Below the pieces are notes generated by a model, which saw only the letters and a program-made list of their open reading frames with translations, was not told the DNA's origin and made no database searches. This document shows, piece by piece, positions 1 through 64,000 of a stretch of 64,000 bases of DNA. A program made the translations under genes and the position numbers. The DNA comes from an uncultured bacterium (lineage in GTDB: Bacteria; Bacillota; Clostridia; Lachnospirales; Lachnospiraceae): assembly GCA_947381965.1 (NCBI GenBank), contig CANCXX010000013.1:31283-95282 (forward strand), given 5' to 3'. Position 1 is the first letter of the stretch; every line of letters begins with the position of its first letter.

Positions 1-6
1 TTTGTA

Positions 7-693
7 ATGAGTAAGAAATTATTTATAACCGGAACAGGGACGGATGTTGGGAAAACCTTTGTTACCGGATTAATCATAAAAAAATTAAAGGAACATGGAA
101 AAGAGGCCGCCTATTATAAAGCGGCAATGAGCGGCAATGAACGGGATGAAAAGGGAAATCTGGTTCCGGGGGACGCATGGCATGTAAAACGAGTTTCCGG
201 CATTTCCCAGCCTGTGGGGGAAATGTGCCCTTATGTGTATGAGGTGTCAGTCTCACCTCACTTAGCCTCAAGGCTTGAGGGTAACCCTGTGCAAATGGAG
301 GTTGTAAAAAAAGGGTTTGAGGAAGTCTGCGGCAAATATGATTATGTTACCATGGAAGGCAGCGGTGGAATTCTTTGCCCAATCTGTATGGATGAAACAG
401 AAATCTGGCTGGAAGATGTAATCACAGAGCTTGGACTTTCCAGTCTGATTGTGGCGGACGCAGGGCTGGGGACCATAAACAGTGTTGTGCTGACGGCGGC
501 GTATATGAAAGCCCAAAAGCTGCCTGTAAAAGGGATTATATTTAATCATTTCCATCCGGGCAATGGGATGGAGGAAGACAATCTGAGAATGTGCCAATCT
601 AAGACCGGGCTTCCGGTGGTAGCGTGTATTGAGGAGGGCAGCAGTGAGATTGTCGTGGATATTGACTTGCTGACAGCCTTATATGAAGAATGA
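7..693 (+). CDS. bioD: ATP-dependent dethiobiotin synthetase BioD
   Basis: Cytosolic enzyme that closes the ureido ring of 7,8-diaminopelargonate with CO2 and ATP to give dethiobiotin, the penultimate step of biotin synthesis. The 228-residue length is normal for the family. A P-loop GTGTDVGKT lies at residues 9-17, and an EGSGG segment near residue 115 matches the family's second conserved glycine-rich motif. The ATG at 7 starts directly on the conserved N-terminal strand. The gene lies 67 bases ahead of bioA in the same direction, so the two probably share a transcript; any bioB or bioF would lie outside the window. Confidence 0.95.
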   Translation: MSKKLFITGTGTDVGKTFVTGLIIKKLKEHGKEAAYYKAAMSGNERDEKGNLVPGDAWHVKRVSGISQPVGEMCPYVYEVSVSPHLASRLEGNPVQMEVVKKGFEEVCGKYDYVTMEGSGGILCPICMDETEIWLEDVITELGLSSLIVADAGLGTINSVVLTAAYMKAQKLPVKGIIFNHFHPGNGMEEDNLRMCQSKTGLPVVACIEEGSSEIVVDIDLLTALYEE

Positions 694-760
694 CAAAATG
701 GAAAATGGGATGGATAAAAGAAGCTTTTAATTGGATGCGGATAATGTGGAGGAGAAGTAT

Positions 761-1966
761 ATGATTTGGTACCCCTACCAACAGATGAAAAATATGAAGC
801 CCCCTTACGAAATTATTGATGCAAAAGGAGTATGGCTGAAGACAAAGGACAGGGAGATGATTGACTCGGTATCTTCCTGGTGGAGTGTGATACATGGTTA
901 TAAGCATCCGGTGTTAACCGAAGCGATTAAGTCCCAGGCAGATCATTTTTCACATGTGATGCTGGGGGGATTGACCCACAAGCCTGTGCAGGCTCTTTCG
1001 GAAAAGCTGAAGGACTATCTGCCTGGGGAGTTGAATTATTGCTTTTTTTCTGATTCAGGAAGCGTGGCAGTGGAGGTTGCCTTAAAAATGGCGCTGCAGT
1101 ACTATATGAATCGGGGAGAAATGAAAAGAACGAAGGTGCTGTCTCTGACCCACGCTTATCACGGGGATACCTTTAAGACCATGGAGGTGGGGGATGATGA
1201 AGACTATCACTTTATTCTGGAAGCATATGGGGAGAAAAAGGATGTGATACATATTCCAACAAAGATACCGGATCTTGAAAAAGCTTTTGAAGCATATCAT
1301 GAAGAGCTAAATTGTATGATTGTGGAGCCGCTTCTTCAGGGAGCCGGGGGAATGCGGATGTATGATGTTTCCTTTTTGAAACGGGCAAGGCAGCTTTGCG
1401 ACCGGTATGGAGTTCTTCTGGTTTTTGATGAAGTGGCCACTGGTTTTGGGCGCACCGGAAACCGTTTTGTTGCCGATTTGGTTTTGCCTGATATTCTGGT
1501 TTTGGGAAAAGCGTTGACCGGAGGCTATATAGGACATGCGGTTACGGTGGCAAACCGGAAGGTGTATGAGGGGTTTTGGGGGGATGACCCTGACAAGGCT
1601 CTGATGCACGGCCCCACCTTTATGGGGAACGCCTTAGCATGCAGTGTGGCGTTAAAATCCATTGAACTGTTTGAACAGGAAGATTATATGTCAAAAATTT
1701 GCCGGATTGAAGAGATTACAAGGCGGGAGATGCAGGGATTTGGCGATGCCCGCATAAAGGAGGTCCGCATAATGGGGGGCTGCATTTGTATTGAGGTTTA
1801 TGATAGCAGTGTTTTAAAAGGATTCCAGCAGTTTGCTTATGAGAGAGGGGTGTTTAGCAGACCGTTTTTAAATTACCTGTATGCCATGGTCCCTTACATT
1901 ATCACGGAAGAAGAGTTGGTTCAGGTGCTGGATACAATGAAGGCATGGTTTGGAAAAATCAAATAA
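761..1966 (+). CDS. bioA: Adenosylmethionine-8-amino-7-oxononanoate aminotransferase BioA
   Basis: PLP-dependent class III aminotransferase that makes 7,8-diaminopelargonate from 8-amino-7-oxononanoate using S-adenosylmethionine as amino donor; its product is the BioD substrate. The 401-residue protein shows the N-terminal WYPYQQM, the SWWSVIHGYKHP segment typical of BioA, FDEVATGFGRTG with the PLP-binding aspartate, and the Schiff-base lysine K250 in LGKALTGG. I chose ATG 761 because GGAGGAG ends about 7 bases upstream. A TTG at 731 would add ten residues without an obvious ribosome binding site. Confidence 0.93.
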   Translation: MIWYPYQQMKNMKPPYEIIDAKGVWLKTKDREMIDSVSSWWSVIHGYKHPVLTEAIKSQADHFSHVMLGGLTHKPVQALSEKLKDYLPGELNYCFFSDSGSVAVEVALKMALQYYMNRGEMKRTKVLSLTHAYHGDTFKTMEVGDDEDYHFILEAYGEKKDVIHIPTKIPDLEKAFEAYHEELNCMIVEPLLQGAGGMRMYDVSFLKRARQLCDRYGVLLVFDEVATGFGRTGNRFVADLVLPDILVLGKALTGGYIGHAVTVANRKVYEGFWGDDPDKALMHGPTFMGNALACSVALKSIELFEQEDYMSKICRIEEITRREMQGFGDARIKEVRIMGGCICIEVYDSSVLKGFQQFAYERGVFSRPFLNYLYAMVPYIITEEELVQVLDTMKAWFGKIK

Positions 1967-1996
1967 TAACTTCCTGCTTGCGGGAATAAAAGATAT

Positions 1997-2030
1997 GACA
2001 GCCAGTGAAAATATCACAGGCTGTTTTTTT
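1997..2030 (+). terminator. Rho-independent terminator after bioDA
   Basis: The arms GACAGCC and GGCTGT (about 6 bp) close a loop of about 15 bases and are followed by seven T residues, 30 bases after the bioA stop. It separates the biotin genes from the ibrA operon. Confidence 0.75.
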
Positions 2031-2143
2031 GTGCAGAGACAAATTTTTAATGGACGGATTTTGATGTTGTTTTCTTGCTTATTTAAGTACAGAAATATAA
2101 AATTGCCGCAATTTGTTGAAATTGTACATTTTATATGATAAAT

Positions 2144-2174
2144 TCTCTAGTAGAGATTTTCCAAATATTGGAAA
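2144..2174 (+). promoter_or_regulatory. Two adjacent palindromes upstream of ibrA (candidate operator)
   Basis: TCTCTA-G-TAGAGA spans 2144-2156 and TTTCCAA-ATA-TTGGAAA spans 2158-2174, one base apart and 24 bases before the ibrA start codon. Arms of 6 and 7 bp are perfect. AT-rich sequence just upstream (about 2110-2140) could hold the promoter, but I see no textbook -35/-10 pair. Neither palindrome is followed by a T run, so they look like protein-binding sites rather than terminators. The binder is unknown; the ParB-like product of the second gene is one candidate. Confidence 0.45.
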
Positions 2175-2198
2175 TTTTGACTGGAGTGATGATTACAA

Positions 2199-3530
2199 AT
2201 GATAAGAGAGTATTTGGAGAAAAATGTTTATGATGTGCTGATGGAAAGGCTTAAACTGATTTTTGAGGAGTTTGATAATATCTATGTTTCTTTTTCAGGA
2301 GGGAAGGACAGCGGACTTTTGCTGAATCTGGTACTTGACTACAAGAAAAAATATTTTCCCCAAAAGAAGGTGGGACTTTTTCATCAGGATTTTGAGGCCC
2401 AGTACACAGTGACTACAGAGTATGTGGAGAGGACATTTGAAAGGGTAAAAGAGGATGTGGAGCCTTACTGGGTATGTCTTCCTATGGCGGCAAGGACGGC
2501 TCTTAGCAGCTATGAGATGTTCTGGTATCCTTGGGATGAAACGAAAAAGGAGCTGTGGGTCAGGAATATGCCACAGAAGGAATATGTGATTAATCTGGAG
2601 AATAATCCAATCACTACTTACCGTTACCGGATGCACCAGGAAGATCTGGCCAAGCAGTTCGGACGTTGGTACAGGATGGTGCACGGCGAGAAAAAAACAG
2701 TGTGTCTGCTGGGAATGCGGGCCAATGAATCGCTGCAAAGATATAGTGGATTTTTAAATAAAAAATATGGATATAAGGGAGAATGCTGGATTACCAGGCA
2801 GTTTAAGGATGTCTGGTGTGCTTCTCCTTTATATGACTGGTCCTCGGAGGATGTCTGGCATGCAAACTTTTTGTTTGATTATGATTATAATCACCTGTAT
2901 GATTTGTACTATATGGCAGGGCTTAAGGTTTCACAGATGCGGGTGGCATCTCCTTTTAATGATTACTCCAAGGATTCTTTAAACCTTTACCGGGTGATCG
3001 ACCCGGAGATATGGGTGAAGCTGGTGGGAAGGGTGCAGGGGGCCAATTTTGCAAGTATCTATGGCAGAACCAAAGCCATGGGATACAGAAGCATTTCCCT
3101 TCCGGAAGGACATACATGGAAGTCATATACCATTTTCCTTCTGGATACGCTTCCTGCAAGACTGCGGAATAATTATGTAAAAAAGTTTAAGACCTCCATT
3201 GAATTCTGGCACAAAACAGGGGGCGGCCTGGATGAGGCGACTATCAGGGAACTGGAAAGACACGGCTATCAGATTAAAAGAAACGGCGTTTCCAATTATA
3301 CGGTAAACAAAAAAACCCGGATTATTTTTCTGGGTAAGATTCCTGACGATACGGACGATATTAAATCTACCAAGGATATTCCCAGTTGGAAGCGGATGTG
3401 TTACTGTATCCTGAAAAATGATCATATCTGCCGTTTCATGGGCTTTGGGCTTAGTAAACAGCAAAAAAAGCGGGTGGATGTAATCAGACGTAAATACAAA
3501 AGCATAGAGGAGGCAGAGTATGGAGTATAA
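2199..3530 (+). CDS. ibrA: IbrA-like PAPS-reductase-family ATP pyrophosphatase (DUF3440 type)
   Basis: A 443-residue protein of the adenine-nucleotide alpha-hydrolase / PAPS reductase superfamily. The PP-loop SGGKDS sits at residues 33-38. The C-terminal half ends with a charged segment typical of DUF3440 proteins such as E. coli IbrA and YbdN. Family members are paired with a ParB-like partner, as here, where the stop overlaps the partner's start by 11 bases. IbrA/IbrB were described as regulators of immunoglobulin-binding proteins in E. coli; the chemistry is unsettled. The superfamily also contains DndC of DNA phosphorothioation, so activity on nucleic acid or sulfur is conceivable but not shown. 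The ATG at 2199 has a GGAG about 12 bases upstream. Confidence 0.85.
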   Translation: MIREYLEKNVYDVLMERLKLIFEEFDNIYVSFSGGKDSGLLLNLVLDYKKKYFPQKKVGLFHQDFEAQYTVTTEYVERTFERVKEDVEPYWVCLPMAARTALSSYEMFWYPWDETKKELWVRNMPQKEYVINLENNPITTYRYRMHQEDLAKQFGRWYRMVHGEKKTVCLLGMRANESLQRYSGFLNKKYGYKGECWITRQFKDVWCASPLYDWSSEDVWHANFLFDYDYNHLYDLYYMAGLKVSQMRVASPFNDYSKDSLNLYRVIDPEIWVKLVGRVQGANFASIYGRTKAMGYRSISLPEGHTWKSYTIFLLDTLPARLRNNYVKKFKTSIEFWHKTGGGLDEATIRELERHGYQIKRNGVSNYTVNKKTRIIFLGKIPDDTDDIKSTKDIPSWKRMCYCILKNDHICRFMGFGLSKQQKKRVDVIRRKYKSIEEAEYGV

Positions 3531-4083
3531 AAGTCCTGTTTATAATATTCTTTCAGTACCTGTTGAAAAAGTGAAGCCCAACACTTATAATCCTAATACA
3601 GTGGCGCCGCCGGAAATGCGTCTGCTTTATGAAAGTATAAGAATTGACGGCTATACTATGCCTATCGTATGCTATTACAGTAAGGAGAATGATATTTATG
3701 TGATAGTAGATGGCTTTCACCGTTATCGGATTATGCTGGAATATCCTGATATTTATGAGAGGGAGCAGGGAATGCTTCCGGTTTCTGTTATCAATAAGTC
3801 CATTGATCAGAGAATGGCAAGCACGATCCGGCATAACCGGGCAAGAGGAAACCATAATGTGGATTTAATGAGCAATATTGTAAAGGAGCTTCATGAACTG
3901 GGCAGGTCCGATGCCTGGATTTCCAAACATCTTGGTATGGACAGGGATGAAATTCTGCGTTTAAAACAGATTACGGGACTAGCCGCTTTGTTTAAAGACG
4001 TAAAATTTGGTAAGGCATGGATTCCAGTGGAGGAGATGGACGAGGAAGAAACTATGGATACAGATGTGGAGATGGAAGAATAA
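3520..4083 (+). CDS. ibrB: IbrB-like ParB/sulfiredoxin-fold protein
   Basis: A 187-residue partner of the preceding gene. Residues about 10-60 match the ParB N-terminal fold, including the NPN segment and the VDGFHRYRI motif where ParB proteins carry their nucleotide-contacting GxRR-like box. A helix-turn-helix-like stretch ([21 protein letters not shown]) lies near residues 130-150, and the acidic tail is rich in E and D. It starts at ATG 3520 behind AGGAGG and overlaps ibrA by 11 bases, so the two are probably translationally coupled. ParB-fold proteins can bind CTP and DNA; whether this short version does is inference. Confidence 0.82.
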
Positions 4084-4085
4084 AA

Positions 4086-4919
4086 ATGCTGATAATCGGA
4101 GCGCATATGTCTATAGCGGAGGGCATTGCAAAAGCGGCCCAAAATGTAGTAAACATGGAAGCAAATACAATGCAGATTTTCAGCCGGAATCCCAGAGGGT
4201 CCGGTTTTCGGAGTTACAGCAAAAAGGAGACAGACTGCTTTCAAAAGATAAGGAAGGAAAATAATTTTGGGCCTTTATTGGCCCATGCTCCATATACGAT
4301 GAATCTGGCCAGTCCGAAAGAGTCTGTATATGAATTTGCCTGCATGGTCATCAGGGAAGATATTGTCCGAATGGATTCTCTTTTTATAGAAAATATTGTT
4401 TTACATCCGGGAAGTCATACAGGCATCGGCGCAGGGGCCGGAATAGAAAATATTATTGCAGGACTCAATCAGGCAGTTACAGGGAAAGAAAGTATTACCA
4501 TACTTTTGGAAACCATGTCGGGAAAAGGAACAGAGATAGGGAGAAGCTTTGAAGAACTAAAAGCCATCCGGGATGGAGTTATCCATCCGGAAAAGATAGG
4601 AGTCTGTCTGGATACCTGCCATGTTTTTTCAGCAGGATATGATATTGTAAATGATTTGGATGGTGTCCTTGAGGAATTTGACCGGGTTCTTGGTCTGGAT
4701 TTGCTGCGGGCGGTTCACTTAAACGACAGTATGATGCCATTTGCCTCTCATAAGGATCGTCATGCAGTTATAGGGCAGGGGCAAATTGGATGGGAAGCGC
4801 TGCTTCGGGTAATAGAACATCCGGCGTTAAAGGAGCTGCCCTTTTATCTGGAAACGCCCCAGGATGACCAGGGACACAAACAGGAAATACGAAAAATGCG
4901 GGAGGCATTAGGTGTTTGA
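4086..4919 (+). CDS. nfo: Deoxyribonuclease IV (AP endonuclease, Nfo)
   Basis: Zinc-dependent endonuclease that cuts 5' of abasic sites in base excision repair. The 277-residue TIM-barrel protein shows all the ligand segments I expect for the trinuclear site: [38 protein letters not shown] and YLETP. I chose ATG 4086, two bases after the ibrB stop, because the conserved strand IIGAHMS begins directly after it; the open frame extends further upstream but only through ibrB. The position inside the ibrAB operon and ahead of an OGG-type glycosylase suggests a DNA-damage role for the transcript. Confidence 0.93.
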
Positions 4920-4945
4920 CAGATCCAAGGGGATGGAGGAATATT

Positions 4946-6295
4946 ATGAAAAAGGATTTAACACAGGGCAATGTTACAGGGACCATGCTGAAGTTTGCTG
5001 GTCCCATGATATTGGGAAATCTTTTACAGCAGTGTTATAATATAGCCGATACACTGATAGTGGGCCGATATTTGGGGCCGGACGCTCTTGCAGCGGTGGG
5101 AAGCGCTTATACGCTGATGACTTTTTTAACATCCATACTTATCGGACTGTGCATGGGCAGCGGCGCTGTTTTTTCAGTCTATTATGGGAAAAAAGAGGTG
5201 GCGCAGATGAAAAAAAGCATGCTTGCCTCTTTTTTATTTATTGCGGCTGTTTCTGTTATTTTAAACGGGCTTGTGTTTGCGGGAATTCATCCTATATTGC
5301 AGGTTTTGCAGGTGCCGGAAGGGGTTTATGGATTAATGTATGAATATGTCCGGGTAATTTTCTTTGGCATAATATTCGTATTTTTATATAATTACTTTGC
5401 GTTTCTCCTTCGCTCCCTTGGAAATTCAATGATTCCTTTATGCTTTTTAGGAGGAGCAGCTCTTATAAATATTGGGCTGGATATTTTGTTTGTGGTAGGG
5501 TTTCAGATGGGAGCAGCAGGCGCAGCAGCGGCAACGGTGATTGCTCAGGTTCTGTCGGGAGTCGGAATTGGAATTTATACCTGGATAAAGGAACCGGACT
5601 TACGTCCCCAAAGGGCTGATTTTTCTTTTGGAGGAAAGACACTGCCTGAAGTAGTGAGAAATTCGGCGGCAGCCTGTGTGCAGCAGTCGGTGATGAACTT
5701 TGGAATTTTAATGATACAGGGGCTTGTAAACAGCTTTGGACCTGTGGTGATGGCGGCTTTTGCGGCGGCGGTTAAGATTGACTCCTTTGCCTATATGCCT
5801 GCCCAGGAATTTGGAAATGCTTTTTCTCTGTTTATTTCCCAGAATCATGGAGCCGGAAAGAAAGAGCGCATACATCAGGGGATGATACGGGCAGGGGCAG
5901 TCTCCGCAGCTTTCTGTATGGTGATATCAGTAATGATTTTTCTGACGGCGCCGTATCTGATGCAGATTTTTGTAGATGGAAGTGAAATTGCCATTATAGG
6001 AACCGGAGTAGGGTATTTGCGTGTGGAAGGTGCATTTTATTGCGGAATCGGTATTTTGTTTCTCTTATACGGATTTTACCGGGGAGTGGAAAAGCCGGAA
6101 ATGTCGCTGGTTCTTACAGTGATTTCCCTTGGAACAAGGGTGGCCCTGGCCTATGTTTTGTCACCGGTTCCGGAGATTGGCGTATGGGGCATATGGTGGG
6201 CGATTCCTATTGGGTGGCTTCTGGCAGATGTGGCAGGAATTGCCTGTATGCGCAAGGTAAGCGGATACGATATGATAAAAAGAAACAAAAAGTAA
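4946..6295 (+). CDS. MATE family efflux transporter
   Basis: Integral membrane antiporter of 449 residues with about 12 hydrophobic segments in two similar halves. The N-terminus (LTQGNVTGTMLKFAGPMILG, QQCYNIADTLIVGRYLG) is typical of the MATE family, which exports cationic drugs or metabolites in exchange for Na+ or H+. ATG 4946 follows GGATGGAGG; an in-frame TTG at 4916 overlaps nfo but is less likely. It sits between nfo and the glycosylase gene with gaps of only 26 bases, so it is part of the same operon. The substrate cannot be read from the sequence. Confidence 0.9.
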   Translation: MKKDLTQGNVTGTMLKFAGPMILGNLLQQCYNIADTLIVGRYLGPDALAAVGSAYTLMTFLTSILIGLCMGSGAVFSVYYGKKEVAQMKKSMLASFLFIAAVSVILNGLVFAGIHPILQVLQVPEGVYGLMYEYVRVIFFGIIFVFLYNYFAFLLRSLGNSMIPLCFLGGAALINIGLDILFVVGFQMGAAGAAAATVIAQVLSGVGIGIYTWIKEPDLRPQRADFSFGGKTLPEVVRNSAAACVQQSVMNFGILMIQGLVNSFGPVVMAAFAAAVKIDSFAYMPAQEFGNAFSLFISQNHGAGKKERIHQGMIRAGAVSAAFCMVISVMIFLTAPYLMQIFVDGSEIAIIGTGVGYLRVEGAFYCGIGILFLLYGFYRGVEKPEMSLVLTVISLGTRVALAYVLSPVPEIGVWGIWWAIPIGWLLADVAGIACMRKVSGYDMIKRNKK

Positions 6296-6321
6296 AGGTA
6301 TCTGAAGGGACAGGAGAGAAA

Positions 6322-7161
6322 ATGGTTGTTTTAACGAAAGAGAATTTTTCCATCCGACAGATTTGTGAGTCAGGGCAGTGTTTTCGGCTTGAAAAACTGG
6401 AAGGTCAGGAGGAGGTTTATGGGCTGACCGCATTTGGCAGGCATTTGGTGATTCGCCAAAAGGACAATGAAATCAGCTTTGATTGTCCGGCGGATGAATA
6501 TGAAAATCTGTGGAAAGGATATTTTGATTTAGAGGAGGATTATGAGGCGATTATCCGTTCTATAGACGAAAAGGACATTTATCTCCAAAAGGCGGCTGCC
6601 TTTGGAAACGGAATACGGATATTAAAACAGGACTTGTGGGAGATGATTATTTCCTTTATTGTTTCCCAGCAGAACAACATTAAAAGAATACGGAAGTGCA
6701 TTGATCTTTTATGCAGAAGATATGGGGAGAAAAAGGAAACAGCAGATGGCAGTATCTTTTTTGATTTTCCTACGCCAAAAGCACTGTCAGGGGCATCTTT
6801 AGAAGAGCTGTATGCCTGTAATCTGGGATACCGCAGCAGGTATGTACGTGAGACGGCAATTTGTGTTTTAAATGGCGGGGTGGACCTGGACGCGGTAAGA
6901 GTTATGGGATATAAGGAGGCAAAGACAGAGCTTATGAAGCTGTGTGGCGTGGGCATTAAAGTTGCGGAATGTGTCTGTTTGTTTGCCCTTCATAAGACAG
7001 AAGCTTTTCCTGTGGACACACATATTAATAAAGTAATGAAAGAGCAGTACCCGGAGGGCTTTCCTTTTCAGCGATACAGAGGATATGAGGGAACCCTGCA
7101 GCAGTATATTTTTTATTATGACCTGACAGGGGGAAGGGAGATTGAAAAGAATTATCATTGA
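6322..7161 (+). CDS. ogg: OGG-type DNA glycosylase/AP lyase (8-oxoguanine)
   Basis: A 279-residue HhH-GPD glycosylase with an OGG-like N-terminal domain (SGQCFRLE near the start). The motif CGVGIKVAECVCLFAL holds the catalytic lysine K213, and AFPVDTHI holds the aspartate D232. The 19-residue gap between them equals that between K249 and D268 of human OGG1. The likely role is excision of 8-oxoguanine, leaving a site that Nfo from the same operon can process. ATG 6322 follows AGGAGAGAA. The reading frame is open further upstream, but only inside the MATE gene. Confidence 0.9.
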   Translation: MVVLTKENFSIRQICESGQCFRLEKLEGQEEVYGLTAFGRHLVIRQKDNEISFDCPADEYENLWKGYFDLEEDYEAIIRSIDEKDIYLQKAAAFGNGIRILKQDLWEMIISFIVSQQNNIKRIRKCIDLLCRRYGEKKETADGSIFFDFPTPKALSGASLEELYACNLGYRSRYVRETAICVLNGGVDLDAVRVMGYKEAKTELMKLCGVGIKVAECVCLFALHKTEAFPVDTHINKVMKEQYPEGFPFQRYRGYEGTLQQYIFYYDLTGGREIEKNYH

Positions 7162-7186
7162 CAAAACAGAAATTTTTGGATAGACT
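7158..7186 (+). promoter_or_regulatory. Promoter of the riboswitch/Na-Pi transcript
   Basis: A perfect -35 TTGACA (7158-7163) overlaps the ogg stop codon, and 17 bases later comes TAGACT (7181-7186, four of six matches to TATAAT). Transcription would begin near 7193, at the first stem of the riboswitch. Confidence 0.6.
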
Positions 7187-7189
7187 GGA

Positions 7190-7329
7190 TCTTACATAAA
7201 GGGAGTAGCTTGCACGGATAATTTCTGTGTTTACTTTGCCGTCAATACGATTTCTTATTAAGAATCCGGTTTTGTAAGTAAGAAGCGAGACTTTGTTGTA
7301 TTTATTACAGCAAAGGTCTGGCTTTTTTT
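7190..7329 (+). promoter_or_regulatory. yybP-ykoY (Mn2+) type riboswitch with terminator
   Basis: The leader carries the signature blocks of the manganese-sensing yybP-ykoY RNA in order: AAAGGGAGTAGC (7198-7209), CCGTCAATACG (7239-7249) and AGCGAGAC (about 7284-7291). The following TTTGTTGTA can close stem P1 with TACATAAA (7193-7200), or pair with TACAGCAAA (7306-7314) as part of a hairpin followed by seven T residues. The two pairings are mutually exclusive. Ligand binding should stabilise P1 and allow read-through, an ON switch. The first block has GGG where GGGG is most common. Assignment is by motif only. Confidence 0.72.
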
Positions 7330-7465
7330 GTTGTTCGCCTTGCTGCGCGCATTTTTATGGCTGGTTTGGCAGGGGAAAATGGAAGATTTTACCTATATTG
7401 GCTGCTGCCTGTTTATTTTGTGGATAAAGGGTGCAGACTGGTTTATGAAAGGAGAAAAGGCAGTC

Positions 7466-9211
7466 ATGGATATTTTTAGTATTTTGACATTGCTTGGAGG
7501 TTTGAGTCTGTTTTTATTTGGCATGAGCATTATGGGACAGTCCCTGGAACGAAGGGCAGGAGGAGGCTTAAAATCTCTTCTTGGCAGACTGACAACGGGA
7601 AGGGTAACAGGGCTTTTGACGGGAATAGGTGTAACAGCGGTTATTCAAAGTTCATCAGCAACAACAGTTATGGTGATAGGATTTGTTAATTCCGGGCTGA
7701 TGACTTTAAAGCAGGCCGTCAACGTGATTATGGGGGCTAACATAGGAACAACAGTTACCGCCTGGATATTGAGCCTGGCGGGGATTGACAGTGGAAATGT
7801 ATTTGTCCGTCTGCTGAAGCCTTCTGCTTTTACCCCTGTTTTGGCATTTATCGGCATTATTCTTTTTATGTTTGGAAGAGAAGCAAAGAAAAAGGACACC
7901 AGTATGATATTGCTTGGATTTGCCACACTGATGTTTGGAATGGAGACTATGTCGGACGCTGTTTCAGGGCTTTCAGATGTTCCGGCTTTTCAAAGTTTGT
8001 TTATTATGTTTCAAAACCCGGTTTTGGGGGTTCTTGCAGGAACAGTATTGACGGCAATTATCCAGTCCAGCTCCGCGTCTGTTGGAATTTTGCAGGCGCT
8101 GGCTACTACAGGACAGGTTTCCTATGGGGCGGCAGTTCCTATTATTATGGGCCAGAATATAGGAACTTGTGTTACTGCAATGATATCAGCCATAGGAGCT
8201 AATAAAAATGCGAAGAGGACGGCAATGGTTCACTTATCTTTTAATGTAATTGGGACAGTGGTGTGGCTGGCAGTATTTATTTTGGTCAAAGCAGCTTTGC
8301 ATCCGGTATTTTTGGATAATTCCGCCTCTTTACAGGGAATTGCCGCCGTCCACTCGGCATTTAATATTTTGTGTACATTGTTGATGCTGCCTATGTCAGG
8401 ACTTCTTCTGCGCTTTGTAACAAAAATTGTTCCGGATGCGGAAAAACCAGAGATACATGTAGAATTGGATGAGCGTCTCCTGGTCACTCCGCCAGTAGCT
8501 CTGGAACGCTGTAATGAGGTTGCTGCGGATATGGCAAAAACAGCCGTTTCTTCTTTGCAGGAGGGACTTCGTGTTTTATCTGCATACTCGCCGGACGCGG
8601 CGGCATCTATTCGTGAAAAAGAAGAGAAGACAGATTACTATGAAGATATACTGGGAACTTATCTTGTGAGACTCAGTACCAGACAGATTAACGAATCAGA
8701 CAGTATGGAGGCGGCAAAGCTGCTAAAAACAATCAGTGACTTTGAACGGATCGCTGATCATGCGGTAAATATTCTGGAATCCGCAGAGGAAATGAGAGAG
8801 AAGGGACTGCGGTTTACGGATATGGCGTTTCATGAGCTTACGGTAATCTGTCAGGCGGTGGATGAAATTCTTGATTTGTCTATTAAAGCGTTTCTGGAAG
8901 ATGACAAGGAAATTGCCGCTATGGTGGAGCCTCTTGAACAGGTAATAGATTATCTGAAAGAACAGATGCGCACACGTCATATTTTCCGTATGCAGCAGGG
9001 AGAATGTTCCATAAACGCAGGATTTATCTGGTCGGATTTGCTTACCAATTTAGGGCGGACATCCGATCATTGCTCAAATATTGCGGGATGTGTGATTGAT
9101 ATTGCAAGCCAGAATATGAATCTGCATGAATCCCTGCGGGAGTTCCAAAATGACAGCCCGGATTTCAGGCAAAAATATAATGAATTTAAAAGCAAGTATG
9201 CCCTGCAGTGA
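7466..9211 (+). CDS. Na/Pi-cotransporter family protein with PhoU-like domain
   Basis: A 581-residue membrane protein. The N-terminal half has the two inverted repeats of Na/phosphate cotransporters, with the signature motifs VIQSSSATT and IIQSSSAS. The C-terminal part (about 380-560) is soluble and helical like PhoU (SDFERIADHAVNI and TSDHCSNIAG). Family members import phosphate with Na+; some may do something else. I chose ATG 7466 with GGAG 11 bases upstream; ATG 7445 is possible. The region 7330-7465 between terminator and gene has no supported gene. Control by a Mn2+-type riboswitch is unexpected for a phosphate transporter. Confidence 0.9.
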   Translation: MDIFSILTLLGGLSLFLFGMSIMGQSLERRAGGGLKSLLGRLTTGRVTGLLTGIGVTAVIQSSSATTVMVIGFVNSGLMTLKQAVNVIMGANIGTTVTAWILSLAGIDSGNVFVRLLKPSAFTPVLAFIGIILFMFGREAKKKDTSMILLGFATLMFGMETMSDAVSGLSDVPAFQSLFIMFQNPVLGVLAGTVLTAIIQSSSASVGILQALATTGQVSYGAAVPIIMGQNIGTCVTAMISAIGANKNAKRTAMVHLSFNVIGTVVWLAVFILVKAALHPVFLDNSASLQGIAAVHSAFNILCTLLMLPMSGLLLRFVTKIVPDAEKPEIHVELDERLLVTPPVALERCNEVAADMAKTAVSSLQEGLRVLSAYSPDAAASIREKEEKTDYYEDILGTYLVRLSTRQINESDSMEAAKLLKTISDFERIADHAVNILESAEEMREKGLRFTDMAFHELTVICQAVDEILDLSIKAFLEDDKEIAAMVEPLEQVIDYLKEQMRTRHIFRMQQGECSINAGFIWSDLLTNLGRTSDHCSNIAGCVIDIASQNMNLHESLREFQNDSPDFRQKYNEFKSKYALQ

Positions 9212-9228
9212 GGCATACTTGCTTTTTA
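9191..9228. terminator. Strong hairpin terminator overlapping the transporter stop codon
   Basis: A 12-bp perfect stem (9191-9202 with 9212-9223) is followed by TTTTT. The 5' arm is made from the last codons of the Na/Pi gene. A run of three A residues precedes the stem, so it may also stop transcription of the convergent lipoprotein gene. Confidence 0.85.
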
Positions 9229-9254
9229 AAGTGTGTAAAATAAGAAGTTTTTAA

Positions 9255-10028
9255 TTATTCAAATGTGATGTGCCAGTTGCTGGTTTGAAAACAAATAATG
9301 ATATCTCCTGGGGGAATCCGGACACTGCCGGAAACCTTACTTTCATCCGCATTATTAATTTCAATTATTTCTTTCCACTGTTTATCCGCCGGGTTATAAA
9401 ACACTGCCATTGCCCCATAAAGGGAACGGTTGGAAAGCTCTCGCGTAAAGGTATAATTTAAGGTGGTATTTTCCGGAAAAGTACATAAGTAAGTATAGGG
9501 GAAAGCGCCCTCCAGCGTATCCGGAAGCTTTTCCAGCTTTTGCACGGGCCGTATAAGGGCAAGCAGACTGCATTCGCGATCATCAGAGCTTTTGGCTGTA
9601 AAAGTGCATTCTCCGGCAGTCAGCTCCAACAGCTTCCAAAAGCCATATTCACCGTCCGGACTGGTGACAGGAATCGTTTCCCCATCAAGCCCTAACTGCT
9701 CACTGTCAATTTGAATTTGCGCTTTGGCATCTCCCTGTACAGTAATAAGAAACAGATATTCTCCGTCAAAAGGAATATCGGCTTTAAAGCTTATTTCTTC
9801 AGCCTTATTAAAATCATGGGAGGGAATACCCTCTGGGGTTGTAAAACCTTTGGGAGCAAAATCGTATTCTGAAGGTTCATTATCAGTAAGTGCATCAAAG
9901 GCATCATAGGAAAGAGACTCGTTTGGTTCGTTTATCTGGCCGGATAAATTATCGTCTTTGATATTCTTGCTGCCACAGGCAGTTAAAAAAATAAAAACCG
10001 TCAAAATTGGAATTATTCGTTTTTTCAT
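9255..10028 (-). CDS. Uncharacterised secreted lipoprotein
   Basis: A 257-residue protein with a lipoprotein signal peptide: KKR, a hydrophobic stretch, and the lipobox LTAC with the lipidated cysteine at residue 18. A low-complexity acidic linker follows, then a beta-rich domain with segments such as DGEYLFLITVQGDAKAQIQI and CTFTAKSSDD. It may be a carbohydrate-binding-like sandwich, but I do not recognise the family. It is read as a short minus-strand unit with the upstream CPCC gene (33 bases apart), convergent with the transporter. Confidence 0.7.
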   Translation of the reverse strand: MKKRIIPILTVFIFLTACGSKNIKDDNLSGQINEPNESLSYDAFDALTDNEPSEYDFAPKGFTTPEGIPSHDFNKAEEISFKADIPFDGEYLFLITVQGDAKAQIQIDSEQLGLDGETIPVTSPDGEYGFWKLLELTAGECTFTAKSSDDRECSLLALIRPVQKLEKLPDTLEGAFPYTYLCTFPENTTLNYTFTRELSNRSLYGAMAVFYNPADKQWKEIIEINNADESKVSGSVRIPPGDIIICFQTSNWHITFE

Positions 10029-10061
10029 AAGTTATTTTCACCTTCTTTCCATAATGAAATA

Positions 10062-10355
10062 CTACTTTTCACTGTTATATGGTTTCCTGACATAAGGCAG
10101 CATATCCTGCATGCAGGCCCCAAATAAATGGTAGTTTTGTTGTGCGGCTCTTAATGTCAGTCCATGGTTGGCTGCTGATGGAATATCTAATAGTTCCTCT
10201 AAAGATGGTTCCCTGTTATAATACTTTCCCACAATCGGAGATACGGAGAAATCTAAATAGGTATCGTCTTCCCAAAAGCAAACCGGACAAATATCAAATT
10301 TGCCTCTGGAGTCTAATGTCTTATATCCACAGCACAAGCATTGATATTTTTCCAA
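10062..10355 (-). CDS. CPCC-type cysteine-rich small protein
   Basis: A 97-residue cytosolic protein with an N-terminal zinc-ribbon-like core: YQCLCCGYKTL, then DICPVCFWEDD. This matches the cysteine-rich CPCC family, whose function is unknown. The rest (HGLTLRAAQQNYHLFGAC) is the conserved downstream block of that family. It lies upstream of the lipoprotein gene and divergently from the marR promoter region. Confidence 0.8.
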   Translation of the reverse strand: MEKYQCLCCGYKTLDSRGKFDICPVCFWEDDTYLDFSVSPIVGKYYNREPSLEELLDIPSAANHGLTLRAAQQNYHLFGACMQDMLPYVRKPYNSEK

Positions 10356-10506
10356 GATTTTTCCTCCGGTATTTTCATTTTGCGTTTGTTTTGTCCTGAC
10401 TCTTACAGAGGTATAAGCAGTCGGACAGTTTGGAACATAGTTTTTGTGAATTGTATTTTGTTATTTATATTATAGCCGAAAACATGAAAGGATGCAAAGA
10501 AAAATA

Positions 10507-10557
10507 TTGACAATAGTATGAAATCATACTATAATACGCAAGGTACGAAATCATACC
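10507..10557 (+). promoter_or_regulatory. marR promoter with twin palindromic operators
   Basis: TTGACA (10507-10512) and TATAAT (10530-10535) are both perfect and 17 bases apart. The inverted repeat GTATGA-AA-TCATAC (10516-10529) exactly fills the spacer. A second copy GGTACGA-AA-TCATACC (10542-10557, one mismatch) lies just past the start point, with centres 27 bp apart. This is the classic layout for autorepression by the MarR protein encoded 40 bases downstream. Confidence 0.85.
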
Positions 10558-10597
10558 ATGTTGCAGGCGCTGATTGCCATATGCAGGGGGAGAAAGA

Positions 10598-11035
10598 ATG
10601 AAGAATTATACATCAAATGAAATGAAGCGATTCAATTACCTGTTAGGGGAGATTGAGGCGGTTTACCATGAGGTATTCTTTAAATTGGGACTATCTGATA
10701 GTGGGGCAAGGATTCTCTATACAATTTGTGACGAAGGGGATGGGTGTCTGCTCCGGGAAGTCCGCCGTCATTCCGGGTTAAGCAAGCAGACAGTGAATTC
10801 TGCAATCCGTAAAATGGAGACGGAGAAAATTTTGTTTTTAAAGCAGGCGGATAGTAAAAATAAAAGAGTACACCTGACGGAAGAGGGAAAGCAGTTGGCG
10901 CAAAGGACTGTGCTGCGGGTGATAAAGGCTGAAAATGAAATTTTTTCTTCCTGGTCAGAGGCGGATGTGGAAAAGTACCTTGCGCTTACAGAAAATTATT
11001 TAAATGCTCTAAAAGAAAAAGCACCCCAAATATAA
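10598..11035 (+). CDS. MarR family transcriptional regulator
   Basis: A 145-residue winged-helix regulator. The recognition segment is HSGLSKQTVNSAIRKMETEKIL and the wing is ADSKNKRVHLTEEGKQLA; helices at both ends form the dimer interface. ATG 10598 follows GGGGGAGA. It is the first gene before a MATE exporter, and its promoter carries two matching palindromes, so it most likely represses itself and the exporter until a ligand binds. Confidence 0.9.
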   Translation: MKNYTSNEMKRFNYLLGEIEAVYHEVFFKLGLSDSGARILYTICDEGDGCLLREVRRHSGLSKQTVNSAIRKMETEKILFLKQADSKNKRVHLTEEGKQLAQRTVLRVIKAENEIFSSWSEADVEKYLALTENYLNALKEKAPQI

Positions 11036-11087
11036 AATTAAATCGGCGGAAGCGGGACTAAAATCAGCGAAAGCCCGGACAAGAGCC

Positions 11088-11127
11088 CAGAGAGTTTCAG
11101 GATGTAATTACGGCCAGAAACTCTCTG
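11088..11127 (+). other. Inverted repeat between marR and the MATE gene
   Basis: A perfect 11-bp stem, CAGAGAGTTTC with GAAACTCTCTG, closes an 18-base loop in the 143-base gap between marR and the exporter. There is no T run, so it is not a standard terminator. It could be an RNA-processing or stability element. Confidence 0.5.
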
Positions 11128-11178
11128 AAGGACATGGAACTTGGGAGGGCCAAAGCGGGACTTAAAATAGGAGAAAAA

Positions 11179-12504
11179 ATGATACAGTTATCGGATCACT
11201 TTAATTACAGGCGTTTATTTCAGTTTACATTTCCATCAGTGATTATGCTGGTATTTACTTCAATTTATGGCGTGGTTGACGGCTTTTTTGTGTCGAACTA
11301 TGTAGGAAAAACAGCATTTACAGCCGTCAATTTTATTATGCCTATTTTACTGATTTTAGGCTGTATTGGTTTTATGTTTGGCACTGGCGGCGGTGCCCTG
11401 ATTGCGCTTACCATAGGAAAAGGAGACAGGGAAAAGGCAAACCGGATTTTTTCCATGCTGGTTTATATTTCTCTGGCAGGCGGGGTGTTTCTTGCGGTTC
11501 TGGGAATTATGTCTCTGCGTTCCATATCATTTTTTCTTGGGGCGGAAGGGCGGATGCTGGAAGATTGTGTTACCTATGGCAGAATTATTTTACTTGCGAT
11601 TCCGGCCTATATTCTGCAGTATCAGTTCCAATGTCTGTTTGCCACAGCGGAAAAGCCAAAGCTTGGATTATATATTACAGTAGCGGCAGGGCTGACAAAT
11701 GTGATATTAGACGCTCTTTTTGTTGCAGCATTCTCCTGGGGGCTGGAAGGGGCTGCTGCAGCCACAGCGCTTTCCCAGTGTGTAGGTGGAATTTTGCCCT
11801 TGATTTATTTTGCACGAAAAAATTCCAGCCTGTTAAGGCTGACAAAATTTGAGTTCGACGGCAGGGCGCTGTTAAAGGTATGTGCAAATGGTTCTTCAGA
11901 GCTTATGAGCAATATTTCTTCTTCCATAGTCAGTATGCTGTATAATATACAGTTGTTAAAGTATGCGGGAGAGGATGGCGTAGCGGCATATGGTGTTTTG
12001 ATGTATGTGAATATGATTTTTTTAGCTGCGTATATTGGTTTTTCTGTAGGTGTATCTCCGGTGATAGGATATCACTATGGCGCAGGAAATTACGCAGAAT
12101 TGAAAGGGCTGTTAAAAAAGAGCCTTGTTATAATCAGTGTGATCGCCTGTTTGATGTTTGGTGCATCAAAGGTTCTGGCAAATCCTCTGTCGGTTATGTT
12201 TGTGGGATATGATAAGGGGTTATTGGGAATGACCCTTCATGCGTTTTCTATTTTTGCATTTTCCTTCCTTTTTGCAGGATTTGCTATTTTTGCCTCCTCT
12301 TTTTTTACAGCCCTTAATGACGGGCTGGTGTCAGCGCTGATTTCTTTTTTGCGGGCATTGGTATTTCAGCTGGCAGCTGTTCTTTTGCTTCCTTTTATCT
12401 GGGGCGTGGACGGTATCTGGTTTTCGATTGTGGCAGCGGAAGTAATGGCAGTGATAGTGGCAGGCCTGTTTCTGCTGGGAAAGAGAAGGAAGTATCATTA
12501 TTAG
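11179..12504 (+). CDS. MATE family efflux transporter (MarR-linked)
   Basis: A 441-residue membrane protein with about 12 hydrophobic segments and the MATE motifs FPSVIMLVFTSIYGVVDGFFVSN in two parts and GTGGGALIA. It resembles the MepA-like branch of multidrug exporters. ATG 11179 is 5 bases after AGGAG; an in-frame upstream ATG at 11134 has no ribosome binding site. The arrangement marR-MATE parallels mepR-mepA, which suggests induction by an exported toxic compound. It is not closely similar to the MATE protein encoded at 4946. Confidence 0.9.
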   Translation: MIQLSDHFNYRRLFQFTFPSVIMLVFTSIYGVVDGFFVSNYVGKTAFTAVNFIMPILLILGCIGFMFGTGGGALIALTIGKGDREKANRIFSMLVYISLAGGVFLAVLGIMSLRSISFFLGAEGRMLEDCVTYGRIILLAIPAYILQYQFQCLFATAEKPKLGLYITVAAGLTNVILDALFVAAFSWGLEGAAAATALSQCVGGILPLIYFARKNSSLLRLTKFEFDGRALLKVCANGSSELMSNISSSIVSMLYNIQLLKYAGEDGVAAYGVLMYVNMIFLAAYIGFSVGVSPVIGYHYGAGNYAELKGLLKKSLVIISVIACLMFGASKVLANPLSVMFVGYDKGLLGMTLHAFSIFAFSFLFAGFAIFASSFFTALNDGLVSALISFLRALVFQLAAVLLLPFIWGVDGIWFSIVAAEVMAVIVAGLFLLGKRRKYHY

Positions 12505-12644
12505 AATGGATAAATGTACGTATATGAAAAAAGTACAATTGGGGGGTAAGATAATATACAGTAAAGATACAGAATTTAGTGGAATTCTATGTATGCTAAT
12601 GGTAGAATACTGATATCGGCAAGCTGGAATTAATGGAAGTATTA

Positions 12645-12804
12645 GAGCGTGTTTGAAAAATCATTTCCAACATCTGCACGCCCCACTTTGCGCGATATTT
12701 GCGCCAAATTCAGGTTACATAGCCCGCTATGCGCCCTTCATTTGGCACAAATCTCCCACAAATTGTGACGCACATCTGCTGGGAAGCATTTTTCAAACAC
12801 GCTC
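12645..12804 (+). mobile_element. 160-bp TA-flanked palindromic element (MITE-like)
   Basis: The ends are inverted repeats beginning GAGCGTGTTTGAAAAAT (17 bp perfect), flanked on both sides by TA (12643-12644 and 12805-12806). The pairing continues imperfectly through the whole element, for example GATATTTGCGCCAAATTCAGG-like against GAGATTTGTGCCAAATGAAGG-like in reverse complement, so the RNA would fold into one long hairpin. There is no coding capacity. TA duplication is typical of IS630/Tc1-mariner transposition, so I infer a non-autonomous derivative. It ends just before the candidate ribosome binding site of the next gene. The rest of the gap 12505-12830 holds nothing I can support. Confidence 0.75.
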
Positions 12805-12830
12805 TAGGGAGGAAAGTATAAAAGATTATT

Positions 12831-13655
12831 ATGGATAAGACAGATAAAAAGTATCCTGTTGGATGGAAATACTTTATCCCTTTTGGGGCTTTTATATTAC
12901 TTTACGCAGTTGGAATCATCTTACCTCTGGAAGTTACACCACATTATCATAATTTTATGTCCAGAGTCTGGAACTGGACGGAGATATTGATTTTGCTACT
13001 GGCAGTTTACTATATTATTAAGACAAGGACTTTTCAGTGGAAGCAGGCCATCATAGCATTGCTTCTTGGTGCAGTCTGTCTGGTTACGTTGTTTCGGGAC
13101 CCACGAACGGCAGACATTATTGTTACAAGTATTTGTGTGATGGCTGCGTTTTATGCGGCCTGTAGATTATATGATCTTGTGGATGTGGAAAATGTATCTA
13201 TTCATACAGGTATTGTGGGAAGCATTCGGTATTTTGGGCTGGGAGCGGTTATTTCTGTTCCTCTGGCTTTTTTTAATGTATTATATTTTTCATTAAACCG
13301 GTCGATCAGCGTTGGAAATATATTAAGTTCTGCTTTGTTTGCATTGAAACCTGCTATAGCTGAGGAAGTGGTATTTCGCTTTTTTTTGCTGGCATATGCT
13401 TATTATTTACTTCATGGAAAACCGGAAAAACGTTTTTGGAATGTATGGGTTTATATGTTGCTTATTATTCCACATGAACTGCTCCATTATCCAGATTTAT
13501 TTGTAGAATCGCCTGTCTGGGCGGCTGCCATGTGTATACTGGGGGGTATAGTTTTCGGTTTGCCTATGGCAATGCTGATGAAAAGGAAGAATTTACCAAT
13601 GGCAATAGGTATGCACTGGTTTATAGATTTTGTCAGGTTTGCCGCTGGTTTTTAG
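12831..13655 (+). CDS. CPBP family intramembrane glutamic endopeptidase
   Basis: A 274-residue protein with about eight membrane segments. The CPBP/Abi motifs are present: AEEVVFR near residue 180, PHELLHYPD near 220, and MHWFIDFVRF at the C-terminus, giving the conserved glutamates and histidines. Members cleave substrates in the membrane or protect against self-made bacteriocins; the role here is unknown. GGGAGG lies 18 bases before ATG 12831, which is unusually far. The palindromic element ends just upstream, so the leader may have been altered by insertion. Confidence 0.82.
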   Translation: MDKTDKKYPVGWKYFIPFGAFILLYAVGIILPLEVTPHYHNFMSRVWNWTEILILLLAVYYIIKTRTFQWKQAIIALLLGAVCLVTLFRDPRTADIIVTSICVMAAFYAACRLYDLVDVENVSIHTGIVGSIRYFGLGAVISVPLAFFNVLYFSLNRSISVGNILSSALFALKPAIAEEVVFRFFLLAYAYYLLHGKPEKRFWNVWVYMLLIIPHELLHYPDLFVESPVWAAAMCILGGIVFGLPMAMLMKRKNLPMAIGMHWFIDFVRFAAGF

Positions 13656-13769
13656 AATGTAGTTAATTTTTGAAGGCTTATGGTAAAGAGGAAAACTGAT
13701 TTTGGGGAGATAATCCGGGCAGATTGATTTTTAGAGGGAAAACGGATATACTGAAAAGGGGTATAAGGG

Positions 13770-15560
13770 ATGGCAAGAACAGTAAGTATCGGAGTGCAGG
13801 ATTTTGAAAAACTCAGAAGAAATAATAATTTTTATGTAGATAAGACATATCTGATTAAGCAGTGGTGGGAATCAGATGATGATGTAACGTTGGTTACACG
13901 TCCAAGAAGGTTTGGGAAAACTTTGAATATGAGTATGCTGGAGCAGTTTTTTTCCGTAAAGTATGCCGGGCGTGGAGATTTGTTTAAAGGACTTTACATT
14001 TGGCAGGAAGAAAAATATCAAAAGCTTCAGGGAATATGGCCTGTAATTTTTTTAAGCTTTGCAGGGATTAAGGAGAATACCTTTATAGAAGCCCGGAGAC
14101 ATATTTGCCGGATGATAGAAGAGCAATATAATAAATTTGACTACCTGTTGAAGGAAAATCTACTTAATGAAAAAGAAAAAGCATTTTATCAGGAAGTTTC
14201 CGCCCACATGCCGGATGGTACGGCGGCGGTATCCCTGCGGTTTTTATCAGATTTTCTCGGCAGATATTATAACCAAAAAGTGATTATTCTTCTGGATGAA
14301 TATGACACTCCCATGCAGGAAGCGTTTGTAAATGGGTATTGGAAAGAGATGGTGGATTTTATCAGGGGACTTTTTAATTCTGCTTTTAAAACAAATCCAT
14401 ATCTGGAACGCGCTTTTATGACAGGAATAACAAAGGTCAGTAAGGAATCTATATTTTCAGATTTAAATAATTTGGAGGTAGTGACAACAACCTCAGGGAA
14501 ATATACAACTTGTTTTGGCTTTACGGAAGGAGAAGTTTTTGCTGCTTTAGAAGAGTATCATTTATCAGATAGAAAGCAACAGGTAAAAGACTGGTATGAT
14601 GGATTTTCTTTTGGAGAGAGGAAAGATATCTATAATCCATGGTCTATAATAAATTTCCTGAATAAAAAAAAGGTGGGCGCTTATTGGGCAAACACCAGCT
14701 CCAATAGCCTTGTGGGAAAGCTGATTAGAGAAGGCAGCCTGGACATCAAACAGACCTTTGAACATTTAATGCAGGGGGAGGCAATTCAGGTAGAAATAGA
14801 CGAACAGATTGTTTATGATCAGTTATCTGAAAAGAAAAATGCCATCTGGAGCTTTTTGCTTGCCAGCGGCTATCTGAAGGTGAAGCGCTTTGAGACATAT
14901 GTTACAGCATATGGGGAATGGAAAGAGGTTTACGAACTGGAACTTACGAATTTTGAAGTAAGGGTTATGTTCCGCAGAATGGTGCGGGGCTGGTTTGATG
15001 TTGCTTCATCTGACTATAATTGTTTTATCCGGGCTCTTTTGCTGGATGATGTGAAGGCAATGAATCGTTATATGAACAGAGTTGCGCTTACAATGTTCAG
15101 TTATTTTGATACTGGCGGGGGGAGGTTTGGAGATGAGCCTGAACGTTTTTACCACGGTTTTGTGCTGGGGCTTATGGTGGAGCTGGCCGACAGATATGTG
15201 ATTACGTCTAACAGGGAGAGCGGTTTTGGCAGGTATGATGTAATGCTGGAGCCGAGAATACCATCAAAGCTTATGTCAGGAACAGTGTCACAGACAAGGG
15301 AAGAGGGCGCAGAAGCAAATAACAGCCCTGAAAATGCTGCTGTCATTATAGAATTTAAGGTGCAGGAGCCGGAGGAAAAGGAATTGTCTGATACTGTAAA
15401 GAAGGCGCTGCGGCAGATTGAAGAGCGGAATTATAAGGCAGTGCTTTTGGAAAAAGGAATTCCGGAAGACCGGATACGGATGTATGGATTTGCTTTTTGC
15501 GGGAAAAAAGTACTGATTGGAAACCGCAGTGCATATTCTGGGGAAGGCGTTTGCTTATGA
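13770..15560 (+). CDS. AAA-ATPase-like / PD-(D/E)XK nuclease-like protein
   Basis: A 596-residue protein of the widespread AAA-ATPase-like plus PDDEXK group (PF09820 and PF08011 types). The N-terminal IGVQDFEKLRRNNNFYVDKT leads to a Walker A-like TRPRRFGKT (about residue 50) and a Walker B-like LLDEYDTPM (about 175). The C-terminal nuclease-like domain contains VIIEFKV (about 530), the E-x-K of the fold. The cellular role of the group is not known; Clostridia and Bacteroidia often carry many copies. The stop overlaps the start of the next gene as ATGA, so the two are translationally coupled. Confidence 0.85.
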   Translation: MARTVSIGVQDFEKLRRNNNFYVDKTYLIKQWWESDDDVTLVTRPRRFGKTLNMSMLEQFFSVKYAGRGDLFKGLYIWQEEKYQKLQGIWPVIFLSFAGIKENTFIEARRHICRMIEEQYNKFDYLLKENLLNEKEKAFYQEVSAHMPDGTAAVSLRFLSDFLGRYYNQKVIILLDEYDTPMQEAFVNGYWKEMVDFIRGLFNSAFKTNPYLERAFMTGITKVSKESIFSDLNNLEVVTTTSGKYTTCFGFTEGEVFAALEEYHLSDRKQQVKDWYDGFSFGERKDIYNPWSIINFLNKKKVGAYWANTSSNSLVGKLIREGSLDIKQTFEHLMQGEAIQVEIDEQIVYDQLSEKKNAIWSFLLASGYLKVKRFETYVTAYGEWKEVYELELTNFEVRVMFRRMVRGWFDVASSDYNCFIRALLLDDVKAMNRYMNRVALTMFSYFDTGGGRFGDEPERFYHGFVLGLMVELADRYVITSNRESGFGRYDVMLEPRIPSKLMSGTVSQTREEGAEANNSPENAAVIIEFKVQEPEEKELSDTVKKALRQIEERNYKAVLLEKGIPEDRIRMYGFAFCGKKVLIGNRSAYSGEGVCL

Positions 15561-16405
15561 AAGAAGGGAAGGTTATTTTCCTCTTGTTTTGTACATTGTT
15601 CTTTTTATATGGCTGCAGCGGGGGAAAAAAGAGTGTAGAATTAGATGAGGCAGTATTAAATCCGGGTATCAGTGTGGTTTTTTTTGATGTGGGGAAAGGA
15701 GATGCAATTCTCATAAGGACACAGGAAGGCTGTATGCTCATTGATACAGGATATGATGAAACCAGAGAAGTTATTTTAAATTATCTGGCGGAGCAGAAAA
15801 TAGAAAAACTGGACTATCTGGCGCTTACACACTTTGATAAGGACCATGTGGGCGGTGCGGATCATATTCTGAAAGAAGTGGAAGTAGGGAAAGTATTGCA
15901 GCCGGACTATGAATCGGACAGCGATCAGTACCAGGAATATTGTCAGGTTATGAAAGACAAGAAAATGGAGCCGGTATATGTTACAGAAACCACAGAACTT
16001 TCCTTAAACAATGCAGAAATTCTAATTTATCCTCCCCAGAAGAATGAATATAAAGAGGAGGATAATGACTTTTCTCTGGTAATCAGTTTAAGGTATGGAA
16101 AGAGGCGTTTCCTGTTTACCGGGGACTGTGAGCGGGAGCGGTTAAATGAGCTTTTGGAGCAAAAGGAATTTGACTTAGCCCACGATGTGCTTAAGGTTCC
16201 CCATCATGGCAGAAAAGAAAAAAATTCAGTGGAATTTTTGGCAGCTGTTTCCCCGGAAGCGGCAGTGATTACCTGTTCGGAGGAAAAAATGACAGATAAA
16301 GAAATTATAAAGGCCCTGAAAGGGCTGGGGACAAAGATTTATTTGACTTTGGAGGGAACGGTTACGGTTTTGTGTGATGGAAATGAATTGACATTTAAGC
16401 AGTAA
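15557..16405 (+). CDS. ComEC-like metallo-beta-lactamase-fold lipoprotein
   Basis: A 282-residue protein with a lipoprotein signal (hydrophobic stretch ending LYGC, cysteine about residue 19). The metallo-beta-lactamase domain resembles the extracellular nuclease-like domain of ComEC: FFDVGKGDAILI, LIDTGYD, THFDKDHVGG (the HxDxDH metal site), FTGD and PHHGRKEKN. It is probably a surface-anchored metal-dependent hydrolase, perhaps acting on nucleic acid. ATG 15557 overlaps the stop of the preceding gene. No DNA-uptake genes are adjacent. Confidence 0.85.
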   Translation: MKEGKVIFLLFCTLFFLYGCSGGKKSVELDEAVLNPGISVVFFDVGKGDAILIRTQEGCMLIDTGYDETREVILNYLAEQKIEKLDYLALTHFDKDHVGGADHILKEVEVGKVLQPDYESDSDQYQEYCQVMKDKKMEPVYVTETTELSLNNAEILIYPPQKNEYKEEDNDFSLVISLRYGKRRFLFTGDCERERLNELLEQKEFDLAHDVLKVPHHGRKEKNSVEFLAAVSPEAAVITCSEEKMTDKEIIKALKGLGTKIYLTLEGTVTVLCDGNELTFKQ

Positions 16406-16446
16406 TTAAAAACAGCTTTTTAAATTTGGATTTTTACAGGAGGATT

Positions 16447-17469
16447 ATGAACAGTATAATAGAGAGAATAAAGAAAAAGAAGCTGATATTAAAGGCAGTA
16501 AAGATTGCGCTTGGCAGCAGCGCCGCAATTTATATCGCTCTTTTGTTCCATCTTGATTATGAAATTTCGGCGGGAACCATTGCCCTGCTTACCATTGTGA
16601 CTACAAAATGGGCCACGGTAAAGCTTTCCTTTGCCCGTGTGACAACTATGTTCCTTACCATTTTGCTGGCATGGACAATTTTTTGGCATTTGGATAATGA
16701 ATGGATTGCTTTTGGTATTTTTGTCTTTCTATTGGTAATTATAAGCGAAATGCTGGGGTGGGGAGCTACCATATCAGTTAATGCAGTAATCGGCGCCCAC
16801 TTTCTAACAAGACTCGAATTTACCTGGCAGTTTATCAGAAACGAAATTATGCTGGTGATTATTGGCATCACCATAGCTATTATTGTGAATCTGTTCCATA
16901 ATAATGGAAAATCCAGAAAAGAGCTGGTGGAACATATGCGCCATGTGGAAATGCAGCTTCAGTCAATTCTTGGGGAGGTGGCAGTATATCTTTCCAGGGA
17001 AACAATGCAGAGAAATGTGTGGGATGATATCTGCGGATTGGAAGAGCAGATAAAACAGTATGTGATTGACGCCTGTGAATATCAGGATAACACTTTTTCT
17101 TCCCATCCGGGGTATTATATTGACTATTTTGAAATGCGTATGCAGCAATGTATGATTTTGCATAATCTCCATTATGAAATGAAAAAAATTAGAAATATGC
17201 CAAAGCAGGCGCAGATTATTGCCGAATATATCTTATATATGAAGGATTACGTTGTTGAAACCAATTCGCCGGTAAAACAGATAAACCGGCTTCAAAACAT
17301 TTTTGAGGACATGCAAAAGGAGCCATTGCCGGTAAGCCGGACAGAATTTGAAAGCCGGGCGGTCTTATATCATATTTTAATGGACTTGGAAGATTTTCTT
17401 ATTGCAAAGAAGCGATTTGTTGAAAATTTAAGTGAAGTGAGAAAGAATATATACTGGCGGAAAATTTAA
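16447..17469 (+). CDS. Aromatic acid exporter (ArAE/FUSC-like) family protein
   Basis: A 340-residue protein. The N-terminal 150 residues hold about five membrane segments in the ArAE_1 pattern (KIALGSSAAIYIALLF, GTIALLTIVTT, INAVIGAHFL-like). The C-terminal half is a cytoplasmic helical domain with EHMRHVEMQLQSILGE. Family members are thought to export aromatic or other small acids as half-size units. ATG 16447 follows AGGAGG directly; an in-frame TTG at 16426 is less likely. It stands 41 bases after the preceding gene and 36 before the response regulator gene. Confidence 0.82.
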   Translation: MNSIIERIKKKKLILKAVKIALGSSAAIYIALLFHLDYEISAGTIALLTIVTTKWATVKLSFARVTTMFLTILLAWTIFWHLDNEWIAFGIFVFLLVIISEMLGWGATISVNAVIGAHFLTRLEFTWQFIRNEIMLVIIGITIAIIVNLFHNNGKSRKELVEHMRHVEMQLQSILGEVAVYLSRETMQRNVWDDICGLEEQIKQYVIDACEYQDNTFSSHPGYYIDYFEMRMQQCMILHNLHYEMKKIRNMPKQAQIIAEYILYMKDYVVETNSPVKQINRLQNIFEDMQKEPLPVSRTEFESRAVLYHILMDLEDFLIAKKRFVENLSEVRKNIYWRKI

Positions 17470-17505
17470 AGGGCTTCATTAATTACATAAAATGGGGGAA
17501 ATGGA

Positions 17506-18243
17506 ATGCTTCATATAGCAGTTTGTGATGATGAACCGTCGCAGCTTTTAATGCTTGAAAAACTGACAGGGGTATGGGCGGAGAAGCGGGAGGTAGAAAT
17601 AAAGGTTTCTTTTAGCCGGAATGCAGATCAGTTCCTTTTTGGCTGGGAGGAAAAAAAGGACATTGATATTCTGCTGCTGGATATTGAAATGCCAGGGATG
17701 AATGGGCTTGCCTTAGCCCGCAGACTGCGTGAAACTGGAGAAAATCTTCAGATTATTTTTGTAACAGGATTGGAAGATTATATGCTGGAAGGGTACGATG
17801 TAGATGCGGTTTCTTATCTTTTAAAGCCGGTTAATGAGGAAAAGCTGTTTTTTTGCCTTGACCGGGCGTGGCAGCGGCTGAATAAGCCGGAGGCTGTGAT
17901 TTTGCTGGATACAGTGGAAGGTCTTATCAGAATAAGAATTAAGGATATTAGCTATCTGGAAAGTATGGCTCATGAAACCATGGTCTGCTGTAAGGGAAAT
18001 TTGAGGGATATACGGTGCAAAACCGGGATTTCACGGCTGGAAAAGATGTTGGAAAGCCAAAGCGATGGATTTTTCCGTATACACCGTTCCTATCTGGTCC
18101 ATATGGCACATATAGAGAAAATTACCAGAAAAGAGGTTTTTATGGAGCATGATGTATGCCTTCCTATTGCGCGTGGAAAATGGGAAGAATTAAACAATGC
18201 CTGGCTTCGTTATTACAGAAAAAGGGGCATGGAGTTATCATGA
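17506..18243 (+). CDS. LytTR-family response regulator
   Basis: A 245-residue two-component regulator. The receiver (1-120) has the acidic pair DDE near residue 8, the phosphoacceptor D59 in LLLDIEMPGM, and lysine in YLLKPV. The C-terminal LytTR DNA-binding domain (about 140-240) has YLESMAHETMV, FFRIHRSYLVHMAHIEKI and a final basic helix. LytTR proteins bind pairs of 9-bp direct repeats, and one such pair lies downstream at 19445-19474. The stop overlaps the kinase start as ATGA. Confidence 0.92.
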   Translation: MLHIAVCDDEPSQLLMLEKLTGVWAEKREVEIKVSFSRNADQFLFGWEEKKDIDILLLDIEMPGMNGLALARRLRETGENLQIIFVTGLEDYMLEGYDVDAVSYLLKPVNEEKLFFCLDRAWQRLNKPEAVILLDTVEGLIRIRIKDISYLESMAHETMVCCKGNLRDIRCKTGISRLEKMLESQSDGFFRIHRSYLVHMAHIEKITRKEVFMEHDVCLPIARGKWEELNNAWLRYYRKRGMELS

Positions 18244-19421
18244 AAGGTTTTGTCTTACAGTTTTTGTGGTATGTTTTATATTATTATTATGTGGAAAGTA
18301 ATGCAGTCATTGAAAAGGGTATAAAAAAGCGGATTCTGGTGTTTTTTCTGGGAATGGGTCTGCTTTTTTGCACGTTGTGGTTTAAAAGCTGGGTTGTGTG
18401 GGCAGGTATCACCATTCTTTACCTGCTGTACGATTTGTTTTTTGATGAAGAAACATCAAGGAGTCAGTGGCGTTTTATTTGTGTGCCTGGAATTGCTTTT
18501 GCGGCAGCATCCTTTTTACCGGCAAAAACGTTGCTTAGCATGAACGGTTTTTTGCTGTTATTGATTATCTGCCTTTCTGCCTGTAAAAGAGGATATCTAA
18601 GGGCTTCAAACGGACTGATAACAGGTCTGCTTTTGGGCTTGGTTTCCTTATTCCTATGGATGGCGCAAACTGGGAGAATCAAAGCGGATAGCGGGATGAC
18701 GGACTGCATAATCTGGGGCAGCATTATGGGGGAATATCTTCTGTTTATTCTTCTGGAGGGAACCTTTCAATTTTATCAAAGGGGTTTTACCTTTCAGAGT
18801 GAGAGTTTCAGAAAAGAGGTTCTCCGTCAACAATATGAAGAAATTAAAATGATTTATAAAGATATGCGGGGATGGCGGCATGATTATCACAACCATATAC
18901 AGGTGCTCAAAGCCCAGCTTGCGCTGGGAAAATTTGTGGAGGTATCAGACTATCTGGATAAGCTGGAGGAGAGTCTGAATCAGATAGATACTTATGTAAA
19001 ATCAGGAAATCAGATGATAGATGCAATTTTAAATGGAAAACTAAGTCTTGCAAGAGACAGGGAGATTTCTGTAAATTGTAAGGCACAGATGCCGGAAACT
19101 CTGCCAGTGTCAGATGTGGATTTGTGTGTGATTTTAGGGAATCTTTTGGATAACGCATTGGAGGCCTGTGAAGAAATTGTGCCTGGACAGCGTTTCTTAC
19201 GTATTTATATGGCGCGCAACAAAAGCCAGCTTTATATTTCTATTCAAAATTCAGCAAAAGAAGATCTGGACTTTAAGGATCGGCACTATATTTCCACAAA
19301 GCGGGGAAATCATGGGCTGGGAATGAAAAGAGTCCAGGCGGCGGTGGAAAAATATGACGGTTTTCTTCATCTGGCAAATGAGCCGGGGATATTTGCAGCG
19401 GAGATTACAATGCCGGTATGA
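18240..19421 (+). CDS. GHKL-domain sensor histidine kinase
   Basis: A 393-residue membrane kinase of the AgrC/VirS type. About six membrane segments fill residues 1-190. The phosphoacceptor region is MRGWRHDYHNHIQVLKAQL, followed by the N box LCVILGNLLDNALEAC and the glycine-rich GNHGLGMKRV. It partners the LytTR regulator whose gene it overlaps by 4 bases. Such kinases often sense peptides; no peptide precursor gene is evident here. The following ABC exporters are plausible targets. Confidence 0.92.
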   Translation: MKGFVLQFLWYVLYYYYVESNAVIEKGIKKRILVFFLGMGLLFCTLWFKSWVVWAGITILYLLYDLFFDEETSRSQWRFICVPGIAFAAASFLPAKTLLSMNGFLLLLIICLSACKRGYLRASNGLITGLLLGLVSLFLWMAQTGRIKADSGMTDCIIWGSIMGEYLLFILLEGTFQFYQRGFTFQSESFRKEVLRQQYEEIKMIYKDMRGWRHDYHNHIQVLKAQLALGKFVEVSDYLDKLEESLNQIDTYVKSGNQMIDAILNGKLSLARDREISVNCKAQMPETLPVSDVDLCVILGNLLDNALEACEEIVPGQRFLRIYMARNKSQLYISIQNSAKEDLDFKDRHYISTKRGNHGLGMKRVQAAVEKYDGFLHLANEPGIFAAEITMPV

Positions 19422-19444
19422 AGGGAGCGCAGCTGTAAGCAGTG

Positions 19445-19474
19445 CATTTCGTGAAAAAGAATAAACATTTCGTG
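19445..19474 (+). promoter_or_regulatory. Direct repeat fitting a LytTR binding site
   Basis: CATTTCGTG occurs exactly twice, at 19445-19453 and 19466-19474. The repeats are 9 bp with 12 bp between them, giving a 21-bp period (two helical turns). This is the architecture known for AgrA/PlnC/ComE-type LytTR sites. It lies between the two-component genes and the ABC exporter genes. A TAGAAT at 19506-19511 could be the -10 of a promoter activated from here. Confidence 0.7.
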
Positions 19475-19476
19475 CA

Positions 19477-19507
19477 GGAACCGCCCCAAAGGGCGGTTCT
19501 TGTTTTA
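19477..19507 (+). terminator. Hairpin with short T run before the ABC exporters
   Basis: GAACCGCCC (19478-19486) pairs with GGGCGGTTC (19491-19499) around a 4-base loop, followed by TTGTTTT. It would end the two-component transcript. It also lies between the LytTR-type repeat and the exporter genes, so it could act as an attenuator or occupy the promoter spacer. Confidence 0.7.
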
Positions 19508-19562
19508 GAATAAATCCATCAATGAAAAGACAGCATAATCAGAGATGGAGGAAGAAGGATTT

Positions 19563-21392
19563 ATGGAACAAAAGGAAAAGAAAACGAAGGGGAGAATTCG
19601 TATCATACTGGGAAATATCCGGTTTGAATTTTTCTGCCTTAAGGAAAACGAGGGATGGGGAGCAGTAATCGTATGTCTGGCTGAAATGGTGCTGGGAGCA
19701 GTTCTGCCTTTTATGGCAATGGCCCTTCCAAGCGTTGTGGTGGCCTTACTGACAGCAGGAATCGGCATAGAAAATATATGTAAAATCGTCTGTTATGCAG
19801 GATTGCTGCAGGCACTGAATATTTTGTATCATGGTTATCTGTCAGGGGGGAGAGAGCAGCATTTATTTTTGATGCGGCTTGGAATGGGAAAGGCGTTTTA
19901 TGGTAAATGCCTAGATGTGGATGTGCAATTTCTGGAAAGCGCTGCCGGGCAGGAAAAAATCCAAAATGCCTGTACTGCGCTTATGTCAGGAAACGAGCAG
20001 GGCGTTGAAAAGTATCTGGTGGATGTGCTTGACATAGGCAGGAACCTGCTGGGGCTGTTTATTTATTCTTTAATTATTTTTGGCATTGCTCCTTATTTCC
20101 TTCCACTTCTGGTTTTACAGACAGTGCTGGTGGCTTTCCTGCATGGAAAAGCGGGAGAAAAGGAAGCACAGCTTGAAAAGGAAAACCAGGGAAACTGGCG
20201 TGGCGCTTTTTATATGAAAAAGGAATCGATTCTGGCGGAAAATGGGAAAGATATCCGGTTATACCGGATGGGAAAATGGTTTACCAGCTTTTTTTATCAG
20301 GTAATTGATAATATTGCGGCAGTATGTGACAAAGAACGGACCAATGTAATGAAGGTGGAAATTGTGGAAACAATTCTGACCTTTGTACGTGACCTGCTGA
20401 TTTATGGATATCTGATCTGGCAGATGGGAAAAGGAGTATTATCAGTTGCCGAGTTTTTGCTTTATACAGGAATGGCGGCGGGGTTTGGCACATGGATGAA
20501 CGGGTTATTTAACGCCTTTGTGTCCTTTTTACAAAATAATGTACATGTGAACGCCTACCGGGACTTTTTAGGTACAAAGTCTTTGGATGCCGGAAGAAAA
20601 GAAAAACCGCTGCATCCCCGGATGGCGCATGAAATCCGGCTGGAGCATGTAAGCTTCCGTTATGAGGGGATGGAAGAGGATACTCTTAGCGATATCAGTC
20701 TGACAATCCGGGCCGGAGAGCGTCTGGCGCTGGTTGGAAGAAACGGAGCAGGAAAAACAACGCTTGTGAAGCTTCTGTGCGGTTTGTACTATCCAACCGG
20801 TGGAAGGATTCTTATGGACGGACAGGATATTTCAAAAATAGCACCAGAGGAATATTTTAAAGAGTTTGCAGTAGTGTTTCAGGATATTTTTTCTTTTTCT
20901 TTTTCAGTGGCGGATAATGTTTCCTGTAAAGAACCGGAACATACAGATGATAAACGTTTAAAAGACAGTTTGTCAAAAGCCGGACTTTGGGAAAAGATAA
21001 GTACCCTTCCCAAAGGGGTTAACACAATGATAAATAAAGATATGGATGGGGAAGGAATTTCTTTTTCAGGAGGTGAGCAGCAGAAGCTGATGCTTGCCCG
21101 TGCGTTATACTGCGATGCGCCTTTTGTAATACTGGATGAACCTACAGCGGCATTGGACCCAATTGCAGAGGGAGAAATGTATGAAAAGTATGAGAGTATG
21201 CTGCAGAATAAAACGGGAGTTTTTATTTCTCACAGGTTAAGCTCCACCCGTTTTTGTGATCGGATTCTTTTTTTGGAAAAGGGGCATATTGCGGAGGAAG
21301 GAAGTCACGAGGAATTAATGAAAAAACAGGGGGCATATGCCGAAATGTTTTCTCTGCAGGCAAAGTATTATCAGGAAGAGATGAAAGACTGA
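19563..21392 (+). CDS. ABC exporter half-transporter (permease-ATPase), subunit 1
   Basis: A 609-residue half-exporter: membrane domain (about 35-330) then an ATPase with Walker A GRNGAGKTT, Q-loop VFQD, signature SFSGGEQQ, Walker B FVILDEPTAALD and switch ISHRLSS. The ATP sites appear complete. ATG 19563 has GGAGGAAG upstream; ATG 19545 would add six residues. It is followed after 18 bases by a second half-exporter, so the pair probably forms a heterodimer exporting a peptide or lipid. The LytTR-type repeat upstream suggests control by the neighbouring two-component system. Confidence 0.9.
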   Translation: MEQKEKKTKGRIRIILGNIRFEFFCLKENEGWGAVIVCLAEMVLGAVLPFMAMALPSVVVALLTAGIGIENICKIVCYAGLLQALNILYHGYLSGGREQHLFLMRLGMGKAFYGKCLDVDVQFLESAAGQEKIQNACTALMSGNEQGVEKYLVDVLDIGRNLLGLFIYSLIIFGIAPYFLPLLVLQTVLVAFLHGKAGEKEAQLEKENQGNWRGAFYMKKESILAENGKDIRLYRMGKWFTSFFYQVIDNIAAVCDKERTNVMKVEIVETILTFVRDLLIYGYLIWQMGKGVLSVAEFLLYTGMAAGFGTWMNGLFNAFVSFLQNNVHVNAYRDFLGTKSLDAGRKEKPLHPRMAHEIRLEHVSFRYEGMEEDTLSDISLTIRAGERLALVGRNGAGKTTLVKLLCGLYYPTGGRILMDGQDISKIAPEEYFKEFAVVFQDIFSFSFSVADNVSCKEPEHTDDKRLKDSLSKAGLWEKISTLPKGVNTMINKDMDGEGISFSGGEQQKLMLARALYCDAPFVILDEPTAALDPIAEGEMYEKYESMLQNKTGVFISHRLSSTRFCDRILFLEKGHIAEEGSHEELMKKQGAYAEMFSLQAKYYQEEMKD

Positions 21393-21410
21393 AAGGATAT
21401 GGTTAATAAT

Positions 21411-23252
21411 ATGGAAAAAAAAGATTTTGTTTTGATACACAAAACCGGATTCCGGCTTCTTAAGATGGTGCACAAAGAGGATTCTTCAATTATACCGATT
21501 CAGCTTTTGGGAATTGTGCTGTCTGTATGCCAGGTTTATGTGGGGTTGTTTCTGACGGCGGATTTTATTGACGCATTAATTGGAGGAGAGTATGAAAACG
21601 CGTGGAAGTACGCCCTTGCGCTTCTTTTAACAGAGTTGTTTTTTGGTCTGGTGGTAAGTATTCTCAGGAGAAAATTCCGGGGGATGGAGACAAGAATGTG
21701 GCTTTTATTTTATGTATGGATACGGAAAAAAGCTTTTGCCCTGGACTATGACAGACTGGAAAACCCGGAGGTTTCCCAGAAAATACTTTTTCTTGAACGT
21801 ACATCGGAGATGTATGGGGGACTTGGCATGGTAATTTATTATTACCGCCAGATAGTGTGTGCTGTTTTGCAGATGGCGGCATCAGTTGCCATGGTATTTT
21901 ATCTTTGCATGGCAAAACCTGAAAAAGGGAGTGCGTTTTGGCAGACAGCGGCAGGCCCTGTATGTTCTTTTCTCCTTTTAGGCAGCGTTCTTTTTGGAAT
22001 TATAATAGTATCCTTATGGCTTTCGGAGCGCTTTGCCAAAAAACGAATGGAAATGTTCAATAAACATACAGGTGTGGAAGAAAAATTATCTTATCTGTCC
22101 AACAGTATTTTTATGAATTACCAGGCGGGAAAAGTTATACGTATTTTTGGTATGGAATCTATGCTGATGAAAAACGCTTCTTCTGAATTAAGGAAAAGCC
22201 GGGATTATTTTAAAGAAAGCACAGATGTGAACTGTCAGGAAGGCTTTGGAAGCGCCTTGATAAGCAGTTTATTTACCTGGTTTACTTATCTGTTTGTAAT
22301 ACTTAAAACGGCAGTGGGGGCAATTACACTGGGGGCATTTACAAAGTATGCCGGCGCCCTGGCAAAGTTTGCTTCTTCCTGTGCGGATCTGATAGAAGCC
22401 CAGATGCAGCTGCGGCAGATTACTACCTATATGACGGAATTCCTTGCATTTCTGGACTTGGAAAGCAGGCATGTTACTGGAACCATTCCGGTGGAAAAGA
22501 GACAGGATGGGGAGTATGTGCTTGCCTTTGAAGATGTAAGCTTTTGCTATCCGGGAAGCAGCCAGCTGGTATTAAAACATGTAAACTGCAGGCTGAATCT
22601 GAAAAAGAAAATGGCTGTGGTAGGGAAAAACGGGGCAGGCAAAACAACGTTTATCAAGCTTCTTTGCAGACTTTATGAACCTACGGAAGGAAAGATTACA
22701 TTAAATGGTGTGGATATCAGAAAATATGATGAAGAAGAGTACAGAGATTTGTTTGGTGTGGTTTTTCAGGATTTTAAGCTGTTTTCATTCACGGTGGGAG
22801 AAAATATTGCTGCTGGTTATGAACGGGTGGAGGAAAATATCTGGAAGGCCCTGGAAAAGGCAGGAGTGGAGGATGTGGTAAAACAGCTTCCCTGCAAGGT
22901 GGATACAAAGATTTTAAAAGGACGGGGCGGTGTAGATTTAAGCGGCGGCGAAATCCAGAAACTGGCGCTGGCCAGGGCTTTATACAAGGATGCGCCGGTG
23001 GTAATACTGGATGAGCCCACAGCAGCCCTTGACCCTGTCAGCGAAGCGGCAATTTATGAAAGCTTTGATGAGATGGTGAAAGAAAAAACCAGCATCTATA
23101 TTTCACACCGGATGAGCAGCTGTCGGTTCTGTGATGATATAATTGTTTTTGATGAAGGGAAGATTGCAGAGAGAGGAAGCCATGATGAGCTGTTAAGCCA
23201 AAACGGACTGTACACAGCGCTTTGGGGGGCGCAGGCGAAGTATTACGTTTAG
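21411..23252 (+). CDS. ABC exporter half-transporter (permease-ATPase), subunit 2
   Basis: A 613-residue half-exporter with a membrane domain and ATPase motifs GKNGAGKTT, VFQDF, DLSGGEIQK, VVILDEPTAALD and ISHRMSS. It is the likely partner of the preceding gene. AAGGA is 13 bases before ATG 21411 and only 1 base before ATG 21399, so the later start is preferred but not certain. A 146-bp mobile element is inserted 9 bases after the stop. Confidence 0.88.
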   Translation: MEKKDFVLIHKTGFRLLKMVHKEDSSIIPIQLLGIVLSVCQVYVGLFLTADFIDALIGGEYENAWKYALALLLTELFFGLVVSILRRKFRGMETRMWLLFYVWIRKKAFALDYDRLENPEVSQKILFLERTSEMYGGLGMVIYYYRQIVCAVLQMAASVAMVFYLCMAKPEKGSAFWQTAAGPVCSFLLLGSVLFGIIIVSLWLSERFAKKRMEMFNKHTGVEEKLSYLSNSIFMNYQAGKVIRIFGMESMLMKNASSELRKSRDYFKESTDVNCQEGFGSALISSLFTWFTYLFVILKTAVGAITLGAFTKYAGALAKFASSCADLIEAQMQLRQITTYMTEFLAFLDLESRHVTGTIPVEKRQDGEYVLAFEDVSFCYPGSSQLVLKHVNCRLNLKKKMAVVGKNGAGKTTFIKLLCRLYEPTEGKITLNGVDIRKYDEEEYRDLFGVVFQDFKLFSFTVGENIAAGYERVEENIWKALEKAGVEDVVKQLPCKVDTKILKGRGGVDLSGGEIQKLALARALYKDAPVVILDEPTAALDPVSEAAIYESFDEMVKEKTSIYISHRMSSCRFCDDIIVFDEGKIAERGSHDELLSQNGLYTALWGAQAKYYV

Positions 23253-23261
23253 GAGCTTAAG

Positions 23262-23407
23262 GTTACTATTCACGGGTCAGGAATGTGCACTTGTTGCGCA
23301 TTCCGTGAGAACATGATGCAGGAGTGAGGGGCGATTTTTGCGAAGCAAAACTTGGAATATCGCTCCGAATTGTTACTATGAGCGGCTCCCAGGCCGTGAA
23401 TAGTAAC
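23262..23407 (+). mobile_element. 146-bp MITE-like element, copy 1
   Basis: The element has 14-bp perfect terminal inverted repeats (GTTACTATTCACGG and its complement) and is flanked by an exact 8-bp direct repeat AGCTTAAG (23254-23261 and 23408-23415), a target-site duplication. It has no coding capacity. It matches the reverse complement of copy 2 at 29130-29275 in 145 of 146 positions. An internal GTTACTATGAGCGGC-like segment pairs with one end. Families making 8-bp duplications include IS66, ISL3 and IS256; I cannot assign the parent. Confidence 0.9.
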
Positions 23408-23439
23408 AGCTTAAGCAGTTCCGGCAGGGTTCGATTTAA

Positions 23440-23636
23440 AAATTGCTTGTTATTTATAGAGATGTATGTTAATATATATTCGTTGTCCGGAAGACAGCAA
23501 AGTACCTGCCTGAAGGTTTGGTACCATGCCGCATGAATGCGCTTTATAAATAATTGCAGATTTATCATAGGAATTTGGATACAGATGGCTGAAGCCGTTT
23601 GATGTGTATGAATACATATCAAATGGCTTTTTTTCG
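23440..23636 (+). promoter_or_regulatory. Structured leader with terminator ahead of the peptide transporter
   Basis: A likely promoter lies near 23443-23470 (TTGCTT and TATGTT, 16 apart, weak). Downstream, GTACC-T-GCC-TGAA-GGT-TT-GGTAC (about 23502-23524) folds as a hairpin. At 23593-23636 the arms AGCCGTTTGATGTGTAT and ATACATATCAAATGGCT pair around a short loop, followed by seven T residues. This terminator stands only 35 bases before the binding-protein start, which suggests attenuation or riboswitch control of the transporter. I do not recognise the ligand class. The remainder of the gap holds no supported gene. Confidence 0.5.
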
Positions 23637-23670
23637 CTTAAATTTTTTGGCAAAGCTGGGAGGAATGGAG

Positions 23671-25269
23671 ATGAAAAAGGCGCTTATACTTATTTTGTTC
23701 ATGGTGATGGCAACAGGGCTGTGTGCCTGTGGCAATGTGCCGCTGAAAGAAAAGGAAGGAAAAAATTTATATACGACAGAAGCGGAGGGGATGGAAGAAA
23801 AAGAACCGGCCGCATCCGCGCTGGTTTATGGAAGCGGCGATTATACTCGTATCAATCCTGCAATGGATGAACATGGGGAAATTAATCTGTTGATTTTTGA
23901 TGGTCTGACCGCCCATGACGGCATGAATCAGGTGGTTCCGGGGCTTGCCCGGAGCTGGGAGTTTGAACCCCAGACCAATACATATACGTTTCATATGGCA
24001 GAGGGTGTAAAGTGGCATGATGGGGAAAGGGTTACGGCAGAGGATGTGAAGTTTACGATTGAAGCCATAAAAGATCCGGCAAATGGTTCGGAAAACGCTC
24101 CTGATTTTGAGGATGTGGAGGAAATTACGGTGGTGGATGAAAATACCATTTCCTTCCGGCTGACGGCGCCTAACATTGCCTTCCTTGATTATATGACCAT
24201 GGCGGTTCTTCCAAAGCATTTGCTGGAAGGAGAGGATATGCAGACCGCCTCCTTTTTCCGGAATCCGGTGGGAACAGGACCATATCGGATAGAAAGCTGG
24301 GAAGAAGGGCAGTCTATTGCGCTTGTCAGAAATGAAGAGTATTTTAAAGGCGCTGCTAATATAGAAAAAATTATATTTAAGATTGTGCCGGATGACAATG
24401 CACGAACCTTTCAGATGCTGGCAGGAGAACTGGACCTTGCTCTTCTTCCACCCAGAGACGCCATAACCTTTGCAGATAAGGAAGGGTATACGGTTTATCA
24501 AATGGAAACGTCTGATTACCGTGGAATTTTGTTTAATTTCAGAAATGATTTTTGGAAGAAAAATAAGGATATTATTCCGGCGGTATGTTTTGGCATTGAC
24601 CGTCAGGCCATAGTGGATTCTGTTATTTTAGGGCATGGCATAAACGCATATGGCCCTTTGCAGAGAAACATGTATAACAATGAAAGTGTGGAGCATTATG
24701 ACTATAACCCTGAAAGGGCCCAGGAACTATTAATGGAGGCAGGCTGTATCCTTAATGACGATGGCTTTTATTATCGTAAGGGAGAAAAGCTGGGATTTAC
24801 CATCAGCGTGGGGGCCGGGGATCAGGTACGCCTTGATATGGCCCAGGCTGTGGCACAGCAGCTTAAGGAGATTGGTCTGGATGTGAATGTGGAGATACCG
24901 GCAGTGGTTGACTGGGGAAGCCAGCAGGCATATCTGATTGGCTGGGGCAGTCCTTTTGATGCGGATGACCATACTTATAAGGTATTTGGCACTGACAAGG
25001 GGGCAAATTACAGCGGCTATTCCAATGAGCAGGTGGATCATTATCTGACAGAAGCAAGACGTTCAGACGATATACTGGTGCGGCGGGAGGCGTATCATAA
25101 ATTCCAGGAGGCCCTTGCCAAAGATCCGGCGTTTGCGTTTATCTGTTATCTTGATGCGGATTATGTTGCGGGTAAGGATGTGAAGGGAATTGCGCCGGAT
25201 ACTGTTATGGGGCATCACGGAGTAGGCATTTTCTGGAACGTTACAGAGTGGACGATGGATACGGATTAA
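23671..25269 (+). CDS. Family 5 substrate-binding lipoprotein (oligopeptide/nickel type)
   Basis: A 532-residue extracellular lipoprotein. KKALILILFMVMATGLCAC gives a signal peptide and lipobox with cysteine at about residue 19. The mature part has the SBP_bac_5 signatures: TRINPAMDEHGEINLLIFDGL in part, TYTFHMAEGVKWHDGE, VTAEDVKFTIEA, FRNPVGTGPYRIESW and VCFGIDRQAIVDSV. The downstream ATPase and permeases complete a Dpp/Opp/Nik-type importer. ATG 23671 follows GGGAGG by 7 bases. Peptide or metal specificity cannot be decided here. Confidence 0.9.
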   Translation: MKKALILILFMVMATGLCACGNVPLKEKEGKNLYTTEAEGMEEKEPAASALVYGSGDYTRINPAMDEHGEINLLIFDGLTAHDGMNQVVPGLARSWEFEPQTNTYTFHMAEGVKWHDGERVTAEDVKFTIEAIKDPANGSENAPDFEDVEEITVVDENTISFRLTAPNIAFLDYMTMAVLPKHLLEGEDMQTASFFRNPVGTGPYRIESWEEGQSIALVRNEEYFKGAANIEKIIFKIVPDDNARTFQMLAGELDLALLPPRDAITFADKEGYTVYQMETSDYRGILFNFRNDFWKKNKDIIPAVCFGIDRQAIVDSVILGHGINAYGPLQRNMYNNESVEHYDYNPERAQELLMEAGCILNDDGFYYRKGEKLGFTISVGAGDQVRLDMAQAVAQQLKEIGLDVNVEIPAVVDWGSQQAYLIGWGSPFDADDHTYKVFGTDKGANYSGYSNEQVDHYLTEARRSDDILVRREAYHKFQEALAKDPAFAFICYLDADYVAGKDVKGIAPDTVMGHHGVGIFWNVTEWTMDTD

Positions 25270-25306
25270 AAATAGCGCTGCAAAAGGCAGCCACAGAAGG
25301 ATTTAT

Positions 25307-27208
25307 ATGGAAGAATTGTTAAGCGTAAAAAACCTGTCCATAAATTTTGACACTTTTAAGGGACAGCTGCAGGCATTAAGAGATGTATCTTTTAATCTGA
25401 AAAAGGGGGAAATATTGGCGGTGGCAGGGGAATCCGGCTGTGGAAAGAGCGTGCTTTTAAAAAGTATCATGAAGCTTTTGCCTGAAAATGCAAGGGTAAA
25501 CTGTGGGCAAATCCGGTTAAAGGGAGCCGACATTACCAGTTATGGTGAGAGGGAAATGCAAAAACTCCGGGGCAGACAGCTTTCCATAATTTTTCAGGAG
25601 CCTGCGACAGCTTTAAACCCAACGCTTTCCATAGGAAAACAGATTGAAGAGGCAGTGAGGCTTCATAATCCTCACATGAAAAAAAGGGAAGCATATCAGC
25701 GGGTAATGGAATTGATGGCTCTTGTGGAAATTGACAATCCAAAACAGTGGTATGACCTTTATCCCTGCCATTTTTCCGGCGGTATGCTGCAAAGATGTGT
25801 GATAGCCATGGCGCTGTCCTGCAGCCCGGAGATTTTGCTTGCAGATGAACCTACTACAGCGCTGGATCTGACAAATCAGGCGCAGATTCTTACATTGCTT
25901 CGTTCTTTGCAGAAAAAGTATGGGATGGCCATAATTTTTGTTTCCCATGATCTGGGGGCGGTAGCAGAAATTGCAGACCGCATTGCAGTAATGTATGCAG
26001 GAAAAATCATAGAAATTGGCACCACCAAAGAGATAATACAAGATCCCAGGCACCCATATACCTGGGGGCTGCTCCGGTCTTTGCCTTCTTATGCAAAGCC
26101 GGGGGAAAAGCTGTATACAATTCCCGGAATGCCGCCGGACCAGGCGGATTTGCCAAAGGGAGACGCTTTTGCAGGAAGGAATGAGTATGCGCTTAGGATT
26201 GACTATGAGGAAATGCCGCCAATGTTCCGGATAACAGATACCCATTATGCTGCCACCTGGCTTTTGGATCAGCGGGCGCCTGAAGTTGCTAATCCTGTTG
26301 CAGAAAACAGGGAAGCGCTGCAATTGGAAAAAAACCAAACCAGCGGACGAAAAGAGAAAGAGCGGTTTGGGGAATGGGGCTGTAAAGAAAAAGAAGAACA
26401 AAAGGAAGAAGTTCCATATAAACAGGAAATCCTTTTGGATGTCAGACATTTGACCTGTAGATTTCACGTTGGAAAAAAGGTTGTAATTCCTGCAGTTTCG
26501 GATGTCTCTTTTCAAATTGGACGGGGAGAAATTTTTGGACTTGTGGGAGAATCCGGCTCCGGCAAATCCACAGTGGCCCGGTGTATAATGAACATCTGTC
26601 AGCCGCAGGAAGGGAAAATTCTGTATCAGGACGTGGAAATCCAGAATAAACATATGCTGCGTGGCGGTTTTAGAAAGCTTGCGTCCCTGCGGCAGATGGT
26701 TTTTCAGGATTCAACATCCAGCTTAAACCAGCGTATGAAAATTGCGGATATTATTACAGAGCCATTGGTCGTCAGCCGGAAAAAAATACAGCCGGAAAGC
26801 CTTCGCGCAGAGGCGGAATTTTGGATAAAACATGTAGGGCTGGAGGCGTCTTATCTGGATAAATATCCTTTCCAGCTTTCCGGGGGACAAAGGCAGAGAG
26901 TAGCCATAGCAAGAGCGCTGATTATGGAACCGGAGCTGCTTATAGCAGATGAACCGGTTTCTGCGCTGGATGCTTCCGTACAGGCACAGATCCTTAATCT
27001 GTTCAAATATTTGCAGAAAGAACATGGATTTACTTTTTTGTTTATTTCCCATGATTTGTCTGTGGTGCGGTATTTATGCGACCGGGTGGGAGTCATGTAC
27101 AGGGGAAGGCTGGCAGAGACAGCTTCCTGTGAGGAGATTTTTGAAGCACCCCAACATCCATACACCAGGAAGCTCCTTTCGGCAATTCCTGTTTTAAAAC
27201 ATTCCTGA
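25307..27208 (+). CDS. Fused OppD-OppF type ABC importer ATPase
   Basis: A 633-residue protein with two complete ATPase domains. The first (about 1-320) has GESGCGKS, FSGGMLQR and LLADEPTTALD with the C-terminal oligopeptide-transporter region (PYTWGLLRSLP, PGMPP). The second (about 380-630) has GESGSGKST, LSGGQRQR, LIADEPVSALD and PYTRKLLSAIP. The two are joined by a lysine/glutamate-rich linker near residues 345-370. Fused DppD/DppF proteins are known (GsiA). It is co-directional with permeases starting 28 bases downstream and powers uptake through them. Confidence 0.92.
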   Translation: MEELLSVKNLSINFDTFKGQLQALRDVSFNLKKGEILAVAGESGCGKSVLLKSIMKLLPENARVNCGQIRLKGADITSYGEREMQKLRGRQLSIIFQEPATALNPTLSIGKQIEEAVRLHNPHMKKREAYQRVMELMALVEIDNPKQWYDLYPCHFSGGMLQRCVIAMALSCSPEILLADEPTTALDLTNQAQILTLLRSLQKKYGMAIIFVSHDLGAVAEIADRIAVMYAGKIIEIGTTKEIIQDPRHPYTWGLLRSLPSYAKPGEKLYTIPGMPPDQADLPKGDAFAGRNEYALRIDYEEMPPMFRITDTHYAATWLLDQRAPEVANPVAENREALQLEKNQTSGRKEKERFGEWGCKEKEEQKEEVPYKQEILLDVRHLTCRFHVGKKVVIPAVSDVSFQIGRGEIFGLVGESGSGKSTVARCIMNICQPQEGKILYQDVEIQNKHMLRGGFRKLASLRQMVFQDSTSSLNQRMKIADIITEPLVVSRKKIQPESLRAEAEFWIKHVGLEASYLDKYPFQLSGGQRQRVAIARALIMEPELLIADEPVSALDASVQAQILNLFKYLQKEHGFTFLFISHDLSVVRYLCDRVGVMYRGRLAETASCEEIFEAPQHPYTRKLLSAIPVLKHS

Positions 27209-27236
27209 ATATAATTTCAGCGTGTAAAGGAGGAAC

Positions 27237-28244
27237 ATGAAAAGTAAAAATTTTTTTTATTATGGGAGAAAAATAATTCTGTTTCTTTTCAGCCTGTGGG
27301 CGCTTTCTCTTGTTGTATTTTATATCGCCCATTTGATTCCGGGCGATCCGCTAGTATCTTATTATGGTGAGCGTGTGGAAAAGATGAGCGGGGAGGAACG
27401 CTTGCAGGCGGAAGAGAGATTAGGACTGAATGCACCTGTCCATGTACAGTATATACGGTGGCTTGGCAATGCCCTGCAGGGGGACCTTGGAATTTCCTTT
27501 AAATATAAAATGGATGTCCGGCAGGTAATAAAGGGAAGGATTGGAAACACGCTGCTTCTTGGAGGTATGGGCTTTGGACTGATATTTGTATTGTCCCTGC
27601 TTCTTGGAATTTTGTGTGCACAGCAGGAAGGAAAAATGATTGACCGGATTTTATGTCAGCTGGGGACAGTGGTCAGCTGTATACCAGAGTTTTGGATGTC
27701 TCTTTGGCTGATTTATCTGTTTGCCATCTGCTTTCCCCTTTTGCCTTTAAGCGGCGCATATGACATGGGAGAGGCCGAAAATGTGTGGGGTCGTATCCGG
27801 CATTTAATATTGCCTGTGACAGTGGTTGTGATGGGACATTTATGGTACTTTGCTTATTTGATACGCAATAAAATTCTGGAAGAAATCCGGGCGGATTATA
27901 TATTGCTGGCAAAAGCAAAGGGGCTTGACAGAAGAAAGATAATGTCTGTGCACTGCCTGCCCAATGTGTTTCCCTCTTATTTAAGTATTATGGCGGTTTC
28001 GGTTTCTCATATATTGGGAGGAACCTATGTGGTTGAAATGGTGTTTTCCTATCCGGGAATTGGAACGCTTGCCTATGAAAGCGCCCGTTATCAGGATTAT
28101 AATCTGCTGATGGTGCTGTGTATGTTATCCGGTGCAGTGGTTATTTTCTGTAATATAGCGGCGCAGACAGTCAGTGAGCGTATGGATCCCCGGATTCGTG
28201 CTGTGGAAGGGGATAAGGACTTCTTTAAGGGAGGATGGCGTTGA
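27237..28244 (+). CDS. ABC importer permease, OppB/DppB type
   Basis: A 335-residue permease with six membrane segments. The family features are IPGDPL near residue 35, a periplasmic loop with ERLGLNAPVHVQYIRWLGNALQGDLG (in pieces), and the coupling loop RADYILLAKAKGLD. ATG 27237 follows AAAGGAGG. The stop overlaps the start of the second permease gene, so the two are co-translated as subunits of the membrane channel. Confidence 0.92.
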   Translation: MKSKNFFYYGRKIILFLFSLWALSLVVFYIAHLIPGDPLVSYYGERVEKMSGEERLQAEERLGLNAPVHVQYIRWLGNALQGDLGISFKYKMDVRQVIKGRIGNTLLLGGMGFGLIFVLSLLLGILCAQQEGKMIDRILCQLGTVVSCIPEFWMSLWLIYLFAICFPLLPLSGAYDMGEAENVWGRIRHLILPVTVVVMGHLWYFAYLIRNKILEEIRADYILLAKAKGLDRRKIMSVHCLPNVFPSYLSIMAVSVSHILGGTYVVEMVFSYPGIGTLAYESARYQDYNLLMVLCMLSGAVVIFCNIAAQTVSERMDPRIRAVEGDKDFFKGGWR

Positions 28245-29161
28245 CAGATAAAAGATTTGAAATCGTTGGGATAAAACCTGTTCCGGAAAAGAAAAATGGG
28301 AAAAAAGACAGACGGAGCATGGGAAAACCGTTATTTTCTATTGTCTTATTGACAGTGATAGTGTCAGGCTGCCTGGGCTGCAGGTTTTTTATAACAAAGG
28401 ATCCCTTTTACATGGATCTGGCTAACTATAACCGAAGGCCGGACCATGAATTTTTATTTGGTACTGATACCATGGGAAGAGATATTTTTTCCATGATTTG
28501 GTATGGGGGAAGAATTTCTCTGTTTATCGGGCTTGTATCGGCAGCGTTGTCCGTCTTTATTGCTATGCTGTATGGATCGGTAAGCGGACTTGCTCCCAGG
28601 TGGCTGGATGCCTTAATGATGCGGTTGGTGGAAATTTTAATTTGTATTCCGGAGCTTCTTTTGGTGGCGCTGCTACAGGCCATTTTTGGAAGGACAAATG
28701 TGATTCATATTTCTCTGGTTATTGGCCTTACCGGATGGATGCGTATTGCAAAAGTGGTACGGACAGAGGTAAGGCAGATAAGGAACTGCGGATATGTGAC
28801 GGCATCAAGGTGCATGGGAGCCGGATTTTTTTATATTTTATGGAAACACCTGATTCCTAATTTTTTGCCGTCAATTATGTTTATGGCAGTAATGAATGTG
28901 AGAAATGGGATTATTACAGAGTCCACATTAAGCTTTATGGGAATGGGGCTGCCTCTGGAGATTATTTCCTGGGGCAGTATGCTGCAACTGGCGGAAAAGG
29001 CGGCGCCATCCGGCTGTTGGTGGATGATTGTAATTCCGGGAGCGTTTCTGGTTACGGCGCTGGTAAGTATTACAAATGTTGGAAACTTTTTAAGGAAGAC
29101 TCTGAACCGTGGACAGAATCATTTCTTATGTTACTATTCACGGCCTGAGAGCCGCTCATAG
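28241..29161 (+). CDS. ABC importer permease, OppC/DppC type, with element-derived C-terminus
   Basis: A 306-residue permease: N-terminal segment, then HEFLFGTDTMGRDIFSMIWYGGR, coupling loop YVTASRCMGAGF and ESTLSFMGMGLP. TTG 28241 is 6 bases after GGAGG; ATG 28235 sits directly on that site and is less likely. From position 29130 the sequence belongs to mobile element copy 2: the last ten residues (CYYSRPESRS) and the TAG stop come from it. Removing the element and one target duplication restores HFLSA and a TGA stop, so the insertion replaced two residues by ten. The conserved core is intact, so function is probably kept. Confidence 0.88.
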   Translation: MTDKRFEIVGIKPVPEKKNGKKDRRSMGKPLFSIVLLTVIVSGCLGCRFFITKDPFYMDLANYNRRPDHEFLFGTDTMGRDIFSMIWYGGRISLFIGLVSAALSVFIAMLYGSVSGLAPRWLDALMMRLVEILICIPELLLVALLQAIFGRTNVIHISLVIGLTGWMRIAKVVRTEVRQIRNCGYVTASRCMGAGFFYILWKHLIPNFLPSIMFMAVMNVRNGIITESTLSFMGMGLPLEIISWGSMLQLAEKAAPSGCWWMIVIPGAFLVTALVSITNVGNFLRKTLNRGQNHFLCYYSRPESRS

Positions 29162-29275
29162 TAACAATTCGGAGCGATATTCCAAGTTTTGCTTCGCAAA
29201 AATCGCCCCTCACTCCTGCATCATGTTCTCACGGAATGCGCAACAAGTGCACATTCCTGACCCGTGAATAGTAAC
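29130..29275 (-). mobile_element. 146-bp MITE-like element, copy 2
   Basis: It has the same 14-bp terminal repeats and is inverted relative to copy 1, with a single base difference over 146 bp. It is flanked by an exact 8-bp duplication TTTCTTAT (29122-29129 and 29276-29283), different from that of copy 1, so each copy inserted independently. It lies across the 3' end of the second permease gene. The two copies bracket the whole importer operon. Confidence 0.92.
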
Positions 29276-29374
29276 TTTCTTATCTGCCTGAAAAGAGTGC
29301 AGAATGGCTATGGCATGATAAGGGATAAAATGGTATAGTATTATCATACATATAAATTGAAGGAGGGAATCTTT

Positions 29375-30295
29375 GTGAGATTAGTTACGCGTTCAGATTT
29401 TGATGGACTGGTATGTGGGGCGCTGTTGTTGGAGGCAGGCATTGTTGACTGCTGGAAGTTTGCACATCCTAAGGATTTGCAGGATGGTCTGGTTGAAGTA
29501 AATGAAAATGACTGTCTGGCAAACGTGCCTTTTGTGGAAGGATGCGGCCTTTGGTTTGATCATCATTCCAGTGAACATGAAAGACTGCAGCTTAAGGGAA
29601 AGTACAAAGGCGAGAGCCGTTTAACACCTTCCTGCGCAAGGATTATTTATGAATATTACGGCGGAGCGGAGAGGTTTCCCCATTTTGGTGAGATGTTGGA
29701 AGCGGTGGATAAGGTTGATTCCGGCAATCTTACAATTGATGAAGTTATGAATCCTGAAGGATGGGTTCTGATAGGGTTTTTGATGGATCCGAGAACCGGC
29801 CTGGGCAGATGGAGAGATTTCACTATTTCCAATTATGCGCTGATGGAAAAGCTTTTGGAGGACTGTCGGGTTTTAAGCATACAGGAAATTCTTGCACTGC
29901 CTGATGTGCGGGAGAGAATAGAAGTCTATAATGAGCAGACGGAAAAGTTTAAAGAAATGGTTAAAAAATATACCCGGACAGAAGGAAATGTGATTATAAC
30001 AGACCTTCGGGGCGTGGAGCCTATTTACACCGGAAACCGGTTTATGATTTACAGTATGTACCCGGAGCAGAATATTTCTGCATGGATTGTCAGCGGAAAA
30101 GGAGGAAACGGGTGTTCAGCGGCGGTAGGTTACAGCATATTAAATCGGACAGCTACAATGGATGTGGGAAGCCTGATGCTGAAATACAACGGCGGCGGCC
30201 ATAAAAAGGTGGGAACCTGTCAGTTTGACGATGAGAGAATGGAGACGGAACTGCCCAAAATGTTGGAAGAGCTCTGTGCTCTGTCCAGGCAGTAG
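29375..30295 (+). CDS. DHH-family phosphoesterase (exopolyphosphatase-like)
   Basis: A 306-residue manganese-type phosphoesterase. The N-terminal DHH domain shows RSDFDGLVCGALL (first aspartate motif) and WFDHHSSE (DHH motif), and the C-terminal DHHA1-like domain has GGGHKKVGTCQF, which binds the substrate phosphate. Family members hydrolyse polyphosphate, oligoribonucleotides or cyclic dinucleotides; the exact substrate is not decided. The GTG start at 29375 is 7 bases after AGGAGGG and begins the conserved first strand, better than the upstream TTG at 29357. Confidence 0.85.
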   Translation: MRLVTRSDFDGLVCGALLLEAGIVDCWKFAHPKDLQDGLVEVNENDCLANVPFVEGCGLWFDHHSSEHERLQLKGKYKGESRLTPSCARIIYEYYGGAERFPHFGEMLEAVDKVDSGNLTIDEVMNPEGWVLIGFLMDPRTGLGRWRDFTISNYALMEKLLEDCRVLSIQEILALPDVRERIEVYNEQTEKFKEMVKKYTRTEGNVIITDLRGVEPIYTGNRFMIYSMYPEQNISAWIVSGKGGNGCSAAVGYSILNRTATMDVGSLMLKYNGGGHKKVGTCQFDDERMETELPKMLEELCALSRQ

Positions 30296-30350
30296 GAAAA
30301 ATGGATGCAAATCCGGAGGCAGTTAGGAGCTTGAATCTGATGCTATGATA

Positions 30351-30384
30351 AAACAGGCGGCTTTACAGGCCGCCCGGTTTATTT
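30351..30384. terminator. Convergent hairpin terminator
   Basis: AGGCGGC and GCCGCCC pair around a short loop, with A residues before and GGTTTATTT after. It lies between the converging DHH and TfoX-like genes and can serve both strands. Confidence 0.65.
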
Positions 30385-30403
30385 AAAAATATGAAAAGTA
30401 TGG

Positions 30404-30661
30404 TTATTTTTTTAGAAAGTCACTGAATTCTTTTAAATCCTTTTTCGTCTTTTCTGAAAGCTGATTGAATTCTATATTATGAATTGCCCCTTCTAATGTA
30501 TATAAATGTACCAGACAGACTTGAGGATATGCTCCCTTTAGTTTTAAAAATGCCTGTTTGGAGCCCAGCTCAAGAAGCTTTTCGGAGGAGTCAATTCCAA
30601 CAGAGGTTAATTTCCGCGCCATTTCTTTCCCAATATTCATCATAGAAGTTAATTCCGCCAT
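30404..30661 (-). CDS. TfoX/Sxy C-terminal domain protein
   Basis: An 85-residue protein equal to the C-terminal helix-hairpin-helix-like domain of TfoX/Sxy: MNIGKEMARKLTSVGIDSSEKLLELGSKQAF and YTLEGAIHNIEFNQLSE. In gamma-proteobacteria the full protein is a competence regulator; stand-alone C-terminal domains are common in Firmicutes with unknown role. ATG at 30661 (reading leftward) has GGAGAACCT just upstream. A longer frame up to 30820 lacks family similarity. Confidence 0.85.
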   Translation of the reverse strand: MAELTSMMNIGKEMARKLTSVGIDSSEKLLELGSKQAFLKLKGAYPQVCLVHLYTLEGAIHNIEFNQLSEKTKKDLKEFSDFLKK

Positions 30662-31014
30662 AGGTTCTCCTTTTTTCCATAAATAATCAGTTTGTATATT
30701 CTGCCGCCTGACAGCGCCCCAAGCTTGATACCCTGTTGCTTGCATTGGAATTTGTGATTTAACGTTTATAAGCCACAATATTTTAATACAATAATTGGGA
30801 AGAAGAGATTGAAATAACAATCAATAAATTATGAAATAAAAGAAATTATTTTTCTTACAAGAACAGTATATAGTTTATCATATTGTATAAATAAAGTCTA
30901 GTAAATTTTCTCTTTTTCACTAAAATATTATGTATACCCTTTTGCTGCTTAACGGAAGATGGAAGCATGGGGCGGAACTGTAAAACAGAATCAGAACTGG
31001 AACAGGAGGCATGT
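30662..31014. other. Divergent intergenic region, tfoX-like / HelD
   Basis: This AT-rich stretch of about 350 bases separates two divergent genes and should hold both promoters. I see no convincing -35/-10 pair, no repeat and no RNA structure that I can name. Confidence 0.4.
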
Positions 31015-34000
31015 ATGAGCGCAGAAAGTGAAAAAAAGAATCCGGGAGTGTCAAAACAGGAAGAGGAGCGTTATCTGGCGCAGACACTGGCGGTGGTAAA
31101 TGATAATGTAGACAATTACGGGCGTGAGGTTGCGCGGATGCAGGAAGACATAGATGAGATGCTTGCCCATTACCATGATAATGATGCGGAGGTCCTTACG
31201 ATTTTGAATAATACAGTTACCCTGCATGAACACATGAAACGTGCGCTTATACGGAATGAGAAGGCATTAAACAAGCCTTATTTTGGCAGAATTATTTTTC
31301 GCGATGAAGATAGTGGCAGGGAAGAATCCCTTTATATAGGAAAGGGAGGAATTTCAAAGGATACGACCCACTGGATGGTGGTGGACTGGCGGGCGCCAGT
31401 GGCTAACGCTTATTATGAACATAATCTTGGAAAATGCAGTTATACGGCGCCAGGGGGCGTGAAGATAAAAATAGACTTAAAACGTAAGCGCACCTATGAA
31501 ATTGAGAATGGAAAGCTTTTAGATTACTTTGACAGTGAAGTAATTGCCAATGACGACCTTTTGACTAAATATCTGGCCAAAAACAAGCAGGCGGTGCTGG
31601 GAGAGATTGTAGCTACGATCCAAAAGGAGCAGAATGAAATTATCAGGAAATCCCCTTATCATAATGTGATTGTACAGGGAGTGGCCGGCTCAGGAAAAAC
31701 TACAGTGGCCATGCACAGAATTTCTTATATTTTATACAATTATGCGGAGCGGTTCCGGCCAGATGATTTTTATATTGTTGGAAGCAACCGGATACTGCTC
31801 AATTATATTACGGGAGTGCTGCCGGATTTGGATGTATATGGGGTACGTCAGATGACCATGGAACAGCTTTTTGTCCGGCTTTTATATGAGGATTGGGATG
31901 AAAAAAAATACAAAATCAAAAGCACGGAAAAAAGCGGAAAAAGGGGAAGCATAAAAGGCAGGTCAGAATGGTTTAGGGATTTGGAAGAATATTGCCGAAG
32001 GCTGGAATGGGATGTGATTCCAAGGGACACTGTACTGCTAAACCCAAAACAGTTTGTAGAAGGTTTCCGAAATGGAAAGACAGGCGTCTTTGACGAGACA
32101 GCAGGAAAAATAATGAATCCGAAAAGTTTTGTCAGACTGCTGGAGAAGGAGGCGGTGGAAGATTATATCAGACAAAATCCAACCATATCCATCCAGAGCA
32201 AAATTGATATGCTGAACCAGCGTCTGAACGCTAAAATTAAGGAAGAGTTTCTGGGAAAGGGAATTAAATATACGGAAGCGGAGAGAAAAGCCATTTTGAA
32301 AGCCTACCGGGGAAGATATGGAGGAAAAAAATGGAAGCCCTCTATTTTTGAAATGTATAAGGATTTTCTGAAAAAGCAGGCAGCGAAGGGGCAGGCGGTG
32401 GATATCCCGGAGAAGGAATTTGATGTATATGATTTATCCGCCTTAGCCTATTTATATAAAAGGGTGAAGGAGCAGGAAGTAATCAGCGAGGCCCATCATG
32501 TGGTAATTGACGAGGCTCAGGACTTTGGAATGATGGCTTACCATGTGCTGAAATTCTGTATTTACGGCTGCACTTATACCATTATGGGAGATGTTTCCCA
32601 GAACATTCATTTTGGATATGGCTTAAATGACTGGGAGGAATTAAAAAAGCTGTTTTTGACAGACGCCATGGACAGCTTCGGACTTTTGAAGAAAAGTTAC
32701 CGGAACACAGTGGAAATATCAGATTTCGCCACTAAAATTTTACATCATGGACAGTTTTCCATTTACCCGGTGGAGCCGATTATCAGGCATGGAAAGCCAG
32801 TGCAGGTAAGCAGGCTGTCCGACAGACAGACACTGATACAAAAGGCGGCGGAGGTCTGCAGAAAATGGCAGAGCGGCGGACTGGATACCATTGCAGTTAT
32901 TTGCCGCAATGAAGAAAGCGCCCGGAAGGTGTCAAAAGAGATCGGAAAATATGTGGATGTGATGGAAGGCGATTTGGAAAAGGCGGAGTTTGGAAAGGGG
33001 ATTATGGTACTGCCTGTGGAATATACCAAAGGACTGGAATTTGATGCCGTACTGATTTTAAATCCCACAAGGAAGGAATATCCTGTGGAGGATGGACATG
33101 CAAAGCTGCTGTATGTGGCGGCCACCCGTGCCCTTCATGAACTATGTGTGCTTTTCTGTGAGGAACTGACAGGTCTGATTACGGATCCGCTGCCTGAAAA
33201 AAGAATATCCATTGTCCGTCCGGCGGCAAATGAAATATATAACAGGAAGGAAAAGGAACAAAAAGAACGGAGAATACCAGACGGAAGCAGAGAGGCCACA
33301 AAGAGGAGCCGTCCGGCAGCGGTAAGCGTTAAGGCGGTCACGCCGGAGGAGAAAAAACCCTTTATCAGCAGACAGCTGACAAAACCATCTCTGCAAAATG
33401 TCCAAAGTAAGGAGATATCTGAAATATCTAATGTGGAAAGGCATCAGGGTTTGGGAGAGAAAAAGCCGGAAACAGACAAATGCCGCCGGAAGGAAAGGGA
33501 ATATGAATTTGGAGACATGCCTGCCACGGAAAGCTTACGCCCGGCAGGACATGGAAAAATAGATCTTTCGGTGCGGTGGTTTGCCAAACAGCCGGACGGT
33601 CTTTATATTCAAAGCCGGTATGGAACACTGCGTCTGTGTCCTGTGGAGGATGCAATTATCCGTGTGACCTTTGCAAGGGGGCCGCAGATAACGGAAGGCG
33701 TGTACCCAGGGATTAGAATTAACAGGACGGAGAGAGCATGGATGTACAAAGAATCAGGAGGTTTGGTGGAACTTCTGACAGACGAGCTTTGTCTGCAGGT
33801 GGATAAAAAAAGCGGCGCTATCCGTTATATGATGCGGGATAAAAATCTCCTGCTTTCAGAGCGGGAAATAGAATGCCGTCAGATAGAGTGGGGAAACAAT
33901 AAAGATGTGAAGGCATGGCTTTATCTGGAATGGCAGAAGAAGGAAAATATTTACGGATTTGGAATGAAGGAGAAAGGCGGATTGAATCTTAGGGGAACAG

Positions 34001-34224
34001 CAAGGTATATTTCCCACAAAGAGGAGGGAGAGGCGCTTCCTTTTATCCTTTCAGATAGGGGGTATGGACTTCTTCTGGCGGCGGACGCTGCCATATGCTG
34101 TGACGTTCCGGCATATGGTTCTTACCTTTATATGGAGAACCGGTTATATATGGATTATTACTTTATTGCAGGGAAAAGTCAGAAAAAAATACTAGACGCC
34201 TATGCAAGAATTTACGGAAAATAA
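31015..34224 (+). CDS. HelD-like UvrD-family helicase fused to a GH31-like N-terminal domain
   Basis: A 1069-residue protein. Residues about 15-110 form the long helical N-terminal region of HelD (AVVNDNVDNYGREVARMQEDIDEM). The helicase has Walker A GVAGSGKTTVAMHRISYIL, a Walker B-like HVVIDEAQDFG, and GLEFDAVLIL and YVAATRALHEL near 690-720. HelD removes stalled RNA polymerase from DNA. After a charged linker (about 730-855) the last 215 residues look like the N-terminal beta-sandwich of GH31 glycosidases: LRLCPVEDAIIRVTFARG, ENIYGFGMKEKGG, LPFILSDRGYGLLL and DYYFIAGKSQKKILDAYARIYGK. It stops exactly where a GH31 catalytic barrel would begin. ATG 31015 follows AGGAGG; ATG 30967 is weaker. 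A catalytic role of the tail is unlikely. Confidence 0.85.
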   Translation: MSAESEKKNPGVSKQEEERYLAQTLAVVNDNVDNYGREVARMQEDIDEMLAHYHDNDAEVLTILNNTVTLHEHMKRALIRNEKALNKPYFGRIIFRDEDSGREESLYIGKGGISKDTTHWMVVDWRAPVANAYYEHNLGKCSYTAPGGVKIKIDLKRKRTYEIENGKLLDYFDSEVIANDDLLTKYLAKNKQAVLGEIVATIQKEQNEIIRKSPYHNVIVQGVAGSGKTTVAMHRISYILYNYAERFRPDDFYIVGSNRILLNYITGVLPDLDVYGVRQMTMEQLFVRLLYEDWDEKKYKIKSTEKSGKRGSIKGRSEWFRDLEEYCRRLEWDVIPRDTVLLNPKQFVEGFRNGKTGVFDETAGKIMNPKSFVRLLEKEAVEDYIRQNPTISIQSKIDMLNQRLNAKIKEEFLGKGIKYTEAERKAILKAYRGRYGGKKWKPSIFEMYKDFLKKQAAKGQAVDIPEKEFDVYDLSALAYLYKRVKEQEVISEAHHVVIDEAQDFGMMAYHVLKFCIYGCTYTIMGDVSQNIHFGYGLNDWEELKKLFLTDAMDSFGLLKKSYRNTVEISDFATKILHHGQFSIYPVEPIIRHGKPVQVSRLSDRQTLIQKAAEVCRKWQSGGLDTIAVICRNEESARKVSKEIGKYVDVMEGDLEKAEFGKGIMVLPVEYTKGLEFDAVLILNPTRKEYPVEDGHAKLLYVAATRALHELCVLFCEELTGLITDPLPEKRISIVRPAANEIYNRKEKEQKERRIPDGSREATKRSRPAAVSVKAVTPEEKKPFISRQLTKPSLQNVQSKEISEISNVERHQGLGEKKPETDKCRRKEREYEFGDMPATESLRPAGHGKIDLSVRWFAKQPDGLYIQSRYGTLRLCPVEDAIIRVTFARGPQITEGVYPGIRINRTERAWMYKESGGLVELLTDELCLQVDKKSGAIRYMMRDKNLLLSEREIECRQIEWGNNKDVKAWLYLEWQKKENIYGFGMKEKGGLNLRGTARYISHKEEGEALPFILSDRGYGLLLAADAAICCDVPAYGSYLYMENRLYMDYYFIAGKSQKKILDAYARIYGK

Positions 34225-34356
34225 GAAATAAATAATCAAATAAAGAAAGAAAAGCAGAAACTCTTCCGGTTTAATTGACGAAATGTGCAAAAGTAGATAT
34301 AATAACTTCAAATGTGCCTGATAACAGCTATGAAATTCATCTAAGGATGTGATTAT

Positions 34357-36687
34357 ATGACGGAAGAAAAGGACAACAGACAGAATAAAAATGAGGTGGT
34401 TTTTGATGATGGCAGGATTGAGGCCATTCAGGAGTTTCAAAGTCCCGAACAATTATACAGGGATTTAATTTTGCGCGTGCAGAAATATCATCCATCAGAT
34501 GATATTTCACTGATAGAAAAGGCATATCTTCTGGCGGCAAAAGCCCATAAAGACCAGGTGCGCAAGTCAGGAGAGCCATATATTATCCATCCTTTGTGTG
34601 TGGCAATTGTTCTGGCGGATTTGGAGATGGATAAGGAAACCATTGCGGCTGGACTTTTGCATGATGTGATTGAAGACACTATCATGACAGAGGATGAGAT
34701 TAAGGAACAGTTTGGCAGTGATGTGGCGCTTTTAGTGGATGGCGTTACCAAACTGGAACAGCTGAAATTTACCAATGAGAATGGGGACAGGACTCTGGAT
34801 CGTTTTGAGATGCAGGCGGAGAATCTGCGGAAAATGTTTCTTGCCATGGCAAAGGACATCCGTGTGATTATCATTAAGCTGGCTGACCGGCTGCATAATA
34901 TGAGAACCCTAAAATATAAAAGCCTGGAAGGACAGCACCGGATCGCCAGGGAGACGATGGATATTTATGCGCCCATTGCCCAGCGTCTTGGGATATCAAA
35001 AATTAAAGTGGAGCTGGACGATTTATCTTTAAAATATTTGGAGCCGGAGGCATATTATGACCTGGTGGATAAGATTGCCGTGCGTAAAAGTGTCCGTGAA
35101 AAATATATTCAGAATATTGTGGACGAAGTCAGCGAACACATAAAAAATGCCGGTATCGTAGCCCAGATTGACGGCCGGGTTAAACATTTCTTCAGTATTT
35201 ACAAAAAAATGAAGAACCAGAATAAGACCATTGACCAGATTTATGATTTATTTGCCGTACGTATTATTGTGGATACGGTAAAAGACTGTTATGCAGCCTT
35301 AGGGGTGATACATGAAATGTATAAGCCTATACCAGGGCGTTTTAAGGATTATATTGCCATGCCCAAGGCAAATATGTACCAGTCCTTGCATACAACGCTG
35401 ATTGGCACCAGCGGACAGCCTTTTGAGATACAAATCCGCACTTATGAAATGCACAAGGCGGCTGAATATGGGATTGCCGCCCACTGGAAATATAAAGTGG
35501 AGTCAGACGGCAAAAAAATAGAGGATTCTGAGGAAGAAAAACTTTCCTGGCTTAGACAGATTCTGGAATGGCAGCAGGATATGTCGGACAACAGGGAATT
35601 TATGAATCTTTTAAAAAGCGATCTGGATTTGTTTTCTGACAGCGTATACTGTTTTACGCCTACTGGCGAGGTGAAAAATCTTCCGGCAGGCTCCACGCCT
35701 ATTGATTTTGCCTACAGCATTCACAGCGCAGTGGGAAACAGGATGATTGGTGCGAGGGTAAACGGTAAACTGGTTACGATTGAATATGAAATCAAAAACG
35801 GTGACCGAATAGAAATTATGACCTCCCAAAATTCCAAGGGACCCAGCCGTGACTGGCTGAATGTGGTAAAGAGCACGCAGGCAAAAAATAAAATTAATCA
35901 ATGGTTTAAAAATGAATTTAAGGAAGAAAATATTGTCAAGGGTAACAATCTTTTGATGAATTACTGCAGAATGAAGAACATAGATACTGCAGAAATCATT
36001 AAGCCGGAATATATGGAAGTCATTATGCGAAAGTATGGGTTCCGGGATTGGGATTCTGTGTTGGCAGCAGTCGGTCATGGCGGCCTGAAAGAAGGGCAGA
36101 TCATCAATAAGATGGTGGAAAGCTATGATAAAAAGCATAAAAAAGTAATATCGAATGAAGAAGTGCTTGCGGCGGTTAACGGAAACGGAAATGACCAGCC
36201 AAGAAAACCGGTACAGATTAAGTCTAAAAGCGGAATTACGGTAAAAGGCATCCATGATGTGGCGGTGCGGTTTTCCAAATGTTGTTCTCCCGTGCCGGGA
36301 GATGAAATTGTGGGGTTTGTCACCAGAGGAAGAGGCGTATCCATCCATAGAACAGACTGCATTAACATGCTGAACCTTCCGGAAGAAGAAAGAGTAAGAC
36401 TGATTGACGCCGAGTGGGAAGGCTCCCCGGATGAAACGGGAAGTGAGAAATATCTGGCGGAAATTAAAATATTTGCGGATAACAGAAACGGACTTTTGGC
36501 GGATATCACCCGTGCCCTGACCGAAAAAAATATTGATATTCTTTCCATGAATACAAGAGCAAGCAGACAGGGAACGGCGACTTTGGCAATTTCCTTTGAA
36601 ATCAGCAACAGGGATGAGCTAAACAGAGTTATTGACAAAATCAGTTCCATAGAAAGTGTGCAGGATATAGAAAGAACTACCGGATAA
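34357..36687 (+). CDS. rel: Bifunctional (p)ppGpp synthetase/hydrolase Rel
   Basis: A 776-residue long RSH protein controlling the stringent response. The HD hydrolase carries LLHDVIEDT (H102-D103); the synthetase follows with MYQSLHTT near residue 340; then come the TGS domain (VYCFTPTGEVKNLPAGSTPIDFAY in pieces), a conserved cysteine region RFSKCCSPVPGDEIVGF and a C-terminal ACT domain. Both catalytic halves look intact. ATG 34357 has AAGGA 9 bases upstream. In Clostridia this is usually the only long RSH enzyme. Confidence 0.95.
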   Translation: MTEEKDNRQNKNEVVFDDGRIEAIQEFQSPEQLYRDLILRVQKYHPSDDISLIEKAYLLAAKAHKDQVRKSGEPYIIHPLCVAIVLADLEMDKETIAAGLLHDVIEDTIMTEDEIKEQFGSDVALLVDGVTKLEQLKFTNENGDRTLDRFEMQAENLRKMFLAMAKDIRVIIIKLADRLHNMRTLKYKSLEGQHRIARETMDIYAPIAQRLGISKIKVELDDLSLKYLEPEAYYDLVDKIAVRKSVREKYIQNIVDEVSEHIKNAGIVAQIDGRVKHFFSIYKKMKNQNKTIDQIYDLFAVRIIVDTVKDCYAALGVIHEMYKPIPGRFKDYIAMPKANMYQSLHTTLIGTSGQPFEIQIRTYEMHKAAEYGIAAHWKYKVESDGKKIEDSEEEKLSWLRQILEWQQDMSDNREFMNLLKSDLDLFSDSVYCFTPTGEVKNLPAGSTPIDFAYSIHSAVGNRMIGARVNGKLVTIEYEIKNGDRIEIMTSQNSKGPSRDWLNVVKSTQAKNKINQWFKNEFKEENIVKGNNLLMNYCRMKNIDTAEIIKPEYMEVIMRKYGFRDWDSVLAAVGHGGLKEGQIINKMVESYDKKHKKVISNEEVLAAVNGNGNDQPRKPVQIKSKSGITVKGIHDVAVRFSKCCSPVPGDEIVGFVTRGRGVSIHRTDCINMLNLPEEERVRLIDAEWEGSPDETGSEKYLAEIKIFADNRNGLLADITRALTEKNIDILSMNTRASRQGTATLAISFEISNRDELNRVIDKISSIESVQDIERTTG

Positions 36688-36736
36688 TGACATCAAACCA
36701 GGCATAAAACCATTGTCTGGCAGGAAAGGAAAATAA

Positions 36737-37369
36737 ATGATGGCGCAGTTAAAAATAGGAAGAATTGTGATTGGCATGTGTTCCACAAACTGCTATTTTG
36801 TATATGAAGAAGGGAAAAATAAGGCAATTGTGTTTGACCCGGCAGATAAGGGCGGATATATTTACCAGGGCCTTACCGATAAAGGGTTTACAGTGGAAGC
36901 GATTTTGCTTACCCATGGACATTTTGACCATATCTGGGGTGTGGAAGAATTAAAGGAACTTTCCGGCGCAAAGGTATATGCCTGTGTGGAGGAAAAAGAA
37001 GTATGTGAGAATGCTTCAGTAAATGTTTCCAAAGGAGCGGGAAGGCCCTGTACGGTAATTGCTGACTTTTATGTGAAAGATGGGGAGAAAATTACTATTG
37101 GGGATATAACCTGCCAGGTGATCGCTACGCCTGGTCATACAAAGGGAAGCTGCTGCTTTTATTTTGAAAGTGATAAAATACTAATCAGTGGGGATACTTT
37201 ATTTCAGGAATCAGTAGGAAGGACGGATTTGCCTACAGGAAGCATGGGCGCTTTAGTGCGTTCTGTAAGGGAAAAACTGCTGCCTCTTCCGGAAGAGGTA
37301 AAAGTATATCCAGGGCATGGAGAGTCCACTACCATTGGACATGAAAAGAACTTTAATCCTTTTTTATAA
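36737..37369 (+). CDS. Glyoxalase-II-like metallo-beta-lactamase-fold hydrolase
   Basis: A 210-residue cytosolic hydrolase. Metal-binding motifs are THGHFDHIWG, ATPGHTKGSCCF, LISGDTLF and YPGHGESTT. It resembles the short YcbL/GloB-like group found next to rel in many Firmicutes. It begins 49 bases after rel, with AAAGGA 6 bases before ATG 36737, so is probably co-transcribed. The natural thioester or other substrate is not known. Confidence 0.9.
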   Translation: MMAQLKIGRIVIGMCSTNCYFVYEEGKNKAIVFDPADKGGYIYQGLTDKGFTVEAILLTHGHFDHIWGVEELKELSGAKVYACVEEKEVCENASVNVSKGAGRPCTVIADFYVKDGEKITIGDITCQVIATPGHTKGSCCFYFESDKILISGDTLFQESVGRTDLPTGSMGALVRSVREKLLPLPEEVKVYPGHGESTTIGHEKNFNPFL

Positions 37370-37418
37370 TGAAAATAAAGCCTGAAGAAGGACAGATGGA
37401 AAGGAATTTAAGCACAAA

Positions 37419-38579
37419 ATGAAAAAAAGAATATTAATTACAGCCGCCGGATTGTTAATGGGTGCACTTTTAGCAGGGTGTGGTGAAAAACCGGAGGAAC
37501 TGCCGGAGCTTGTGGTGGAGCAGATTGGTCCGGAGCAGCTGCCGGCGAAACCGGAAGAGACGCCGGAGCCGTCACCGGATGCAACAGAAAGAGAGTCCGT
37601 AGACGGAAAAATGCAGAGTTATCTGACAGGAGAATGGAAAGATGAAAATGTGGTAACAAGGCGGCCTATTGCGGTGATGATTCCCAACAATTCACCGGCT
37701 ATGCCCCAGTACGGCATTTCCAGGGCAAGCATTATTTATGAAGCGCCGGTGGAAGGGCGCATTACAAGGCTGATGGCGGTTGTTGAGGATTTTGACGATT
37801 TAGAGAGAATTGGTCCGGTTAGAAGCAGCCGTGATTACTTTGTGTATGTTGCTATGGGGTATGAGGCGATTTACTGTAACTGGGGACTGGCAGTGCCTTA
37901 TGTGGAGGAACTGATTAACCGGGATACGGTGCAGAACATCAGTGCGTCTGTATTAGGCATTCACAATCCGGCTGACGAAGCCTTTAACAGGGTAAGCCGC
38001 CCAGGTTATGCAAAAGAATTTACCGGGTATCTTTTTATTGAAGGAATGCAAAAAGCCGCTGAAAGGCTGGGCTATGAGTGGGAGTATGACGAAGATTATG
38101 TGCCTCCTTTTCTGTTTGCTGCTGAAAACACATGGGCAGAAGAAAATTATGGAAGCCAGCCATCAGCCACTATGGTTTATCCAGGCGGACAGAGCGGAAA
38201 CAAAGGCGGATATGGCGCCTACAATCCCTATTTTGAGTATAATGAACAGGAACATTTATATTACAGATATCAAAATGGAGAGAAACAGATAGACGAGCTT
38301 GACGGAAGCCAGCTTGCGGTTGCCAATGTGGTATTCCAGTACTGCCATGGAGAAGTAAGAGACGACCATGACTACCTTGCCTTTGGCGTACACGGGGAAG
38401 GAGATGCGATTGTCTTTACCGGCGGAAAAGTAATTAAGGGCACATGGAAACGGACAGGCGGCGATGCGACTCCGGCAAAATTCTATGATGAAAGCGGAAA
38501 GGAAGTTATTTTCAACAGGGGAAAAACCTGGGTATGCAACATCTGGAAAGAATATGGAGAGTTTGTAGAGTATAATTAA
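37419..38579 (+). CDS. DUF3048 domain lipoprotein (YerB-like)
   Basis: A 386-residue lipoprotein. MKKRILITAAGLLMGALLAGC gives the signal and lipobox; a proline/glutamate-rich linker follows to about residue 70. The DUF3048 domain shows RPIAVMIPNN, PQYGISRASIIYEAPVEG, RIGPVRSSRDYFVY and VFQYCH. The function of the family is unknown; YerB of B. subtilis is an example. It follows the hydrolase gene by 49 bases with AAAGGA upstream. Confidence 0.88.
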   Translation: MKKRILITAAGLLMGALLAGCGEKPEELPELVVEQIGPEQLPAKPEETPEPSPDATERESVDGKMQSYLTGEWKDENVVTRRPIAVMIPNNSPAMPQYGISRASIIYEAPVEGRITRLMAVVEDFDDLERIGPVRSSRDYFVYVAMGYEAIYCNWGLAVPYVEELINRDTVQNISASVLGIHNPADEAFNRVSRPGYAKEFTGYLFIEGMQKAAERLGYEWEYDEDYVPPFLFAAENTWAEENYGSQPSATMVYPGGQSGNKGGYGAYNPYFEYNEQEHLYYRYQNGEKQIDELDGSQLAVANVVFQYCHGEVRDDHDYLAFGVHGEGDAIVFTGGKVIKGTWKRTGGDATPAKFYDESGKEVIFNRGKTWVCNIWKEYGEFVEYN

Positions 38580-38626
38580 GCCGGATTCTTTCAGGCGGAA
38601 TTTTGAAAAATAATGTTGAAAAACAG

Positions 38627-38656
38627 TTGACAGATTACATTATGGTAATATATAAT
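38627..38656 (+). promoter_or_regulatory. Promoter of tRNA-Trp
   Basis: Perfect TTGACA (38627-38632) and TATAAT (38651-38656) are separated by 18 bases. The tRNA begins 33 bases after the -10 box. Confidence 0.8.
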
Positions 38657-38689
38657 ATGATTCGGTGGTTCTGGTAACCTCCGAATTAA

Positions 38690-38760
38690 AGGGGCATAGT
38701 TCAAAGGTAGAACAGCGGTCTCCAAAACCGTCGATGTGGGTTCGATTCCTACTGCCCCTG
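38690..38760 (+). tRNA. tRNA-Trp (anticodon CCA)
   Basis: A 71-base cloverleaf: acceptor AGGGGCA with TGCCCCT, D-arm GTTC/GAAC, anticodon stem GCGGT/ACCGT with loop CTCCAAA (anticodon CCA), T-arm GTGGG/CCTAC with loop TTCGATT. The discriminator is G and the 3' CCA is not encoded. It is a single tRNA gene with its own promoter. Confidence 0.95.
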
Positions 38761-38788
38761 TTTAAGACAGGAAATAGTTAAGAGTGTT

Positions 38789-38829
38789 AGAAACCTTGAT
38801 TTTATAGGGTTTCTGATGCTTTATTTTTT
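38789..38829 (+). terminator. Possible terminator after tRNA-Trp
   Basis: AGAAACC pairs with GGGTTTCT around an AT-rich loop, followed within ten bases by a T-rich run (TTTATTTTTTT). It is weak but well placed. Confidence 0.5.
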
Positions 38830-39201
38830 TGCATTTGTATAATACAAATTACTCAGCTAATGATACTTTATTATAGGTCCATGTTAAGTAGCCATTGGCA
38901 CAAAACACTCTGATAATTGAATAGACTTTGTGTTTGAATTATGAAGTGCGGCCTGTATTTCAGCATAAGGGACGCTTGCTTACAATCACAGGCAGTAAGG
39001 AAATGACCTGCAATCTGGTTAAGATAAGTTAGAGACAGTGAAACCTGATGTCAGGTATTAAAAAAGAACCGATAAAAATATGTGATAGTAGCAAGAAGAG
39101 GCTGTATGTACTTCTGAAAATATCCGATATATATATATATATAAATAAAAATTTTTTGCAGTTGTCGAAAATTCTCACAAAATGACAGATGGGGGCGTAA
39201 A
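38830..39201. other. Intergenic region before the 330-residue unknown gene
   Basis: About 370 bases without a supported gene. It contains an alternating AT run at 39127-39142 and, near 39187, a GGGGG ribosome binding site for the next gene. I looked for tRNA-like, riboswitch-like and 6S-like structure and recognised none. Confidence 0.4.
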
Positions 39202-40194
39202 ATGGACATTAACTTATATACAGCGTCGTATGAGACAGGAAACGTGAACAAAATCGTTGCAAAAAAGGAAGTATGCGCAGACAAGGCCAAATATATGGAA
39301 ACAGTGGAAAAGGGCGAAAAAGTTAATCTTTTCCAGGAAGGGAAAGAAAGCGTAATTATGGAGATTTCAAAAGAAGGAATGGAAGAATTGGACAAAAGAA
39401 TTCTGTCCATAAAAAATGACAATCCCCATATACAAATTTTAAGCGATGAGGAGAAATTGAAATTACTACAGGAAGCCATAAAGCCTGCAAGAAAGCTGCA
39501 CCGCATTATTCCAAACATACAGACCAATGATAAATTGGGAAAGAGTCTGAAGGGAGCGGATGAAAATGTTGCAGACGCCGCATATTCTATTATCGAAAAT
39601 AATCTGATTCCGCATAATGTTGGAGCGCTGACGGAAGAAGAGAGGCAGGAACTGATTTTGGTGGGCCTTGAAGAGGCAAAATATCTTGCGGGAAGTCTTG
39701 AAAATGGAAAAGCCGGATTGTTTATGGAAGCCATGAATACCATTGCCAAATATGGAATAAACGGCCAGAAAGACAGTGAAGGCAACGTTACATATGATAT
39801 CAGATGGGGGGCAATGGTTGGCGCGCCGGACGATTATATAAGCACTGGGGAGATGATGAGAAGGATAGACCCGGAAAGCTATAGGACGTTTTCCGAAATG
39901 CAGACAGAGGGCATAGAAAAAGACGACAATGGATTAATTATGAAAGCTATGAAGTTTTTTATCAACTGGGAACAGACAGCTTACAGGAAAAATCCAACTT
40001 CTTTTGAGGAAGAGAAGAAAAAACAGGTGGATTGGAAAAAGGGCGTTGAGGCTGTAAAGATAAAGAATACTTATGGAAATACGGACAGAACAGACAAGGC
40101 ATCTTTTATTGACAGTATTTCAAAGCAGAACAAGGTTCTGGACAGTGAGTACCTCCTTAGAAATTTGGAAAAGTTTTTTGAATTTGGCTTCTGA
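39202..40194 (+). CDS. Uncharacterised protein, 330 residues
   Basis: A soluble, charged, mostly helical protein without signal peptide or membrane segment. It begins MDINLYTASYETGNVNKIVAKK and contains a glutamate-rich middle and a C-terminal segment ending FFEFGF. The N-terminus, with its free tail and repeated small polar residues, recalls flagellar or secreted-effector style proteins, but I do not recognise a family. GGGGG lies about 8 bases before ATG 39202. It is a monocistronic unit, closed by a strong hairpin at 40317-40368. Confidence 0.75.
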   Translation: MDINLYTASYETGNVNKIVAKKEVCADKAKYMETVEKGEKVNLFQEGKESVIMEISKEGMEELDKRILSIKNDNPHIQILSDEEKLKLLQEAIKPARKLHRIIPNIQTNDKLGKSLKGADENVADAAYSIIENNLIPHNVGALTEEERQELILVGLEEAKYLAGSLENGKAGLFMEAMNTIAKYGINGQKDSEGNVTYDIRWGAMVGAPDDYISTGEMMRRIDPESYRTFSEMQTEGIEKDDNGLIMKAMKFFINWEQTAYRKNPTSFEEEKKKQVDWKKGVEAVKIKNTYGNTDRTDKASFIDSISKQNKVLDSEYLLRNLEKFFEFGF

Positions 40195-40316
40195 ATACAA
40201 TCAAAGACCTTATTGTAAAAAGCAAGATATCAAGCTTGTTGCTAAGGAAAATAAATCAGACGGAGACAGCCGCTAAACCACCCAAAGAGGTGCGGATGAA
40301 ACAACTGTAATTGTAA

Positions 40317-40368
40317 TTACACAAACGAAAAGCCCTAAGCGTATCCTCAGGGCTTTTCGTTTGTGTAA
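40317..40368. terminator. 20-bp perfect hairpin, bidirectional terminator-like
   Basis: A perfect 20-bp stem (40317-40336 with 40349-40368) closes a 12-base loop. The inner part AAAAGCCCT/AGGGCTTTT has the A-tract and T-tract of a two-way terminator, and the outer part extends it with ACACAAACG/CGTTTGTGT. It lies 120 bases after the unknown gene. Confidence 0.7.
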
Positions 40369-40671
40369 AAGGGGAATTTTCCGGAATTGCTAATTAGCCG
40401 GAGTTAACTATGTTTGTTAACTCTTGTATTATTATATTGCTTGAAATAGCAAAAAGCTATAAATATCTTGGCTAAAAATAACAATATATTGTCACACAAA
40501 GCGATTTCGACAAAAATTGACATATCATGGCATGATTTTTTATTATTTTCATTTCCATTTCCATGCTTTCTTCTTTTTTAAGAGTGCACAAATTTGTATT
40601 TTGTGGTAAGATAAAAATGACAGGTAATTTGTGAGGATAAAGGGCCTGATAAGAGAAGGAATGTGATTTCA
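40369..40671. other. AT-rich gap before the conserved unknown/TetR/M14 operon
   Basis: Around 300 bases with only short weak inverted repeats (for example TTAACTATGTTTGTTAA near 40405). A promoter may lie at TTGTATTTTGTGGTAAGAT near 40595-40615. I see no gene or named RNA here. Confidence 0.35.
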
Positions 40672-41133
40672 ATGGAGAACGAAAATATTTACAGACAGGA
40701 AAAGATTGAAAAATACCGTCAGGCGGTGAGTGGACTGTTTCGTTATATCCCATGGCTTGAACAGAAGATGGGGGAAAAGCTGGTCCATAATTATTCTGGA
40801 GATAATGTGCCGGATAAATCAATTCCCATTCCGGTATATGACAGCACACTTCTTGGATTTGTGAAGGATATGCAAAGGACAGGGCTGGTTGACAGGAATT
40901 ATGTTTATGTATATTCCCGTTATCGTATTAGAAGTGAAAAGGATGAGCTTTTGCTGATTAATCAGGTGGAACTTAAAGAAATAGAGGTTATTTTTGCTAT
41001 TATGGCAAAGTATGTGATTGGCGGCATGACAAAAGGAAGACTCTGGTCAATGGCGGTGGAAAATGGTGTTTTTCTGCAAGGGCTTAAACGGCTTAGGGAA
41101 ATACTGGAAATATGGGACGGACCTTTGGCGTAG
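40672..41133 (+). CDS. Conserved unknown protein, 153 residues
   Basis: A soluble protein with the pattern LFRYIPWLEQKMG, SIPIPVYDSTLLGFVKDMQRTGL, RNYVYVYSRYRIRSEKDE and KYVIGGMTKGRLWSMAVENGVF. I recognise this as a recurrent Firmicutes hypothetical but know no function. ATG 40672 has AAGGA 11 bases upstream; GTG 40663 is too close to it. It precedes the TetR gene by 11 bases and may be in the same operon. Confidence 0.78.
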   Translation: MENENIYRQEKIEKYRQAVSGLFRYIPWLEQKMGEKLVHNYSGDNVPDKSIPIPVYDSTLLGFVKDMQRTGLVDRNYVYVYSRYRIRSEKDELLLINQVELKEIEVIFAIMAKYVIGGMTKGRLWSMAVENGVFLQGLKRLREILEIWDGPLA

Positions 41134-41144
41134 GAGCGGCGGGC

Positions 41145-41726
41145 ATGAGTGAAAAATCAGCACAGAAGAAAAAATACATCATAGAAACGGCAAGAAAAGT
41201 ATTTATGGAAAAGGGATTTAAGCATGTAACCATGAAAGATATAGTGGATGCGTGCCAAATCAGCCGTGGCGGGTTGTATCTGTATTTTCAGAATACAAGT
41301 GAGTTATTTGAGGAAGTGCTTAAGCTTGAGCAGGAAGATGCGGATGATGTATTTGAACAGAGTATTCCTAAAGGGGCAGCGCCTTCCGATATTCTTGCAT
41401 TATTTTTAAAGGAACAGAAAAAAGAACTTCTTAACAGAAAACAGTCTTTAAACAAAGCTGTTTATGAGTATTTTTTTGACAGTGAGCCGTCAAAGGGAAA
41501 TATTTTAAAAAAGCAGTTTGATGCGGCGGTGTATGTGATTGAAAAGCTAATCCAGACAGGCGCGGAAAACGGTGAATTTTATTGCGAAGACCCAAGAGGC
41601 GCAGCCAGAAATATTATGTATGTGCTGGAAGGATTAAAGATTGCCTCCCAGACCAGAGGCATTTCCGAGGCGGCGGTTGACAGAGAAATTTTGTATGTGA
41701 TGCAGGGACTTGTTGCGGAGGAATAG
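41145..41726 (+). CDS. TetR family transcriptional regulator
   Basis: A 193-residue regulator. The N-terminal DNA-binding domain has ETARKVFMEKGFKHVTMKDIVDACQISRGGLYLYFQNTSELF in pieces, the classic TetR helix-turn-helix; the rest is the ligand-binding helical domain. ATG 41145 has AGGAG 8 bases upstream. It lies 29 bases before two M14-type hydrolase genes, which it may control. Confidence 0.9.
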   Translation: MSEKSAQKKKYIIETARKVFMEKGFKHVTMKDIVDACQISRGGLYLYFQNTSELFEEVLKLEQEDADDVFEQSIPKGAAPSDILALFLKEQKKELLNRKQSLNKAVYEYFFDSEPSKGNILKKQFDAAVYVIEKLIQTGAENGEFYCEDPRGAARNIMYVLEGLKIASQTRGISEAAVDREILYVMQGLVAEE

Positions 41727-41755
41727 ACGGCTCTGTAACAGGCGGGGGGACGAAA

Positions 41756-42691
41756 TTGGTTGTAGAGGTATTTTCTATTGAGCTTCCGGTAGGAGAAAAG
41801 CTTATAATCAAAAAAAACAGAATTATGGGAAAACAGCCCTCTGATAAAAGAATGGCTGTGGTATCCGGTATTCATGGAGATGAATTTGAGGGACAGTATA
41901 TCTGCTATGAGCTGACCCGCAGAATTATGGAGGAGCAGGATAAGCTGACTGGGATAGTGGATGTATATCCGGCATTAAATCCTTTAAGTCTGGATGTTGC
42001 CCAGCATAAAGTACCAAAGCTGGGGATGGATCTTAACAGAATGTTTCCGGGCAATGAAAAGGGAACGGCCATGGAGCGGGTGGCAGCTGCAATTGTAGGA
42101 GATATTGCGGGAGCGGATATGTGTCTGGATGTACATGCAAGCGATATTTTTGTAAAGGAGCTTCCTCAGGTACGGATTTGTGAGGATATGGCGGATAAAC
42201 TGCTGCCCTTTGCAAGGCTTTTGAATACGGATATGATTTGGACCAATGCAACGGCCACAGTGCATGAGTCCACGCTTGTCCATTCCATGAATATGCTTGG
42301 GGTTCCGGCTATGGTGCTGGAAATGGGAGTAGGAACCAGAATTGACAGAGGATATGGCAACCAGGTGGTGGAAGGGATTTTTCATTTAATGCAGGAGCTT
42401 GGCATGTGGCAGGGGCAGGTAGGGAAAATCCAGTATCCGGCGGTTTCCACAGATGGCGAGGTGGACTTTATCCGTGCGGGAAAGTCCGGCGTATTTCTTC
42501 CGGCCATTGCTCACAATCATTATGTCAGAAAAGGAGACATGATAGGACAGATTGTAAGTCCTTTGGAGGGGTGCGTGCTGGATGAAATACGGGTATCAAA
42601 GAGCGGTCTTGTTTTTACATTAAGAGAGTATCCTTTTGTGCGGGAAGGGTCCCTGATTGCAAGGGTGCTGACAGGCATTGGGGAGGAATAG
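41756..42691 (+). CDS. Succinylglutamate desuccinylase/aspartoacylase-type (M14) zinc hydrolase
   Basis: A 311-residue hydrolase of the AstE/AspA branch of the M14 zinc superfamily. The zinc ligands are H40 and E43 in SGIHGDEFEG and H127 in LDVHASD. NRMFPG (about 94-99) binds the substrate carboxylate, and the C-terminal beta-barrel-like domain (GKSGVFLPAI to REYPFVREGS) is present. It likely removes an acyl or amide group from a small molecule. The TTG start at 41756 is 5 bases after GGGGGA and begins the conserved sequence. The next gene is a paralogue 3 bases downstream. Confidence 0.88.
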   Translation: MVVEVFSIELPVGEKLIIKKNRIMGKQPSDKRMAVVSGIHGDEFEGQYICYELTRRIMEEQDKLTGIVDVYPALNPLSLDVAQHKVPKLGMDLNRMFPGNEKGTAMERVAAAIVGDIAGADMCLDVHASDIFVKELPQVRICEDMADKLLPFARLLNTDMIWTNATATVHESTLVHSMNMLGVPAMVLEMGVGTRIDRGYGNQVVEGIFHLMQELGMWQGQVGKIQYPAVSTDGEVDFIRAGKSGVFLPAIAHNHYVRKGDMIGQIVSPLEGCVLDEIRVSKSGLVFTLREYPFVREGSLIARVLTGIGEE

Positions 42692-42694
42692 GTT

Positions 42695-43630
42695 ATGCAG
42701 AAAGAAGAAATTTACAGAGTACATTCCCCTTACCGGCAGGATATGATTATATGGGGGTACTATTTTGGAAAAGGGGAGCCGGCGGCCTGTATAGTAGGCG
42801 CCGCCAGAGGCAACGAGGTACAGCAGACCTACATTTGTTCCCAGCTTGTAAGGACTTTAAGGGAGCTGGAGGGAAAAGGAAGTATTTGCTCCCACAAAAA
42901 AATACTGGTGATTCCGGTGATAAACAGTATGAGTCTTAATGTAGACCGACGTTTTTTCGGGGTAGATGAGATAGATATTAACCGGGGATTTCCGGGAAAA
43001 GAGGACGGAGATACTACCAGCCGCATTGCCTATAAAGTTTTTGACAAAATCAAAGAATACACTTATGGCATCCAGTTAACCAGCTTCAGTATGACAGGGG
43101 AATTTATTCCCCATGTCAGAATGATGGAAACAGGATACCAGAACACGTCATTAGCGAATCTGTTTGGGCTTCCTTATGTGGTGGTCAGAAAGCCCAGTCC
43201 TTTGGACACCAAGACGCTGAATTATAACTGGCAGAATGACATGACGGCGGCCTTTTCCGTATATACCAATAAAAATGATGTAATTGATGAAAACGGTGCA
43301 AAACAGGCAGTGTCCGCAGTACTGCGTTTCCTTACAAGAATGGGAATCATCAGGTATGGGAGCCACAGCGGATACATTAGCCATGTGATTGTTGAGAAGG
43401 ATTTGACAGACGTGTATGCCCGGACGGGAGGGATTTTCAGGGGGCTGATTAAACCGGGGGAGGATATCAGATACGGCTATCCTATGGCGGAGGTTATAGA
43501 TCCGTATGAAGGTCATGTAAAAGAAATTATTGCGGCCCCTACGGACGGCATTGTGTTTTTTTCCCATACGGAGCCGCTGGTTGCCCAGGGGGATATTGCT
43601 TACCGGCTGATACACCGGCTGCACTTATAA
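42695..43630 (+). CDS. Degenerate M14-type paralogue lacking zinc histidines
   Basis: A 311-residue paralogue of the preceding protein, alignable along its length, with the same NRGFPG motif and C-terminal domain (GIFRGLIKPG, FFSHTEPLVAQGD). The zinc motif HGDE is replaced by RGNE (R38-E41), and the third ligand region DVHASD becomes QLTSFS, with T129 at the histidine position. Both zinc histidines are thus lost, which suggests a pseudoenzyme or regulatory partner. It follows the intact copy by 3 bases in the same operon and is not truncated, so it seems to be kept under selection. Confidence 0.85.
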   Translation: MQKEEIYRVHSPYRQDMIIWGYYFGKGEPAACIVGAARGNEVQQTYICSQLVRTLRELEGKGSICSHKKILVIPVINSMSLNVDRRFFGVDEIDINRGFPGKEDGDTTSRIAYKVFDKIKEYTYGIQLTSFSMTGEFIPHVRMMETGYQNTSLANLFGLPYVVVRKPSPLDTKTLNYNWQNDMTAAFSVYTNKNDVIDENGAKQAVSAVLRFLTRMGIIRYGSHSGYISHVIVEKDLTDVYARTGGIFRGLIKPGEDIRYGYPMAEVIDPYEGHVKEIIAAPTDGIVFFSHTEPLVAQGDIAYRLIHRLHL

Positions 43631-43641
43631 GAGCAGTTAAT

Positions 43642-43669
43642 CCTGCGGCTCTGACTGCAGCGGGTTTTT
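43642..43669 (+). terminator. Terminator after the M14 pair
   Basis: CCTGC-G-GC and GC-A-GCGGG pair (seven pairs, one mismatch) around a 7-base loop, followed by TTTTT. Confidence 0.65.
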
Positions 43670-43708
43670 GATTGGAAATTGACTTCCCCATGTAACGGTA
43701 ATTTGACA

Positions 43709-43736
43709 TTGCAAAATGCCTGGGAACCTGTATAAT
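43709..43736 (+). promoter_or_regulatory. Likely purL promoter
   Basis: TTGCAA (43709-43714) and TATAAT (43731-43736) are 16 bases apart. The -35 lies within CATTGCAAAATG, an imperfect palindrome. No purine riboswitch is visible in the 45-base leader. Confidence 0.5.
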
Positions 43737-43782
43737 GGAAATGTAACAGACAAATTGAAAACAGTAAATATTATAACGGAGG

Positions 43783-46700
43783 ATGATGAAATTCACCATG
43801 GGAAACGTAAAACGTATCTATGTAGAAAAGAAAGCCCCCTTTGCGGTAAAAGCAAAGGAACTGAAGGAAGAAATCAGCAGCTACCTTGGAATTACAGGAG
43901 TTCGGGATGTAAGGGTATTTATCCGCTATGACGTGGAAAATTTATCGGAGGAAACCTTTGAGCGTGCCCTGTGCAGTGTATTTTCAGAACCGCCGGTAGA
44001 TATTCTTTACAGAGAAAATATTGAGATCCCATCAGACGGATGGGTGTTCGGCGTAGAGTTTTTACCAGGACAGTTTGACCAGCGCGCTGATTCTGCCATT
44101 CAGTGCGTAAAGTTTCTTAAAGAAGATGAAGAGCCTGTGATAAAGACAGCGGTTGTATATTTGATTACCGGGGATATTACCGGGGATGAAATGGAAAAAA
44201 TAAAGTCTTACTGTATCAATCCGGTGGATTCCAGAGAAACCCAGTCCGGTAAGCCCCAAACCCTGATTACGGAATACCAGGAGCCGGAGGATGTGCCTGT
44301 ACTTAAAGGCTTTAGGGACATGCCGGAGGAAGAACTGGAAAAGCTGTATGAAAGCCTTGGACTTGCCATGACCTTTAAAGATTTTCTCCATATCAGAAAT
44401 TATTTTTCAGAACAAGAGCGCAGGGATCCGGTAATGACGGAAATCCGTGTGCTGGATACTTACTGGTCAGATCACTGTCGGCATACAACCTTTTCCACAG
44501 AGCTGAAGGACATTGATTTTAAGGATGGGTATTATCACGCCCCCCTTATGGCATCCTATCAAAACTATCTGAATACCAGAAGTGAAATTTATGGAGACAG
44601 ACAGGATAAGTTTATCTGTCTGATGGACTTAGCGCTGATGGCAATGCGCAAACTGAAAAAGGACGGAAAGCTTACAGATATGGAAGAATCGGATGAAATC
44701 AATGCCTGCTCTGTGGTGGTTCCGGTTGAAATGGATTATGGCAATGGGCCGGAAACTGAGGAATGGCTGGTGTTTTTTAAAAATGAAACCCACAATCATC
44801 CCACAGAAATTGAACCTTTTGGCGGCGCTGCAACCTGTCTTGGAGGCGCCATCAGAGATCCTTTATCTGGCAGAGGATATGTATACCAGGCAATGCGTAT
44901 AACAGGAGCAGCGGACCCTACGGTACCTGTGGCGGAAACATTAAAGGGCAAGCTTTCCCAGAAAAAGCTGGTAAGGGGGGCAGCGGCAGGATATTCTTCC
45001 TATGGCAATCAGATTGGACTTGCCACTGGTTATGTGAAGGAAATTTATCACCCCAATTATGTGGCCAAGCGCATGGAAATCGGGGCTGTTATGGGAGCGG
45101 CCCCAAGAAAAAATGTAATCCGGGAAAATTCAGATCCAGGCGATATCATTGTCCTTCTGGGCGGAAGAACAGGGCGTGACGGATGCGGCGGCGCCACAGG
45201 TTCTTCCAAGGTGCACACAGAAAGTTCCATTGAAACCTGCGGGGCTGAAGTGCAGAAGGGAAATGCGCCTACAGAACGGAAAATACAAAGGCTTTTCCGG
45301 AGAGGAGAAGTATGCAGGCTTATAAAGAAATGTAATGACTTTGGGGCAGGAGGTGTGTCGGTTGCAATTGGGGAGCTGGCGCCGGGCCTTGTGGTAGACC
45401 TTGACAGGGTGCCTAAAAAATATGCAGGTTTGGACGGCACAGAACTGGCAATTTCTGAATCCCAAGAGAGAATGGCAGTAGTGGTTACACCTGAAAATGT
45501 AGATAAATTTTTAGGATATGCGGCGGAAGAGAATCTGGAAGCCGTTCCGGTGGCAGAAGTCACAGAAGACCCCAGACTGGTTCTGAAATGGAGAGGAAAG
45601 GAAATTGTTAATATTTCCAGAGCTTTTTTAGATACCAATGGCGCCCATCAGGAAACCAATGTGGCAGTGGATATGCCAGACGAAGATGAAAACTACCTGA
45701 AAAAAATTGCGGTTGCTGAAGTGAAAAAATCTTTGGACGAAAAAAATATAAAAGATGCCTTTCTTAGAACCTTAAGCAGTCTAAATGTGTGTTCCCAGAA
45801 AGGTCTTGTGGAAATGTTTGACTCTTCTATAGGAGCAGCCAGTGTTCTGATGCCTTATGGTGGAAAATACCAGCTGACGGAAACGCAGGCTATGATAGCA
45901 AAGCTGCCTGTGCTTAAAGGCAGGACAGATACAGTGACTATGATGAGCTATGGCTTTGACCCGTATCTTTCCTCCTGGAGTCCTTACCACGGAGCCATTT
46001 ATGCAGTGACAGAGTCTATGGCTAAAATTGTGGCATCAGGAGGGGATTTTGGGAAAATCCGTTTTACCTTCCAGGAGTATTTCCGACGGATGACGAAGGA
46101 TCCGGCACGCTGGAGTCAGCCGTTTGCCGCTCTTTTGGGGGCTTTTGATGCCCAGACTGGATATGGGATTCCCTCTATTGGAGGTAAGGACAGTATGTCG
46201 GGAACCTTTAATGAAATTGACGTTCCTCCCACACTGGTATCATTTGCGGTTGACACTGCACGGATAAAAGATATTATAACGCCGGAACTTAAAATGCCGG
46301 GGGATGTGCTGATACAATTCTGGTTTGATAAAGATAATTATGATATACCGGTTTATGATCATGTAATGAAGACCTTCAGTTATATTACAAAGCTGATAAG
46401 GGAAGGAAAAGTAAAAGCGGCTTATGCGTTAGATAGCACAGGACTTTTTGCCGGAGTGAGTAAAATGGCTTTTGGCAATAAGCTGGGAGTGGATTTTGAC
46501 GGTGAACTGTGTGCCCTTGATCTGTTTGAAAACTGTCTGGGCGATATTGTTGTGGAAATGGATGGCAAAGAGGCACAGGCGATTTTAAGTGACAGGGAAG
46601 AGATGGCGGCGGATTTAAATTACAGAAGAGTAGGCCAGGTGAAAGAAGAAGAAGCCTTTATTTTCAAGGACACAACGGTTACGATGGAAGAGGCAATTGC

Positions 46701-47616
46701 CGCCTGGAAATTGGGACTGGAAAAGGTATTCCCCACCAAAGCCCAGGAAGATGAGTCATTCGTGCGGTCGCCTCTTTATAAGGCGGATAAAGTTTATATC
46801 TGTAAAAATAAAGTAGCGAAGCCAACGGTATTTATTCCGGTATTTCCAGGTACAAACTGCGAATATGACAGCGGGGCTGCTTTTGAAAGAGCAGGCGCAC
46901 AGGTAATTACCAGAGTCTTTAAGAACCGGACAGCCCAGGATATCAGGGATTCGGTGGAAGTGTTCAGGAAAGATATTGACAGAGCGCAGATTATTATGTT
47001 TCCGGGAGGTTTTTCTGCAGGCGATGAACCTGACGGCAGCGCTAAGTTTTTTGCCACTGCTTTTTGCAATGAACATATAAAAGAGGCTGTCATGGGTCTT
47101 TTAAATGAAAGAGATGGCCTGGCCCTTGGAATTTGTAATGGGTTTCAGGCGCTTATCAAGCTGGGACTGGTTCCCTATGGAGAAATTTTGGGACAAAAAG
47201 AGGATTCTCCTACGCTGACCTTTAATACCATTAACCGTCATATATCCAGAATGGTTTATACAAAGGTGGTTTCAAACAAATCTCCATGGCTTTTTAAGGC
47301 AGAGTTGGGCGCTGTCTACGCAACTCCGGCATCTCACGGGGAAGGAAGGTTTGTTGCGCCGGAAAAATGGATTAAAAGGCTTTTTGAAGAGGGACAGGTT
47401 GCTACCCAGTATGCGGATATAAAAGGTAATGTTTCTATGGATGAGGAATGGAATATTAATGGTTCCTACTATGCCATTGAGGGAATTACCTCTCCTGACG
47501 GAAGAGTGCTTGGCAAAATGGCGCATGCTGAACGCCGGGGAGAAGGGGTGGCCATTAATATCTATGGAGAACAGGACCTTCAGATTTTTGCTTCAGGTGT
47601 GGAATATTTTAAATAA
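43783..47616 (+). CDS. purL: Phosphoribosylformylglycinamidine synthase, single-chain PurL
   Basis: A 1277-residue cytosolic enzyme that converts FGAR to FGAM with glutamine and ATP in purine synthesis. The synthetase part includes DTYWSDHCRHTTF and ETHNHPTEIEPFGGAATCLGG. The C-terminal glutaminase has PVFPGTNCEYDSG, MFPGGFSAGDEPDG, the nucleophile in LGICNGFQAL, and a histidine/glutamate pair in ASHGEGRF. The fused form is typical of Clostridia, in contrast to the Bacillus PurLQS complex. GGAGG directly precedes ATG 43783 and ATG 43786; ATG 43798 is also possible, so the exact start is open. Confidence 0.95.
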   Translation: MMKFTMGNVKRIYVEKKAPFAVKAKELKEEISSYLGITGVRDVRVFIRYDVENLSEETFERALCSVFSEPPVDILYRENIEIPSDGWVFGVEFLPGQFDQRADSAIQCVKFLKEDEEPVIKTAVVYLITGDITGDEMEKIKSYCINPVDSRETQSGKPQTLITEYQEPEDVPVLKGFRDMPEEELEKLYESLGLAMTFKDFLHIRNYFSEQERRDPVMTEIRVLDTYWSDHCRHTTFSTELKDIDFKDGYYHAPLMASYQNYLNTRSEIYGDRQDKFICLMDLALMAMRKLKKDGKLTDMEESDEINACSVVVPVEMDYGNGPETEEWLVFFKNETHNHPTEIEPFGGAATCLGGAIRDPLSGRGYVYQAMRITGAADPTVPVAETLKGKLSQKKLVRGAAAGYSSYGNQIGLATGYVKEIYHPNYVAKRMEIGAVMGAAPRKNVIRENSDPGDIIVLLGGRTGRDGCGGATGSSKVHTESSIETCGAEVQKGNAPTERKIQRLFRRGEVCRLIKKCNDFGAGGVSVAIGELAPGLVVDLDRVPKKYAGLDGTELAISESQERMAVVVTPENVDKFLGYAAEENLEAVPVAEVTEDPRLVLKWRGKEIVNISRAFLDTNGAHQETNVAVDMPDEDENYLKKIAVAEVKKSLDEKNIKDAFLRTLSSLNVCSQKGLVEMFDSSIGAASVLMPYGGKYQLTETQAMIAKLPVLKGRTDTVTMMSYGFDPYLSSWSPYHGAIYAVTESMAKIVASGGDFGKIRFTFQEYFRRMTKDPARWSQPFAALLGAFDAQTGYGIPSIGGKDSMSGTFNEIDVPPTLVSFAVDTARIKDIITPELKMPGDVLIQFWFDKDNYDIPVYDHVMKTFSYITKLIREGKVKAAYALDSTGLFAGVSKMAFGNKLGVDFDGELCALDLFENCLGDIVVEMDGKEAQAILSDREEMAADLNYRRVGQVKEEEAFIFKDTTVTMEEAIAAWKLGLEKVFPTKAQEDESFVRSPLYKADKVYICKNKVAKPTVFIPVFPGTNCEYDSGAAFERAGAQVITRVFKNRTAQDIRDSVEVFRKDIDRAQIIMFPGGFSAGDEPDGSAKFFATAFCNEHIKEAVMGLLNERDGLALGICNGFQALIKLGLVPYGEILGQKEDSPTLTFNTINRHISRMVYTKVVSNKSPWLFKAELGAVYATPASHGEGRFVAPEKWIKRLFEEGQVATQYADIKGNVSMDEEWNINGSYYAIEGITSPDGRVLGKMAHAERRGEGVAINIYGEQDLQIFASGVEYFK

Positions 47617-47640
47617 AGGGACAGAAATGCTGATAATGGA

Positions 47641-47672
47641 TAAATCCCCCGGAAATGGGGGATTTATTTTTA
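47641..47672. terminator. Convergent terminator between purL and the VanS-like gene
   Basis: TAAATCCCCC and GGGGGATTTA form a 10-bp stem around a 6-base loop, followed by TTTTTA. It can serve both strands. Confidence 0.8.
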
Positions 47673-47686
47673 ACAGGAGATAAATT

Positions 47687-48844
47687 TTAATATAATGGAA
47701 GTGTTACGCTGAAGGTGGTCATTTCATTTTCACTGGAAGCGCTTATTGTGCCGCCGTGGAGCGTAACGATTTCCTTTGCAATGGCCAGGCCAAGACCTGC
47801 GCCGCCGGTATTGCTGCTCCTGGCTTCATCCAGCCGGAAAAACTTTTCAAAAATTGCGTTTAGTTTTTCGGAAGGAATGGTTTTTCCCTGGTTGATAAAA
47901 CAGATAAAAATATCCTTTTCTCTTTTACCTGCATATACCTTAATGGGGGTGTTGGGATAGCTGTAGGAGATTGCATTTTTTAAAATATTGTTGAATACTC
48001 TTGCCAGTTTCATAGAATCCCCGTATACCGTCAGATTATCTTCTTCCTGCAGTTCAACTGTGTTTCCATGACTTGTAAGAAGGGGATAAAATTCATCTGT
48101 CAGCTGCATCAGCATAAAGGAAAGGTCAATGACTTCCTTTTCTAATACAATCTGCTGCAGACTGTATCTGGTAATGCCAAAAAATTCATTAATCAATTTT
48201 TCTAGCCGGAGCGCCTTTTCCAGGGTTATATGAATATATTTTTTCCGCTGTTCTTCAGGCATATCGGCAGCCTCCTCCAGCAGGTCAAGATATCCCACCA
48301 CAGAGGTAAGGGGGGTTTTCAGGTCGTGGGCAAGATATGTGATTAAATCATTTTTACGGTCGGTTTCCGCCTTCATTGCCTGTTCATGACGCTGCATTGT
48401 GGATTTAATCTGCACAATCTGTGTGGCAACCTCCGCATAGGCGGAAGGAAAAACGTCATTGGAGTCCAAGTCGTGGTGCATATAAGTATGAAGCATTCTT
48501 CCTGTGTTGGATATGGATTTCCGAACCCGTACTCTGGCATAAAGATGGGTTGCAATATAGATAGTGAGCACAAAAAAGGCAGTCTGGAACAGGAATAAAG
48601 TAAGTATCAAAAGCTTTAATTTGGGCCAGATAGGGAGATAATAATAACTGATTTCCCCTGTAGCCTTATCGTGCCGGGTTTCCATGTAGTAATAATTTTC
48701 TGCAAGCCAGTTAAGGACAGAGCCGTTGAAAACAACGTCTGTCAGGTAGTAGAGTCCATATCCGATGCCCAGCGCAAGGCACAGGGAAATGACAAGGAAA
48801 ATAATAAAACGGGTTTTATCTTTAACCTTCAATTTTGTATCCAC
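47687..48844 (-). CDS. VanS-like sensor histidine kinase
   Basis: A 385-residue kinase with two membrane segments (about 12-32 and 78-98) flanking a short extracellular loop. The phosphoacceptor motif YLAHDLKTPLTSVVGYL has the form typical of VanS and related orphan kinases. The ATPase has NNILKNAISYS, EKFFRLDEARSSNTGGAGLGLAIAKEI. Its start overlaps the regulator gene by 23 bases. No ligase or dipeptidase genes for vancomycin resistance are nearby, so a resistance role is not supported. Confidence 0.9.
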   Translation of the reverse strand: MDTKLKVKDKTRFIIFLVISLCLALGIGYGLYYLTDVVFNGSVLNWLAENYYYMETRHDKATGEISYYYLPIWPKLKLLILTLFLFQTAFFVLTIYIATHLYARVRVRKSISNTGRMLHTYMHHDLDSNDVFPSAYAEVATQIVQIKSTMQRHEQAMKAETDRKNDLITYLAHDLKTPLTSVVGYLDLLEEAADMPEEQRKKYIHITLEKALRLEKLINEFFGITRYSLQQIVLEKEVIDLSFMLMQLTDEFYPLLTSHGNTVELQEEDNLTVYGDSMKLARVFNNILKNAISYSYPNTPIKVYAGKREKDIFICFINQGKTIPSEKLNAIFEKFFRLDEARSSNTGGAGLGLAIAKEIVTLHGGTISASSENEMTTFSVTLPLY

Positions 48845-49520
48845 ACCCCCAGACCGTTTTTATGTATTTAGGGTCTTCAAAGGAATCATTCATTTTTTCA
48901 CGAAGATGCCTGATGTGTACGGTAATGGTGTTATTGCTTTTGCTAAAATATTCTTCGCCCCAGACAGCATGAAATAAATCTTCGGCGCTTATCACCTGTC
49001 CCTTTTTCTGACATAAGACATAAAGAATTGTAAATTCAGTGGGAGTAAGGGAGAGGGGACGCTCGTCCAGCGTACACTCGTGGGTGAGACTGTTGAGCAT
49101 AAGTCCGCCATGGGAAATAATATGGGAATCTTCCGCAGGGGCGGGCTGATTATATTTTTTATACCTGCGAAGCTGCGCCTTTACCCGTGCAATCAGCTCC
49201 AGAGGACGGAAAGGCTTGGTCATGTAATCGTCAGCGCCTAAGGTAAGCCCTGTGATTTTGTCAACCTCTTCTTCCTTGGCAGTCAGCATGATAATAGGAT
49301 AATTATAGTTTTCACGGATTTTCTGGCAAAGGGCAAATCCATCCATTTTTGGCATCATTACATCTAAAATGGCAAGGTCCAGTTCTGTATGTTCCGCCAG
49401 TTCGCAGGCTTTGAGAGAATCATAAAAAGAATAAACCGTGTAATTTTCATTTTGCAGATAAAGGGATATTAAATCTGTGATTTCCTTTTCATCATCAACA
49501 ACTAGTATTTTTTCACTCAT
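48822..49520 (-). CDS. VanR-like OmpR-family response regulator
   Basis: A 232-residue regulator: receiver with DDEKE, phosphoacceptor in LAILDVMMPKMDG, lysine in MTKPFRP, then an OmpR winged helix with LSLTPTEFTILYVLCQKKGQV, AVWGEEYFSKSNNTITVHIRHLREK and a final wing VWGCGYKIEG. It is very close in pattern to VanR-type regulators found as orphan pairs in Clostridia. It is cotranscribed with the kinase gene. Confidence 0.92.
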   Translation of the reverse strand: MSEKILVVDDEKEITDLISLYLQNENYTVYSFYDSLKACELAEHTELDLAILDVMMPKMDGFALCQKIRENYNYPIIMLTAKEEEVDKITGLTLGADDYMTKPFRPLELIARVKAQLRRYKKYNQPAPAEDSHIISHGGLMLNSLTHECTLDERPLSLTPTEFTILYVLCQKKGQVISAEDLFHAVWGEEYFSKSNNTITVHIRHLREKMNDSFEDPKYIKTVWGCGYKIEG

Positions 49521-49663
49521 TAAAAGTCCTCCTCAAAATGTTATCAAATATCTATTATAACAGATATTTTTGAATTTTGCCTTAAAAAGGATACATAAAT
49601 TCTAAATTTTGAAAGGATTGTGCAAATATTAGCAGAGGAAGCTGGGAGCAAATGGTGAAGATA

Positions 49664-49692
49664 TTGAAAAAAGTGTGGGCAGGCTGTATAAT
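49664..49692 (+). promoter_or_regulatory. Promoter upstream of the third mobile element
   Basis: TTGAAA (49664-49669) and a perfect TATAAT (49687-49692) are separated by 17 bases. Transcription would start near 49699, run through the element at 49731-49874, and reach the gene at 49922. The rest of the stretch 49521-49663 holds nothing else I can name. Confidence 0.7.
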
Positions 49693-49730
49693 TTATAGGT
49701 AATTGTGAAACTGGAAGTTGTGGAAATATT

Positions 49731-49874
49731 CTGACAATATATTCCACTCAAATCCTGTTGCACCGGGCGTTCCATCAAGCCCAGCAGGACAGAAGACAGT
49801 CGGGTAGCGTCCCTCCTGTCTTCTATGGTCTTGATTCCATGGTGCATAAGGCTTTTCACAGAATATATTGTCAG
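49731..49874 (+). mobile_element. 144-bp MITE-like element in the 5' leader
   Basis: The ends are 14-bp perfect inverted repeats CTGACAATATATTC, and the flanks carry a 7-bp direct repeat AAATATT (49724-49730 and 49875-49881). The interior is partly self-complementary, with AGAAGACAG matched by CTGTCTTCT and TGCACC by GGTGCA. There is no coding capacity. It differs in sequence from the other two elements in the window. It ends 47 bases before the start codon of the next gene. Confidence 0.8.
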
Positions 49875-49921
49875 AAATATTAAGCAAGTTTATGAGTTCC
49901 GTCGGAAAGGAGGTAAGTCTG

Positions 49922-50302
49922 GTGCAGGAGAAAGAAACAAAAGTCAGGGATTTTATTAGTAAATTGTGCAGCTATGCAGGAGAAAGCAGTGAATTTGCGC
50001 AGGAGTTCTGGGAGAAACTGAAGGAAGATAAAGAAATATATGATGAATTTGTTTATTATCTTGAAAATGGAAATTTTGCCTGTCGCGCCAAGGTAGAAGG
50101 GTATAGCGTGGTGGATGTGATGATTTGGCAGATGGATCATTTTAAGGCAAGACTTGACAGGGACAACAGCGGTACGAGACAGAATGGGGACCGGATGCTG
50201 CTTTTGGCCTTTGATACCTTGCTTTCCATGCGGAATAATCCCGGAAAATATATTGATAAAATGCAGAGTGAAACAGGAACGGATTACCCTGATAAGTTTT
50301 AA
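49922..50302 (+). CDS. Uncharacterised small protein, 126 residues
   Basis: A soluble helical protein beginning MQEKETKVRDFISKLCSYAGESSEFAQEF in part, with DEFVYYLENGNFACRAKVEGYSVVDVMIWQMDHFKARLD in the middle and a hydrophilic end TDYPDKF. I do not recognise the family. The GTG start at 49922 is 8 bases after AAAGGAGG, far better than a TTG at 49868, which would begin inside the mobile element. It ends 12 bases from the convergent DUF6320-type gene. Confidence 0.75.
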   Translation: MQEKETKVRDFISKLCSYAGESSEFAQEFWEKLKEDKEIYDEFVYYLENGNFACRAKVEGYSVVDVMIWQMDHFKARLDRDNSGTRQNGDRMLLLAFDTLLSMRNNPGKYIDKMQSETGTDYPDKF

Positions 50303-50314
50303 AAAATTAATGCT

Positions 50315-51019
50315 CTAAAAGTGAAGCCGCCTTCTTACGGCGTCCCGGAGTCTTCTTCTTGATAGAACCGTAATTAGCAAAACCACAATTACGCTGCAAA
50401 CGGTAAGCACTACGGCAGACCACACAAGATGTAAGGGTTCCCCGGAATAGTGATGGATTAAAAGCTCAATTCCAACACATAATAGCGCGGTTTCTGCAAA
50501 GAAATAAAGGGCTGTGGTAATAAAAGAAACAGGAAAAGAGCGGAGCAAAAGGGCAAAGATTTCCACCAGTATGGTGATAAGCGCTACAATAGGGAGGGCA
50601 AGGCCCAAAAACCAGCTGCTGGAGGCTGTGTTGAAAGTAATCATGTATAAATAAAAGCCTACGGCGATGCCGTCAAAAAGAAGGGAAATATAGATAGGAA
50701 GCCGGGTGTAAATAACGGCAGGGATTGCAAGCACAAATAAAATCAGACAGGCGCCGATAATAAATAAGGACCAGGGGCTGCCTGAAAAAACAAAAAGGTT
50801 CAGCAAAAGACAGCTAAGGGAAGTTGCGCCCAGCACAATACAGATAAGGATGGTTAAATCCTTCTTTTTTACCACATCCACCTGTCCTTTTTCCCTGGGA
50901 TAGGGAGATGGCTTCTGATAATTATGCAGTTCTTTCGGATTAATGACAGGAGTATTACAAAGGGGACATTCTGTCAGGGAAGATTCCAGTTCAACACCAC
51001 AGTTTACACAATATGACAT
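50315..51019 (-). CDS. Zinc-ribbon membrane protein (DUF6320 type)
   Basis: A 234-residue protein. The N-terminal zinc ribbon has the pairs YCVNCG and CPLCNTPV, then a proline-rich linker and about seven membrane segments from residue 53. From memory this is the DUF6320 type found next to acyltransferase genes in Firmicutes. It is 23 bases downstream of the acyltransferase gene on the same strand. Function unknown. Confidence 0.8.
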   Translation of the reverse strand: MSYCVNCGVELESSLTECPLCNTPVINPKELHNYQKPSPYPREKGQVDVVKKKDLTILICIVLGATSLSCLLLNLFVFSGSPWSLFIIGACLILFVLAIPAVIYTRLPIYISLLFDGIAVGFYLYMITFNTASSSWFLGLALPIVALITILVEIFALLLRSFPVSFITTALYFFAETALLCVGIELLIHHYSGEPLHLVWSAVVLTVCSVIVVLLITVLSRRRLRDAVRRRLHF

Positions 51020-51042
51020 AACAAATTCCTTCTTTCAATAAG

Positions 51043-52449
51043 CTAAATTTTAACAGATTCCATTGCCTCCTGCAGGCTTTCGCGGTTGCTTTCGATAGTT
51101 ACATGGATGCCGTCTGCCACCAGTTTCCTGAAAAAATACCTTTCAACATCTGATTCCACAATACTGCTTGCAAAATTAATGGTCAGGGTATCTTCAAAAC
51201 TGATAATTGCACAGTTGGTACGGGAGGAAAAGGGCTGCCCCATATAAATGTCAAACCGTTCAATAAATGGTTTCATATCTTCGGGAACCTTTAAAGCGCC
51301 CATATTGGTCAGACCGGCAGAAGAATTTTTATCCTGCACACGGGTATAAAACTGTCTGACCACGAAATCTTTTATAAAAAGCGGAACCACCCGGATAAAA
51401 GGATTGCGCTGGGTGCTGGCGTTGGTAGTGATATCGCCCCGCAGAAACTTTTCATTGATATAATAACGCATGTAATTATGAACCTGTTTTACAATCTCTT
51501 CAAAAGTATATTCGCCAAGTCTTGGATCTATGGCGGGATACACCATAGTAATAAAATTGCGTAAAGTTTTGGAAGGAAAGAAACGGCGCAGATTAACTGG
51601 CATGGCAATTTTTACCGGGCGCAAGTGCAGATGCCACTCTGACTGTTGCTTTTGTATCAGGGCATATAAAAGAACGGAATTTAAGTATTCAGTGATGGTT
51701 GCGTTGTATTTTCCGGCAACAGCAATTACTTCTTTTACGGACATAATCCCGTCAATGACATTAAACGTATAAAAAGGCTCTCTGGTGCCTCTGACACGGT
51801 AAGTTTTTTCACCGGGACGGGCGGGGCAGACCTTGGCGTTGGCATACCGCATATATGCGTCCTCCAGTTCCTCCGGATGGGGCGGTTCATTTACGTCCAT
51901 TACGAAACAGCCATTAGAGATTTCATGGCCGAGAAGCCTTAAGTAGACAGCGGTGATGGTCTGCAGCACACACATGCCGCCTGTGCCATCCCCCAGACAG
52001 TGGTGCGCCTCCAGGGAAATTCTGCGGTCATAATAGTAAATACGCAGAAGATAACGATTCCCGGCTTTAAAGGGCATTGGCATACAAAAATTGCGGATGT
52101 CTTTCTGGACGAAGGGGCCAGGACGGTTGTTGGGTTCCAGATAACGCCAGAAAAGCCCTTTACGGATGGCAGTTTTGTAGGTGGGAAAACGGGTAAGAGC
52201 AATATCCGCCGCTTTTTGTAAAAGAACCGGGTCCACAGGTTCTTTCAGGAGCACAGACAGACGGTAAACAGAAGAAAAATCCCTGCGCTGCAGGGTAGGA
52301 TAAACGATGGCTGACAAATCCAGTTTGTACCAGATTTTCGGTTCAGTCCGCATTTTTCCTGCCGGTATGTGATCCATGGTATTTAGTTGTCTGTTTAAGC
52401 TGCCGGAGCCGGCCTGTTGTTTTTCCAATTTATATTCCATTCCCTGCAA
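51043..52449 (-). CDS. Condensation-domain-like acyltransferase (alcohol acetyltransferase type)
   Basis: A 468-residue enzyme of the CoA-dependent acyltransferase superfamily. The catalytic motif HHxxxDG appears as AHHCLGDGTGG near residue 160. Conserved blocks such as RFPTYKTAIRKGLFWRYLEPN (in pieces) and a C-terminal FIERFDIYMGQPF are as expected for alcohol acetyltransferase-like proteins. The natural substrates are unknown. A TTG start at 52449 has AAAGGA 5 bases upstream; ATG 52440 is the alternative. It is divergent from an esterase gene. Confidence 0.82.
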   Translation of the reverse strand: MQGMEYKLEKQQAGSGSLNRQLNTMDHIPAGKMRTEPKIWYKLDLSAIVYPTLQRRDFSSVYRLSVLLKEPVDPVLLQKAADIALTRFPTYKTAIRKGLFWRYLEPNNRPGPFVQKDIRNFCMPMPFKAGNRYLLRIYYYDRRISLEAHHCLGDGTGGMCVLQTITAVYLRLLGHEISNGCFVMDVNEPPHPEELEDAYMRYANAKVCPARPGEKTYRVRGTREPFYTFNVIDGIMSVKEVIAVAGKYNATITEYLNSVLLYALIQKQQSEWHLHLRPVKIAMPVNLRRFFPSKTLRNFITMVYPAIDPRLGEYTFEEIVKQVHNYMRYYINEKFLRGDITTNASTQRNPFIRVVPLFIKDFVVRQFYTRVQDKNSSAGLTNMGALKVPEDMKPFIERFDIYMGQPFSSRTNCAIISFEDTLTINFASSIVESDVERYFFRKLVADGIHVTIESNRESLQEAMESVKI

Positions 52450-52639
52450 GTATTTCCTTTAATTGCTATTTAGTATACCACAAAAAAGGATAAATGTGTT
52501 AAAATGAACAAAAACTTAATGATTATAAAATATTTTGAAAGTTATTGTCCACAAAGTTATGCTGTAAGGCCATAGGCGGTGGGTAAACGTAAAGCCTCCG
52601 GGCAGGCTTGTGGACCATATGGCTGGAAATGAGGAAAAT

Positions 52640-53569
52640 ATGGCAATTGGATCAAAAGCAATACTGACAAAAAAGCCTTCGGCGGAAAATATAAATCAAA
52701 GTATGATGGGGCTGATCCGGAAAGTGCATGGTATGATAGAAAATACAGATATTGAAAAACACCGTCAGTCGCAGGATCATGTAGGGGCGCTTCTTGGAAA
52801 TTCCAGGGACATGCTGATACGGGATGTGACCATTCAGGACATGCAGGGGGAATGGGTTTCTGTAAATCGGGCGCATATGAAAAAATATGTGATTCTTTAC
52901 TGCCATGGAGGTGGCTATTCTACAGGAAGCAGTCTTTATGCAAGAACCCTTACCACAAAGCTTTCCGCCAGCACTTCCATGGATGTACTTTGCTTTGATT
53001 ACCGTCTGTCTCCGGAGAACCCGTATCCGGCGGCTACAGAAGATGCAATGAAGGCATGGAATTACCTTATGCTGCTTGGGTATGGGGCGAGAGATGTGAT
53101 TGTGGCAGGGGATTCGGCAGGGGGAAACTTAGCGCTTTCTCTTGTGCTGAAATTAAAGGAAGAAGCAAGAATCCTTCCAAGAGGGCTGGTATTAATGTCC
53201 CCCTGGACAGACCTGACGTCTTCCGGGGATTCCCATCAGTCAAGGGCGGAGCTTGACCCTGTCCTGAATGCGCCGTACCTTGAACGGATGATAGAAAACT
53301 ATGCCAAAGAACAGGATCTGGAAAATCCGTATATTTCTCCTTTGTTTGGGAATTTTGGCGGCTTTCCCCCTACTTATATACAGGCAGGGGATAATGAAAT
53401 TCTTTTATCAGACGCCACAAGGCTCCATCAGAAAATGATACAGGAAAATGTGTCCGCAAAGCTGGACATATTTAAGGGAATGTGGCATGTGTTTCAGATG
53501 TCGCCTCTAAAACCGGCATATGATGCAATGGACAAAAATGCGGAATTTATTTATGATATCTGCCGTTAA
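52640..53569 (+). CDS. Alpha/beta hydrolase, hormone-sensitive-lipase type esterase
   Basis: A 309-residue esterase. The oxyanion motif HGGGYSTGS and the nucleophile elbow GDSAGG are present; DNEILLSDA supplies an aspartate region and WHVFQM the catalytic histidine. It is divergent from the acyltransferase/DUF6320 genes, suggesting opposed ester-making and ester-splitting roles in lipid or cell-wall acylation (inference). ATG 52640 follows GAGGA by 4 bases; ATG 52619 and GTG 52610 are in frame upstream. Confidence 0.85.
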   Translation: MAIGSKAILTKKPSAENINQSMMGLIRKVHGMIENTDIEKHRQSQDHVGALLGNSRDMLIRDVTIQDMQGEWVSVNRAHMKKYVILYCHGGGYSTGSSLYARTLTTKLSASTSMDVLCFDYRLSPENPYPAATEDAMKAWNYLMLLGYGARDVIVAGDSAGGNLALSLVLKLKEEARILPRGLVLMSPWTDLTSSGDSHQSRAELDPVLNAPYLERMIENYAKEQDLENPYISPLFGNFGGFPPTYIQAGDNEILLSDATRLHQKMIQENVSAKLDIFKGMWHVFQMSPLKPAYDAMDKNAEFIYDICR

Positions 53570-53650
53570 AACAAAAAGGATTTTGAAGTTACACACCGAA
53601 TAATGATAGTAAGAAGTTCTTTTCCTGGAACTTAAAGACAGGAGCTTTTC

Positions 53651-54655
53651 ATGAATATACGAGAAAATCTTGAACGTCTGGAAATGGAATATTTAAGTCC
53701 CCATGCTGCCCTTAGCAGAAATTCCAGGGGAAGATTGCGTGCGGAAGAGCAGTGTGATATCCGGCCTGTTTATCAAAGGGACAGGGACAGGATTCTGCAT
53801 TCAAAATCTTTCAGGCGTCTGAAAGATAAGACACAGGTGTTCCTGTCGCCGGAAGGCGACCATTACAGAACCAGGCTGACCCATACGCTGGAGGTTTCCC
53901 AAAACGCCAGAACCATTGCAAAAGCCCTGAGAATGAACGAGGATTTGGTAGAAGCCATTGCTCTTGGCCATGATTTGGGGCATACGCCTTTTGGCCATGC
54001 AGGGGAGAGGGCCTTACATGTGGTGTGCCCTTATGGATTCAGCCATAGTGAACAGAGTGTGCGTACGGTGGATTTGCTGGAAAAGGGAGGCGCAGGTTTG
54101 AACCTTACCCAGGAGGTAAGGGACGGAATTAAAAACCATCAGACAAAAGGGATGCCCTATACACTGGAAGGAAGGATTGTGCGTTTTTCTGACAAAATCG
54201 CGTATATTCACCATGACATGGATGACGCTATCCGGGCAGGAATTCTGACTGAGTCGGATGTGCCCAGGGAAATTGGCGATGTAATTGGCTATACGACAGG
54301 AGAGCGGCTGGACCATTTTATTCATGATCTGGTGTCCACCAGCTATGGAAAAGGCGATATACAAATGTCGGAGCCGGTGGCTAAGGCCATGAGGGATTTA
54401 AGGCAGTTTATGTTTGAGAGAGTATATGAAAATAAAGATGCGAAGAGTCAGGAAGACAAGGCGGAAATGCTGATACAGACTCTTTACAGTTATTACAGAC
54501 ATCATCTGGAGCTGCTGCCGGAAGATTACATCCGGCTGGTAAACCGGGGGGAACCGGAAGAAAAGGTGGTTTGTGATTACATAGGCGCAATGACAGATCG
54601 GTTTGCCATTGCCAAGTATGAGGAAATTTACATTCCCAAGTCCTGGCATGGGTGA
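53651..54655 (+). CDS. dgt: Deoxyguanosinetriphosphate triphosphohydrolase (dGTPase)
   Basis: A 334-residue HD-domain enzyme that splits dGTP or other dNTPs into nucleoside and triphosphate. Motifs are RDRDRILHSKSFRRLKDKTQVF (in pieces), RLTHTLEVSQ and LGHDLGHTPFGH with the metal-binding histidines and aspartate, and DKIAYIHHDMDDA. ATG 53651 follows GGAG. It lies 52 bases before dnaG, a common clostridial order dgt-dnaG-rpoD. Confidence 0.92.
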   Translation: MNIRENLERLEMEYLSPHAALSRNSRGRLRAEEQCDIRPVYQRDRDRILHSKSFRRLKDKTQVFLSPEGDHYRTRLTHTLEVSQNARTIAKALRMNEDLVEAIALGHDLGHTPFGHAGERALHVVCPYGFSHSEQSVRTVDLLEKGGAGLNLTQEVRDGIKNHQTKGMPYTLEGRIVRFSDKIAYIHHDMDDAIRAGILTESDVPREIGDVIGYTTGERLDHFIHDLVSTSYGKGDIQMSEPVAKAMRDLRQFMFERVYENKDAKSQEDKAEMLIQTLYSYYRHHLELLPEDYIRLVNRGEPEEKVVCDYIGAMTDRFAIAKYEEIYIPKSWHG

Positions 54656-54707
54656 TGATGGAGTGATATCCTGACATGGGTCTGTCTGGCAGGCAGGGAG
54701 GATGAAA

Positions 54708-56480
54708 ATGTATTATCCTGATGAATTAGTGGAAGAAGTACGGATGAAAAATGACATTGTGGAAGTCATTTCAGGATATGTGAAATTACAAAAAAAGGGG
54801 AGCAGTCATTTTGGACTTTGTCCTTTCCACAATGAAAAATCCCCGTCTTTCTCCGTATCCCAGGGCAGGCAGATGTATTACTGCTTTGGATGCGGGGCAG
54901 GGGGGAATGTTTTTACATTTATAATGGAATATGAAAACTTTTCCTTTCCGGAAGCAGTAAAACATTTGGCCCAGCGGGCAGGCGTAACGCTTCCGGAAGC
55001 AGAATATAATGAAGAAGCCCGCCGGAAGGAAAGCCGGAGGGCAAAGCTTTTGGAGGTAAACAAGGAAGCGGCAAAGTATTTTTTTTACCAGCTTAGGGGA
55101 AAGAACGGGCAGGCCGGGTATCAGTACCTAAAAAAAAGAAAGCTTTCAGAGGAGACAATTCACCGGTTTGGACTTGGCTTTTCCAATATGGCGGGGGACG
55201 ACCTGACCCGGTATCTTAAGAGCAAAGGATATGAGGACAAGCTGGTACAGGAAGCGGGGCTTGCCAGCTATGATGAAAAGTATGGACTTCATGACAAGTT
55301 CTGGAACCGTGTAATGTTTCCCATTCAGGATATAAACGGGAAAGTGATTGGTTTTGGCGGCCGTGTGATGGGGGATGGAAAGCCCAAATATTTAAATTCA
55401 CCGGAAACCATGATTTTTGACAAAAGCCGGAACTTGTACGGGCTGAATTTTGCCCGCACAGCGAAAGCAGGCCATATAATACTTTGCGAAGGATACATGG
55501 ATGTGATTGCCATGCACCAGGCAGGCTTTTCGCAGGCGGTGGCGTCTCTTGGCACTTCCTTTACGGCAGGGCAGGCAAATCTGCTTGGACGCTATACAAA
55601 AGAGGTTATTCTTGCTTATGACAGCGACGGGGCAGGAGTGGGGGCGGCTCTGCGGGCCATTGGAATTTTGAAGGAGGCCGGACTTACAGGGAAGGTACTG
55701 AATTTAGAGCCCTATAAGGATCCGGATGAGTTTATGAAGAATTTGGGGCAGGAAGCTTTTATGGAACGTATCCGGCAGGCAGAAAACAGCTTTTTCTTTG
55801 AACTGCGTATGCTCCAGCGGGATTTTGATTTAAGGGATCCGGAATCAAAGACAAAGTTTCACCGGGAGATCGCCCGAAAGCTTTGTTCTTTTACAGAGGA
55901 AGTGGAGCGGGAAAATTATATAGAGGCTGTGGCGGAAAAATATCACATTGGTTTTGAAAATCTAAGGAAGCTGGTTTTTACTTATGCTGCCCAGACAGGG
56001 ATGGCATCAAGCGCGGTACGTCCGAAATCCGGTGTCAGGAAAAAAAGCGGACCGGAGGAAAATGTAAAAAAAACGCAGAGGCTTCTGCTTACGTGGCTGG
56101 TGGAGGAGCCGGCAATTTACGGAAAAATCAAGAAATATATTTCTCCGGAGGACTTTACCGGGGATTTGTATAAAAAAATAGCAGTAAAGTTTTTTGAAGA
56201 TTTAGAGGCAGGCGCTTTTAATCCGGCAGCAATAATCAGTCTGTTTACGGAAGAAGAGGAGCAAAGAGAGGCAGCAGGCGTATTTAACACCAAAATCCGG
56301 CAGCCGGGCACAAGGGCGGAGCAGGAAAAAGCACTTCATGATATTTTGGTTGCAGTTAAGCGGAATAGTCTTGCTTATGCTTCCAGCCAGCCCGGAACGG
56401 ACATTTTGGCATTAAATCGTGTGATTGAAGGGAAAAAAGCACTGGAAGAACTTAGCAAAACGCATATTTCGCTGGATTAA
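54708..56480 (+). CDS. dnaG: DNA primase DnaG
   Basis: A 590-residue primase. The N-terminal zinc finger is CPFHNEKSPSFSVSQGR with CFGCGAGG; the TOPRIM core has ILCEGYMDVIAMHQAG and LAYDSDGAG; a helical C-terminal domain (about 440-590) binds the DnaB helicase. ATG 54708 is 6 bases after GGGAGG, while ATG 54702 sits directly on it. It makes RNA primers for replication. It is followed after 48 bases by rpoD. Confidence 0.95.
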   Translation: MYYPDELVEEVRMKNDIVEVISGYVKLQKKGSSHFGLCPFHNEKSPSFSVSQGRQMYYCFGCGAGGNVFTFIMEYENFSFPEAVKHLAQRAGVTLPEAEYNEEARRKESRRAKLLEVNKEAAKYFFYQLRGKNGQAGYQYLKKRKLSEETIHRFGLGFSNMAGDDLTRYLKSKGYEDKLVQEAGLASYDEKYGLHDKFWNRVMFPIQDINGKVIGFGGRVMGDGKPKYLNSPETMIFDKSRNLYGLNFARTAKAGHIILCEGYMDVIAMHQAGFSQAVASLGTSFTAGQANLLGRYTKEVILAYDSDGAGVGAALRAIGILKEAGLTGKVLNLEPYKDPDEFMKNLGQEAFMERIRQAENSFFFELRMLQRDFDLRDPESKTKFHREIARKLCSFTEEVERENYIEAVAEKYHIGFENLRKLVFTYAAQTGMASSAVRPKSGVRKKSGPEENVKKTQRLLLTWLVEEPAIYGKIKKYISPEDFTGDLYKKIAVKFFEDLEAGAFNPAAIISLFTEEEEQREAAGVFNTKIRQPGTRAEQEKALHDILVAVKRNSLAYASSQPGTDILALNRVIEGKKALEELSKTHISLD

Positions 56481-56528
56481 GGCTAATAATGGTAATGTTT
56501 ATAAAGTTAGGAAGGACGGAAAACCAGA

Positions 56529-57758
56529 ATGGATGAAAACACACAGGCAAAGTTTGACGAGAAGTTAACAGGGCTTCTGGCCATTGCCAAGAAGAAAAAG
56601 AATGTTTTGGAATATCAGGAAATAGTTGACTATTTTTCTGACATTACATTGGGTGAGGAACAGTTTGATAAAATCCTGGAGTCACTGGAACAAAATAATG
56701 TGGATGTCCTGCGCATTACGGCGGATGACGATGTGGACGATGAAGAAATTATCCTGTCGGAAGAAGATGAGGTGGATGTGGAGAACATTGACCTGACAAT
56801 TCCCGATGGGATCAGCATTGAAGACCCGGTCAGGATGTATCTGAAGGAAATCGGAAAAGTGCCGCTGCTCAATGCAGAGGAAGAAATAGAACTTGCTCAG
56901 AAAATGGAGGCAGGCGCGGTGGCAAAGGAAAAGATTGCCATACTGGAAAAGAGGCTGGACGGTGGCCTGGACGAAGTGGAAGCAGGGGAAATCAGGGAAG
57001 AGATTAAGAATCTGCAAAGAGATCTGGATGCAGGCGATGTGGCAAAAAAACGGTTAGCGGAAGCAAACTTACGTCTGGTGGTCAGTATTGCCAAAAGATA
57101 TGTGGGCAGAGGAATGCTTTTTCTGGATTTGATTCAGGAGGGAAATTTAGGATTAATCAAGGCAGTGGAAAAATTTGATTACCGTAAAGGCTACAAATTT
57201 TCTACCTATGCCACCTGGTGGATTCGTCAGGCGATTACCAGAGCCATTGCAGATCAGGCCAGAACCATCCGTATTCCCGTGCATATGGTGGAAACAATCA
57301 ATAAACTGATTCGTGTCAGCAGGCAGCTTCTCCAGGAACTTGGCAGAGAGCCCCTGCCAGAGGAAATTGCGGAAGAGATGAACCTTCCTGTTGAACGTGT
57401 AAGGGAAATATTAAAAATATCCCAGGAGCCGGTTTCACTGGAAACGCCAATTGGTGAAGAAGAAGATTCCCATCTGGGAGACTTTATTCAGGACGACAAT
57501 GTGCCGGTGCCTGCGGATGCGGCGGCTTTTACCCTTTTAAAAGAGCAGCTGGTGGAAGTTCTGGGAACATTGACAGAGAGAGAACAGAAGGTATTAAGGC
57601 TTCGCTTTGGCCTTGACGACGGACGGGCAAGAACCTTAGAGGAAGTGGGGAAGGAATTTAATGTAACCAGAGAACGTATCCGGCAGATTGAGGCTAAGGC
57701 CCTGCGTAAGTTACGGCACCCCAGCAGAAGCAGAAAACTAAAGGATTATCTGGATTGA
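56529..57758 (+). CDS. rpoD: RNA polymerase primary sigma factor RpoD (SigA)
   Basis: A 409-residue housekeeping sigma factor. Region 1.1 (1-80) is acidic; region 1.2 follows with [16 protein letters not shown]; region 2 has [34 protein letters not shown] and [19 protein letters not shown]; region 4 ends [20 protein letters not shown]. It recognises the TTGACA/TATAAT promoters seen in this window. Its stop TGA overlaps the trmK start by one base. Confidence 0.97.
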
Positions 57759-58534
57759 TGGGCAAGAAGGCGGCTTTGTCTGCAAGAATGCAGGCTGTGG
57801 CAGATATGGTATCCAAAGGCAGCCGGGTCTGCGATGTGGGCTGTGACCATGGTTATATATCCATTTATCTGGTTCAAAATGGGATTTCCCCCTTTGTTCT
57901 TGCAATGGATGTCAATAAGGGTCCTCTTGCGCGTGCCGAAAAGCATATTTTTCAGGCGGGGCTTGACAATTTTATCATGCTGCGCCTCTCAGACGGGCTT
58001 TTGTCTTACGAAAAGGGAGAAGCGGAGACTTTAATATGTGCAGGAATGGGCGGCAGGCTGATGCGCAGGATACTTGAGAGGGAACCTGATAAGACCAGGG
58101 ATTTTAAGGAGTTAATTTTACAGCCTCAGTCGGATATTCCGGATTTCAGAAGGTTTTTGAGAAACCAGGGATATTCTATTGTCTGTGAAAATATGATACT
58201 GGAAGAGGGAAAGTTTTATCCGGTTATCAAGGCGGTTCCCGTTTTGGAAAGCGGTATAGAATACCTGATTCCTGCAAAGGAGCAGGCGTTTTTTGACCGC
58301 TTTGGTCCTGTACTTTTAAAAGAAAAACATCCGGCGCTTGGAAAATACATAATAAAAGAATGGGAAAACAACTGCAGAATTAAACATTCTCTTGCCGGGT
58401 CAGCAGACGGGGAACGGGCCGTTTTGCGAAAGAGGAAACTGGAAGAAGAGATGGCTGCTTTGAGGAAAGCGGCGGAAGTTTTGGGGATAGCATCTGTTAT
58501 TTTGGAGGAAATAAATGATAACGATTACGATTAA
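57758..58534 (+). CDS. trmK: tRNA (adenine(22)-N(1))-methyltransferase TrmK
   Basis: A 258-residue SAM-dependent enzyme methylating A22 of tRNA. Motif I is VCDVGCDHGYI, followed by AMDVNKGPLARA, then the catalytic-region ICAGMGGRLM and LILQPQSD. ATG 57758 shares its A with the rpoD stop; TTG 57755 is the alternative. It overlaps the next gene by 20 bases. The neighbourhood rpoD-trmK is common in Firmicutes. Confidence 0.93.
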   Translation: MGKKAALSARMQAVADMVSKGSRVCDVGCDHGYISIYLVQNGISPFVLAMDVNKGPLARAEKHIFQAGLDNFIMLRLSDGLLSYEKGEAETLICAGMGGRLMRRILEREPDKTRDFKELILQPQSDIPDFRRFLRNQGYSIVCENMILEEGKFYPVIKAVPVLESGIEYLIPAKEQAFFDRFGPVLLKEKHPALGKYIIKEWENNCRIKHSLAGSADGERAVLRKRKLEEEMAALRKAAEVLGIASVILEEINDNDYD

Positions 58535-60170
58535 CGGTGTTCCAAGGGAATATCCCAAAGGAATTACCTATGAGGAAATCGCCAGAGAATATCAGCCGCA
58601 ATGCAAAGATATGATAGCACTGGTGCTGGAGAATGGAAAGATCAGAGAGCTGATTAAAACAGCAGAGAAGGACTGTGAGCTTTCATTTTTGACGATTCGT
58701 GATAAAATTGGCCATAAAACCTATGTACGCACAGGACTGATGACTCTTGTCAAGGCGGTTTATGATGTGCTTGGTGGGGAGAAGGTTGAAAAGGTTAAAG
58801 TGGAGTTTGCCATTGGGCAGGGATATTACTGCAACGTTAAAATGAACGAAAAGCTGACCTGCGGGCATGTAGATAAGATTAGAAAGCGGATGCAGGAACT
58901 GACAGAAAAGGACCTTCCTATTACGAAAAAATCTTATCCTCTGGATGACGCCATGGAAATTTTTAAGGCGTATAAAATGTACGATAAAGTAAAACTGTTC
59001 CGTTACAGAAGAAGCTCTTTTGTAAATATTTATAACCTGGACGGTTATTATGACTATTATTATGGCTACATGCTCCCAAGTACAGGGTATTTAAAATATT
59101 ATGACGTCATGCTGTATGAAAACGGGATTTTACTTTTGATACCTGGAAGTGAAGACCCTACCAAACTTGATTTTTTCCAGCCAAGGGAAAAGTTTTTTAA
59201 TACCCTGATGACTTCCACCCATTGGGGGGAAATGATGGGCATTGATTCTGTGGGAGACTTAAATGACACCATCCGCGACGGACGGATCAATGATATGATT
59301 CTTGTACAGGAGGCGCTGCAGGAGAGACGTATAGGGGAAATCGCCAGAGAAATTGTTGACAGGGGAAATGTAAAATTTGTTCTGATTGCAGGTCCGTCCT
59401 CATCAGGAAAAACCACCTTTTCCCACCGGCTGTCCATCCAGCTGCGCACCTACGGGATGATCCCGCACCCGATTGCGCTTGATGATTATTTTTTGGACAG
59501 GGAAAATACCCCCAGGGATGAAAAGGGGGATTATGATTTTGAATGCCTTGAGGCAATTGACATTAAACAGTTTAACGAGGATATGAACAGGCTCCTTAAG
59601 GGGGAGAAAGTGGAGCTTCCTCAGTTTAACTTTAAACTTGGAAAACGGGAGTATCATGGGAACTATAAAAAATTAGGGCCGGAAGATATACTTGTGATTG
59701 AAGGCATACACGGGCTGAATCCGGCTACCACATTTTCCATGCCCAACGAGAGTAAATTTAAGATCTATATCAGCGCTCTTACCAGCTTAAATGTGGATGA
59801 ACATAACCGGATTCCCACAACTGACGGACGGCTTCTCAGGCGAATGGTAAGAGATGCCCGTACCAGAGGAACCTGTGCCAGAAGAACGGTGGAAATGTGG
59901 CCTTCAGTAAGAAGAGGAGAGGAAAAGTATATTTTCCCTTTTCAGGAAAGCGCAGATGAAATGTTTAATTCGGTATTGATTTATGAACTGGCAGTATTAA
60001 AACAATATGCGGAACCGCTCCTTTTTGGTATTGGCAAAGAAGAGGCGGAATATCATGAGGCGAAACGGCTGTTAAAATTTCTTGAATATTTTCAGGGAAT
60101 TGACAGCAAAAATGTCCCCTCCAATTCTATATGCAGGGAATTTATTGGAGGAAGCTGCTTTAATGTTTAG
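58515..60170 (+). CDS. TGS-domain nucleoside (uridine kinase-like) kinase
   Basis: A 551-residue protein. An N-terminal TGS-like/ThrRS-like part (1-270) carries TINGVPREYPKGITYEEIA and a threonyl-tRNA-synthetase-like editing segment. The C-terminal uridine kinase-like domain has Walker A GPSSSGKTTFSHRLS (near residue 300), the LDDYFLDRENTPRDEKG loop and ILVIEGIHGLN. It probably phosphorylates uridine or another nucleoside. ATG 58515 follows GGAGG inside the trmK end. A clostridial conserved fusion. Confidence 0.87.
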   Translation: MITITINGVPREYPKGITYEEIAREYQPQCKDMIALVLENGKIRELIKTAEKDCELSFLTIRDKIGHKTYVRTGLMTLVKAVYDVLGGEKVEKVKVEFAIGQGYYCNVKMNEKLTCGHVDKIRKRMQELTEKDLPITKKSYPLDDAMEIFKAYKMYDKVKLFRYRRSSFVNIYNLDGYYDYYYGYMLPSTGYLKYYDVMLYENGILLLIPGSEDPTKLDFFQPREKFFNTLMTSTHWGEMMGIDSVGDLNDTIRDGRINDMILVQEALQERRIGEIAREIVDRGNVKFVLIAGPSSSGKTTFSHRLSIQLRTYGMIPHPIALDDYFLDRENTPRDEKGDYDFECLEAIDIKQFNEDMNRLLKGEKVELPQFNFKLGKREYHGNYKKLGPEDILVIEGIHGLNPATTFSMPNESKFKIYISALTSLNVDEHNRIPTTDGRLLRRMVRDARTRGTCARRTVEMWPSVRRGEEKYIFPFQESADEMFNSVLIYELAVLKQYAEPLLFGIGKEEAEYHEAKRLLKFLEYFQGIDSKNVPSNSICREFIGGSCFNV

Positions 60171-60177
60171 TATTTTG

Positions 60178-60569
60178 TCCGCTGTCTGCCAAAACCAGGC
60201 AGGACAAATGATCGCGGCTGTTTTATGACAGGTGAGGAAAGTCCGGGCTTCACAGGGCAGGATGCCGGATAACGTCCGGTGGAGGCAACTCTAAGGATAG
60301 TGCAACAGAAATAAACCGCCCCGGATTCAGAGATTTTGGAATCCGGGGAAAGGGTGGAAAGGCAGTGTAAGAGACTACCGCCTGCACGGTAACGGGCAGG
60401 GCACATGTAAACCCCATTCGAAGCAAGACCAAATAGAAAGCGTTTAAGCCGGCCCGGCCAGCTTTCAGGTAGGTCGCTAGAGGCTGCCGGCAACGGCCGT
60501 CCCAGACAGATGATCATTCAACGACATAACCCGGCTTATCGTCCTGCCTGGTTTTTGCAGGCAGCGGAC
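60178..60569 (+). ncRNA. rnpB: RNase P RNA (rnpB), bacterial class A
   Basis: The catalytic RNA that trims tRNA 5' ends. The universal block GAGGAAAGTCCGGGC lies near 60233-60247, GGTGGAGGCAACTC near 60279, and CATAACCCGGCTTA near 60524-60537. The ends pair as P1, 5' TCCGCTGTCTGCC with 3' GCAGGCAGCGGA (one bulge), and AACCAGGCAGGAC with GTCCTGCCTGGTT. These pairings set the approximate ends. It is followed by a terminator at 60574. Confidence 0.95.
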
Positions 60570-60573
60570 AGGA

Positions 60574-60601
60574 AAAAATCCGCCTTTACCGGCGGATTTT
60601 T
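60574..60601 (+). terminator. Terminator of rnpB
   Basis: AAAAATCCGCC and GGCGGATTTTT form an 11-bp stem around a 6-base loop, ending in a T run. Confidence 0.88.
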
Positions 60602-60702
60602 GATATTATTTTTTAATAACTTTCCGGTTTCACCAAACACTTTGACCTTTTCAAACGTCTTATAGATGAAGGCACAAAAGACAATGGATGCAGGGAGGAA
60701 GT

Positions 60703-61188
60703 ATGGTGGATGAATTATATAATGCGCTTTTTAAAGAACTGACAGGCTGGTGCCGTGCAATGACCAGAAATGCACAGACAGCAGAAGATTTGGTGCAGGA
60801 AGGATTTTTGCGGGCACTGACAAACAGCCAGCTTTTTGAAGCGCTTTCCTTCCCCCAGCAGAGGGCCTGGCTATACCGCACCATAAGAAATCTGTATATG
60901 GACAGACTCCGCCATGCCTCTTTTGAGACAATAATGGAAGAGATGCCGGAAGAGGCAGGAGAAGCGACAGAATATGAAAGGATAGACAATGAATTGCTTT
61001 TGTCAGCTTTGACGGAGGAAGAGAGAGTATTGTTTGTGCTCCGTTATATGGAAGGGTATAATGCCACAGAGCTGGGAGAAATGTTTCAGCTCCCTCCCTC
61101 AACTGTAAGAACCCGGTTGTCAAATGCCAGACGTCATTTAAGACAAATGTTGGAAGAAAAATATCCGCCCGGCAAGGCTTGGAGGTAA
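60703..61188 (+). CDS. ECF-type sigma-70 family RNA polymerase sigma factor
   Basis: A 161-residue alternative sigma factor. Region 2 has TAEDLVQEGFLRAL and FPQQRAWLYRTIRNLYMDRLR; region 4 has LTEEERVLFVLRYMEGYNATELGEMFQLPPSTVRTRLSNARRHLR (in pieces). ATG 60703 follows GGGAGG. No classic anti-sigma gene is adjacent. Downstream lie a repeat protein and a secreted protease-like protein, possibly serving that signalling role. Confidence 0.9.
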   Translation: MVDELYNALFKELTGWCRAMTRNAQTAEDLVQEGFLRALTNSQLFEALSFPQQRAWLYRTIRNLYMDRLRHASFETIMEEMPEEAGEATEYERIDNELLLSALTEEERVLFVLRYMEGYNATELGEMFQLPPSTVRTRLSNARRHLRQMLEEKYPPGKAWR

Positions 61189-61214
61189 ACTTCCAAACTG
61201 CTTATTGGTGGCAG

Positions 61215-61237
61215 TACCGCAAGCAAAGCTTGCGGTA
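61215..61237 (+). other. Perfect 10-bp hairpin after the sigma-factor gene
   Basis: TACCGCAAGC pairs perfectly with GCTTGCGGTA around AAA. There is no T run. It lies 26 bases after the sigma gene and 56 bases before the next gene, so may act as an RNA stability or processing element. Confidence 0.55.
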
Positions 61238-61293
61238 TGCGGGGGTATAAGGATGAGAAAAGTGGGAAGTCAGAAACAGGAAGGAGATTTATT

Positions 61294-62523
61294 ATGAGTG
61301 AAATGAAAAAATTTGTGATTAATTGTGAAGTATGTGATGCAAGAAAGGTTCAGGAGGAGAGCTTATCAGACTATGAGAGGATTATAATCAATTCGGAAGT
61401 GCTTCTGGTGGATGACCGGAGCCGGGAGATTCTTAACAGGCTGCCGATAGTAAACAACACGGAAAGTACACTGGACGCTGGAGGGGAAGTTCCGGTTATG
61501 GTTATTAATGGCGATTACGAACTGAAAGAAAGCATGTTTCTGGGAGAAAATGCAGTTATCTGTGTAAACGGCGGAGTCAGGATTTGCAAAGGGGCAGGGA
61601 AAATATTGGATAAGCTGTTAAAAATATGTGTAAATGGCTGCTTAACCTACACAGAAGGTGAAGCTTTTTCCATGGATAAACTGATAATAAATGGAAGTGT
61701 GGATTGTATTCCGGGTGGATATAAAGAAATGGAGCCGGTGTTTACCATTGACAAATATTTTCCCATCCGGGCATGTCAGAATGGAAAATACTATGTGGAA
61801 AAAGAAGTGAAACTTATAGATGCTGAAGTGGATATTAAGACCCTTGCGTCAAAAAATCCTCATTTTATTACAGGCTCCATTTTGTTAAGGGAAGAGTTAC
61901 TGGCAGATGCTGTCGGTATGTTTGATGAAAATACAGCAATGGAAGTGGTGCCTTCAGGATATGGGTATGTTGACCAGGATACGGTGCTTAGTGACGAGCT
62001 TCTTAGAAGATATGGAAACCGGCTGTATATAGACGGAAACCTGACATTGGAAGAGGGCAGCGAGGCATGTCTGGGAAAGCTGGTAGAGCTTAATGTGCGG
62101 GGAAATGTTTATCTTATGAAAAAACAGGAGGAAGCCTTTGGCAGAATAAACGCCACATATCAGAAGCTGGTTTTTGTAAAAGGGCGGCATGTGTCCAATA
62201 AAACCTTAGTGACCGTTGACCAGACGATGTTGGATGTATCCGCAGACGGAATACAAATTGAAAACTGTGCCAAGGTGTATATAAAAGAGGATGTGAAAAT
62301 GGAGTCTGCATTGGAAAGACTGGTGATTGAAAACTGTGCCTGTGTCTACTGCAGTCCGGCGCAAAAAAGCACTTTGGAACTGATTTGCAGCAATGTGGCT
62401 AAGATTACGGACAGTGAAGATACAGAGGATAAAAAGGAAACGGAAAAGAAAGAAAAATTTTTAGACATGTTTAAAATATCAGGGGAAGATAAGATTGTAA
62501 ATGCAGAGACTTATATTTTGTAA
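61294..62523 (+). CDS. Uncharacterised repeat (beta-solenoid-like) protein
   Basis: A 409-residue protein with recurrent [IV]x[ND]G-like rungs: MVINGDYEL, ICVNGGVRI, ICVNGCLTY, LIINGSVDC, LYIDGNLTL, LNVRGNVYL, with hydrophobic strands between, which suggests a right-handed beta-solenoid related in form to bactofilins. Many cysteines occur (VINCEVCDA, ENCACVYCS). There is no signal peptide or membrane segment, and the end is lysine/glutamate-rich. ATG 61294 follows AAGGAG. It lies between the ECF sigma gene and a protease-like gene, overlapping the latter by 23 bases. Not a family I recognise. Confidence 0.78.
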   Translation: MSEMKKFVINCEVCDARKVQEESLSDYERIIINSEVLLVDDRSREILNRLPIVNNTESTLDAGGEVPVMVINGDYELKESMFLGENAVICVNGGVRICKGAGKILDKLLKICVNGCLTYTEGEAFSMDKLIINGSVDCIPGGYKEMEPVFTIDKYFPIRACQNGKYYVEKEVKLIDAEVDIKTLASKNPHFITGSILLREELLADAVGMFDENTAMEVVPSGYGYVDQDTVLSDELLRRYGNRLYIDGNLTLEEGSEACLGKLVELNVRGNVYLMKKQEEAFGRINATYQKLVFVKGRHVSNKTLVTVDQTMLDVSADGIQIENCAKVYIKEDVKMESALERLVIENCACVYCSPAQKSTLELICSNVAKITDSEDTEDKKETEKKEKFLDMFKISGEDKIVNAETYIL

Positions 62524-63319
62524 AGCGGTTTGCCGTCTTGCTATGGCGGTGGCGGCAATAGTAATTATGAAGCCTGTGCCGGGAAGGGAGGTTTATGGGG
62601 CAGGGGCGTTGATTCAGACTACCACATTTGAAGAGGATTACAAAGCCCTTACCCGTTTGGGACTTGCCCTTACCCCGCTGCTTTTGGAAGAAAACCCGGC
62701 GCAGGCTTTTGATAATATTTTATGCAGCTGTGTGCGAATTCAGGCGAATGGATATTATGGCAGCGGAAGTATTTTTCAAATGCTGGAGGATGAAATTATC
62801 ATTGTGACTAACCGCCATGTTCTCCAGTACTGGGAAGAAGACAGCTATGTCACTTTTTTTAACGGAGCTGTAAGTCCGGCAGTTTTGCTGGGAACTTCGA
62901 AGGAGGCTGATGTAGGTTTTATCAGTGTACCTGCAGGGAGATTTACTTGGGAGGAGCTTTTAGCGTTTCGCAATATACGGATTCCTTCGAAGGCAGATAA
63001 AGAAGGGATGAGAGAAAATCCGGTGGAGGGGGAAAAAATTTTTCTTGTAAATATGGCAGAAAATCCAAAGCGGCCTTTAAAGGAAGAGGGGGAAATTATT
63101 TCCCCTCTGGTTTATATGGAAGAATTTCAGATGGAAATGCTTTATGGAAAGGGAAACGCCGTGCCGGGAATGTCCGGCAGCGGTGTTTTTGACGGTTATG
63201 GACAGTACCTTGGTATGCTGACAGGAGGAAATCTGACCGGAGAAATTGCGGCAGTGCCGGTAAAAGTAATAGAAAAGGAGTATGAGAAATATATGTCTGT
63301 ACAAAAAACCAGCCCATAA
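62501..63319 (+). CDS. Trypsin-like serine protease, secreted or membrane-anchored
   Basis: A 272-residue protein with an N-terminal hydrophobic signal or anchor (about 8-24). The chymotrypsin-fold triad is recognisable: H in VTNRHVL, D in EADVGFISV and S in GMSGSGVFD. The start ATG 62501 lies within the end of the preceding gene, in another frame. The last codons overlap the terminator of the convergent rpsT gene. It is probably an extracytoplasmic protease of the ECF sigma operon. Confidence 0.85.
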   Translation: MQRLIFCKAVCRLAMAVAAIVIMKPVPGREVYGAGALIQTTTFEEDYKALTRLGLALTPLLLEENPAQAFDNILCSCVRIQANGYYGSGSIFQMLEDEIIIVTNRHVLQYWEEDSYVTFFNGAVSPAVLLGTSKEADVGFISVPAGRFTWEELLAFRNIRIPSKADKEGMRENPVEGEKIFLVNMAENPKRPLKEEGEIISPLVYMEEFQMEMLYGKGNAVPGMSGSGVFDGYGQYLGMLTGGNLTGEIAAVPVKVIEKEYEKYMSVQKTSP

Positions 63320-63332
63320 TTTATGGGCTGGT
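63302..63332 (-). terminator. rpsT terminator inside the protease 3' end
   Basis: ACCAGCCCATAA (63308-63319) pairs perfectly with TTATGGGCTGGT (63321-63332). Reading leftward, the hairpin is followed by TTTTTTG, so it ends rpsT transcription. It overlaps the final codons and stop of the convergent protease gene. Confidence 0.85.
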
Positions 63333-63361
63333 GAAGTAATCCATATAATATAATTAACAAA

Positions 63362-63625
63362 TTAAGCCATTTTGTTGACAGCTTTTGCTAAACGGGACAC
63401 TTTTCTGGAAGCTGTGTTTTTATGATAAACACCTTTGGTTGCAGCCTTATCAATAGTAGCTGTTGCAGCAACTAAAGCTTTGGCAGCTGCATCTTTGTCA
63501 TTTGCTTCGATAGCAGCAGTTACCTTTTTGATAGCTGTCTTAACGCCAGACCTAATTGACTTATTTCTTTCAGCTCTGGTTTTATTTACTAAAATTCTCT
63601 TCTTTGCAGATTTAATGTTAGCCAC
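63362..63625 (-). CDS. rpsT: 30S ribosomal protein S20
   Basis: An 87-residue basic protein that binds 16S rRNA. MANIKSAKKRILVNKT is the family N-terminus, and lysine/alanine-rich helices follow to SRLAKAVNKMA. The GTG start at 63625 is 8 bases after AGGAGG; an upstream ATG in frame would add MYI and lacks the site. It is divergent from gpr, a standard clostridial arrangement. Confidence 0.96.
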   Translation of the reverse strand: MANIKSAKKRILVNKTRAERNKSIRSGVKTAIKKVTAAIEANDKDAAAKALVAATATIDKAATKGVYHKNTASRKVSRLAKAVNKMA

Positions 63626-63715
63626 GATGTACACCTCCTCTTCAAATCATCAGTTATATGAAATGTTTCATTAAAGCCGGAGACACGGACGTCTTAATGT
63701 AAACACACGCATATT

Positions 63716-63744
63716 ATTTTAGCCGCAAAAAGAATATCTGTCAA
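63716..63744 (-). promoter_or_regulatory. rpsT promoter
   Basis: On the minus strand a perfect TTGACA (63744-63739) and TAAAAT (63721-63716) are 17 bases apart. The leader of about 85 bases to the GTG contains a short self-complementary segment GACGTCCGTGTC, and could be a site of S20 autoregulation. Confidence 0.75.
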
Positions 63745-63812
63745 TACATAATTGGAGAATAATTGGAAATTATTATTGAAAAACCAAGAATAAATAAAAG
63801 TACGGAGGAGAT

Positions 63813-64000
63813 ATGAGCGGTATTAAGGTAAGGACGGATTTGGCTCTTGAGGTTCGGGAAAATATGGAAGAAAATGCCAGGGACTGCAGGGGCGTTTCGG
63901 TGGAAGAAGAGTATAAGGAGGAAAGTGAACTCAGGATTACCAAAGCGGGAGTTCAACAGTTAAATAAAAGAAAACTTGCCACAGGCCGCATAAAGCCTGT
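63813..64000 (+). CDS. gpr: GPR germination endopeptidase, N-terminal part
   Basis: The first 62 codons of the protease that degrades small acid-soluble spore proteins during germination; the gene runs off the window end. VRTDLALEVRENM is the conserved N-terminus around the propeptide processing region. ATG 63813 follows CGGAGGAG. Its presence implies a spore-forming lineage. Confidence 0.9.
   Translation, partial: MSGIKVRTDLALEVRENMEENARDCRGVSVEEEYKEESELRITKAGVQQLNKRKLATGRIKP

Follow-up and report, generated by a model that had tools for sequence, protein, structure and literature searches.

HelD is a recently explained recycler of RNA polymerase, and the parts described in it are two arms and a motor. 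In GH31 glycosidases, the N-terminal beta-sandwich is, to our knowledge, an accessory domain and not a free-standing sugar binder. The HelD of Bacillus subtilis (PDB 6wvk, 6zca, 6zfb) has 774 residues and no domain beyond 2A; the classes of HelD are described in PMC8655204, whose available main text contains neither the term "glycos" nor "fusion". In PcrA, according to the available text of two papers (PMC5397179, PMC8318588), a poorly conserved linker is followed by a conserved beta domain that binds RNA polymerase, the Tudor domain of PcrA/UvrD being bound to the beta subunit.

The protein reported here is shown by computation to consist of a HelD and an exapted, barrel-less GH31 N-domain on a long disordered tether. 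The first-pass annotation had called this architecture undescribed, and in a literature search that covered mostly papers outside subscription no report of it was found among the matches listed. Both halves are of known kinds, and as far as found it is their lasting combination that is new.

A HelD motor joined to a GH31 N-terminal sandwich

The window, a stretch of 64,000 nucleotides from an uncultured bacterium of the Lachnospiraceae, carries on its forward strand an intact frame (31015-34224) for a protein of 1069 amino acids, with a further in-frame ATG at 30967, upstream of the ATG at 31015 (Table 1). Downstream there is no other frame of GH31 type; the gene that comes next starts at 34357 and encodes a RelA/SpoT-type protein, so named from its sequence, and the earlier description of a single unbroken frame, with neither frameshift nor second GH31 frame, is borne out. 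A promoter-like site with 11/12 matches (34275-34303) lies between helD and the RelA/SpoT-type gene and suggests that the latter may be transcribed separately; the region holds 17 such sites where 9.4 would be expected.

Table 1. Features of the fusion gene, in window positions and protein residues
Feature	Residues (aa)	Positions	Strand	Remark
Shine-Dalgarno-like AGGAGG		31004..31009	+	read directly; ends 5 nt before ATG 31015
HelD motor (secondary channel arm, 1A, clamp arm, 2A)	1-726	31015..33192	+	domain names by homology
Walker A GVAGSGKT	222-229	31678..31701	+	motif position invariant in 44/44
Variable linker rich in A/P/S/K	727-831	33193..33507	+	low model confidence, variable length, high dN/dS
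FGxxP box FGDMPATESLRPAGHGKIDLSVRW	832-855	33508..33579	+	overlaps first tail residues
GH31 N-terminal beta-sandwich without catalytic barrel	846-1069	33550..34221	+	profile, predicted structure, fold comparison

The motor was matched by the NCBIfam model HelD_BACSU with E 3.4e-103 and 346 bits, which falls short of the NCBI equivalog cut-off of NF041464 (419 bits), and the protein is therefore called HelD-type and Class I-like; the same model matches all 44 rows of the relatives' alignment at E 0.001 or better. Since the motor is much closer to the B. subtilis structure 6wvk (E 1.4e-71) than to mycobacterial HelD 6yxu (E 6e-26), it was assigned to the Class I type. The motif positions that were checked (Walker A, DEAQD and the later UvrD-type motifs) are invariant in 44/44 aligned relatives, among them W125, K228 and the DEAQD of residues 499-503, so the helicase with a full motif set seen at first reading stands. 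The available text of the B. subtilis structure paper (PMC7749167) names K239 of Walker A and the cage residue W137, and these align to K228 and W125 of the fusion. In the predicted full-length model, the secondary channel arm forms a hairpin of two helices (residues 14-51 and 58-86) with the acidic tip HYHDND; D55 is kept in 42/44 and E59 in 44/44 relatives. The homologous motor, the equivalents of K239 and W137 and the modelled acidic-tipped hairpin are thus features shared with B. subtilis HelD, to which the fusion adds about 335 residues of linker, FGxxP box and GH31 sandwich. We infer a Class I-like motor that would recycle RNA polymerase as other HelD proteins do.

The identification of the last part as a barrel-less GH31 N-domain, also made at first reading, is supported by the agreement of sequence, profiles, predicted structure and fold comparison. 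When the tail was scanned alone, PF13802 matched with 34.4 bits (E 3.5e-8), above the gathering threshold of 27, and across the tails the same model reaches E 0.01 or better in 27/44, the remaining 17 being missed. The tail aligns to positions 49-259 of the 771 positions of the PRK10658 alpha-xylosidase, and an hhalign comparison of the tail profile with GH31 N-domains gave 100% (E 3.5e-46) against 0.5% for a reversed control, so that the likeness is not due to chance. The modelled tail has the GH31 N-domain fold by fold comparison; its blocks have a pLDDT of mostly 81-96, with two near 70, and the structures among the matches listed are GH31 sandwiches with no Tudor domain among them, families beyond that list remaining possible. 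Both the profile search and the structure prediction that had been proposed as checks therefore came out for GH31. The fusion proteins end between -20 and +37 residues relative to the end of the window's tail, which leaves no space for a catalytic barrel and sets them apart from GH31 enzymes. Routine Pfam annotation at E 0.001 does not show the tail in the proteins of Eisenbergiella tayi (L096) and Acetatifactor muris (L114), and the NCBIfam alpha-xylosidase model matches 18/44 fusions; such annotation can thus miss the tail.

Between motor and tail, residues 727-827 are modelled as disordered (pLDDT < 50), and the distance from residue 734 to F832 varies from 69 to 237 residues, with a median of 100 in 74 rows. 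The FGxxP box that follows is nearly invariant in these rows (F832 74/74, G833 72/74, P836 73/74, and L841, G845, H846 and W855 each 74/74), and of the 20 fusions of other genera the 17 that could be read have FGxxP in 15 and the variants FRxxP and YGxxP in two. It was unmatched in the first 60 residues of nine distinct GH31 reading frames (ten rows, L058 and L190 being one gene), and a search of the genome for further copies at E 10 returned solely the fusion's own. The box may fold together with the sandwich, because the blocks 831-840 and 841-850 have a pLDDT of 83 and 68, beside the mostly 81-96 of the sandwich. The M of the FGDMP box is not favoured as a separate start for the tail; this M occurs in just 50/74 rows, and an SD-like GGAG lies 2 nt away.

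Distribution and origin of the fusion

A HelD of this kind was found in 28/36 other genomes of the genus, with the tail in the same frame in 28/28. The eight genomes that showed none (G001, G010, G011, G012, G018, G026, G027, G034) include drafts that are less than 95% complete, and one of them, G026, has an ordinary HelD of 732 aa only. The fusion is mostly the sole HelD seen in the genus, a second HelD match being present in 1/28 carriers (G030) with at most nine candidates scored per genome. In a sample of 299 genomes from 298 genera of the family, the tail was matched at E 0.001 in 105, many of these matches being GH31 enzymes, and at least 23 genera carry the fusion: in 20 the frame is complete and exceeds 1000 aa, in two it is truncated at a contig end (G115, and G042, in which the helicase part itself was not seen) and in one it has a frameshift in the linker (G216). 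HelD-type proteins were matched at E 1e-30 in 96 of the same genomes, from which it follows that most HelD of the family are tail-less.

Across the order (295 genomes), every fusion among the matches listed fell within the same family, the search adding two members of one further genus (G598, G603), and the longest HelD frames of other families of the order (864, 897 and 858 aa) gave no tail match. At the level of the phylum (398 genomes), the window's own protein was the sole one returned at E 1e-60, a cut-off too strict to pick up distant fusions. A collection of named sequences was scanned with 13 closer tail rows, a query that favours close relatives; 106 loci encode relatives, and of the 80 retained 76 are complete single frames of more than 950 aa. 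The other four are L130, which starts at a contig edge with both parts present, L063, truncated where its contig stops, and the pair L090 and L101, both broken in the linker. The titles name Lachnospiraceae, its genera or broader labels (Clostridium sp., Clostridiales, Clostridia, bacterium), and the named strains include Eisenbergiella tayi, E. porci, Acetatifactor muris and Parablautia intestinalis. All three broken fusions break inside the linker, L090 by one stop and L101 and L176 by a frameshift, with helicase and tail otherwise readable. Two further frames were encountered: L183 (G099), a HelD-like frame of 1032 aa with the motor match starting at about residue 374, has either a long N-terminal extension of a different sort or a chance-open frame, and L189 (G228) is a GH31 similar to the tail (45% over tail residues 122-224) in a frame of 506 aa, against 789-799 aa in its relatives.

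In a helicase-only tree of 49 rows, 29 tail-bearing proteins (L176 being counted among them although its frame is broken) are split from 20 tail-less ones by a single branch with support 99/98. Because the tail-bearing rows lie on one side of this branch, the simplest reading is that the tail was gained once in the Lachnospiraceae and then inherited. The 20 tail-less proteins end 5 to 26 residues past the TRALHE of motif VI, and those of the sister group (L143, L150, L151, L152) 13 to 16 residues past it. The first-pass annotation had asked whether the tail might be the normal C-terminus of this class, and the answer is divided: it is so for one clade of Lachnospiraceae HelD and not for the 20 tail-less HelD compared with it. 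When tails and GH31 N-domains were placed in one tree, the 44 tails stood apart from ten GH31 enzymes with support 98/100, one row (L002) having a very long branch (3.43) and two rows (L002 and L193) having been entered untrimmed. Among enzymes, the closest to the tail are GH31 proteins about 790-800 aa long from the same order, two of them from the same genus (G031, G033).

Constraint and changed use of the tail

Mean dN divided by mean dS comes to 0.107 in the helicase and 0.128 in the tail (15 independent pairs each, from 74 rows), and to 0.386 in linker residues 735-815 (11 pairs); the value of 0.488 for residues 816-845 (14 pairs) belongs to a region that mixes variable linker with conserved box. 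Computed in this way, the codon comparison shows the tail to be kept by selection.

When 44 tails were compared with eight GH31 N-domains (PF13802; 5jou, 7kmp, 6jr6 and YicI represent the family of alpha-xylosidases and alpha-glucosidases), the framework was kept, with some motifs lost and other residues newly fixed. The T(P/V)DG insert and the Q of LGQ are present in 8/8 GH31 N-domains and 0/44 tails, and the Q and N of QxN in 8/8 against 1/44 and 2/44, respectively. Newly fixed in the tails are C184 (43/44), A151 (42/44) and S155 (40/44), each 0/8 in GH31, and R110 and K130 stand at 43/44 and 40/44, each 1/8 in GH31 (tail numbering; 845 is added for protein numbering). The motifs lost presumably face the active site in GH31. 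This computation shows a pattern of a GH31 sandwich exapted and put to changed use, on a helicase and without its barrel, and the loss of GH31-invariant motifs makes sugar binding by the tail less likely. Of the "carbohydrate-binding-type fold" first proposed, the sandwich of GH31 origin is retained, whereas the carbohydrate-binding label goes beyond the evidence, the GH31-invariant motifs being missing from nearly all tails. Because many gut-type Lachnospiraceae keep the pairing of HelD with a GH31 domain, the borrowed domain probably has a new job.

Possible roles of the tethered domain

The reading that is preferred, with a probability of roughly 0.5, is that of a Class I-type HelD whose sandwich, gained once, kept by selection and tethered, acts as a docking domain. 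The motor would insert its two arms in a stalled RNA polymerase, by way of the secondary channel and the main channel, and open the polymerase using ATP, as other HelD proteins do, and the sandwich with the FGxxP box would dock, either holding HelD on the polymerase or bringing it to a partner at stalled complexes, in a manner likened to the tethered Tudor domain of PcrA/UvrD; the face on which the barrel was formerly packed is a guess for the new binding face. Docking is favoured because the layout resembles that of PcrA/UvrD (5DMA), for which the available text likewise describes an SF1 motor, a disordered, fast-changing linker and a small C-terminal beta domain more conserved than the linker. 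The Tudor domain probably differs from the tail in fold, and its binding to RNA polymerase is described where that of the tail is putative.

Several routes to a partner were followed. In RpoB (26 rows, 17 with tail and nine without), there was no residue that separates the two groups and no insertion that tracks the tail, except for one gap column near the C-terminus, and in RpoC (25 rows, 16 and nine) neither a separating residue nor a tracking insertion was seen, so that a partner via an RNA polymerase insertion was set aside; because what the PcrA domain binds is an insert specific to a lineage, the result speaks mildly against a copied mechanism. A partner via the neighbourhood was likewise set aside, no neighbour gene being conserved across the 80 named loci (2500 nt downstream covered in 73/80 and 1500 nt upstream in 69/80). 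The window's RelA/SpoT-type, MBL, DHH and minus-strand neighbours had no match in these loci, the ABC-transporter ATPase (11), permease (1) and DUF3048-type (4) matches were all weak and scattered, and the biggest neighbour family of any kind, which occurs on both sides, reached 15/80 loci. The delta subunit (TIGR04567) was absent from 40/40 genomes with and without tail, the control being positive in B. subtilis and L. lactis. Its absence does not discriminate, and a tail of positive net charge (median +5, range -1 to +10) is unlike the acidic delta, which led to the rejection of the tail as a delta substitute.

It is doubtful that the tail dispenses with an outside partner and instead bends back onto the motor to inhibit or gate it, or joins two HelD molecules in a dimer. 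Such self-contact would fit the cohesion of tail and motor in one clade and the conserved FGxxP box at their junction; a linker that ranges from 69 to 237 residues would, however, be unusual for a tight intramolecular lock, and the full-length model gives no confident arrangement of tail on motor (pTM 0.46), a value compatible with contact too. A sandwich with a sugar, a sugar phosphate or some glycosylated compound as its ligand, through which HelD is switched by carbon state or by a glycosylated polymerase inhibitor, is unlikely. The fold derives from a sugar enzyme, and the strong constraint and the newly fixed residues could reflect a new pocket; against this, the motifs kept by 8/8 related GH31 N-domains are gone, the GH31 sandwich is by general knowledge accessory, and no neighbour family recurs in more than 15/80 loci. 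A more specific and distinctly less probable form of this idea is that the glycosidase domain, turned sensor, senses a sugar signal or detects glycosylated inhibitors of RNA polymerase and via the tether tells HelD when or where to strip polymerase; if true, transcription recycling in gut Lachnospiraceae would be coupled directly to carbohydrate state.

That the tail is an inert remnant of gene fusion, kept by chance, is very improbable: the three broken frames would suit it, their breaks all lying in the linker (L090, L101, L176), but the dN/dS of the tail is 0.128 against 0.386 in the linker, and the frame is the same in 28/28 genus carriers and single and complete in 76/80 named loci. A chimera of two genes made by assembly or annotation, conceivable for a window from a 92-contig assembly, can practically be dismissed, as the fusion is found in many separate assemblies, including those of Eisenbergiella tayi DSM 26961, Acetatifactor muris DSM 23669 and Parablautia intestinalis D8-82.

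An entire clade of HelD has thus acquired one more conserved domain, derived from a glycosidase, and clearly illustrates how part of a metabolic enzyme can be recruited onto a transcription factor. Targeting of HelD by a docking domain, as for PcrA and Mfd, becomes testable in bacteria in which the fusion is often the sole HelD seen.
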